From IMG/VR virus record IMGVR_UViG_3300042301_001934, positions 1-31,049 of that record: a DNA stretch of 31,049 nucleotides; one strand, written 5' to 3'. The stretch's first letter is position 1; every line of letters begins with the position of its first letter. A model generated the notes under the pieces. It was not told where the DNA came from. It saw nothing but the letters and a program-made list of their open reading frames with translations, and did no database searches. The position numbers were made by a program, and so were the translations under genes. The stretch comes from a virus. Below are positions 1 through 31,049 of this stretch, in pieces.

Positions 1-259
1 CGTCAATTCTATATCCTAATAAAAATCTATTTGATGTATTAACACCAAAGTTTGTATAAATACTTGCACCTGTTTCATCAACAATTGCCAATGATGCCGT
101 TATTGGTATGCCACCCCCAGCCGCAACAATTAAAGCCCAAGGCACTTGAAAACGCAACCCTACTAAGTCCGAACGTTCAACGGATATAAAGAAAGGCTTA
201 TCAGCATCGCATATATTGCAATTGGCTTGTAAACTTGATGATTCCCAAAGATTATTCAT
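1..259 (-). CDS. Structural tail protein, 3' end outside window (partial)
   Basis: Reading from ATG at 259 the frame stays open to the window edge, giving the first 86 residues (MNNLWESSSLQANC...). I do not recognise the family. The N-terminus has a Cys-x2-Cys pair (residues 14 and 17), then a beta-rich stretch with a small glycine run (AAGGG). It starts 9 nt after the stop of the tail-tip gene and runs the same way, so it is probably another baseplate or tail-tip component of the same late operon. The role is inferred from position only. Confidence 0.7.
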   Translation of the reverse strand, partial: MNNLWESSSLQANCNICDADKPFFISVERSDLVGLRFQVPWALIVAAGGGIPITASLAIVDETGASIYTNFGVNTSNRFLLGYRID

Positions 260-268
260 AGTGCAAAA

Positions 269-2011
269 TTAGTATAAAACGTTTCCTTTTAGTAATATTT
301 CTCTTTTAAAATAGTCGTATTCAATAAAATCTAGTTCTCCTATCCACCCATTTTTAAATTTAACTTTTTGATATAACCCCAATGAATTAAAATCACAACA
401 ATATTCTAAACGAAATTCAAATGATAAATTTGTTTTTTTGCTTGGGTCTGATTTTTCAATTTCCCAATACTGCCAAAGATTATAATTGATAGCGTTTTGG
501 TCAGGGTCAAATGACATAGGGTAATTGTAATTTTTACAATCAGATTGTGTAATTACAATGACATTTGGATTGTCGTCTTCAAAAGAAGGCAAACTTGCAT
601 AAGGGCTATAAGATGTGCCTAATGTACGTGCATCCTCTATATCGCTAGATGTGTCATATATTAAAATCTTCGCCAAAGCTAATGTATCACCTTGGGTTTT
701 TAAACAGCCAGTGAAATTAAACCCACCTAAAGTAGCACCAATGGCATTCATCACAACAGCATCATATATTGAATCATTTCCATCTAATACAAATTGAGCT
801 GGACCAACTTGATAAACATTTGATTCTCTAGCTTCTTTGTAGTTAACATTTGTAATTGGTTCTAAGTATTCACCATTGAACCTTTTTAGCATTTCGTTAC
901 CGCTGTTATCGCTTGCATCAGTTCCATATCGCATGTTAAGACGTTTCAGTTTCCCTTGACCATTCCAACTAAAACAAACCGACCCTAATAACTTATCAGC
1001 ATCACTTGTGGTAAAGTCTAATATTGGAGTTGAACCCCAAATATCATTACCTATTAAATCTTTTCGGTTAAAGTATAAGTTTGAATTGTGCAAGTACCAA
1101 CGCGCGTTCCAAGGCGTTTTAATGACTGAAAGAAAAGTATCTAAAGTATATGATGGAGCATTGTTTGTAATCCAATCTTTAGCACCTGCCATATCAACGC
1201 CTTTAGTGGTATAAGCGGTTAAAAACGTAGCATAATAATATGGGTTAGATAGTAATGCATTGAATTGGTTGGTTGTGCTATAAAATATTGGATTAGTTGA
1301 ACTATTAGAAGTTAATCCGCAAACATCACAAACATTGTCTATGTAAGTTCGTATGTATGGTGCTGGCCATCCTAACTTGCAACCGCTAAACTTTTCATAT
1401 GGTTGATTTATTGGATTTACATTTGGTATTGGTGACCCTGGCAGTAATGAATTTAATCCATTGATAACTGCATTTAAAACAGAAATTACAATATTTATAT
1501 TGAATACTATAATATCATATACAGAGAAGAAAGCTAATATCATGTAATAGAAATACAATGGCCGAACCACATCGCAATATCTAAAACGTGGATGTGGGTT
1601 ACCTAATGCAGGGTATGCTTGAAATAAACCGCTTGTATTATCAGTAATTAACGTATCTTTTATGCACTCTTTTTCTAAGTTATATTCAACCAAATCGAAA
1701 CTCATCAAACACTCATTGTTATCACACCATTTAAGATTTGAATTGTCTAACTTGAAAGTTGTTTGCAATGAACTGCATGAAGTATCGGTAATGCGTACAC
1801 AAATCGAGTTTGAATACATATTTACGTTATCTATCAACGAATTGTAAACAAATGTATAGCAAGCCCCATCGACCTCAATTTCGCCTGTAACCTGGCGCAT
1901 AGGGTCAAATGTTTCATTTAACGATTCTAAGCGTTTATAGTTGTTTAGATTAACATTTTTAGTATAATCAGTCCAACTGCCTGTACAATTCAAACGCATT
2001 TCAACTACCAT
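269..2011 (-). CDS. Tail-tip / baseplate structural protein
   Basis: A 580-residue protein encoded directly after the tape measure gene. The overlap is 7 nt: the ATG sits inside the tape-measure stop region, which suggests translational coupling. In siphoviruses this slot holds distal-tail or tail-associated baseplate proteins, so a tail-tip role is likely. The sequence is rich in aromatic, Asn and Cys residues. A strongly hydrophobic segment lies near residues 150-190 (YFYYMILAFFSVYDIIVFNI followed by an Ile/Val/Leu-rich stretch), unusual for a soluble virion protein; it could be a membrane-active region used at DNA entry. No enzyme motif was seen. A second Met at residue 5 is an alternative start. 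Confidence 0.75.
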   Translation of the reverse strand: MVVEMRLNCTGSWTDYTKNVNLNNYKRLESLNETFDPMRQVTGEIEVDGACYTFVYNSLIDNVNMYSNSICVRITDTSCSSLQTTFKLDNSNLKWCDNNECLMSFDLVEYNLEKECIKDTLITDNTSGLFQAYPALGNPHPRFRYCDVVRPLYFYYMILAFFSVYDIIVFNINIVISVLNAVINGLNSLLPGSPIPNVNPINQPYEKFSGCKLGWPAPYIRTYIDNVCDVCGLTSNSSTNPIFYSTTNQFNALLSNPYYYATFLTAYTTKGVDMAGAKDWITNNAPSYTLDTFLSVIKTPWNARWYLHNSNLYFNRKDLIGNDIWGSTPILDFTTSDADKLLGSVCFSWNGQGKLKRLNMRYGTDASDNSGNEMLKRFNGEYLEPITNVNYKEARESNVYQVGPAQFVLDGNDSIYDAVVMNAIGATLGGFNFTGCLKTQGDTLALAKILIYDTSSDIEDARTLGTSYSPYASLPSFEDDNPNVIVITQSDCKNYNYPMSFDPDQNAINYNLWQYWEIEKSDPSKKTNLSFEFRLEYCCDFNSLGLYQKVKFKNGWIGELDFIEYDYFKREILLKGNVLY

Positions 2012-4683
2012 GTTCGCATTTTGTTTTTAAGCGTTATTCTATTCATTTGGCCTGCAACCGCTTGACCAAATCCTTGTGCATCGAAGTTGTTGTTTACCGA
2101 TAATTCACGTTGTTTCAATAACTCTCGAATACTTTGCATTTCGTATAATAGTGCCGTGCTTGTAGTTGATTCGTTTATTGTGTTATGGTCACTTACTATT
2201 GCATCGGGGTCTAATCCGTTTCTAGTTATGTAAAAATTTCCGTCATCTAATTGTTTTACAACCATGTCACGTTTATGTAATCCTTCAAATAAGTTTCTAT
2301 GTTTTGATGTTAGTTCCTCATCCATTACAAATTCTTTTTTATGGTATTTGTAACCACGATTACCTAACTTAGTTGATACATCGTTCGGATCACCTTCACC
2401 AGTATAACCACCATCTTTGAATCCTGCATCTATACTACGAACGGCGTTTGTTGCTGCAAATATACCCGCTGCAATTGCTATCACATTAGCGGCAATGGCA
2501 AACGGTGCAGCAGGGCCTAATGTACTTGCGTTAGTTATGGCTACTATCGCATTTGATACTGCCAATGCTTGATTTGATACTATAACGGCTGCATCGATTA
2601 CCCTTTGAGCACGTTCGTACTTTTCACGCTTTTCTAAAAGTTCTTGTAACCTATCTTCTTCGATTTTTAAAGACTTATCGCTTAACCCCTTAGTAGCTTG
2701 TACACGTTCTTCTTGAAGTCTAATTAGTTCATCGTTCTTTTGCTTCTCAATGTCGATAGCTTGTTGCGCAGCATCAGCTAAAGCCATAGTTTCATCGAAG
2801 ATTTGCATTTTTGCCTCCGCTACGTCTTGCTTGTCTTTTTCTTTTTTCTTTTTACGTGCATCTTCGTCTTGTGCATCTTTCTCAAGTCGTGCTTTAGTTT
2901 CAAATGCAGAAGGTGTAATTGTAGAAATATCGCCGCTAGAACCTGGCAAAAACTCGCCAGTTATAGGGTCTAATGTTTTAGCTTTCTTTTTAGTTTCTTC
3001 TTGCTTTTTTAGTAACGCATTTATTTGCTCTTGTTCGTATTTATAACGAATTTCATTTGCTAATTTAAAGCGAACTTCTTCAACATCAAGTATAGATTTA
3101 CCAGCCTTTTTATAAGCTGAAATAATATTATCAAAGTGTTCGTTAAGTTTAAATAATTCATAATCTTGCGCTGTTGATGTAGCTTTTGATTTATCTTCTT
3201 CAAATGATTTTTTAGCTGTTAAATAATCTTGATTAATTTTTTCTAATGCTTTTTTTCTAGCTTCAATAGCTTTTTTTTCTTTGTCTGTTAACCCTTCGTC
3301 TTGACCTTGTTTTGCTAAGTCCGCTTTTCTTTGTGCGTTTGCTCTTAATTGCAAAAGCCTTTCTTGCATATTTTCTATGACCGACCTATTAGCTCCAATT
3401 CGGTTCGCTTCATAAATTGCCTTTTCTAGTTTTTTTATATCATTAACGGTTTCATCTACTTGCACTTTAACAGCTTTCTTTTGAATCTCGAGTGCATCGG
3501 CTAAAGTACCTTGACCTATAAACCTTAACCCGAAATTTTTAAATTCGCCACTAAGTAAATTATCAATACCCTTTAACCCTTCACGAGCCACAATTAACCA
3601 ATTTCGGTAAGCAGGTATAAGTCCTTCGCCTATTTCAGTTTTTAGGTTTTCTATGTTAGCCTGCAAAATCTTTTGTTGATTCGATACTGAATCCGAGGTG
3701 CGTGCAAAATCACCTTGAGCATCGCTACTTTGTTTGAGTATCTCCGTATACGCTGCTAATACTTTTGTTTGTGGTGTTAAAGCCTCTTTTGTAGTGCTTA
3801 TTAACTTTTCCTTCATTGCCGTTTGTCTTAACGTTGCATCGTCAAGTAAAATTCCATATCGTCTTAGTGGTTCGGCTTCACCTCGTAACGCTCCGCCAAT
3901 GGCTTCAATGGCTTCTTGTGGCGATGTGTTATGGAACGAAGCTAAGTCGGCTGCCATAGCGGACATCTTTATTGAGAAGTCGTTTAACTCACCACCTGAC
4001 AAACCTGCTGATTTGCCAAATATAGCAAATGTGGATGCAGCGTCTAATGCTTGTTGTTGCGACATACCGAAGGCATCCGCAGTCGTTTTTGACCAATCTA
4101 ATATCTCTTGTGACGTTTCGCCAAACACCACGCCTGTTTTGCTTATTGTTTCGTTTATGTCACTAACTGCTTGAATGCTTGACGAAGCAAAGTTAGTTAT
4201 CCCCGAAACAATAGATTCAACCGCAAATACACCCGCACCAAGTCCAATTCCTTGCATGATAGACGAACCAACCCCGCCTAACTTATTACCCATTGTTTGG
4301 GTCTTAGCTGTAACGGCTGTAATTTGGTTTTCAACCTTATGCAAGCCTTGTAATAAGCCTTTGACCGCATTTGGGTCGTTGGTTTTTCGTAGTTGTTCCT
4401 GAAGTTTCTTTTGTTCTTCGGTTAGTTTCTTAGTAGCTTCAACCTGTTTTTTTTGCGCCTCAACTATTGAATCCGCAGCCTTTCTAGTTCGTTGAAGTTC
4501 ATCATTGTATTGCTTAACCTTTTTAGGGTCATTCGTTTCTAACATTTGACGTTCTAAACGACCACCTTTAACACGTAGTTCATCGAGTAGTTGGTCTTGC
4601 TTTTTCATTTCAGCACCAACCGCTTGAAGGTCTTTTGTGTTAGTATCCCAACTAATCTTGGCTATAAGGTCTAAGATTTCCAT
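2005..4683 (-). CDS. Tail tape measure protein
   Basis: An 892-residue protein. Residues 1-135 are highly charged coiled coil (many K/E/Q heptads). A Gly/Ala-rich hydrophobic patch follows near 135-175. A region resembling the PhageMin_Tail tape-measure domain covers about 180-300 (SKTGVVFGETSQEILDWSK, then an EAIGGALRGEAEPLRRYGI-like motif). More coiled coil spans about 420-700. Hydrophobic Ala/Ile segments lie near 690-755, and the C-terminal tail is hydrophilic. Tape measure proteins set tail length; at the usual ~0.15 nm per residue this predicts a tail of about 130 nm. It is preceded by a frameshifting tail-chaperone pair, the classic arrangement, though a lipoprotein gene intervenes. 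Confidence 0.93.
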   Translation of the reverse strand: MEILDLIAKISWDTNTKDLQAVGAEMKKQDQLLDELRVKGGRLERQMLETNDPKKVKQYNDELQRTRKAADSIVEAQKKQVEATKKLTEEQKKLQEQLRKTNDPNAVKGLLQGLHKVENQITAVTAKTQTMGNKLGGVGSSIMQGIGLGAGVFAVESIVSGITNFASSSIQAVSDINETISKTGVVFGETSQEILDWSKTTADAFGMSQQQALDAASTFAIFGKSAGLSGGELNDFSIKMSAMAADLASFHNTSPQEAIEAIGGALRGEAEPLRRYGILLDDATLRQTAMKEKLISTTKEALTPQTKVLAAYTEILKQSSDAQGDFARTSDSVSNQQKILQANIENLKTEIGEGLIPAYRNWLIVAREGLKGIDNLLSGEFKNFGLRFIGQGTLADALEIQKKAVKVQVDETVNDIKKLEKAIYEANRIGANRSVIENMQERLLQLRANAQRKADLAKQGQDEGLTDKEKKAIEARKKALEKINQDYLTAKKSFEEDKSKATSTAQDYELFKLNEHFDNIISAYKKAGKSILDVEEVRFKLANEIRYKYEQEQINALLKKQEETKKKAKTLDPITGEFLPGSSGDISTITPSAFETKARLEKDAQDEDARKKKKEKDKQDVAEAKMQIFDETMALADAAQQAIDIEKQKNDELIRLQEERVQATKGLSDKSLKIEEDRLQELLEKREKYERAQRVIDAAVIVSNQALAVSNAIVAITNASTLGPAAPFAIAANVIAIAAGIFAATNAVRSIDAGFKDGGYTGEGDPNDVSTKLGNRGYKYHKKEFVMDEELTSKHRNLFEGLHKRDMVVKQLDDGNFYITRNGLDPDAIVSDHNTINESTTSTALLYEMQSIRELLKQRELSVNNNFDAQGFGQAVAGQMNRITLKNKMRTW

Positions 4684-4684
4684 A

Positions 4685-4924
4685 TTATTGGCAATTTACA
4701 AATACGTTGTTAGAATGATTTGTAGCTTTTAAACTATCTTCTTGCTCTTGTGCTGTTAACGGCCAATTCGTGTATGCTTGGCTATGTGTGGCAATAGTAT
4801 CGCCAAATGTGCCTATGCCATAGACTGTACATGTAAAGTTATTGCCACCGTTCAAAGTAGCTTGATTACATGAAAATAACCCTGCCAAAGCAAGTAATCC
4901 GAGTATAAATAGTATTCCTTTCAT
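4685..4924 (-). CDS. Small phage lipoprotein (moron candidate)
   Basis: 79 residues starting with a lipoprotein signal peptide: MKG, a hydrophobic core of Ile/Leu/Ala, then the lipobox LFSC with the modified Cys at residue 19. The mature part (~60 residues) is polar, Asn/Thr-rich, with two further cysteines. It should be exported and lipid-anchored. Its place between the tail chaperones and the tape measure gene is unusual. Small phage lipoproteins in other phages block superinfection (T5 Llp, the TP-J34 lipoprotein), so superinfection exclusion is a reasonable guess but is not shown. A TAACTTTG promoter element ends 4 nt before the ATG, suggesting transcription independent of the late operon. 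Confidence 0.75.
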   Translation of the reverse strand: MKGILFILGLLALAGLFSCNQATLNGGNNFTCTVYGIGTFGDTIATHSQAYTNWPLTAQEQEDSLKATNHSNNVFVNCQ

Positions 4925-4928
4925 ATCG

Positions 4929-4936
4929 CAAAGTTA
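4929..4936 (-). promoter_or_regulatory. Bacteroidota -7 element for the lipoprotein gene
   Basis: On the minus strand TAACTTTG, matching TAnnTTTG, followed by exactly 4 nt and then ATG. No good -33 TTTG was found. A start of transcription at or next to the A of the ATG would make a leaderless mRNA, as at three other genes in this window. Confidence 0.45.
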
Positions 4937-5179
4937 ACGTAATTTAGATTTATTTTGATTAGTTTTTTTTGCGTCTTCTATTTTGCGTGCATGAATATTG
5001 TTTGCATAGATAAATTGATACCAACTTTCTAAACTCCATGTACTTAACTCTTTGATTTTCAAAGGGTCACGTTCGGCAATGGCAAATAAAAGATAATTGT
5101 ATTCTTCAATGTGCTTTGTTACTAGCTTTTCTGCGTCAACTTCGGTAATTGCCCTATTCTTTCTTCGACTGCCTGCCAT
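4934..5179 (-). CDS. Tail assembly chaperone, T-like domain (made by -1 frameshift)
   Basis: 81 residues from its own ATG, basic N-terminus (MAGSRRKNR), mostly helical. It lies in the -1 frame relative to the preceding 174-residue gene and overlaps it by 58 nt. Its frame is open upstream of its ATG back to a T7 slippery run at 5245-5251, so a -1 shift there would fuse residues 1-134 of the upstream protein to 103 further residues (237 in total). This matches the gpG/gpGT organisation found just before tape measure genes in long-tailed phages. The T domain would recruit the tail tube protein to the tape measure. Independent translation from the ATG is also possible. Confidence 0.75.
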   Translation of the reverse strand: MAGSRRKNRAITEVDAEKLVTKHIEEYNYLLFAIAERDPLKIKELSTWSLESWYQFIYANNIHARKIEDAKKTNQNKSKLR

Positions 5180-5646
5180 ACGGCTAACAAATCTTTCGCT
5201 GATATATTTTGTGAGGCGTTCATGCTGTTGAATGCCTCCAACGTAAAAAAATCACGTTCCTCCTTCCAAATAGCTTTCTTTTTGCTTTGCCAATCTAAAT
5301 CATATTCTATCGGTTCGCCTTCCAACATGAAGTAAACGCACGCTAGTTCTTCATACATTGTGCGTTGTGCTATCATACCCAAACGGCCTTTTAAATTTTG
5401 ACCAACTGCCACCATATCTTCTTTGAGTGCCTTTAGGTCTTTGGCTTCCATTGCTCGGTCTATTAAGAGTTGAGCGATACCTTCCATGAACCCCTGCGAC
5501 ACTCCCGAACGGATAAATATTTCCTGTATTTCGGCTACCATGTAACGAGTACGGAGTATTTGGTCAGCTTGTCTAATGTCGTAGAATTTGTGCTTACCTA
5601 TGACCTTGATAGGTTGTTGTGTTTTACTTGGATGTTGTGGTTGCAT
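5122..5646 (-). CDS. Tail assembly chaperone, G-like protein
   Basis: 174 residues, predicted mostly helical, with no signal peptide or membrane segment. Assigned from context: it lies just upstream of the tape measure gene and overlaps a second frame that a -1 shift could fuse to it. A T TTT TTT slippery heptamer covers codons 132-134. In lambda-like phages the equivalent pair (gpG, gpGT) coats the tape measure protein during tail assembly. I see no sequence motif that proves it; an alternative is a head-tail connector. It begins 2 nt after the stop of the terminase large subunit gene, so it is co-transcribed with it. Confidence 0.7.
   Translation of the reverse strand: MQPQHPSKTQQPIKVIGKHKFYDIRQADQILRTRYMVAEIQEIFIRSGVSQGFMEGIAQLLIDRAMEAKDLKALKEDMVAVGQNLKGRLGMIAQRTMYEELACVYFMLEGEPIEYDLDWQSKKKAIWKEERDFFTLEAFNSMNASQNISAKDLLAVWQAVEERIGQLPKLTQKS
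5245..5251 (-). other. Slippery heptamer T TTT TTT for -1 frameshift
   Basis: Minus strand GAT TTT TTT ACG in the frame of the 174-residue gene. The heptamer is X XXY YYZ compatible. After a -1 slip the frame reads TAC GTT GGA ... with no stop until 4934. Placement just upstream of the tape measure gene fits programmed frameshifting in tail chaperone genes. Confidence 0.65.
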
Positions 5647-5648
5647 TG

Positions 5649-6983
5649 TTATAGTTTTCGTTTAGCAAAATTATTAAAGTAAGTAGCCAATAAATACACA
5701 AAGCAGTCAACTAAGTGCATACCAAATTCAGTATTACCACTTGTTTTGTATAGCTTATCGCTACCATCCATAGTTTGCGCAATTTGCATGTCGTGTATTA
5801 ATTCTTTGCAATTTACACCACAAATGTTTATTCTAGGATGATTTTGTAAAATATTATTTACAAAGATACGTAATTCAGTATGTGCTGTTGCCTTGGTATA
5901 GTTTAGCAATGGCTTAGACATTTGCGATAACCCTAAGTTTAATTCCGTTCTAATTATGTTGTGCATGGTTGTGTTGATAGAATCATAACCAGCATTTCTA
6001 GCACCGCCAGCAGGATCAGAAGTAACCAAAAACACAGCACCATGATAATCGGATTTAATTCTAGTTAGCAACTCTTTTAGTGGGCAATTATTGACTTTGT
6101 AAGACTTGATTACATTCAAAAAACCACCTTCGACAAATTGAGATACTACACACGTTGCAGGGTCAATATTGAAGTCAAAAGATAAGTATAAAGGTAACTG
6201 CCTATTGTAGATTAAAGGCACTTTCGATACGTGCTTATCTTGGTCGAATGCGTAAAAATATGGGTTTTTGTTTTCCTCAATACCCCAAAATCCATGCACG
6301 TTAACATTGAGTAAGTTTTGCCTATTGCCATAGTTTAGTTCCAATGTACGCAAATAGGCTTCCTGGTCGATGTATTCATTGTGTAAGTAGGTAGAATGAT
6401 TTATGTGTATATCACCTTCAAATCGTTCGTGCGCTTTGTATGAATCTGAATCGCTGAAGAAAAATGACTTTAACCAATGCTTCTCACTAACTGGGTTAAA
6501 AGATACAATAAGTTGCAATGTTTTAGCCTTTGGAGTTCTAAGGACCGAGTTAATCATTGTAACTTGGTCTTCTTTACACTTATCAACCTCATCTATCCAA
6601 ATATGTGTTGCGTCTGAAATACCCTTAGTCTTTTCGGCATCGTCTAAGCCAAACGGCAAAAGTTGTTTGCCTGTTAGCTTGTTTGTGAATATCATTGAGC
6701 TATTGTAAGCCTCTGAATATTCAAATGAATCTTTGTATTTTGAGTTCTTGATATAATTTACAATATCCCGAAAAGTAGTATCTCTTAACGTGGTCTTCTC
6801 ATGCCTACAATAAACAATATTAATATGTTCTTCTAAGAATGTGAGTGCTAATAGTTTAAGGATTACATGGTTTGTTTTCCCACTACCACGGCCACCAAAT
6901 AAAACTAAGTACCTATGATTTGATTCAAGTATAGGTATAAAATGTTTCGAGTATTGGTTGCGTTCAATTCTAACTAACTTCAT
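5649..6983 (-). CDS. terL: Terminase large subunit
   Basis: 444 residues, a normal length for TerL. The N-terminal ATPase has Walker A GGRGSGKT (residues 30-37) and Walker B IWIDE (D131/E132), followed by SFNPV (161-165), typical of the coupling region. The C-terminal RNase H-like nuclease starts with LSFDFNIDPATC (metal-binding D270) and continues with TSDPAGG (D323). It packages DNA into the prohead by translocation and makes headful or site-specific cuts. It overlaps the small subunit stop by one base and is followed 2 nt later by the tail chaperone gene. Relatedness to PBSX/P22-type large terminases is likely from the motif spacing. Confidence 0.96.
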   Translation of the reverse strand: MKLVRIERNQYSKHFIPILESNHRYLVLFGGRGSGKTNHVILKLLALTFLEEHINIVYCRHEKTTLRDTTFRDIVNYIKNSKYKDSFEYSEAYNSSMIFTNKLTGKQLLPFGLDDAEKTKGISDATHIWIDEVDKCKEDQVTMINSVLRTPKAKTLQLIVSFNPVSEKHWLKSFFFSDSDSYKAHERFEGDIHINHSTYLHNEYIDQEAYLRTLELNYGNRQNLLNVNVHGFWGIEENKNPYFYAFDQDKHVSKVPLIYNRQLPLYLSFDFNIDPATCVVSQFVEGGFLNVIKSYKVNNCPLKELLTRIKSDYHGAVFLVTSDPAGGARNAGYDSINTTMHNIIRTELNLGLSQMSKPLLNYTKATAHTELRIFVNNILQNHPRINICGVNCKELIHDMQIAQTMDGSDKLYKTSGNTEFGMHLVDCFVYLLATYFNNFAKRKL

Positions 6984-7237
6984 TATTTTTCAATGAATAA
7001 AGTATCGCCTCCAGTATTATCGGTTACAGATACTTCTTGCTTTTCGATAGGCTTACCAAAGGCATGCTCATAAACAAACTTTAGCAAACTTGGTTCGTTT
7101 GTTTCAATTAAGTAATTTAACGCCCCTTCCTTGCTTCCAAATTTATTTACAAGGGTTTGCATAGCTATTTGCCTTGTATTCAATTCTTCCGCTACTGATT
7201 TGCGTCCTGCGCCTATTCTTGCACCACCTTTAGCCAT
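6983..7237 (-). CDS. terS: Terminase small subunit-like protein
   Basis: 84 residues. The N-terminus AKGGARIGAGRKS is a Gly/Arg/Lys motif frequent at the start of small DNA-binding terminase-associated proteins in Bacteroidota phages. The remainder is helical (RQIAMQTLVNKFGSKEGALNYL). It would recognise the packaging site and hand DNA to TerL, whose ATG overlaps its stop by one base. It is short for a small subunit, so only the DNA-binding and oligomerisation core may be present. The assignment rests on the motif plus immediate linkage to terL. Confidence 0.75.
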   Translation of the reverse strand: MAKGGARIGAGRKSVAEELNTRQIAMQTLVNKFGSKEGALNYLIETNEPSLLKFVYEHAFGKPIEKQEVSVTDNTGGDTLFIEK

Positions 7238-7272
7238 AGTTTGAATTTACTTGATTATTCAATGCGAACTTG

Positions 7273-7413
7273 TCACATTGTCGCACTTAGTATGCACAAA
7301 ATTACGCTAAAGTCTAAGAATATGCAAATTAATTTTGCAGCGTTGATTTCGCTTTGTTTGTCTTGATCTGATTCGGCCTTTAGATTTCGGCCTATTGTTG
7401 TGTAGAATAGCAT
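7273..7413 (-). CDS. Small single-pass membrane protein (hypothetical)
   Basis: 46 codons starting 2 nt after the stop of the 163-residue gene. The N-terminal half is polar (about MLFYTTIGRNLKAESDQDKQ); the C-terminal half is one hydrophobic segment (AKLICIFLDFSVILCILSA), giving an N-out or N-in single-pass protein. Support comes from the tight spacing and the membrane-like composition; otherwise it is unrecognised and could be spurious. Confidence 0.4.
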   Translation of the reverse strand: MLFYTTIGRNLKAESDQDKQSEINAAKLICIFLDFSVILCILSATM

Positions 7414-7415
7414 GG

Positions 7416-7907
7416 TTAAATCATTAAAGAGTGGGTAAAATTTATTAAATGTCTAGTTGTTATTATTTTTTTATCAATAAGACTTTTTGCAAAAAATCTT
7501 TTTTCCTTTGGGTTATATCTACCGCATGTTAATAAAGTGCAAAGTGCATCTTCTAAAGAATCCTTTAGCTCTCTTTCCCAAATCTTGTGCCCTACCAATA
7601 TGTTGTCTTCTGATGGTGTTATAAAATCGCTTATACCATTAAGTATAATAGATTCTCTTTCAATTATTTTTAATTCAACTTCTTCACGAGTTAACCCATA
7701 TTTAGAGCTTGAAAAATCACCCCCAATGCTATAATATAATTCAATCATAGTATCGGTGCTTTTACCAACTTTTTTTGCCTTAACATTAACGCCATTAAAA
7801 TTAACATTGTAAAAATCTGTTTCGTACCATATAGATTCATTTTCAAAATGATAACGACCATTAGACCAATATTTAGATGCGGGTTTAATAAATTGCGAAA
7901 TGTTCAT
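7416..7907 (-). CDS. Hypothetical protein, 163 aa
   Basis: Unrecognised soluble protein. The N-terminal half is beta-like with many aromatics (YWSNGRYHFENESIWYETDF); the C-terminal half is helical and charged with a Cys-containing segment (EDALCTLLTCGRY). It sits between the small DNA-binding genes and the terminase genes and has its own candidate promoter (TACATTTG, 20-nt leader). It may belong to the start of the late transcript. Confidence 0.7.
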   Translation of the reverse strand: MNISQFIKPASKYWSNGRYHFENESIWYETDFYNVNFNGVNVKAKKVGKSTDTMIELYYSIGGDFSSSKYGLTREEVELKIIERESIILNGISDFITPSEDNILVGHKIWERELKDSLEDALCTLLTCGRYNPKEKRFFAKSLIDKKIITTRHLINFTHSLMI

Positions 7908-7931
7908 TGTTCTTAGTTTTTATTTCTGATA

Positions 7932-7939
7932 CAAATGTA
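7932..7939 (-). promoter_or_regulatory. Candidate promoter for the 163-aa gene / packaging operon
   Basis: Minus strand TACATTTG (TAnnTTTG) followed by a predicted start near 7927 and a 20-nt leader to the ATG at 7907. No matching -33 TTTG at 19-21 nt. A perfect 14-bp palindrome GTTGTTATAACAAC lies 70 nt upstream (8007-8020) and could be an operator. Confidence 0.4.
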
Positions 7940-8006
7940 CATTCTACTTTTGAATTAATTATATAAAATATTGTGAATGTGCATAATTTTGCGGTGAATG
8001 ACCATT

Positions 8007-8020
8007 GTTGTTATAACAAC
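8007..8020. repeat. 14-bp perfect palindrome, operator candidate
   Basis: GTTGTTATAACAAC, in the 150-nt gap between the HTH gene (ends 8058) and the promoter of the next gene. There is no following T-run on either strand, so it is not a terminator. A dimeric repressor site is possible; the HTH proteins encoded just upstream are candidates to bind it. Confidence 0.4.
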
Positions 8021-8057
8021 TATTGTATAGTAGTAGTTATTATTGATATTTATTTAT

Positions 8058-8444
8058 TTATTCCAAAACACTAGATTCTGCGGTTATCCAGCATTTGTAT
8101 CGATTAACATTAAAAAATCCATTACCTTCATCTTCTTGGATAGGTCTACCACGTTCGATATAGGGTGTTAATCCTAATCGTTTGATGAAGTGCTTGCATC
8201 GGTGTATGGTCCAACCGAAATGGTGCGCTATCTTGTATGGCGACATGATTTCGGCATTGAGTTTCAAGTAGTCGGTTTGTTCATCGGTTAAGTCGCCATA
8301 GTATCGTGAGCGGTCGGCTTTAAGGTTATTGGCTTGAAGGAACTTAGATAATGTGTTTTGGCTAATACGTATTTCTTTGCGTATTTGTGGTCCTGTTAAG
8401 GCTTGGAAGTTATCGAGTATAAATTTTTCTTGTTGTGGTGTCAT
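8058..8444 (-). CDS. Helix-turn-helix DNA-binding protein
   Basis: 128 residues with two HTH-like helical units in a row. The first is near residues 15-37 (TGPQIRKEIRISQNTLSKFLQ), the second near 65-90 (SPYKIAHHFGWTIHRCKHFIKRLG). The C-terminus is Gly/Arg-containing and acidic. Probably a transcriptional regulator or a DNA-binding packaging accessory. It is followed by the palindrome at 8007-8020 and the promoter of the packaging operon, so control of late genes is a sensible hypothesis. Confidence 0.65.
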   Translation of the reverse strand: MTPQQEKFILDNFQALTGPQIRKEIRISQNTLSKFLQANNLKADRSRYYGDLTDEQTDYLKLNAEIMSPYKIAHHFGWTIHRCKHFIKRLGLTPYIERGRPIQEDEGNGFFNVNRYKCWITAESSVLE

Positions 8445-8481
8445 GTTAAGTTTGTTTAGTTGTGTTAAGGTAAAATATAGG

Positions 8482-8673
8482 TTATTCTATGTTCGGTTGT
8501 TCATCGTCAGCAGGGAAGCGTTCGAGTATAATGGGTTTTACTTCAGCCTTCTTTCTAGCTGATTTCGCTAGTCGGTAAAAGGCTTTTACTTTTGATGCTG
8601 GTATGTGCATACATTTCGTTTCTATCGGTTCGGTGTATGATATTTTCGGTCGTCCTGCTTTTTTGTTATCCAT
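8482..8673 (-). CDS. Small basic protein with AT-hook-like N-terminus
   Basis: 63 residues from ATG at 8673. It begins MDNKKAGRPKISY; the KAGRPK core resembles an AT-hook (GRP flanked by basic residues). The rest is helical and Lys/Arg-rich with an acidic tail. An in-frame GTG at 8688 would add five residues, but TATATTTG ends exactly 4 nt before the ATG and overlaps that extension, so the ATG is preferred. Probably DNA-associated; function unknown. Confidence 0.65.
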   Translation of the reverse strand: MDNKKAGRPKISYTEPIETKCMHIPASKVKAFYRLAKSARKKAEVKPIILERFPADDEQPNIE

Positions 8674-8677
8674 ACCA

Positions 8678-8685
8678 CAAATATA
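8678..8685 (-). promoter_or_regulatory. -7 promoter element, leaderless arrangement
   Basis: Minus strand TATATTTG-TGGT-ATG. The same TTTG-TGGY-ATGG string occurs before the HTH gene at 19555. The -33 region is AT-rich without a clear TTTG. Confidence 0.55.
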
Positions 8686-8730
8686 CACCTATTTTTTATA
8701 TTTTATATTTTTATTGAAAGTTTTTTTGGA

Positions 8731-9393
8731 TTAAAATAAATTAGCCTGAATAGTTGGTGAATAACTAGCGTCATATCTAGTATTTTCACCTTTAGGGTAT
8801 GATTCTATATCAAATTTTAAATTTAATTTCATATCTTTTATTTGTTTCTTATTGCCTAATAAATAAATATATCTATGTTTTGGCTTACCCTTATAGTATT
8901 CAAATCCTAATCTTATTGCATCCTCTATTGATTTAATACCTATATCAAATGCTGATTTTCGGTGGTATTCTTTCCCATCTTTAAAATAAACCCTTTTACC
9001 CTCACTAAGACCAGTATATATAAAATTAGTAGCTTGGTAAATATACCCATGATGACCTTGCTCGCTATCCGCATAGCTAATTATTACTTTTGGCTTTGGT
9101 ATTAATTTTAAACTTTGACTGATAAAATAAGAAACTGTATTTAATGGTAATCCTTCATTCACAACTAATCTATTCAATTCTATACATTCATATCCTTTTA
9201 TAAATTCGTTTAAATTTTTGTTAGCTGTTATGCCAAATGACATAACCCCCTGCAATATATTACCATCATACAGACCAAATGTGTAAATACTATTTGGGAT
9301 TCTATGTGCATAATGTTTTTTTAAAAACCATTCTTTACATAAATAGCTGTCTATTGATTTCACAATATATTTATCTTTTATACTTTCGTTCAT
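8731..9393 (-). CDS. mom-like: Mom-like adenine hypermodification enzyme (GNAT fold)
   Basis: 220 residues. The pattern ELNRLVV (72-78), ISYADSEQGHHGYIYQATNF (105-124) and an early KKHYAHR segment (25-31) is what I associate with the Mom family. Phage Mu Mom converts adenine to N6-carbamoylmethyl-adenine and so protects phage DNA from restriction. The Tyr-Ala-Asp and Gly-His-x-Gly-x-Ile-Tyr motifs are the strongest link. The protein ends in QANLF, a sliding-clamp-binding type peptide also seen at the C-termini of the two methyltransferases. No com-like translational activator was recognised. It could instead be another GNAT-type acyltransferase. Confidence 0.7.
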   Translation of the reverse strand: MNESIKDKYIVKSIDSYLCKEWFLKKHYAHRIPNSIYTFGLYDGNILQGVMSFGITANKNLNEFIKGYECIELNRLVVNEGLPLNTVSYFISQSLKLIPKPKVIISYADSEQGHHGYIYQATNFIYTGLSEGKRVYFKDGKEYHRKSAFDIGIKSIEDAIRLGFEYYKGKPKHRYIYLLGNKKQIKDMKLNLKFDIESYPKGENTRYDASYSPTIQANLF

Positions 9394-9403
9394 AATTTTA
9401 TTT

Positions 9404-9565
9404 TTAGTTATAGTAAGTAATCAACATTTCTCTCCGTATAGCATTAGCAAGCATTAAGTCCTCTATTAGTTGCTGATTCGTACTGCGTGACATCAATACG
9501 TTCGCATTGGCTATGTTAACTTCTAGGATTAGCCATTCAGGTAGGCATTGGTAGTCAATGGTCAT
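9404..9565 (-). CDS. Hypothetical protein, 53 aa
   Basis: Small gene whose ATG overlaps the stop of the VRR-NUC gene (ATGA, 9565-9562) and whose stop lies 10 nt before the Mom-like start. Sequence begins MTIDYQCLPEWLILEVNIAN and continues with a helical, Met/Leu-rich C-terminus. The coupled start argues that it is a real gene. Function unknown. Confidence 0.65.
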   Translation of the reverse strand: MTIDYQCLPEWLILEVNIANANVLMSRSTNQQLIEDLMLANAIRREMLITYYN

Positions 9566-9903
9566 AAGTAAAAATGTGTTTTTACTATTTCTTTGAATTG
9601 ATCTAAGGACCTACAAATAATGTAAATATGGCCAAACGTTTCAATTTGCGCTTGAAATACTTTTTGCTCTGGGTCCTGCGTTCCTGAATCTGTTTTTAAC
9701 TCAATATAAACAGTCTTTGCGTTTGGGCAAACTAAGACCAAATCAGATACGCCTGATTTGACTCCTTTAGCTTTTGCCATTGCTCCTGCTATTTTATTTT
9801 TTGAATTATTATCAACTGCGAATAAACATTTGTGTTGTTGCAAGTGGTTATTATTAAACCACATTACTATTTGTCCTTGTAAAATTTCTTCTTGTCGTGT
9901 CAT
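9562..9903 (-). CDS. VRR-NUC domain nuclease
   Basis: 113 residues from ATG at 9903. It matches the small phage VRR-NUC (PD-(D/E)xK) nucleases: GVSDLVLV (51-58) supplies the metal-binding Asp, IELK (67-70) supplies the E-x-K pair, and Q80/Q85 lie in the following helix. These proteins are structure-specific nucleases in replication or recombination. An in-frame ATG at 9939 would add 12 residues, but that part runs through the repeat block at 9916-9934, so the downstream ATG is preferred. It overlaps the following 53-residue gene by 4 nt. Confidence 0.85.
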   Translation of the reverse strand: MTRQEEILQGQIVMWFNNNHLQQHKCLFAVDNNSKNKIAGAMAKAKGVKSGVSDLVLVCPNAKTVYIELKTDSGTQDPEQKVFQAQIETFGHIYIICRSLDQFKEIVKTHFYL

Positions 9904-9915
9904 TTTTTTTATTTT

Positions 9916-10134
9916 TTTGTATAGACCTGTAGTAGGCATGTAGTAGGCACTTTTTAATTTCGGGTACTACACTTTTAATCAATGTTCATGCGTGTTTCAT
10001 CGTTTGTATAGACCTGTAGTAACCACTTTTACTTAAAAACTTATATAAATATACAATCATATTCATTTGTAAAAATATTTTCATTCGCAATAGAAAACTC
10101 CAAAATATGGTTATACGCCTACTACGCCTACTAC
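9916..10134. repeat. Iteron-like repeats around an AT-rich core (candidate origin or control region)
   Basis: Gap between the primase-helicase stop and the VRR-NUC start. GTAGTAGGC occurs at 9929-9937 and 9940-9948 on the plus strand and, inverted, as tandem copies at 10117-10125 and 10126-10134. Related TGTAGTA-type copies lie near 10015 and, inverted, near 9964-9971. A 19-bp exact direct repeat TTTGTATAGACCTGTAGTA is at 9916-9934 and 10003-10021. Between the repeat blocks, 10025-10085 is almost all A/T. Iterons beside an unwinding element next to the initiator-type gene would fit a replication origin. Confidence 0.5.
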
Positions 10135-10138
10135 ATTT

Positions 10139-12328
10139 TTAGTTAAATGGTTGATTATCAATGTTTTGTGTATTTTCTCCGCTTACTACAATTTTTAGCA
10201 AATACACCATTTTTGGGTGGCCATCTACTCTTTTTGTCTTTTTTATGTAACCTAATCGCGTCATTTCTTTCCCTATTTTGTCTAAAGTTAGTTTTTGCTG
10301 TGTGTTTTTTTCTAAAAATACTTTTATGTCGGTTGCAGTCATGTAGGTCCCATAAGTTTCCATTTCGACCTTTTCGAAGTATTTATTTATAAGTTCATAC
10401 TCTAAACTAAAAAATTGAAATTGATCTGTTGAACCTTCTAACATTGCAATATCATCTTTTGTTAGCCTAAAATCAAACCCATCTTTATAAAGTTTGTAGG
10501 CTTCAGCAAATAAATCATTTTTATCTATTGCGTTGTATTCTTTATGTCGTATTGATTCAACATAGACTGGTATTAAACGCCTGTTACCTGTTGCGTCTGA
10601 TATTAGCCTTTTTTCGTTTGATGTGCCACATAGGACCGCTAAACGTTGCAAATCTACGTTACCCTTCCCGTATGGCTCCCGCAATGAAAAAACCTGCTTA
10701 GATAACAATTCTTTTAGCCTTCTTTCATCTGTTTTAGACTTACCACCCATTTCATCATCCATAATGATTATTTTTTGAGTCATAAGAATATCATCATCTT
10801 TACCCGCGTCAAGTTTTGATTCAGCATAATACTTTTTCAATTCATTTGGCAAAAGCCTTCTAAAAAACTCCGTTTTACCTGTGTTTTGCTTTTCTCCAGC
10901 AAGGCAATACATAAGCGGTGAATGTTGACCATATACACTAGCTACTATTGAAACTAACCATTTACGACCTAATAAATAAGCAAGTTCAATATTATCTGTT
11001 TGAATGCACGCGAATAACTTTTCTATATTATCTTCAGTGGTGCAAGGGTGCTCTTCAAACCATTCTTTTATTGGGTTGTATTCGTTTGTAAATTCGCTGT
11101 CAATTATACGTTCTAAAAGTTCAAATGAAAGTTTTGGTATTTGTCTTTTAGCCTTGATGTAAACGCTATTAAAGTGTTTACGTTCCATTGGTATAAATTC
11201 ATTGTTTAATTTTATCTCAATGTATCGCGTTATTTCGTTGCGCTTAAATTCGTAGTTTAGTTGTAAAAACGCTTCTAATTGAGGGACTAAACTTTCTTCA
11301 TCATCTTTTGCAATTTCGGTGCCATGTTCTACTTGGTCCAATATGCTTTCTAAGTCATTATCATTTATTGGTGAATCTGAAAATTTACGTATGTTTTCTT
11401 TTACTTGCTTCGCGTCTAATCCTGATTTTTTACCCTGGCTCGCTATTGTCGCTATCTCCTTTGTTTCTGTAGAGTATGTTTGTATGCCTGCTTGCTTTGC
11501 ATAGTAATACAATGTCGCAATAGTAGTTTTTCGGCTCCCTGAAGCGCGCAAACAATGGTTATATTGCTTATCGCAAATGTTACTATCATATTTCGATGAA
11601 TTTTGACTAATAGTGTGGAAATAACCGCGCCCACCTTCTCCAAAATGTTCAGATAAAGCAAATGCACATCTTAGCCATTCATGGTAAGAATCGCAAATAT
11701 TTACGCCTCTATCTTGAATCTGTTGTATAATTTTCTCAAAGTCTGATTTTACATAAATAACTTTAGGATATGTTTTAGGCTCTTTCTTTTTTGGATATTG
11801 AGTAAATTTTACTGGCTTATGATTAATCCAAATATCAGGGTCGTAAGAAACAAAACGCGCGCGACTAACATTTACTGAAGTTGGATCAATAACTATTTGA
11901 TATTTTTCAAGTAAATATTCTCCTATCCCTGCAAATGCTTCGCGGTGCCGTTTACCATCTATTTTAAAAATGCAACATAAGCCATTCCCACGAATAGAAG
12001 TAAAAATAGAATAAATGTGTGGGTCACATGCAAGTAATGATTTGTAGTGATTAACCTCGCTATTTAGGCTATCAACGTCAATTCCAATATAACCGCTATG
12101 GTCTATAATTTCACTATCTTTTCTTTCGCGAAATGCACCTGATAAAGTGACGTTTGGGGCCTTCTTTTTTGCTTGGTCCTGTGCATCAGGATCGTTTGCC
12201 ATTGCTCTAATTGGTAAAACAATGTCTTGATAAAACCCATCTTTTATTCTTTCTAAAAAAATATCAATTGGTATTTGTTCCTGACTTTTGGTGTCGCTCC
12301 CGCGCTTATAAATACTAATGTTTTGCAT
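10139..12328 (-). CDS. Primase-helicase (BT4734-like N-domain, PriCT, VirE helicase)
   Basis: 729 residues, multidomain replication protein. Residues ~35-175 look like a BT4734/VirE-N primase-polymerase-like domain (HSGYIGIDVDSLN with D84 and D86; SIRGNGLCCIF at 111-121; R156). Residues ~195-285 resemble a PriCT region (SYHEWLRCAFALSEHFGEGG). Residues ~410-650 are a VirE-family helicase with Walker A GEKQNTGKT (478-486) and Walker B IIIMDDE (520-526), then SNEKR and NRRLIPV. The C-terminus resembles a small winged-helix unit. It would prime and unwind phage DNA. Its start overlaps the SF2 helicase stop by 14 nt; the repeat-rich gap follows its stop. Confidence 0.88.
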   Translation of the reverse strand: MQNISIYKRGSDTKSQEQIPIDIFLERIKDGFYQDIVLPIRAMANDPDAQDQAKKKAPNVTLSGAFRERKDSEIIDHSGYIGIDVDSLNSEVNHYKSLLACDPHIYSIFTSIRGNGLCCIFKIDGKRHREAFAGIGEYLLEKYQIVIDPTSVNVSRARFVSYDPDIWINHKPVKFTQYPKKKEPKTYPKVIYVKSDFEKIIQQIQDRGVNICDSYHEWLRCAFALSEHFGEGGRGYFHTISQNSSKYDSNICDKQYNHCLRASGSRKTTIATLYYYAKQAGIQTYSTETKEIATIASQGKKSGLDAKQVKENIRKFSDSPINDNDLESILDQVEHGTEIAKDDEESLVPQLEAFLQLNYEFKRNEITRYIEIKLNNEFIPMERKHFNSVYIKAKRQIPKLSFELLERIIDSEFTNEYNPIKEWFEEHPCTTEDNIEKLFACIQTDNIELAYLLGRKWLVSIVASVYGQHSPLMYCLAGEKQNTGKTEFFRRLLPNELKKYYAESKLDAGKDDDILMTQKIIIMDDEMGGKSKTDERRLKELLSKQVFSLREPYGKGNVDLQRLAVLCGTSNEKRLISDATGNRRLIPVYVESIRHKEYNAIDKNDLFAEAYKLYKDGFDFRLTKDDIAMLEGSTDQFQFFSLEYELINKYFEKVEMETYGTYMTATDIKVFLEKNTQQKLTLDKIGKEMTRLGYIKKTKRVDGHPKMVYLLKIVVSGENTQNIDNQPFN

Positions 12329-13811
12329 TGTCTAAAGTTTTAAGTAAATGATTTTTTGCTGTATCTTGGTGCCATTTGTTGAACTTCTTATTATTGAGCG
12401 CGCACCATTCGCGGGCCTTATCAAAGTATAAAGTTACTAATTCATTTTTAATTGTATCGTTTATTTTTTTGCCAAATTGATACTTTGCGCGCGTTGCAAT
12501 ATTCGTGCCTAATTGAAAAAAAGTATAGTAATCTTTGCGTTCATTGGCTTTGTTGTATTGAGTTAATGTTTCAACATCAATGTTAGAAGTTATAAGCCTA
12601 AATTCTGCAATTTCATTGTCGTAAACATCCTCTTTTTTTGTTGCAGGGAATATGTAATGGCAATTAGGGCATTCCATAACGCGTGCGTGCATAAGGTAAT
12701 TACATTTAGGGCAGTCTTTAACTGGTGCCACACCTTCATTTGGTTTGTCGGGTTCATGGAATAGCCTTACCCAATCGCGCACATCACACCAGTCGCCATG
12801 AAGTAAAGCATTGCCTCCTAAGTCAATAATATTGAATGTCGTTTTATTTTCAAAAGGTCTTGAACCTCGCCCTGTTGTTTGTAACCACTTCGACAAAGAA
12901 AGTGTTGAGTAGTTTACAATAATATTTTTCACGCTTGGTATGTCGGTGCCTGTTGTTGCAATCCCTACATTGTGTAAAATAGCGTTATCGGTTTGAGTAA
13001 ACCACTTAAAAATTTCGGTTCTACTTGCATCTGAATAATTACCATCAATATGTCTTGAATTAAATCCAGCGTCTAAAAATGCTTGATTAACTTTTAGTGA
13101 ATGTTCAACATTTACATTAAAGCATAATGTTTTTTGACCTTCGCAAAATTTGCGATAACCTTCAATAGTATTTAATAGTTGCTTTGGCTTTGAATATGAT
13201 TCACACATTTGCCCTTCATTAAACTCTCCCATACGCTTACCAAATTTTGACGTATCAACATTGTTTATAACATACGTTTTATTATGGCATAGCGCGCCCA
13301 TTTCGATTAGTTCAGGTATGTCTACACCGCAAACAATATCTTTAAAATAATTCTTTAGTGGGTCCTTCTTTTTTGAAGATACTGGAGTTGCAGTAAATCC
13401 AATTATCATTTTGCTTTCATTATCGCGCAAAATTTGCGAAAAGTTCCCTAAATGCGCTTCATCAATTATGATAAGACCAATAGGCAAATTAAATGATCTA
13501 CGTTTCCAAGTTTCAACCATTGCCAAATAAACTTTTGCTTTGTGTGGTTCTTTTCGAGTTTTAGCATCAATTACGTTTGCAATTATCCCAAAATGATTAT
13601 ACAATGTAGCGCGTGTTTGTTTTAGCAATTCGACACGATGAACTAATATAAGTACTGAATCTTCATTTTTGTGCGTGTAACGTTGTGTAATGCTTGAGAA
13701 TGATATTGTTTTTCCTCCGCCTGTGGCTAGTTGGGCAATGATGTGTTTATGTTGAATTAAGGACCTTATAATGTTATCCGTAAAAGCAACTTGATAATCT
13801 CTAAGTTTCAT
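12315..13811 (-). CDS. SF2 DEAH-box DNA helicase
   Basis: 498 residues. Motif I ATGGGKT (29-35), motif II IIIDEAH (114-120), motif III GFTATP (138-143), and late motifs (GIATTGTDIPSV, QTTGRGSRP) are all present. A four-cysteine zinc ribbon lies near 370-390 (DCPKCNY ... ECPNCHYIF). This is the phage replicative/recombination type of SF2 helicase (similar in plan to UvsW/SSL2-like proteins). It acts with the overlapping primase-helicase downstream. It has its own consensus promoter (13918-13948) and a ~100-nt structured leader, so its expression is probably regulated apart from the recombination genes. Confidence 0.93.
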   Translation of the reverse strand: MKLRDYQVAFTDNIIRSLIQHKHIIAQLATGGGKTISFSSITQRYTHKNEDSVLILVHRVELLKQTRATLYNHFGIIANVIDAKTRKEPHKAKVYLAMVETWKRRSFNLPIGLIIIDEAHLGNFSQILRDNESKMIIGFTATPVSSKKKDPLKNYFKDIVCGVDIPELIEMGALCHNKTYVINNVDTSKFGKRMGEFNEGQMCESYSKPKQLLNTIEGYRKFCEGQKTLCFNVNVEHSLKVNQAFLDAGFNSRHIDGNYSDASRTEIFKWFTQTDNAILHNVGIATTGTDIPSVKNIIVNYSTLSLSKWLQTTGRGSRPFENKTTFNIIDLGGNALLHGDWCDVRDWVRLFHEPDKPNEGVAPVKDCPKCNYLMHARVMECPNCHYIFPATKKEDVYDNEIAEFRLITSNIDVETLTQYNKANERKDYYTFFQLGTNIATRAKYQFGKKINDTIKNELVTLYFDKAREWCALNNKKFNKWHQDTAKNHLLKTLDNAKH

Positions 13812-13822
13812 AAAATAAAAAG

Positions 13823-13913
13823 TGCCTCTAATCAGTTAGAACCGTTGCGGAGGTCCAACCAAAAAGAGGCAAAAAAGTTTGTTTTTAATCAGCGCCGCAA
13901 CACGCCTTTAACT
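13823..13913 (-). promoter_or_regulatory. Structured 5' leader of the SF2 helicase mRNA
   Basis: About 100 nt between the predicted start (~13913) and the ATG at 13811. Two alternative pairings share bases. GTTGCGG (minus strand, 13901-13895) can pair with CCGCAAC (13850-13844). GCCTCT (13870-13865) can pair with AGAGGC (13829-13824), which is followed by the T-rich ACTTTTTATTTT. A local hairpin TCTAA-CTGA-TTAGA competes with the second. This resembles an attenuator or a switchable leader; no ligand or leader peptide was recognised. Confidence 0.5.
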
Positions 13914-13917
13914 ACTG

Positions 13918-13948
13918 CAAATATACTAAACTAACTTGAATAATCAAA
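13918..13948 (-). promoter_or_regulatory. Consensus Bacteroidota promoter of the helicase operon
   Basis: TTTG (13948-13945), 19-nt spacer, TATATTTG (13925-13918) on the minus strand: a full match to TTTG-N19-TAnnTTTG. Predicted start about 13913. Confidence 0.75.
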
Positions 13949-13976
13949 GTATTCATCAAGTTGTTTTAAAAAGGGA

Positions 13977-14285
13977 TTAAAATGGCAATTGCGAATCGTC
14001 TGCACTTGGAGTACTGGGTGTTTGCGCCTGTTCCTGCTTATCAGCTACCTTAATAACCCCATCTGTCCAAAATACTTTCCCATTCCCAAAATAGTATTTA
14101 TTTTGTTTTGCCTCACGTTGTTCTTTTGTTTGTTCGGCAAAGAATGAAACGTTTTGCCCAAATTGGTTAGACTGCTCGGATATTGAAGCCGAGAATTTAA
14201 AGCCTTTTTCATTTTTTGATTTCGTAACTCTTACGATTTCTTCTAGTTTTTCTAGGGTAATGTAACCCGATAGTAATGCACTCAT
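13977..14285 (-). CDS. Single-stranded DNA-binding protein-like
   Basis: 102 residues. The body is beta-rich with aromatic residues (FKFSASISEQSNQFGQNVSFF, KYYFGNGKVFWTDG), as expected for an OB-like fold. A Gln/Thr/Ser/Pro linker leads to the C-terminal tip ADDSQLPF, which resembles the acidic -DDxxPF tip that SSB proteins use to recruit replication partners. I do not recognise a Pfam SSB signature, so it may be an analogue. The location between the annealing protein/nuclease block and the helicases supports a role in replication or recombination. Confidence 0.65.
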   Translation of the reverse strand: MSALLSGYITLEKLEEIVRVTKSKNEKGFKFSASISEQSNQFGQNVSFFAEQTKEQREAKQNKYYFGNGKVFWTDGVIKVADKQEQAQTPSTPSADDSQLPF

Positions 14286-14307
14286 GTTGTTTGTGTGTTT
14301 TTATTTG

Positions 14308-14338
14308 TTTGTAAATGTAATTAATTTAGTTATCTTTG
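14308..14338 (+). promoter_or_regulatory. Consensus promoter on the plus strand driving a short RNA
   Basis: TTTG (14308-14311), 19-nt spacer, TATCTTTG (14331-14338). It is a full consensus match pointing against all neighbouring genes, with a terminator 30 nt downstream of the predicted start. Confidence 0.65.
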
Positions 14339-14342
14339 CCTC

Positions 14343-14389
14343 GTTCATCAGTTATTTAGTTTTGAGGCATCCGCAAGGGTGCTTTTTTT
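14343..14389 (+). ncRNA. Predicted 47-nt small RNA, antisense orientation
   Basis: Bounded by the promoter at 14308-14338 (start expected near 14343) and an intrinsic terminator at 14367-14389. Not long enough to code. It shares TGCCTC, ATCAGTTA and GAGGCA blocks with the helicase leader, so it could pair with that mRNA. Its last 2 nt overlap the 3' end of the 56-residue gene on the other strand. Confidence 0.5.
14367..14389 (+). terminator. Intrinsic terminator (plus strand)
   Basis: Stem GCATCC / GGGTGC (one G-T pair) with loop GCAA, followed by seven T. The tetraloop is of the stable GNRA type. Confidence 0.7.
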
Positions 14390-14558
14390 ATTTACCGAGT
14401 GGGTAGTTGTCCAAATCAGGTTTAAACTTAGCATCTATCAACTTGCGTAGTTCGGTCTTATCGCCTTCGTATTCACGTTCGACATAGTGCGATACTTCAA
14501 GTAGTTGTTGGTAGTCTTGTGCGTCTGCGATGCGTTGGGTTAATTGTTCGTGGCTCAT
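14388..14558 (-). CDS. Hypothetical protein, 56 aa
   Basis: Starts 2 nt after the stop of the 81-residue gene; begins MSHEQLTQRIADAQDYQQLL and continues charged and helical, ending PDLDNYPLGK. A small soluble acidic protein in the recombination operon. Codon structure and tight spacing support it; function unknown. Confidence 0.65.
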   Translation of the reverse strand: MSHEQLTQRIADAQDYQQLLEVSHYVEREYEGDKTELRKLIDAKFKPDLDNYPLGK

Positions 14559-14560
14559 GT

Positions 14561-14806
14561 TTATTTTATTTTAGTTAAATTAATTAATTGTTCATCGGTT
14601 AATTGGGTGATGTAATAGCTATCTTCTTTGCGCTTTTTAACGTATAATTTCGGCTTATCTAGTTCTCCATAGCACACTTGTATGCTAGCCTTTGAATTAA
14701 GGTCAAATGATAGGTAAAAGCCACCATACCCAGTTTGGTTAAATTCAACAGCATCATCCGTGTCGTGCCGAGTGAATCCTAGTTTTATGTAATCGGTGTA
14801 GTTCAT
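14561..14806 (-). CDS. Hypothetical protein, 81 aa
   Basis: Small protein with an aromatic, beta-like N-terminal part (GYGGFYLSFDL) and a helical end (YITQLTDEQLINLTKIK). Its ATG overlaps the stop of the previous gene by 4 nt (ATGA type), so it is translated as part of the same operon. Not recognised. Confidence 0.7.
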   Translation of the reverse strand: MNYTDYIKLGFTRHDTDDAVEFNQTGYGGFYLSFDLNSKASIQVCYGELDKPKLYVKKRKEDSYYITQLTDEQLINLTKIK

Positions 14807-15108
14807 TTTCGTTGTAATTTTAAAGTTTCTAAATATTTTATTTCTTGTCGCATATTTTGGAGTAATTCATAATCGTCAAGTCTAGCTTTTAAAGTAAAGT
14901 AAAGTTCTTTTAACTTTCTCAAATATTGTTGAGTGTATTTATACGACATTGGCGCAACTTTAATAGGGTGTACTTTATTTCGTCTAAGTATGCCTATCAT
15001 CTCCCAATACTTAATCCCTGCCTTATCAGCTATCTCGTGCGTTGTTAAGCAACCATTAAACATTCTATGTATGTCTAATACTTCAAGTTCTAGTTCTATG
15101 TCTATCAT
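14803..15108 (-). CDS. HTH-containing hypothetical protein, 101 aa
   Basis: The segment LTTHEIADKAGIKYWEMIGILRR (about residues 21-43) has the spacing of a MerR/XRE-like helix-turn-helix. A Tyr/Lys-rich middle (YKYTQQYLRKLKELYF) and a C-terminal coiled coil follow. Probably DNA-binding. It overlaps both neighbours by 4 nt (15105-15108 and 14803-14806). Confidence 0.65.
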   Translation of the reverse strand: MIDIELELEVLDIHRMFNGCLTTHEIADKAGIKYWEMIGILRRNKVHPIKVAPMSYKYTQQYLRKLKELYFTLKARLDDYELLQNMRQEIKYLETLKLQRK

Positions 15109-15305
15109 GCTATCTGCGTTTTATTAATTAACTCAACCTTTGCACCACATATTTCTATTTGTGCTTTGCGTTTTTTGATTAGTTTGTAGGCTTTTTTGCG
15201 TTGCTCGTCAAATGGATAAATGTAATCTATCCACTTGATGCACGTGTCAAGAGTTTCATGAGTTTCACAACTATTGATTACTGATTTTATTTTTTCGGGT
15301 ATCAT
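15105..15305 (-). CDS. Hypothetical protein, 66 aa
   Basis: Small basic protein with a helical N-terminal half (two Cys at 13 and 22) and a Lys-rich segment (EQRKKAYKLIKKRKAQ). ATGA-type overlap with the next gene. Function unknown. Confidence 0.65.
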   Translation of the reverse strand: MIPEKIKSVINSCETHETLDTCIKWIDYIYPFDEQRKKAYKLIKKRKAQIEICGAKVELINKTQIA

Positions 15306-15307
15306 TG

Positions 15308-15517
15308 TTAGTTAAGTTTTAGTTGAGTTAATCCGCAAGTTAATTTTATAGCTTCTAAAATATCATTATAAGATTCATCAACATAGTATTCAGAACCATC
15401 GCCTAAATCTACAACGCATTTATTTTTAGTAGATATATAAACCCCTTTTATTTTACCTATTTGAACCAAACATTTTGTGCCTGTTCCTATTGTTAATTCA
15501 ATAAATTGTAATTGCAT
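15308..15517 (-). CDS. Hypothetical protein, 69 aa
   Basis: Short, mostly beta-strand protein (LQFIELTIGTGTKCLVQIGKI, then VVDLGDGSEYYVDESY), the pattern of a small barrel. It lies 1 nt after the nuclease stop and 2 nt before the next gene, inside the recombination operon. Function unknown. Confidence 0.65.
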   Translation of the reverse strand: MQLQFIELTIGTGTKCLVQIGKIKGVYISTKNKCVVDLGDGSEYYVDESYNDILEAIKLTCGLTQLKLN

Positions 15518-15518
15518 C

Positions 15519-16217
15519 TTATTTAAGTTTTAATGTGTTATAATAATTTCTAGCCTTCTCTATTTGACCTTTCAACTTCTCAATAACCGCCTCATCATAA
15601 GTAAACTCGAATATTTTAACTCTATCCGCTTTCGGTATTTCATTAATCAAGTCGTTGTTGCGTTGTATCTGTTGACACTCTGCAATGTAGTCAAGATTAT
15701 CGTAGTTTCCACCATAAGCATAAGATAGCTTCTGCATTTGGCTTGATATGATGTCTTGAGGCGTAGGTACTAAGCAATAGATTAAACGATAACTATGCAC
15801 CCCTGTAAGCCACATATAACATTGCGCTTGCACCTTGTACATCGTAGTTGGTTCGGCATTGAAGTACGTTTTTAAGTTCCATGACGTTTTTATATCCTCT
15901 ACGCAGTCGGTTAATACGATGTCGGGAGTACCGACTATGTAATCGTTTTCTAACTTAGTAGCAAATCTTGAACGAAACGCACCGCCTAGAACTTCCTGCA
16001 CCAACTCCATGCTATCTTGCTCACACGTATTACCTTTATCCATGTAGTCATTTTTAATGCTTTCACGAAACCCATAAGTATTGTATAACCATAAATCCTC
16101 AACTAATGTTTTAGCGGTTTCAGATAAGTTGCCCGCTTCTTTGTCGGCTTTCAATTTCGGCTCGGTTAATAAACTGCCTACTGATGATGAACGGAATAAT
16201 ATTTTATTTGTTTCCAT
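15519..16217 (-). CDS. YqaJ-type phage recombination exonuclease
   Basis: 232 residues from ATG at 16217 (an in-frame ATG at 16241 would add eight). N-terminal SSSVGSLLT motif, as in YqaJ/lambda-exonuclease-like enzymes. PD-(D/E)xK core: IVGTPDIVLTDCVEDIKTSWN, where PD and E-D-I-K supply the metal site, with Q133-x-Q-type residues in the following helix (KVQAQCYMWLTG). It should resect 5' ends to make 3' single strands for the annealing protein encoded just upstream; the two genes overlap by 14 nt. Exonuclease plus annealing protein is a standard phage recombination pair. Confidence 0.85.
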   Translation of the reverse strand: METNKILFRSSSVGSLLTEPKLKADKEAGNLSETAKTLVEDLWLYNTYGFRESIKNDYMDKGNTCEQDSMELVQEVLGGAFRSRFATKLENDYIVGTPDIVLTDCVEDIKTSWNLKTYFNAEPTTMYKVQAQCYMWLTGVHSYRLIYCLVPTPQDIISSQMQKLSYAYGGNYDNLDYIAECQQIQRNNDLINEIPKADRVKIFEFTYDEAVIEKLKGQIEKARNYYNTLKLK

Positions 16218-16845
16218 TGAGTATAGATAGTTTTGATTCATAAATAGTGACTAAATTATATTTGCCTACCAAATCATAAACTTGCAATAGTTCATCTTCG
16301 TTTGTGCATTGTAGTATATGCTTTGTAACTCTTTCTTTTTCTTTGGCGTTGTGTGTTTCTTCGGCTGATTCAGTATTAACCGATATTTCTCTAAATTCAT
16401 CTTTGCCATAAATATCGCTAGCTATCCCAATATCGGCAGCGCATTTCTTTAGTGCATCGGTTGCAGCAGCCTTGTAATCATTACCTAAGTTCAATGGATC
16501 TTGTGTGCCACGTTTATACATGATTTCTTTGCATCCAAATTGCGTCTTAACAATAGCACGACCATTAACACGACACGTTAATTTGCCTTTTACAATTACT
16601 TGATTACCTCTTTCAATTTCACTCAACACTTCAAAATCCCAATCCCAACCAAACATAAGATTTAATACTTTGCGGATATAACCACCGCTTACATAAGTCC
16701 ATGCGCCACCGCCTTTGGCAGGTCTAGTTCTAACAAACTTATCAGGTGTGCGTTTCATTAATAATGCTAGTTGATTAGCATTGAGCGAATTATCTTGTAC
16801 TAATGATAATTCTTTGGCTTCAATTTTTACTACTTCTTTGTTCAT
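16204..16845 (-). CDS. Rad52/22-like single-strand annealing protein
   Basis: 213 residues. The core at ~25-150 has the features of the Rad52/22-like annealing family: KRTPDKFVRTRPAKGGGAW, YVSGGYIRKVLNLMFGWDWDFEV, and the helical NDYKAAATDALKKCAADIG near the end of the domain, ahead of a charged linker and a short helical C-terminus. It would bind resected ssDNA and anneal homologous strands, using the YqaJ-type nuclease encoded next to it. About 70 nt separate it from the gene upstream. Confidence 0.85.
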   Translation of the reverse strand: MNKEVVKIEAKELSLVQDNSLNANQLALLMKRTPDKFVRTRPAKGGGAWTYVSGGYIRKVLNLMFGWDWDFEVLSEIERGNQVIVKGKLTCRVNGRAIVKTQFGCKEIMYKRGTQDPLNLGNDYKAAATDALKKCAADIGIASDIYGKDEFREISVNTESAEETHNAKEKERVTKHILQCTNEDELLQVYDLVGKYNLVTIYESKLSILNGNK

Positions 16846-16913
16846 TGTATATTTAGTTTAAGTTTAAAAAGTTTGGCGTTTATTATCGAGTATTTCGCCA
16901 CCCACTCACTGTT

Positions 16914-17189
16914 TTACTTATCCAAATGCGCAAATAAACATTGTTCTTCTTCCGTGTCAAGTTCCTTATCTAAGAATACTTTGTCGAATACCATAGTATG
17001 ATGCTCAATACTAGCCTCGTCAAATGCGAAGTCGCAAAAGGTTTCAAATCTATGCTTATCGATGTGTTCATCCATGTCACTCATTCGGCTACATGATGCG
17101 AAGTAAAATAATAGCTCCCAAGCTATTGCATTGGTGTATTCTTGTTCATTTAGGAATACGCTAAGTTTGATAAATTGTTCTTTGTTCAT
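16914..17189 (-). CDS. Hypothetical acidic protein, 91 aa
   Basis: Taken from ATG at 17189 (MNKEQFIKLSVFLNEQEY). An upstream in-frame ATG at 17228 is rejected because the -7 element TACATTTG (17221-17214) falls within that extension. Strongly acidic, with clusters of D/E and H near SDMDEHIDKHRFETF and a terminal acidic stretch. First gene of the recombination/replication operon, which suggests an early role, perhaps DNA mimicry; no family recognised. Confidence 0.7.
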   Translation of the reverse strand: MNKEQFIKLSVFLNEQEYTNAIAWELLFYFASCSRMSDMDEHIDKHRFETFCDFAFDEASIEHHTMVFDKVFLDKELDTEEEQCLFAHLDK

Positions 17190-17213
17190 TGTTATTTGTT
17201 TTAATTGTTTAAG

Positions 17214-17221
17214 CAAATGTA
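17214..17221 (-). promoter_or_regulatory. -7 element of the recombination operon promoter
   Basis: Minus strand TACATTTG followed by C; predicted start near 17209 gives a 20-nt leader to the ATG at 17189. The -33 position lacks TTTG. Confidence 0.5.
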
Positions 17222-17246
17222 TAAACACTTATTTGAATAAACTAAT

Positions 17247-17417
17247 TTATTTTAAAGTTTTTTTTATTTGATTATAAGTAATTTGTTTGCCTTCGATATT
17301 CCACACTAAAATTGAACATTTTACCACCGCTTTAATTAACTTAAATTCGTCTTTAGGCATTAAGTAATAAGGCTTCTTAAATTCATATTCTTTATTTTTA
17401 ACTCGTATTGTAATCAT
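17247..17417 (-). CDS. Hypothetical protein, 56 aa
   Basis: Small basic protein (begins MITIRVKNKEYEFKKPYYLM; one Cys near 34). It is the first open frame after the methyltransferase cassette region, and its start lies 45 nt past the half-site at 17462-17477. Not recognised. Confidence 0.6.
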   Translation of the reverse strand: MITIRVKNKEYEFKKPYYLMPKDEFKLIKAVVKCSILVWNIEGKQITYNQIKKTLK

Positions 17418-17461
17418 TTGAATATCAATTGATTATAAGTATTAGTTGGTTCTAGCGAGTA

Positions 17462-17477
17462 GTTATAGGCAATAGGG
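17462..17477 (-). repeat. attC-like R'' half-site downstream of methyltransferase 1
   Basis: CCCTATTGCCTATAAC on the minus strand. It is the inverted repeat (15 of 16) of GTTATAGGCAGTAGGG, which lies upstream of the same gene (18399-18384). The complementary L and R' parts of a full attC are not clear beyond it, so the site looks truncated, or its partner half has diverged. The remainder of the gap 17418-17535 is T-rich. Confidence 0.5.
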
Positions 17478-17535
17478 CAGACGTTCTTCGTTTCAACATT
17501 TGTGGAAGAAAAAAAAGAAAAAAAGCCCACCGCAC

Positions 17536-18327
17536 TCAAAACAATGAAGTTTGTGCCAAATAAGGTTCTAATCTTTTATTGGCTAATTCAACATACGTTT
17601 CGCTTATTTCACTTCCAATCCAATTTCTGTTTAATACGTGGCTAATTTTAGCGGTTGTCCCACTTCCCATAAAGCAATCATAAACCAAATCGCCTTCGTT
17701 ACTCCAGCTATTTATATGGTCGCCACAAAGGTGTTCAGGAAATGTTGCAGGGTGTCCGTAAGCAGCTTCGTCTTTTTGCCCAAAACCTGCCCCATTTGCA
17801 TATCGCCAAATATTAAATCTCATTCCGTATTCATCAAATTCAATCTTCCCTTTCTTTTCTAATTCTCCATTCTTTTGCCTTGTTGATGAATTTCCAAAGC
17901 TACTCGTCCATCTATTCTTTCTGTCTTTTAGTGGATTAAATGTCTTTGGTTTTCCTTTGCTAAAAACAAACATATACTCCATTACTTGATGATAACGGTT
18001 TGAGCTTGGCATACTCATTCCTGCCTTTTCATAAATCATTGTATCGTGTAGTTTAAATCCAATTTCTTTAAAAAATAACGCTTGTCTAAAACTCGTTCCG
18101 CTTTCACTTCCATCAATGGTTGCATCTCCCACTATCCAAACCACAACTCCTCCATCTTTTATTACACGATACAATTCTTTAGCAATATCCTCAAATGGGA
18201 AGCTAAATCCGTTATAATACCTCATATCATCATATGGTGGCGATGTTACTACTAAATCCACAAAGCCATCAGGCATCCGTTTCATTGTTTCGATATTACT
18301 TTCGTTGTATATTTTATTTATTTCCAT
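17536..18327 (-). CDS. DNA methyltransferase 1 (N6-adenine/N4-cytosine, beta class)
   Basis: 263 residues. Motif IV TSPPYDD (28-34) precedes motif I DCFMGSGTT (217-225), the order of beta-class amino-methyltransferases. The SPPY version of motif IV is common in N4-cytosine enzymes but also in some N6-adenine enzymes. A recognition region with GHPATFPEHL lies before motif I. The C-terminus QTSLF matches sliding-clamp-binding peptides. No restriction endonuclease gene is adjacent, so it is an orphan enzyme, probably for restriction evasion or DNA marking. The gene is bracketed by its own 16-bp inverted repeats in the manner of an integron cassette. Confidence 0.92.
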   Translation of the reverse strand: MEINKIYNESNIETMKRMPDGFVDLVVTSPPYDDMRYYNGFSFPFEDIAKELYRVIKDGGVVVWIVGDATIDGSESGTSFRQALFFKEIGFKLHDTMIYEKAGMSMPSSNRYHQVMEYMFVFSKGKPKTFNPLKDRKNRWTSSFGNSSTRQKNGELEKKGKIEFDEYGMRFNIWRYANGAGFGQKDEAAYGHPATFPEHLCGDHINSWSNEGDLVYDCFMGSGTTAKISHVLNRNWIGSEISETYVELANKRLEPYLAQTSLF

Positions 18328-18383
18328 CCCTCTTTTTTTCTTTTTTTTTCTTTAGTGCTTCGATTAAACATTCTGCTAAAAAT

Positions 18384-18476
18384 CCCTACTGCCTATAACA
18401 TCACATTTGCGCCATTCTCCACAGCTAAAGCCAACGCACAACGGACGCAAATCTGCAAAACGTTAGGTGCAATGCC
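18384..18476 (-). other. attC-like recombination site between the two methyltransferase genes
   Basis: Read on the minus strand: R'' GCACCTAAC (18470-18462), spacer, L'' ATTTGCGTCC (18452-18443), a ~29-nt loop, L' GGCGCAAAT (18413-18405), spacer, R' GTTATAGGC (18399-18391). L''/L' pair over 9 bp with one bulged base, which is the hallmark of attC folding. R'' fits RYYYAAC. The crossover would be G^TT at 18399/18398. The outer arms match the 5' end of each cassette: GGCATTGCACCTAAC pairs with the start of the MTase 2 unit, GTTATAGGCAGTAGGG with the end of the MTase 1 unit. Confidence 0.65.
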
Positions 18477-18486
18477 AAAAGACCGC

Positions 18487-19293
18487 CTACCATAACCTAG
18501 TTTGAGCAGTAAAGTCTGCATATCTTTTTTTAGATTTTTTAAATTCATTTTCATCTTTTTCTATTACTATAAAATTTCTTTTCAACTCATTACAAGCGAT
18601 AGCAGTTGTTCCACTTCCACCAAAGAAATCTGCGACTATATCATTTTCATTTGATGATAGTTCGATTATTTCTTTTATAAGACCTATTGGTTTCTGTGTG
18701 GGATGAATTTTATCAGTTATTGAATACTTTTTTACTTTATTATAGTATTTATTATTATCTATTCTATTCAATGCAGTTCCGTAATCATAAATCCTTACTA
18801 TGTATTCTATGTTTTGTGAAAATCTATTTTTGTTTATTATTGATAATGGTTTTTCCCAAATCAAAATTGAAAACATTAAATTATTTTGTTCTGCCCACAT
18901 TGCATAGTATGGGACTAGTGTATCATTACAAAATATGTAAGCATTCATTATTTTCATTACTCTTTTAAATTCTGGCAATAATCTATTTACATCTTTATCT
19001 GTAAAATCAGACATACTTTGCATCATCATTCCATCTGCTTTAAATAAGTTACTATTAGCAAATGTGCTGTTTGTTTCGTATGTATTCCTTTCTGAATATG
19101 GTTTACCTGGACTTTTTTTGTGCCAATATGGTGGGTCTGTAATTATTAAGTCAATAGAATTATCATCTATCAATTTAATTAACTCGAAAGAATTTCCACA
19201 AGAAATAGTATTTACCAAAGGCACTGCACCTAACAAGGTATTGCCAAAAGTGGGGCTTCCGTGCTTTCTATAAACTTTTGTATCTATATTCAT
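18487..19293 (-). CDS. DNA adenine methyltransferase 2 (N6, beta class)
   Basis: 268 residues from ATG at 19293. Motif IV ITDPPYW (51-57); HPTQKPIGLIKEII upstream of motif I DFFGGSGTTAIACNELKRNFI, the typical layout of beta-class N6-adenine enzymes. The C-terminus QTRLW is a sliding-clamp-binding type peptide. The first 23 residues are encoded by the 3' half of the attC-like hairpin at 19226-19360 and are not typical of the family. A GTG at 19224 (..VPLVNTISCGNSFELI) fits the expected domain start better and begins right after the G^TT crossover, so it may be the original start. No partner endonuclease is visible. Confidence 0.9.
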   Translation of the reverse strand: MNIDTKVYRKHGSPTFGNTLLGAVPLVNTISCGNSFELIKLIDDNSIDLIITDPPYWHKKSPGKPYSERNTYETNSTFANSNLFKADGMMMQSMSDFTDKDVNRLLPEFKRVMKIMNAYIFCNDTLVPYYAMWAEQNNLMFSILIWEKPLSIINKNRFSQNIEYIVRIYDYGTALNRIDNNKYYNKVKKYSITDKIHPTQKPIGLIKEIIELSSNENDIVADFFGGSGTTAIACNELKRNFIVIEKDENEFKKSKKRYADFTAQTRLW

Positions 19294-19360
19294 CTTTTGT
19301 ACTTTTAATTAACTTTGGTGGTTTAATGCCCCACCTTCGGCAATACCCGAAACGTTAGCT
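19226..19360 (-). other. attC-like site spanning the start of methyltransferase 2
   Basis: Minus strand: R'' AGCTAAC (19360-19354, overlapping the stop codon of the HTH gene), L'' GGTATTGCCGAAGGTGGGGC (19347-19328), 71-nt loop, L' GCCCCACTTTTGGCAATACC (19256-19237), R' GTTAGGTGC (19234-19226). L''/L' match over 20 bp with two G-T pairs. R' fits GTTRRRY exactly. The methyltransferase ATG lies inside the loop. Confidence 0.65.
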
Positions 19361-19555
19361 ATTCCACTCCGCTAATTTCTTATTTACATCAGTTAATGTC
19401 TTTGGGTCGCACGTTTCACGCTCTAACAAATTGCTTAATGTCAAACGATGCACACCTAAGTATTCAGCAGTTGCGGTTTTAGTTAATTTTGCCTTTACTA
19501 ACTTGCGAAGTGCTTGTTTAGTTTCTTTTGGGATTCTTATTGATTTTTCTGCCAT
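19355..19555 (-). CDS. Small helix-turn-helix regulator
   Basis: 66 residues from ATG at 19555 (MAEKSIRIPKETKQALRKLV). The stretch LTKTATAEYLGVHRLTLSNLLE (about 24-45) has Cro/XRE-like HTH spacing. Basic N-terminal helix. A consensus promoter ends 4 nt before the ATG, which excludes a longer frame from 19621. The TAA stop falls inside the R'' sequence of the attC-like site, typical for a gene carried on a cassette, but I could not find the matching GTTAGCTATT at its 5' side. It may regulate itself or the two downstream methyltransferase genes. Confidence 0.75.
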   Translation of the reverse strand: MAEKSIRIPKETKQALRKLVKAKLTKTATAEYLGVHRLTLSNLLERETCDPKTLTDVNKKLAEWNS

Positions 19556-19559
19556 GCCA

Positions 19560-19591
19560 CAAAGATATGTATAAACTTTTGTATATGCAAA
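19560..19591 (-). promoter_or_regulatory. Consensus promoter, leaderless arrangement, HTH gene
   Basis: TTTG (19591-19588), 20-nt spacer, TATCTTTG (19567-19560), TGGC, ATG. Start of transcription expected at the A of the ATG. It probably also transcribes the two methyltransferase genes. Confidence 0.7.
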
Positions 19592-19630
19592 TAAAAATAA
19601 AAACCCCCGCAAAGTAGACACTAAGCAGGG
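19591..19630 (-). terminator. Intrinsic terminator after the M15 peptidase gene
   Basis: CCCTGC / GCGGGG stem (one T-G pair) with a 14-nt loop, followed by GTTTTTATTTTTAT on the minus strand. It closes the operon 20548-19659; its T-tract abuts the -33 box of the next promoter. Confidence 0.65.
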
Positions 19631-19658
19631 TAAATTAAACTAAATATGAATAAAATAG

Positions 19659-20138
19659 TTATATCGGTAATCCGTATTCAAAGTGCATAAAATCATACCC
19701 CTTTAGCCTACCAAGTGAAGCAAAGCCATGTTTTTCAAATATATCTATCATTGGTTTATATTCAGGTCGTGCAAATCTAGCAGTTGCAGAAGTTTCTTTT
19801 AGGGTATTTCTATTTGCATCTAGGTCGATTGCAGTACCCCAACTATGCTTGCTTAATTTAGTTCGTGAACCTCGCATTAATCGGTAATTGAAACAACCGC
19901 CAAAGTCTGTAATTTCTAATTCATTTAGTTTAGCTTCTCCATAGTGTTTAAGTAGTTCGTTAAACACATTTAGAAAGGCATTAGCGACCTTTTTATGACA
20001 CCGCATACGTTTTACTGGCTGCTTATCGAAATACATTGTATAAGGCAAATCTATCGTAACTAAATACATTCCTTGTGGATTAGCTTCGCCAAAGTATTTG
20101 ACCATTTCGGCTTGTGAAAATATTTTAGGTTTCATCAT
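19659..20138 (-). CDS. M15-family peptidase, endolysin candidate
   Basis: 159 residues. The zinc ligands of the VanY/D,D- or L,D-carboxypeptidase M15 family are present: SKHSWGTAIDLDANRN (H98, D105) and DFMHFEY (H152, with E154). Arg residues in MRGSRTKLS precede the first motif as in the family. It should cleave peptide cross-links in peptidoglycan. There is no signal peptide, so release would need a holin (candidate at 22862-23095). It starts with ATGATG overlapping the previous stop and ends shortly before a terminator, so it closes a three-gene operon. Confidence 0.88.
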   Translation of the reverse strand: MMKPKIFSQAEMVKYFGEANPQGMYLVTIDLPYTMYFDKQPVKRMRCHKKVANAFLNVFNELLKHYGEAKLNELEITDFGGCFNYRLMRGSRTKLSKHSWGTAIDLDANRNTLKETSATARFARPEYKPMIDIFEKHGFASLGRLKGYDFMHFEYGLPI

Positions 20139-20287
20139 TCTAATTCACTTAAAAAGATTATAAATTGGTTATTGTTATGCAAGTTTTTAAGTTCGACTTT
20201 TAGTGATCCTTTATACTCGAATACTCGGATAACTCGGTGTGACATCCCATTGTAATTTATAAGTTTCCCTGCGATTATTGTGGTCAT
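20135..20287 (-). CDS. Hypothetical protein, 50 aa
   Basis: Short beta-like protein (MTTIIAGKLINYNGMSHRVI, then EYKGSLKVELKNLHNN). It starts 3 nt after the previous stop, and its own stop overlaps the M15 gene start (ATGA). The coupling on both sides is good evidence for a real gene. Function unknown; the pattern could be a small SH3-like fold. Confidence 0.65.
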   Translation of the reverse strand: MTTIIAGKLINYNGMSHRVIRVFEYKGSLKVELKNLHNNNQFIIFLSELE

Positions 20288-20290
20288 AAA

Positions 20291-20548
20291 TTATATTTTT
20301 ACAAATTTACTTAATACACTTGCAATTCTAGCAATAAACCTCGCTATCTTACCGCCTTTGGTAGTTGGTTGAGTTGCGCTGTATTCGTCTAAGGCTACTT
20401 GTAATGCTTTGATGATAAACTCTTTCTTATTCGGTGCATCGTTTAGTATAGAATGCGACCATGCGTTATTGAAATAGTTTTTATCTTGTGGTAATTGATT
20501 AAGGATATGCTTAATATCAGCATCCGTTTTAAGTTGCATGTATGTCAT
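20291..20548 (-). CDS. Hypothetical protein, 85 aa
   Basis: First gene of the M15 operon, 17 nt downstream of the predicted transcription start. Helical, with a Trp/His motif (YFNNAWSHSIL) and a basic amphipathic C-terminal helix (KIARFIARIASVLSKFVKI) that could bind membrane. This tail makes an accessory lysis role possible, but no family is recognised. A second ATG three codons in is an alternative start. Confidence 0.65.
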   Translation of the reverse strand: MTYMQLKTDADIKHILNQLPQDKNYFNNAWSHSILNDAPNKKEFIIKALQVALDEYSATQPTTKGGKIARFIARIASVLSKFVKI

Positions 20549-20569
20549 GTTATTTAGTTTTTAGTCCCA

Positions 20570-20600
20570 CAAATCTAATACGAATATTTTATATTACAAA
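20570..20600 (-). promoter_or_regulatory. Consensus promoter of the M15 operon
   Basis: TTTG (20600-20597), 19-nt spacer, TAGATTTG (20577-20570) on the minus strand. The TTTG is the end of the T-run of the preceding terminator, so terminator and promoter are fused. Confidence 0.75.
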
Positions 20601-20624
20601 AAAAACCTAACATTTAAGTTAGGT
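20598..20624 (-). terminator. Intrinsic terminator (minus strand)
   Basis: Perfect 7-bp stem ACCTAAC / GTTAGGT, 6-nt loop, then eight T (one shared with the last stem base pair). Confidence 0.75.
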
Positions 20625-20666
20625 TGTGACTGATACACATTGTGCATCTAAACGTCATTTTAATAT
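20598..20666 (-). ncRNA. Predicted ~69-nt small RNA with two hairpins
   Basis: Start expected at 20666 from TATCTTTG at 20678-20671; end at the T8 tract 20605-20598. Contains hairpin GATGCA-CAATG-TGTATC (one G-T pair) and terminator hairpin ACCTAAC-TTAAAT-GTTAGGT. No open frame of useful size. The promoter overlaps, in divergent orientation, that of the plus-strand gene at 20694. Confidence 0.45.
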
Positions 20667-20689
20667 AATGCAAAGATAGTATATATTTG
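20658..20689 (+). promoter_or_regulatory. Plus-strand promoter, leaderless arrangement
   Basis: TTTT (20658-20661), 20-nt spacer, TATATTTG (20682-20689), CCCA, ATG at 20694. One mismatch in the -33 box. A minus-strand TATCTTTG (20678-20671) lies back to back with it. Confidence 0.6.
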
Positions 20690-20693
20690 CCCA

Positions 20694-20888
20694 ATGAATA
20701 AGCCTGCTAGAATATTTAATGGTAATGTCAATATAAACACAACTACCTTTATGAACGTTCATAAAATAATAACAGAACAACAATATTTACTAGCACTTGC
20801 TGAAAAAATCCGCATTGAGAAATACCTAGAACACTTGACAGCTATAACTCGTGCGTACAATTACCAATTTGAAATTAAGAAACCATAA
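20694..20888 (+). CDS. Small plus-strand protein, possible regulator (64 aa)
   Basis: The only supported gene on the plus strand. The 64 residues have a polar N-terminus (MNKPARIFNGNVNINTTTFM) and a helical C-terminal part (ITEQQYLLALAEKIRIEKYLEHLTAITRAYNY) ending in lysines. A promoter -7 box sits 4 nt before its ATG. Divergent transcription next to repeats and a second promoter is the position of a regulator, but no HTH is recognised. A Met at codon 20 is an alternative start. Confidence 0.55.
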   Translation: MNKPARIFNGNVNINTTTFMNVHKIITEQQYLLALAEKIRIEKYLEHLTAITRAYNYQFEIKKP

Positions 20889-20893
20889 CCGAA

Positions 20894-21000
20894 TTATAGT
20901 TCGTATTTGTTGCCAAATATGGATAAATATCCTAATAAATACCCTAAACCCTTATTATAGTTCGTATTTCAGTTGTACGAAATATCATGCAATAAGGGTT
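20894..21000. repeat. Direct repeats and nested inverted repeat (operator or structured element)
   Basis: TTATAGTTCGTATTT occurs at 20894-20908 and 20955-20969. The second copy is part of a nested inverted repeat: outer arms AACCCTTATT (20947-20956) and AATAAGGGTT (20991-21000), inner arms TTCGTA (20961-20966) and TACGAA (20976-20981), all perfect. No coding frame covers it and no T-run follows. It lies just past the plus-strand gene, in the gene-free stretch 20889-21260. Confidence 0.5.
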
Positions 21001-21090
21001 AAAATAAGGCTTAATGATTAGTATATCATACATTTATACCTAAAGGGTACGGAATAGGCAAATATTAGCGTTTTATACCCAATTGCATAT

Positions 21091-21112
21091 AAAAAAAGCT
21101 CCCAGTAGGAGC
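21091..21112 (-). terminator. Intrinsic terminator (minus strand)
   Basis: GCTCC-TACTG-GGAGC, perfect 5-bp stem, followed by seven T. Confidence 0.75.
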
Positions 21113-21240
21113 AGGTCTATACTAAATATAATATAGAGTTGTCAAAAAAACTAATGTAGCATCAGCACTCCTGCTCTGATCCCTTTATTATTTAATGTGT
21201 AGTTCGAGCTTCTACATTGCAGTTTTTCACATTAGCCAAT
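21091..21240 (-). ncRNA. Structured RNA candidate with two terminator-like ends
   Basis: Minus strand from about 21240 (near-consensus -7 box TATATTTA at 21252-21245). A 7-bp stem CTAATGT / ACATTAG (21235-21229 with 21157-21151) encloses two hairpins: TGTAG/CTACA and ATCAG/CTGAT. The closing stem is followed by T7 (21150-21144). A second hairpin with T7 ends at 21091. GAGCAGG inside the second hairpin is complementary to CCTGCTC at the 5' side of the final terminator, so the two could be mutually exclusive. It may be a free small RNA, or a regulated read-through region. Confidence 0.45.
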
Positions 21241-21260
21241 ATTGTAAATATACAACTTTC

Positions 21261-21440
21261 CTATTCTAAATTCACCAATAATTCATCGATGTCAGCAACA
21301 CACTCATAAATCAAATCCGTTGTATCGTCTTTTAAACAACGTTTAATTCGTTCTTTAATCGTGTGAAGTCGTGGCAATAAATCCATTGCCGAAAGCATTA
21401 AGATAGCTTCTTTTTCATCGCATTCAATTTGTACTTTCAT
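21261..21440 (-). CDS. Hypothetical protein, 59 aa
   Basis: Acidic, helical protein (begins MKVQIECDEKEAILMLSAMD, ends DIDELLVNLE). Overlaps the previous gene by 17 nt and is the last gene before the RNA/terminator region. No function seen. Confidence 0.65.
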   Translation of the reverse strand: MKVQIECDEKEAILMLSAMDLLPRLHTIKERIKRCLKDDTTDLIYECVADIDELLVNLE

Positions 21441-21639
21441 ATTTTTTACCCAATTTAGTTAATATTACTTTGTCCCCTTTGCGTTCAATAAGTTTCAAAT
21501 CTTCTAACCGAAATATCGTTGCCCAACTAATGTTTTTATCCTTAATATAGCACCTACCTTCTAACCCACTTTCGTAATGACACACTACATTTGCTTGCAG
21601 TTGCTTGATTAATTCGGTTTGTACTTTGCTTAGTTTCAT
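21424..21639 (-). CDS. Winged-helix-like small protein, 71 aa
   Basis: The arrangement VQTELIKQLQANVVC ... SWATIFRLEDLKLIERKGDKVILTKLGKKY resembles a compact winged helix (helix, helix, beta hairpin with LTKLGK). It could be a small DNA-binding regulator. It lies 48 nt after the metallophosphoesterase stop, in the same direction. Confidence 0.6.
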   Translation of the reverse strand: MKLSKVQTELIKQLQANVVCHYESGLEGRCYIKDKNISWATIFRLEDLKLIERKGDKVILTKLGKKYESTN

Positions 21640-21687
21640 GGTAAGGTTATAGGTTTACTTTTTGGCTTGTTTTGTCAGTCTATATGC

Positions 21688-22842
21688 TTAAAATATATGT
21701 GTTAAACGTGCTACTTGCCCATGTAATCTATGATGCAAAAATCCTTCGATACATTTAGGACTATGCTGATAGCCTTTACGATGATGCCATGAATCCGCCC
21801 CACTAGGACTTCTTAACGATTCGACACAAACGCCCATGTAATCTTTAGCTACCTTGTGATGCACATGATGAGTATATATATACTTGTGCTTGCATGAGCT
21901 CCATGTATCTGCTTCGTGAGCCATTAACATAGGCAAATCAGCTACTTTAGCGCCATCGCCATGACAAGTACCAATTAAGTTATTGAAGTAAGTCATGTAC
22001 TTTCTATGTCGCATATCAACATTGAAAGTTATGTTTTTGCATTTCGCAAATTGCGCTTCAATAGTTTGACATAAAAAAAACCCATGTACATAGTCATGGT
22101 TGGAAGGATTATAAACAAATTCAACATCTGCAACACCGAGTAAAATAGTTAGTATATCAACGTACAATTTACGTGCTGTTCTATAATTGTCATACCACAT
22201 AGCATCCGTATCTTGTTTAGTACCACTTGTAGTTTCGTTGCGTGGACTATCAACGTGCAATATATCGTTTCCTGCCACAAAAAGTATCTTATCTATGTTA
22301 TACCCTTGACACTTCTGTAATATGCCTCTAACACCCTCTAAAACACGTTGAACCGCTATCTGACTATTGTAATCTTCTCCAGTTTCAAATGATGAGCAAA
22401 GTTTACCAATGTGAATGTCGGCAGGATCAACAACAAGCAAATAGCTATCTTTATTTTCTATTCTTTTTGGAGATGTAATTACTACCGCTTCTTTTCGTAT
22501 ATCTTCTAATATTAAATCTTTGAGTGTTTCAAATTCTTTTAGTTGCGGTTCTTGATAGTTAGGATTTTTGATAAACAAAGAAGCACCATTGTCTTTCATC
22601 CAAAGGTGCTTTACATCTCTATTCTCAATGTCTAATCTATCAGTGGCTTCATAAACTCCTTGATAATCACTTTCTATTCTATGCCTATTACGTTCAATGT
22701 ACTTACGAAAAGCGTGTACTTTCTTATTCTTATTTCTTGAATCGTTGGTGTTAAGCAGTTTAGCAACTATTTCAGTGGATGATAAGCCTTCTCCTAAAAG
22801 TTGTTTTATTTGAACGTAATAATCCCTAAAGTTATATTGCAT
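21688..22842 (-). CDS. Calcineurin-like metallophosphoesterase with N-terminal HTH
   Basis: 384 residues. The N-terminal ~60 residues look like an HTH (GLSSTEIVAKLLNTND) plus basic helix. The catalytic part follows the metallophosphoesterase order: DIH (D142/H144), GND (191-193), SNHD (247-250), GTCHGDG (H294) and THHVHH (324-329). Such phage enzymes hydrolyse phosphodiesters or nucleotide second messengers; the true substrate is not known, and the DNA-binding-like N-terminus suggests nucleic acid. It is encoded 19 nt after the holin-like gene, so it is in the same transcript as the lysis proteins. Confidence 0.82.
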   Translation of the reverse strand: MQYNFRDYYVQIKQLLGEGLSSTEIVAKLLNTNDSRNKNKKVHAFRKYIERNRHRIESDYQGVYEATDRLDIENRDVKHLWMKDNGASLFIKNPNYQEPQLKEFETLKDLILEDIRKEAVVITSPKRIENKDSYLLVVDPADIHIGKLCSSFETGEDYNSQIAVQRVLEGVRGILQKCQGYNIDKILFVAGNDILHVDSPRNETTSGTKQDTDAMWYDNYRTARKLYVDILTILLGVADVEFVYNPSNHDYVHGFFLCQTIEAQFAKCKNITFNVDMRHRKYMTYFNNLIGTCHGDGAKVADLPMLMAHEADTWSSCKHKYIYTHHVHHKVAKDYMGVCVESLRSPSGADSWHHRKGYQHSPKCIEGFLHHRLHGQVARLTHIF

Positions 22843-22861
22843 GGTTATAATTTACATTTAC

Positions 22862-23095
22862 CTACAATATAGGTTCTATTTTTTCTTTTCCGTAATTTTT
22901 ATATTCAGGATTAAACCAATTGATAATAATAGGCAAATTAGCAATTAACCCAGCCGTTAATAGTTTCTTTGCTAGTTCAATATCCATTGTAAACAAGTCG
23001 TGACCTGCTGATAATTCAGTTAACCACATAGTTAGTACAATAGATGCAAATCCTTTAATAAACGTGCCTAATGGCGTTGCAAGTAATTTTTTCAT
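22862..23095 (-). CDS. Holin-like membrane protein
   Basis: 77 residues with two hydrophobic segments (about 12-28 FIKGFASIVLTMWLTEL and 43-60 KKLLTAGLIANLPIIINWF), a basic start, and the C-terminal NWFNPEYKNYGKEK. The (I)NW(L/F)NP-x-(D/E)-x-x-YGKE ending is a pattern I associate with a phage holin family. It would form pores in the cytoplasmic membrane to release the endolysin. It lies next to two spanin-like genes. Confidence 0.65.
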   Translation of the reverse strand: MKKLLATPLGTFIKGFASIVLTMWLTELSAGHDLFTMDIELAKKLLTAGLIANLPIIINWFNPEYKNYGKEKIEPIL

Positions 23096-23107
23096 AGTAA
23101 AATATAA

Positions 23108-23404
23108 TTAATAATTAATGATACGATTTCGAGTACAAATAGAATCAAACCCCAACGGAATATCCATAACACATTGTAAAACGTAGGTTTGTGAATCTTG
23201 CAATATCTGTATAGAATTTTCCAATTCTTCATTGACTTCTTTTTGTTTTTCATTACATACCTTTTCAAGTGAATCGATTATATTTGTTTGTATGTTTACA
23301 TTAGGCAGTTTGTTCATCTGACTTTTTTCCAATTCGTAATCAGTAAACATTAAGAAAAATGCTGTGACAAATATTGAGATTATATGTATAATAGTTAATT
23401 TCAT
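23108..23404 (-). CDS. Spanin-like membrane-anchored coiled-coil protein (second of pair)
   Basis: 98 residues: one N-terminal hydrophobic segment (IIHIISIFVTAFFLMF) then a long polar helix with acidic/amide residues (SLEKVCNEKQKEVNEELENSI) and three cysteines. Overlaps the previous gene by 4 nt (ATGA). It could serve as partner to the protein at 23401-23712 in a two-part disruption of the outer membrane. No lipobox is visible, so the o-spanin role is not certain. Confidence 0.55.
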   Translation of the reverse strand: MKLTIIHIISIFVTAFFLMFTDYELEKSQMNKLPNVNIQTNIIDSLEKVCNEKQKEVNEELENSIQILQDSQTYVLQCVMDIPLGFDSICTRNRIINY

Positions 23405-23712
23405 TTCTTTGGCAATATTTGTTTGATTGACAATTTAATTCTATTAGCTTCACGAAGTAACGAATCAGTTTTTTTAATCTCATTTGTCAAAGCGTCTATC
23501 TTAGTATTAACATACACCACACTTAATGAATCGTACTTAGCCTTCCATTGATTTCGCTCGTCAATAAAGACTTGCTGCTGCGCTAGATTTTGCTTGTATA
23601 AGTAACCTGATACGGGTATAAATAGGAATATCAACAATAGTAATATAACAAGAGTTCTATCACTTAATGGTAGGCTTAGCCATTCTTTAATTATTTTCCA
23701 AATTTCAGTCAT
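23401..23712 (-). CDS. Spanin-like membrane protein with coiled coil (Rz-type)
   Basis: 103 residues: a membrane segment near 18-38 (RTLVILLLLIFLFIPVSGYL) and a C-terminal coiled coil to the end (KYDSLSVVYVNTKIDALTN ...). This is the architecture of inner-membrane spanins and of phage holin-accessory proteins. Context (neighbouring membrane proteins, holin) supports a lysis function. It starts on the last base of the previous gene's stop. Confidence 0.6.
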   Translation of the reverse strand: MTEIWKIIKEWLSLPLSDRTLVILLLLIFLFIPVSGYLYKQNLAQQQVFIDERNQWKAKYDSLSVVYVNTKIDALTNEIKKTDSLLREANRIKLSIKQILPKK

Positions 23713-24134
23713 TAGTAAATCAAAGTATATGTTGTATGAAATCCTATGTTATATATCATAGATGATAATGCAAAGTCGGCTACATAGTGCCTAAACTTAC
23801 GTTTCCCATTCCCAATGGTTATAGCCCCACCAAGTATAAACGTCTTATGCAAGGTATTTAATAAATGTGTGCCATCAGTTGTCCAAACCATTGCAGTAGT
23901 AGCTAATGGTACTTTACTTGTATATTTGTTTTTATAGCTTTGTTGCCATCGCCAAAATTGGTCATTTGCGCTAGGGTGAACTGCCTTAAATTGTGGGTAA
24001 TGCCATAGCAATGTTTCTCTTAAACCATAAGTTGCACCTGCCAAATAAACGCACGTTAAGCCTATGAACTTTTCGGTTTTCGGCTTGGCTTGTAGTAGCA
24101 AAGGGAATAGTAATATGAGAAGTATTTTATTCAC
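23712..24134 (-). CDS. Exported hypothetical protein, 140 aa
   Basis: An N-terminal signal (MNKILLILLFPLLLQAKP) and then a conserved-looking aromatic body (QFWRWQQSYKNKY, TTAMVWTTDGTHLLNT, GNGKRKFRHYVADFALSS). I associate the WRW-QSYKNKY/VWTTD pattern with an uncharacterised Bacteroidota phage family. It may be periplasmic or a membrane protein (a second hydrophobic stretch near 25-40). It overlaps the previous gene by 8 nt. Confidence 0.65.
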   Translation of the reverse strand: MNKILLILLFPLLLQAKPKTEKFIGLTCVYLAGATYGLRETLLWHYPQFKAVHPSANDQFWRWQQSYKNKYTSKVPLATTAMVWTTDGTHLLNTLHKTFILGGAITIGNGKRKFRHYVADFALSSMIYNIGFHTTYTLIY

Positions 24135-24333
24135 TTATTATTGGCTTGTAGTCTATTTCTTCCAATTCACCCAATTCTGATTTTATACCCTCGAATGCGT
24201 AGTCGGTCAACACATCAGCACTCACCACCCAATTATCATTCGCATCTTGCACAAATTCAAGCAATGAATTGCCATTGGCATATCCATTTAAAATATTGTA
24301 TTGTTCAAATGTTGCTTTTAATACTCGTGCCAT
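24127..24333 (-). CDS. Hypothetical protein, 68 aa
   Basis: Acidic small protein (MARVLKATFEQYNILNGYAN ... ELGELEEIDYKPIISE). It starts on the last base of the adhesin gene's stop and overlaps the next gene by 8 nt. A small virion or chaperone protein is possible. Unrecognised. Confidence 0.65.
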   Translation of the reverse strand: MARVLKATFEQYNILNGYANGNSLLEFVQDANDNWVVSADVLTDYAFEGIKSELGELEEIDYKPIISE

Positions 24334-25511
24334 TATAATGAGTTTATGTAAGTGTCTAATATTATTTTTAATTGAGCATTTTCAGCAACTAATGAAGTGC
24401 CCATCCCATATACAGAAGCACGAGCATCGCAACCTTGGGGTAATACATATTGATTACCATTATGGATGCTTGTACTAGTAGCTGTTCTGCTTATTTGGGT
24501 ACTGCCATTAAATAGTTCAACGTTAGTAGATGATGTTCTATTGATTACCTTCAAACCTGCACCGCTTAAATCAGCATTTGAAGAGATTGCAGAACCTCCT
24601 TGATTTATTTTGTGGTCGTTACCGCTCCTGTTTTGAAATAAATTTTGTGAAATTCCTAAAACAGAATCTAATACATACATCGCAGGAGTTACAAACGCAG
24701 TTTTTAAATAAATGAATCTCGAAGCATTGTTTAGGGTATATTGAACTCCGCTAGTAGCAGGGTTAAAGTTGGTGTTTAAATACGATGTAGAAGCATTACC
24801 CTTGAATCCTTGATTAGCTGTAAACGTTGGTGAATTAACTAAGGTTAATTGATGTGCGCTTGGGTTCTTAAAATTCAACGTAGCCATGTTGCTATTGTTT
24901 GTAGCCATGATATATAGCACGTCTAATTTAGACCAAATCCCTGCGCTCTTAAAACTTAATACCGTTGCATTTTGTTTACCTTGCAATGTTGCATCGGGCA
25001 ATGTATATCCTAAAGTCGTTCCTCTTGATAATACACTTGCATAATCAGCATCTAATATGTAAACGACATTACTATCAGCATTCGTACAACCATCACTATC
25101 ACACGCAGTAACAACGCATTTAATGTTCTGACCTGCGTCTGCTTGGACTAAGGTATAAGTATTATTCGTTTCACCGACTAGCAAAGTTAATCCTCTATAC
25201 CATTGATAAGTGTATGGTGGTATTATCCCTGTGTCGCTAGTCCATGTACCTGTTGAGCAAGTCAATATTTGACCAACAACTAACGTTCCGCTTATCGCAG
25301 GTGGTACGGTGTTGATAGGTGCGTTGCCGTCACTACAAAGGTTATTTGCCTCAAAATATTGTTGCCATTGATATTCGTTCTTTGCATCGTTTGCCGTGAA
25401 CCAAACACCATCGGCTTGATTACAACAAGTATAAGTTTCATTGCAAACCAATGCGCTAAACTCGTCTTGAGTTAGTACTTGGCCTGTTGCTATGTTAGTA
25501 TATGTAGGCAT
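24333..25511 (-). CDS. Ig-like domain virion adhesin / decoration protein
   Basis: 392 residues. Residues ~66-150 form a bacterial Ig-like domain of the type APxITGxxVVGQxLTCSTGTWTS...YTYQWYRG...TYTLVQADAGQNIKCVVTA, with the canonical Cys and Trp. Residues ~165-390 look like a beta-sandwich (concanavalin/LamG-like) domain rich in Asn, Ser and Thr. The first ~60 residues carry a Cys-Cys pair and may attach to the virion. These modules bind cell-surface sugars; a tail fibre or capsid decoration role is likely. Encoded among structural genes, directly before the lysis genes. Confidence 0.75.
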   Translation of the reverse strand: MPTYTNIATGQVLTQDEFSALVCNETYTCCNQADGVWFTANDAKNEYQWQQYFEANNLCSDGNAPINTVPPAISGTLVVGQILTCSTGTWTSDTGIIPPYTYQWYRGLTLLVGETNNTYTLVQADAGQNIKCVVTACDSDGCTNADSNVVYILDADYASVLSRGTTLGYTLPDATLQGKQNATVLSFKSAGIWSKLDVLYIMATNNSNMATLNFKNPSAHQLTLVNSPTFTANQGFKGNASTSYLNTNFNPATSGVQYTLNNASRFIYLKTAFVTPAMYVLDSVLGISQNLFQNRSGNDHKINQGGSAISSNADLSGAGLKVINRTSSTNVELFNGSTQISRTATSTSIHNGNQYVLPQGCDARASVYGMGTSLVAENAQLKIILDTYINSL

Positions 25512-25786
25512 TATCTTGTAGGCAAAGCCGTTGTTTGATTTGTGAATAAAATGACTTTGAAATATACATTAAAATAATCATCAACTATCAATGTAGATTC
25601 ATCGCATTGGATTGTTTGAGTGTTTACAAAAGACCCATTATCAATTAATGAAACTCCTGCTGTAATATCTACACCATTTACGTAAAACAAAGTGCCTGGA
25701 GGTATAGAAGTGAAACTTATAAAAATCTCTCCACTATAAGTTAAAGTAGTGTTTACCGCTCCTGCAATTACATTTTGTACAAACAT
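25511..25786 (-). CDS. Hypothetical structural protein, 91 aa
   Basis: Predicted all-beta (TLTYSGEIFISFTSIPPGTL, VNTQTIQCDESTLIVDDYF). Both ends share single bases with neighbouring start and stop codons. Probably a small virion protein or an accessory to the Ig-like protein. Unrecognised. Confidence 0.65.
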   Translation of the reverse strand: MFVQNVIAGAVNTTLTYSGEIFISFTSIPPGTLFYVNGVDITAGVSLIDNGSFVNTQTIQCDESTLIVDDYFNVYFKVILFTNQTTALPTR

Positions 25787-26139
25787 TATAAGTCTAGTTT
25801 TTGTTGGTTAACAATAGGATTTATAGGTCTGTTTGTCAACTCAGAAAAGTAGAAAACAAGACCGCAAAATAAAGGATAAAATATTAAGGTTAATACCCAT
25901 CCTTGAAAGAATAGTATCGACAATAAGATATAAGATAGTTCGGCAAATCTTTGAACTGTGCAAACTTTACACCCACCCAAAGAACGATAAATAAAGTCGT
26001 TACGTGTAGCAAAGTATTTAATCCAACTTTGAACAAAAGATAGTAATTGTTCGGGTTGAATTAAGTACAAATACAACTTTGCCAAACCATTGCATGATAA
26101 AGCTAAAACTAAAAAGTATATGATAAATTCTATTGTCAT
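25786..26139 (-). CDS. Multi-pass membrane protein, 117 aa
   Basis: Taken from ATG at 26139, which overlaps the previous stop as ATGA; an upstream in-frame ATG at 26163 would give a 28-nt overlap and is less likely. Three hydrophobic segments: near 2-18, then around 68-84 and 86-103. A Cys-x2-Cys (GGCKVCT) lies between. It is odd to find this in a structural-gene row. The CxxC plus membrane layout is seen in some phage and host membrane proteins of unknown role. Confidence 0.65.
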   Translation of the reverse strand: MTIEFIIYFLVLALSCNGLAKLYLYLIQPEQLLSFVQSWIKYFATRNDFIYRSLGGCKVCTVQRFAELSYILLSILFFQGWVLTLIFYPLFCGLVFYFSELTNRPINPIVNQQKLDL

Positions 26140-26822
26140 GGTATGTATGTATATTGTGAACAAGGTACTTGAACGCCTATTTTAAATCCTTCGATAATAT
26201 TTGAATATGCTGTTACTTCACCGCCTATCGTCATTTGTTGGTCGCAGTCTTCGTTGATTATAACGGCATTTATTTTGATAATAAAATCAGTTGGTAATAA
26301 AGTCTTATCTACTATTGTAATCGTTGTTCCTGAAACGCTAATACCACCGCTTAATGCCGTTAATGTAGCTGTTGTTGTTCCGCTTGGTGAAATATCAATA
26401 TCAGGTGTAAAATTAAACGTTGAACCATTTTGAAGTGCATCGTAATTACTAAACTCAATTAAGAATTTACCACTTAATTGTGAATTATTACAACCATCAA
26501 ATACGTATGATGAAACCGTATTTAAAGTGTCATCGGTATTTACCACAAAAGTTGATGGTACTAAATTAAATTTAAAGCAATTTATAAAAGCACCTTCATT
26601 GTCATACAATGCAAATGTAGTATCTGTACTTTCATTAAATAATTCGTGTGGTATTTCTAACTTAGAGGCTTCGTTACCTGTTGTTGTAAAAGTTTGCGTT
26701 ACTTCAGCGCCGTTGAAGTCGTAAATTATGGTATAGGTCCACGTGCCGACCAATGCAACATTTGTTAAAATGTCTTGGCATGAATTAAAACAACCTAAGT
26801 CTATTGGATTATCGCAACACAT
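26136..26822 (-). CDS. Cysteine-rich beta structural protein, 228 aa
   Basis: Starts MCCDNPIDLGCFNSCQ; eight cysteines in all. The rest is beta-rich (GTWTYTIIYDFNGAEVTQTF, TTTATLTALSGGISVSGTTI), as in tail tube or decoration proteins. It lies between head-completion genes and the Ig-like adhesin, so a tail tube or virion-surface role is suggested. Its first codon directly follows the previous stop. Confidence 0.7.
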   Translation of the reverse strand: MCCDNPIDLGCFNSCQDILTNVALVGTWTYTIIYDFNGAEVTQTFTTTGNEASKLEIPHELFNESTDTTFALYDNEGAFINCFKFNLVPSTFVVNTDDTLNTVSSYVFDGCNNSQLSGKFLIEFSNYDALQNGSTFNFTPDIDISPSGTTTATLTALSGGISVSGTTITIVDKTLLPTDFIIKINAVIINEDCDQQMTIGGEVTAYSNIIEGFKIGVQVPCSQYTYIP

Positions 26823-27302
26823 TTAGCATTTACAAATTTGAGGTTTACAATTTTTAGTTGATACGATTTCTGTTACATCAAAATCAACTGAAAGCAAAGA
26901 TACTTTATTTAACCAATTATTTATGTTTCTTGTGCCTGTTTCTTCAAAAAAGACTTGTGTTTTTTCTGTAACGGATCTTGTTATATTATTTAATTGACAA
27001 CCATTCGACAAAGCATCGAGTATAACCATTAAATGAGTTTCTTCATCGGTTTCTAAAATCGATACAATTCTACATGATGTAGTTTTTTGCAATAAGTTTC
27101 TTTGGTACTTACTATAACGACTTTCTTTGAGTGAACGCAAATAAAAGTAGTTACCATGTTGGTCCGAAATGCCTCTATAAATACCATCATCATCAATAAC
27201 AAAATCAGTACCATCAGGCTTCGACACGTTCGCAAATCCTTGATTAAACTCACTTATAGTAGCAAGTAAATAATCTTTTATTTTTTCAAGTTGTGCTATC
27301 AT
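26823..27302 (-). CDS. Tail terminator / tail completion-like protein, 159 aa
   Basis: The size, an N-terminal helix (MIAQLEKIKDYLLATI), alternating beta strands and the position after a gp10-like gene fit a head-tail joining or tail terminator protein. The end is Cys-rich (NCKPQICKC). ATGA-type overlap with the preceding gene. Family membership is not certain. Confidence 0.6.
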   Translation of the reverse strand: MIAQLEKIKDYLLATISEFNQGFANVSKPDGTDFVIDDDGIYRGISDQHGNYFYLRSLKESRYSKYQRNLLQKTTSCRIVSILETDEETHLMVILDALSNGCQLNNITRSVTEKTQVFFEETGTRNINNWLNKVSLLSVDFDVTEIVSTKNCKPQICKC

Positions 27303-27832
27303 TGTTTTGCTACGATTATAGCTTCTTTAATTATCGATTCTTTTAAAAATTCCTTTTCGCGTTCAGTTAATCCCGACCATTCGCCAAATCTATCTGTATT
27401 GCCTTCTACTTTTTTATGTTCAAATGAATCAGCATTACCAAATAACACCTCACTACCAAACTTATAAACACGAAACGCACGTTCCATACTGCCACTAAAC
27501 TTTAGGTTAACGTTTGATGTTTCACGACCTTGTATATCTCTAAATTGATTATACCCACCTTGTAGAAACATTGTTGATTTTGTTTTTTTGCCTGTTTTAC
27601 CTATTGGCTTAAACGCTGCCTTACGGATAAACTTTGACTTACTAAAGTATTCAGGCTTTGCGCTATAAGTTCCTATATTTTGACCATCGCTATTTTTGCC
27701 TTCACCAAACACTCTATCCTTCCATTCTGCTTCAAGTTCTACCATACTTTGAGTTGCAATTATATCAGGCATCTTATCGTCTAAGTTGCTTGCTATTTCT
27801 TGCAGTCTTTCTGATAGTAATTCAAAACTCAT
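27299..27832 (-). CDS. Head-tail joining protein (gp10/virion-morphogenesis-like)
   Basis: 177 residues. Shape resembles the HK97-gp10/phage virion morphogenesis family: an N-terminal helix (LLSERLQEIASNLDDKMPDI), a mid-part with many basic residues (KSKFIRKAAFKPIGKTGKKTK), then GRETSNVNLKFSGSMERAFRVY and a helical end. These proteins join the head to the tail. Its start shares the last base with the preceding gene. Confidence 0.6.
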   Translation of the reverse strand: MSFELLSERLQEIASNLDDKMPDIIATQSMVELEAEWKDRVFGEGKNSDGQNIGTYSAKPEYFSKSKFIRKAAFKPIGKTGKKTKSTMFLQGGYNQFRDIQGRETSNVNLKFSGSMERAFRVYKFGSEVLFGNADSFEHKKVEGNTDRFGEWSGLTEREKEFLKESIIKEAIIVAKQ

Positions 27833-28809
27833 TATACGTTAGATTTTTTTTGTACGCCAGAGCAGTCAACACATTTACAACCGCCATCATTTTGCACTAA
27901 GAAGTTACGAAGTCCTAACATTGCATTTGTCATGTAGCTATTATAAGCATCAAACGCTGCTTCTGCTTGTGCTTTAATTTTTTCCTCCTTATAAATCGTC
28001 AAGTAATTTAAACGATTATTCATTAAGATTTCATCATAAAACATTGCGCCACATAATTCAAACGCTGCTTGCCCTATTAGGTTATTTGTTGCAAGGTCGC
28101 AAATCAAATCTGACAAATCACATTTGCATATGACATCTAATTCAATTCCGTATGCTTGTGAAGTATTAGCAACACCATTGTTTAACCCTGCGGTCCTAAC
28201 ACATTCGTTCTTTTTAGTATTACCACAACCAACACCGCAATTTGGTTCGTTTGAGTAAACACTTATTTCGCTTGGTAAAGTTACTTGGACCTCGCTACCT
28301 TTGATAGTAATGTTTAATTGAAATTCGTTTATTTGTCCAGCAACTAGATTAATAGTTGGATTATATTCAACACCGAACGTGTCGGCTATTTTTAAATTTG
28401 TTGTCCCTGTGTAATTAGAATAAATACGAACTCTTGAAAGTTCTATTTTTCTGAATCTACAATTAGGCTTTTGTTTGTAAATTACTATACCACGTCTTTC
28501 ACCGCTTGTGCCTGAAGGAATAACAGTTGACTTAAATTCGCCAGTTGCCCATGTATTGGCAGGTATTGAATTTACACGATAATTTGAAGCTATATACGCT
28601 TGTATATCGTTGTTTAAACGCATCATAGCACGTCTACGAATATCGGCTAAGTAGTTATAGCCTGTTATCGTTTTTTCGTCATTGTATTGTGACGCTGTTT
28701 GTATTGTAATGCCAGGGTAATCGGTTATGAAATACCCGCTTAATGAATCGGCATCAGCACCGCTACATTGTGCTTTAATTCCGATAATATTTTCAAAGCA
28801 ATTTGCCAT
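27832..28809 (-). CDS. Virion structural protein after the capsid gene, 325 aa
   Basis: Cysteine-rich (13 Cys), with clusters EPNCGVGCGN, VICKCDLSDLIC and CKCVDCSG. The N-terminal third is helical around DIRRRAMMRLNNDIQAYI; the middle is beta-rich. Position right after the capsid gene, behind a terminator, fits a connector/adaptor or a minor capsid protein. I cannot name a family. Confidence 0.65.
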   Translation of the reverse strand: MANCFENIIGIKAQCSGADADSLSGYFITDYPGITIQTASQYNDEKTITGYNYLADIRRRAMMRLNNDIQAYIASNYRVNSIPANTWATGEFKSTVIPSGTSGERRGIVIYKQKPNCRFRKIELSRVRIYSNYTGTTNLKIADTFGVEYNPTINLVAGQINEFQLNITIKGSEVQVTLPSEISVYSNEPNCGVGCGNTKKNECVRTAGLNNGVANTSQAYGIELDVICKCDLSDLICDLATNNLIGQAAFELCGAMFYDEILMNNRLNYLTIYKEEKIKAQAEAAFDAYNSYMTNAMLGLRNFLVQNDGGCKCVDCSGVQKKSNV

Positions 28810-28823
28810 GTAAAAAAAGATTT

Positions 28824-28850
28824 AAAAAAAGGGTGGTTATTAGCCACCCC
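28824..28850 (-). terminator. Intrinsic terminator after the capsid gene
   Basis: GGGTGG / CCACCC stem, 7-nt loop, followed by seven T on the minus strand, 13 nt after the capsid stop. Likely partial: it would make the capsid mRNA more abundant than the downstream structural genes. Confidence 0.75.
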
Positions 28851-28862
28851 TTAAAGTTTAGA

Positions 28863-29924
28863 CTAATCGCAACTTACAGCAGTTTCAGGGCAAACATCAT
28901 ATTTGATTAAGCCTGTGAATCCTTCATCAATACAACCTTGTGTAGGTAATATCAATGTTTTGTAATAGCTACGAATAGCGTATTGCCATTTTTGACATTT
29001 TGGTTCGTAAACAATATCCAAATCGAATAACAAACCACTAGGGTCTTCGATTACCGTATGTAAGAAAGTTTCACCTTCACGAATCAACGATGTAGGGTCA
29101 ACATTATCCCAACGACTTGGACTTTGACGTGAAGCGAACATGCCAGCATTTTTTGACCATGAAAGCAAGTTGATAACGCCAGGTAGTGCAGCGATTAATA
29201 CTTGGTTGCCCGCTGTATCAGGTGCGCAATTCGCATCAACCATATCTTTATCGTAAAATGCAGGGAAACGATCTATCATGCTAAGGTTTACGCCTCCGTC
29301 GTTAAAACCACCTGCTTGTACGCCTTTAGCGAATTTCGCTACAATACGATTACCCAACAACATTGGAGTTACACCGCCGAATCCTGCATCAGCATAATCA
29401 GCCATGATGTCAACATCGACATTGAATACTGGTGCGCCTAATGCGTTAATAAGTTTCAATGTGTTTGAGCTTTGTTGTGAACCTGTACAAACTGAAGTTA
29501 AAGCAGCAACGTTAATTTTTGCTTTAATCTTTTGCATTTGGTCCCACAAGTTAGCTGCGAATACTTCCATAACTTCCATAGAACCTAAGTCACGCAATGA
29601 AGCGATACCTATGTTTTTCCATGTAGGCATTGAATAGCAGTCGAAGGAATTAAATGTTGTACAAGTAGTCAAAGTACCTGAATCAGTACCTGCACCTGTA
29701 CAATCGAATGAGCCACATGCAACGGGTTCATCGCATTGTGAAGCAGCGTAAGTAATAGAGTATTGAGAATCTTTACCGTTCTCTTGAATCATACGTGCTT
29801 GAACCGCTGCACCATTTGCAGGTGATAAAGCTAAGTCAACCGTTCCTGCGGGTGCTTTATATCGACCTAACTGATATAGGTCATTAAGTTTTGCCTGTAT
29901 ATTAGGCGTGCAATTATTTGCCAT
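28863..29924 (-). CDS. Major capsid protein
   Basis: 353 residues; an HK97-type capsid protein by context and layout. It follows a scaffold-like gene and precedes head-completion genes and a strong terminator. The sequence has an N-terminal helix, a Cys-rich insertion (residues ~63-97), a long helical part (SLRDLGSMEVMEVFAANLWDQM), and a C-terminal beta domain. Twelve cysteines, unusual for a capsid, suggest disulfide bonding. The function is inferred from position, size and composition; no motif is decisive. Confidence 0.8.
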   Translation of the reverse strand: MANNCTPNIQAKLNDLYQLGRYKAPAGTVDLALSPANGAAVQARMIQENGKDSQYSITYAASQCDEPVACGSFDCTGAGTDSGTLTTCTTFNSFDCYSMPTWKNIGIASLRDLGSMEVMEVFAANLWDQMQKIKAKINVAALTSVCTGSQQSSNTLKLINALGAPVFNVDVDIMADYADAGFGGVTPMLLGNRIVAKFAKGVQAGGFNDGGVNLSMIDRFPAFYDKDMVDANCAPDTAGNQVLIAALPGVINLLSWSKNAGMFASRQSPSRWDNVDPTSLIREGETFLHTVIEDPSGLLFDLDIVYEPKCQKWQYAIRSYYKTLILPTQGCIDEGFTGLIKYDVCPETAVSCD

Positions 29925-29926
29925 TT

Positions 29927-30052
29927 TTAAATGTTTTTAAATGTTAAGAATATTGAACAATTAAATAGGCTTGTATCACGCCAATAAGTAAAAATGGATG
30001 TTTGGATAGGCACATACCAGCGCCAAGCGTGTTTGTTGTTGACATTACCCAT
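29927..30052 (-). CDS. Possible 41-aa peptide in the capsid leader
   Basis: Short frame (begins MGNVNNKHAWRWYVPIQTSI) ending 2 nt before the capsid ATG. Its start lies inside a perfect 7-bp hairpin TTGACAT / ATGTCAA (30039-30057). Aromatic-rich composition is unlike the neighbours. It may be a leader sequence only; the whole 150-nt gap is otherwise without a gene. Confidence 0.25.
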   Translation of the reverse strand: MGNVNNKHAWRWYVPIQTSIFTYWRDTSLFNCSIFLTFKNI

Positions 30053-30074
30053 GTCAAAGGGGTTGCTAGTATCT

Positions 30075-30920
30075 TTACCCTGTAACTTGGGCCATTTTAG
30101 CTGCTAAGCCAGTGGCACCAATTGCAGGTGGTGTATTTATTTTTTGTGTTTCCGTCGGTATTGTTTTACGTTCAGTACCTTCAGATTTTTTTGCTAATCC
30201 GTATTCTTCAACTAAGTCACCAACTAATCCTTCGAAAGTTTGCAAAGTAGTATCGTTCTTTTTTAATGGTTCATCTTTTAAAGCATCGAATAAAGCAATG
30301 TTACCATCCTCTTTAAGTCTTAATTGTGCTTTTTTAGATAATTGACCCATGATTAATTCAGCAGCCTTTTGAACTGGTATAGAAGTTTTGCCATCTAGTA
30401 CCTTAAGGATTTGCTCGTTGAGTTTACCATCTAACTTAAACTTGTTTATAGCTTCTTCGTATTGATTTTTGTACTTAGTTTCAAGTTCAGGTATTTGGCT
30501 TTCAAATTCAGATATTTTACCATTGGCAATATCCAACATTGCTTGTAGTTCCGTTTCAGTTGAACCACTTTTCTTTGAGGCTTTTTCTTTCAACAATTCA
30601 ATTGCTACGTCATAAGTTTTACCTTCGTTTTCAGGGTTATTTAAAACGTCTTCAACTTCTTTATTAGTCAAAGGTGTTCCAAATGCTTTGTTAGCTTTTA
30701 GTAACGCCTCTTTCAAATATTTACCCTTCAATGATTTACGCTCATCATTAAACTTTCCGTTTAATTCACTTTCGATAAACGGCTTAGCATAGCTTTGAGA
30801 AGCCTTTAATACGCTATCAATTATTTCAATGTTATCATCATCAGCAAGTAATTGAGCGACTACATTTTCAGCGTCTTGTACGCCTAAAGATTCTAAAAGT
30901 TTTTCTAATTTTTTTGACAT
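30075..30920 (-). CDS. Capsid scaffold-like protein
   Basis: 281 residues, almost entirely helical and charged (KLEKLLESLGVQDAENVVAQ; long coiled coil around ELQAMLDIANGKISEFESQI), with a Pro/Thr-rich linker and an Ala-rich C-terminus (TPPAIGATGLAAKMAQVTG). This is the pattern of internal scaffolding proteins. It stands immediately upstream of the capsid gene, the standard place for a scaffold. The cleavage or release mechanism is not apparent. Confidence 0.8.
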   Translation of the reverse strand: MSKKLEKLLESLGVQDAENVVAQLLADDDNIEIIDSVLKASQSYAKPFIESELNGKFNDERKSLKGKYLKEALLKANKAFGTPLTNKEVEDVLNNPENEGKTYDVAIELLKEKASKKSGSTETELQAMLDIANGKISEFESQIPELETKYKNQYEEAINKFKLDGKLNEQILKVLDGKTSIPVQKAAELIMGQLSKKAQLRLKEDGNIALFDALKDEPLKKNDTTLQTFEGLVGDLVEEYGLAKKSEGTERKTIPTETQKINTPPAIGATGLAAKMAQVTG

Positions 30921-31007
30921 ATATTTATTTTACAAGGTTACTATATTATCTTCCACACGTACTACATCCTCTAGTCGGTGTACTTTGTCTGTTTCCAAAA
31001 AAGGAAA

Positions 31008-31049
31008 CTATTTTTTTTTAGTGGCTATAATTTCCCATTTTGATTCAGG
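31008..31049 (-). CDS. 3' end of an upstream structural gene (partial)
   Basis: The frame entering from the right edge ends PESKWEIIATKKK followed by TAG. It lies upstream of the scaffold gene, where a portal or head-maturation gene is usual, but too little is present to identify it. The last codons are nine consecutive A followed by a hairpin GTTTCC / GGAAAC (31009-30992), which could also allow frame slippage. Confidence 0.45.
   Translation of the reverse strand, partial: PESKWEIIATKKK

Follow-up and report, generated by a model that had tools for sequence, protein, structure and literature searches.

The segment spanning positions 9918-10190 of the analysed DNA, a linear IMG/VR virus record of 31,049 bp referred to here as the window, is very probably a replication origin of a tailed phage, belonging to the SaPI/PICI rep-ori type and read by the phage's own VapE primase-helicase. 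Its location, spacing and conservation, the co-variation of its iterons with the VapE C-terminus and the fold of the initiator all support this reading, which is the most likely one from the comparison of sequences. An origin had been suggested in an earlier note on this DNA, and that suggestion gains support from comparative evidence, namely the recurrence of the element 3′ of VapE, its conserved spacing, the co-variation of iterons and winged helix, and the likeness of the initiator to SaPI PriRep1.

In the SaPI/PICI family, which comprises phage-inducible chromosomal islands of both Gram-positive and Gram-negative bacteria, the origin lies immediately 3′ of rep and consists of two sets of short iterons around an A/T-rich region (PMC6092414). 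The window has the same organization: its sites lie at the 3′ end of the primase-helicase gene, which ends at 10139, and two arrays (9918-10024 and 10117-10190) flank an 80% A/T core. The initiator, VapE, is a member of the D5/SaPI Rep helicase family. Several features are different from the SaPI/PICI rep-ori, including the iteron TGTAGTAGGC, a fused N-terminal primase of the BT4734-like_N/PriCT_2 type and the incompleteness of one half of the element. Furthermore, the element belongs to a phage that encodes terminase and tail proteins, unlike those of SaPI/PICI satellites. Since the window encodes a terminase large subunit (5649-6983) and a tape-measure protein, it is a tailed phage and not a satellite, and it does not fall under the definition of a PICI, which is a helper-induced satellite whose own set of packaging and tail genes is incomplete; what is PICI-like here is the type of origin, not the whole element. 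Among named phages, those of Cellulophaga, Nonlabens and Flavobacterium have the closest full-length homologues, so that a Bacteroidota host is likely judging from these sequence relationships.

The nonamer GTAGTAGGC occurs in four exact copies in the window, two per strand, all within 9929-10134 (9929 and 9940 on the plus strand; 10117-10125 and 10126-10134 on the minus strand). The four perfect copies reported earlier, two direct and two inverted at the opposite end, are thus exact and absent elsewhere in the window. In 100 dinucleotide shuffles, in which 9-mers with at least four G/C were counted, no more than three copies fell within 260 bp, compared to the four observed. The two weaker copies of the earlier note (TGTAGTAACC and TGTAGTACCC) are real, as is its 19-bp direct repeat, TTTGTATAGACCTGTAGTA, which is exact at 9916 and 10003; a further weak copy, TGTAGTAAGC, lies beyond the range of 9916-10134 that it had considered. 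Including degenerate copies, up to nine TGTAGTAGGC iterons surround the core (Table 1). The stretch of about 60 bp described as nearly pure A/T is indeed A/T-rich, although "nearly pure" overstates it: the best 60 bp (from 10027) reaches 87%, a value exceeded at only 22 of the 30,989 positions of the window (top 0.1%). That the helicase gene ends beside the segment was correctly noted, whereas the claim that no gene uses the segment depends on the start of the VRR-NUC gene, the longest reading frame of which starts inside, at 9939. An internal ATG at 9903 is probably the true start, and in this case the segment is left non-coding.

Table 1. Features of the candidate origin and its flanking genes; positions refer to the window.
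Feature	Position	Strand	Remarks
VRR-NUC domain gene	9562..9903	-	Downstream of the origin; Pfam VRR_NUC 9e-7; PHROG 824, 2e-30; probable start at 9903
Putative degenerate iteron TGTATAGACC	9918..9927	+	Slot 1 of the spacing plan; half of 19-bp repeat
Iteron TGTAGTAGGC	9928..9937	+	Slot 2; contains exact GTAGTAGGC at 9929
Iteron TGTAGTAGGC	9939..9948	+	Slot 3; contains exact GTAGTAGGC at 9940
Iteron TGTAGTACCC, inverted single site	9962..9971	-	Slot 4
Putative degenerate iteron TGTATAGACC	10005..10014	+	Slot 5 of the spacing plan; half of second 19-bp repeat
Iteron TGTAGTAACC	10015..10024	+	Slot 6
A/T-rich core, proposed melting region	10025..10116		80% A/T over 92 bp
Iteron CGTAGTAGGC	10117..10126	-	Slot 7
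Iteron TGTAGTAGGC	10126..10135	-	Slot 8
VapE/D5-type primase-helicase gene, proposed initiator	10139..12328	-	729 aa; Pfam VapE-like, PriCT_2, BT4734-like_N; PHROG DNA primase 3e-125
Iteron TGTAGTAAGC	10181..10190	-	Within 3′ end of VapE gene; orientation mismatches the canonical site expected nearby
Winged-helix codons of VapE C-terminus, proposed iteron reader	10190..10405	-	About residues 642-713; AF2 models; RFX-type matches; partial Mantel

Nearly all of the likely genes of the window share one strand. As a check on the origin, the GC skew of the window falls monotonically, has similar values on the two sides (-0.07 and -0.087) and shows no extremum at 10 kb; the skew is uninformative here because it is flat and the likely genes share a strand. 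Some other genes of the window were noted. A gene for a Mom-like DNA modification protein (8731-9393; Pfam Mom 8e-39) lies two genes downstream of VapE, beyond the VRR-NUC gene, and two neighboring genes at 17536-18327 and 18487-19293 both match one DNA methyltransferase family (PHROG 67). Four long reading frames are without a PHROG match (269-2011, 27832-28809, 28863-29924 and 30075-30920), and for the last two a Pfam match is absent as well.

The element is found in many other phages and contigs. Pattern scans of viral and genome contigs for TGTAGTAGG-type clusters in both orientations gave 28 qualifying loci among the 259 of all scans, most of which adjoin VapE homologues 24-50% identical to that of the window; most contigs matched by one tandem-pattern scan were without a two-orientation cluster. 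A VapE of the window type, in some cases truncated by the contig end, is present in L028, L032, L036, L049, L081, L111, L124, L133, L158 and L171, and L010, which is almost identical to part of the phage of the window, carries the element unchanged. A shorter, helicase-only VapE of about 420 aa is accompanied by a different, compact layout of TGTAGTAGG iterons in L011 (3939-4120), L052, L096, L115, L137 and L167 and in the genome contig L013 of Porphyromonadaceae bacterium H1, the element of which is arranged as in the viral contig L011; the half-arrays of L011 and L052 seem to be placed back to back, with A/T-rich DNA flanking the pair instead of separating its members. Two-orientation TGTAGTAGG clusters were also seen in L160 (5529-5763) and L243 (7229-7461), where no VapE homologue was detected on the stretch examined and the initiator could lie off the contig or have diverged too far. 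In Flavobacterium phage mymlan6-1 (L262), a AAGGTAACC cluster (5737-6010) lies about 600 bp beyond VapE, past a nuclease gene, indicating that the origin is separable from the initiator gene.

VapE relatives that lack TGTAGTAGG carry other repeats at the same place, for example TGTAAAGGA, CTCTGTAAC, TTGTTGCCAC, TTGGACAGCT and GGTTAAGGAT. When 77 VapE loci were gathered with a VapE alignment and their 3′ flanks checked, an 8-mer in at least four copies was present in 57 of them, compared to 9 of 542 control windows of the same loci, although many of these loci are interrelated and the raw counts overstate their independence. The other 20 have fewer than four copies of any 8-mer in the 3′ flank, and no repeats were found 3′ of VapE at the tested threshold in phages phi46:1 and P12024S (VapE 35% identical); therefore, the spacing plan described below is not universal.

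A set of 35 non-redundant origins with 27 different iteron 8-mers, thinned by iteron and spacing rather than by tree, reveals one spacing plan that is common to 27 or more iteron sequences: three sites in tandem (9-10 bp apart), about 22 bp, one inverted site, about 44 bp, two tandem sites, an A/T core of about 104 bp, and the mirror image of this half. The mirror half can be complete or partial, and is mostly present in the fullest cases (L268, L270 and L320). The spacing in these 35 origins departs strongly from randomness: opposite-strand pairs peak at distances of 20-24, 40-44 and 110-114 bp, and only 10 same-strand pairs are separated by 30-59 bp, versus about 110 expected. Against a template built from 12 loci bearing other iterons, with a match defined as the correct strand within 3 bp, the window fills six of eight slots, a number reached by 3 of 5000 randomizations that kept tandem pairs. 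The two empty slots, expected at about 9921 and 10006, are occupied by TGTATAGACC at 9918 and 10005, each directly upstream of a good copy. This pair, which would complete the 3+1+2 half, probably accounts for the 19-bp repeat. The VapE-proximal half of the window is incomplete, and its outermost site, at 10181, is wrongly oriented for the canonical slot. The complete half lies on the side away from VapE in the window, L028, L032 and L158, but on the VapE side in L081, L133 and most of the remaining loci; thus, the orientation to VapE is not fixed, as expected of a cis-acting origin. A literature search that was incomplete for key SaPI papers found no earlier description of a fixed spacing plan, and a search by motif letters returned unrelated primers only.

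Similar spacing extends to elements of Gram-positive bacteria. Streptococcal satellites have the same or a related fine spacing, as in Javan217 (three tandem sites, 46, one, 106, one, 46, three), and in the S. thermophilus phage SW6 the series runs two, 127, two, 48, one, 20, one. A partial similarity is seen in Enterococcus phage phiFL4A and Javan288, and among the Gram-positive elements compared, phiJB and SG586P1 do not clearly fit the plan.

The initiator itself points to the same family. The only sequence match of the VapE profile in the PDB is 7pds, SaPI PriRep1 with dsDNA (3.3e-14), which is also the closest in fold (VIA Z 25.0, rmsd 5.0, 372 aligned, residues 289-717). The C-terminal region has a predicted winged-helix fold in AF2 models that is most RFX-like; searched alone in Foldseek, this domain gave no match below 0.001, with RFX-type winged helices ranking first. 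Among 40 non-redundant VapE proteins, identity over residues 640-712 predicts iteron similarity after removal of ATPase identity (partial Mantel, r 0.219, p 0.0005), while in the reverse test ATPase identity has no predictive value once the C-terminus is accounted for (r -0.013, p 0.58). We therefore propose that the C-terminal winged helix, as modeled, would read the iterons. No single-residue specificity code was found in the C-terminal alignment, and TGTAGTAGG readers differ in the recognition helix. Within one clade, a wing residue (VapE ~695-705) shifts with the iteron (NSK/GTCCA, NSI/GCAACA and NSL/ATCAAC).

By analogy with work on SaPI and SCC elements, VapE, the product of the gene ending at 10139, would bind the TGTAGTAGGC iterons in the two opposed arrays through its winged helix, two hexamers would assemble head-to-head on these arrays and melt the A/T core in an ATP-driven step, and the fused primase would then prime synthesis. 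The full array of the family holds 3+1+2 sites, which suggests, as a hypothesis, one iteron per hexamer subunit and two head-to-head hexamers per origin. Comparable arrangements are known. In SCCmec, the isolated C-terminal domain of the D5-family helicase Cch2 binds repeats directly downstream of its own gene (PMC7581432), as would VapE in the window; Cch2 differs in the three 5-nt iterons reported, in its separate primase-polymerase and in residing on a mobile cassette rather than in a phage. SaPI origins have already been likened to that of SV40 in the literature (PMC9894130). The origins of SV40 T-antigen and papillomavirus E1 have oppositely oriented repeats that load two head-to-head hexamers, as proposed here, but these proteins use an N-terminal origin-binding domain, other site sequences and spacing, and eukaryotic hosts, and their structural similarity to the VapE of the window is weaker and limited to the helicase domain.

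The position of the segment between two co-directional genes, with a regulator-like protein encoded nearby (8058-8444; PHROG transcription regulator 1.5e-5), raises the thought that the repeats are operator sites for a regulator of the downstream VRR-NUC and Mom-like genes. This is improbable: a match to the Bacteroidota-type -7/-33 promoter was not found in the segment, the far-side neighbors vary among phages (a DEAD helicase in L032, L049 and L081, and VRR-NUC in the window), the iteron sequence co-varies with the VapE C-terminus, and the plan, with its A/T core of about 104 bp, holds in either orientation to VapE. Recurrence, spacing, co-variation and kinship to PriRep1 fit an origin and are hard to reconcile with sites that are operators alone. 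There is a similarly small chance that the segment is an origin read by another protein, either a factor from the host or one of the phage's small proteins, with VapE serving as the helicase only. A shared host reader might explain why TGTAGTAGG is common to VapE proteins only 24-26% identical, but in other VapE clades the same plan is built from wholly different iterons, and iteron similarity tracks the C-terminal domain of VapE rather than its ATPase domain.

Repeat arrays are generally known at packaging (pac/cos) and partition (parS-like) sites too. Such a function is very unlikely here, given that the terminase large subunit gene is about 3 kb away, that the element follows VapE in phages and satellites alike, and that an A/T core is retained between opposed arrays. 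That the repeats are functionless (chance occurrences or decaying simple repeats), as the A/T-rich surroundings might suggest, is equally hard to credit; no shuffle reached the copy number, and the recurrence of geometry and copies in unrelated contigs already contradicts this explanation. An origin read by its own VapE is the reading that we prefer.

With somewhat less than even confidence, we tentatively extend this reading to VapE/Rep helicases encoded by phages and satellites of two or more bacterial phyla, which may share one fixed blueprint of two opposed six-site arrays (3+1+2). Each subunit of the two head-to-head hexamers would then take one iteron, and the iteron sequence would be freely switchable by way of the C-terminal winged helix, with many orthogonal initiator-origin pairs as the outcome. 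The origin type is already known; what stands out is the fixed plan across phyla with switchable iterons, a layout shared by dozens of further phages and satellites of phages, including ones with a different repeat sequence. To our knowledge, most environmental phages have origins that are yet to be mapped. Given a spacing plan that outlasts full replacement of the repeats, origins could be located and initiators assigned from sequence alone, and the count of 6+6 sites opens to direct test the question of how these helicases load themselves onto duplex DNA as double hexamers. The co-varying winged helix would offer natural, possibly orthogonal, initiator-origin pairs.
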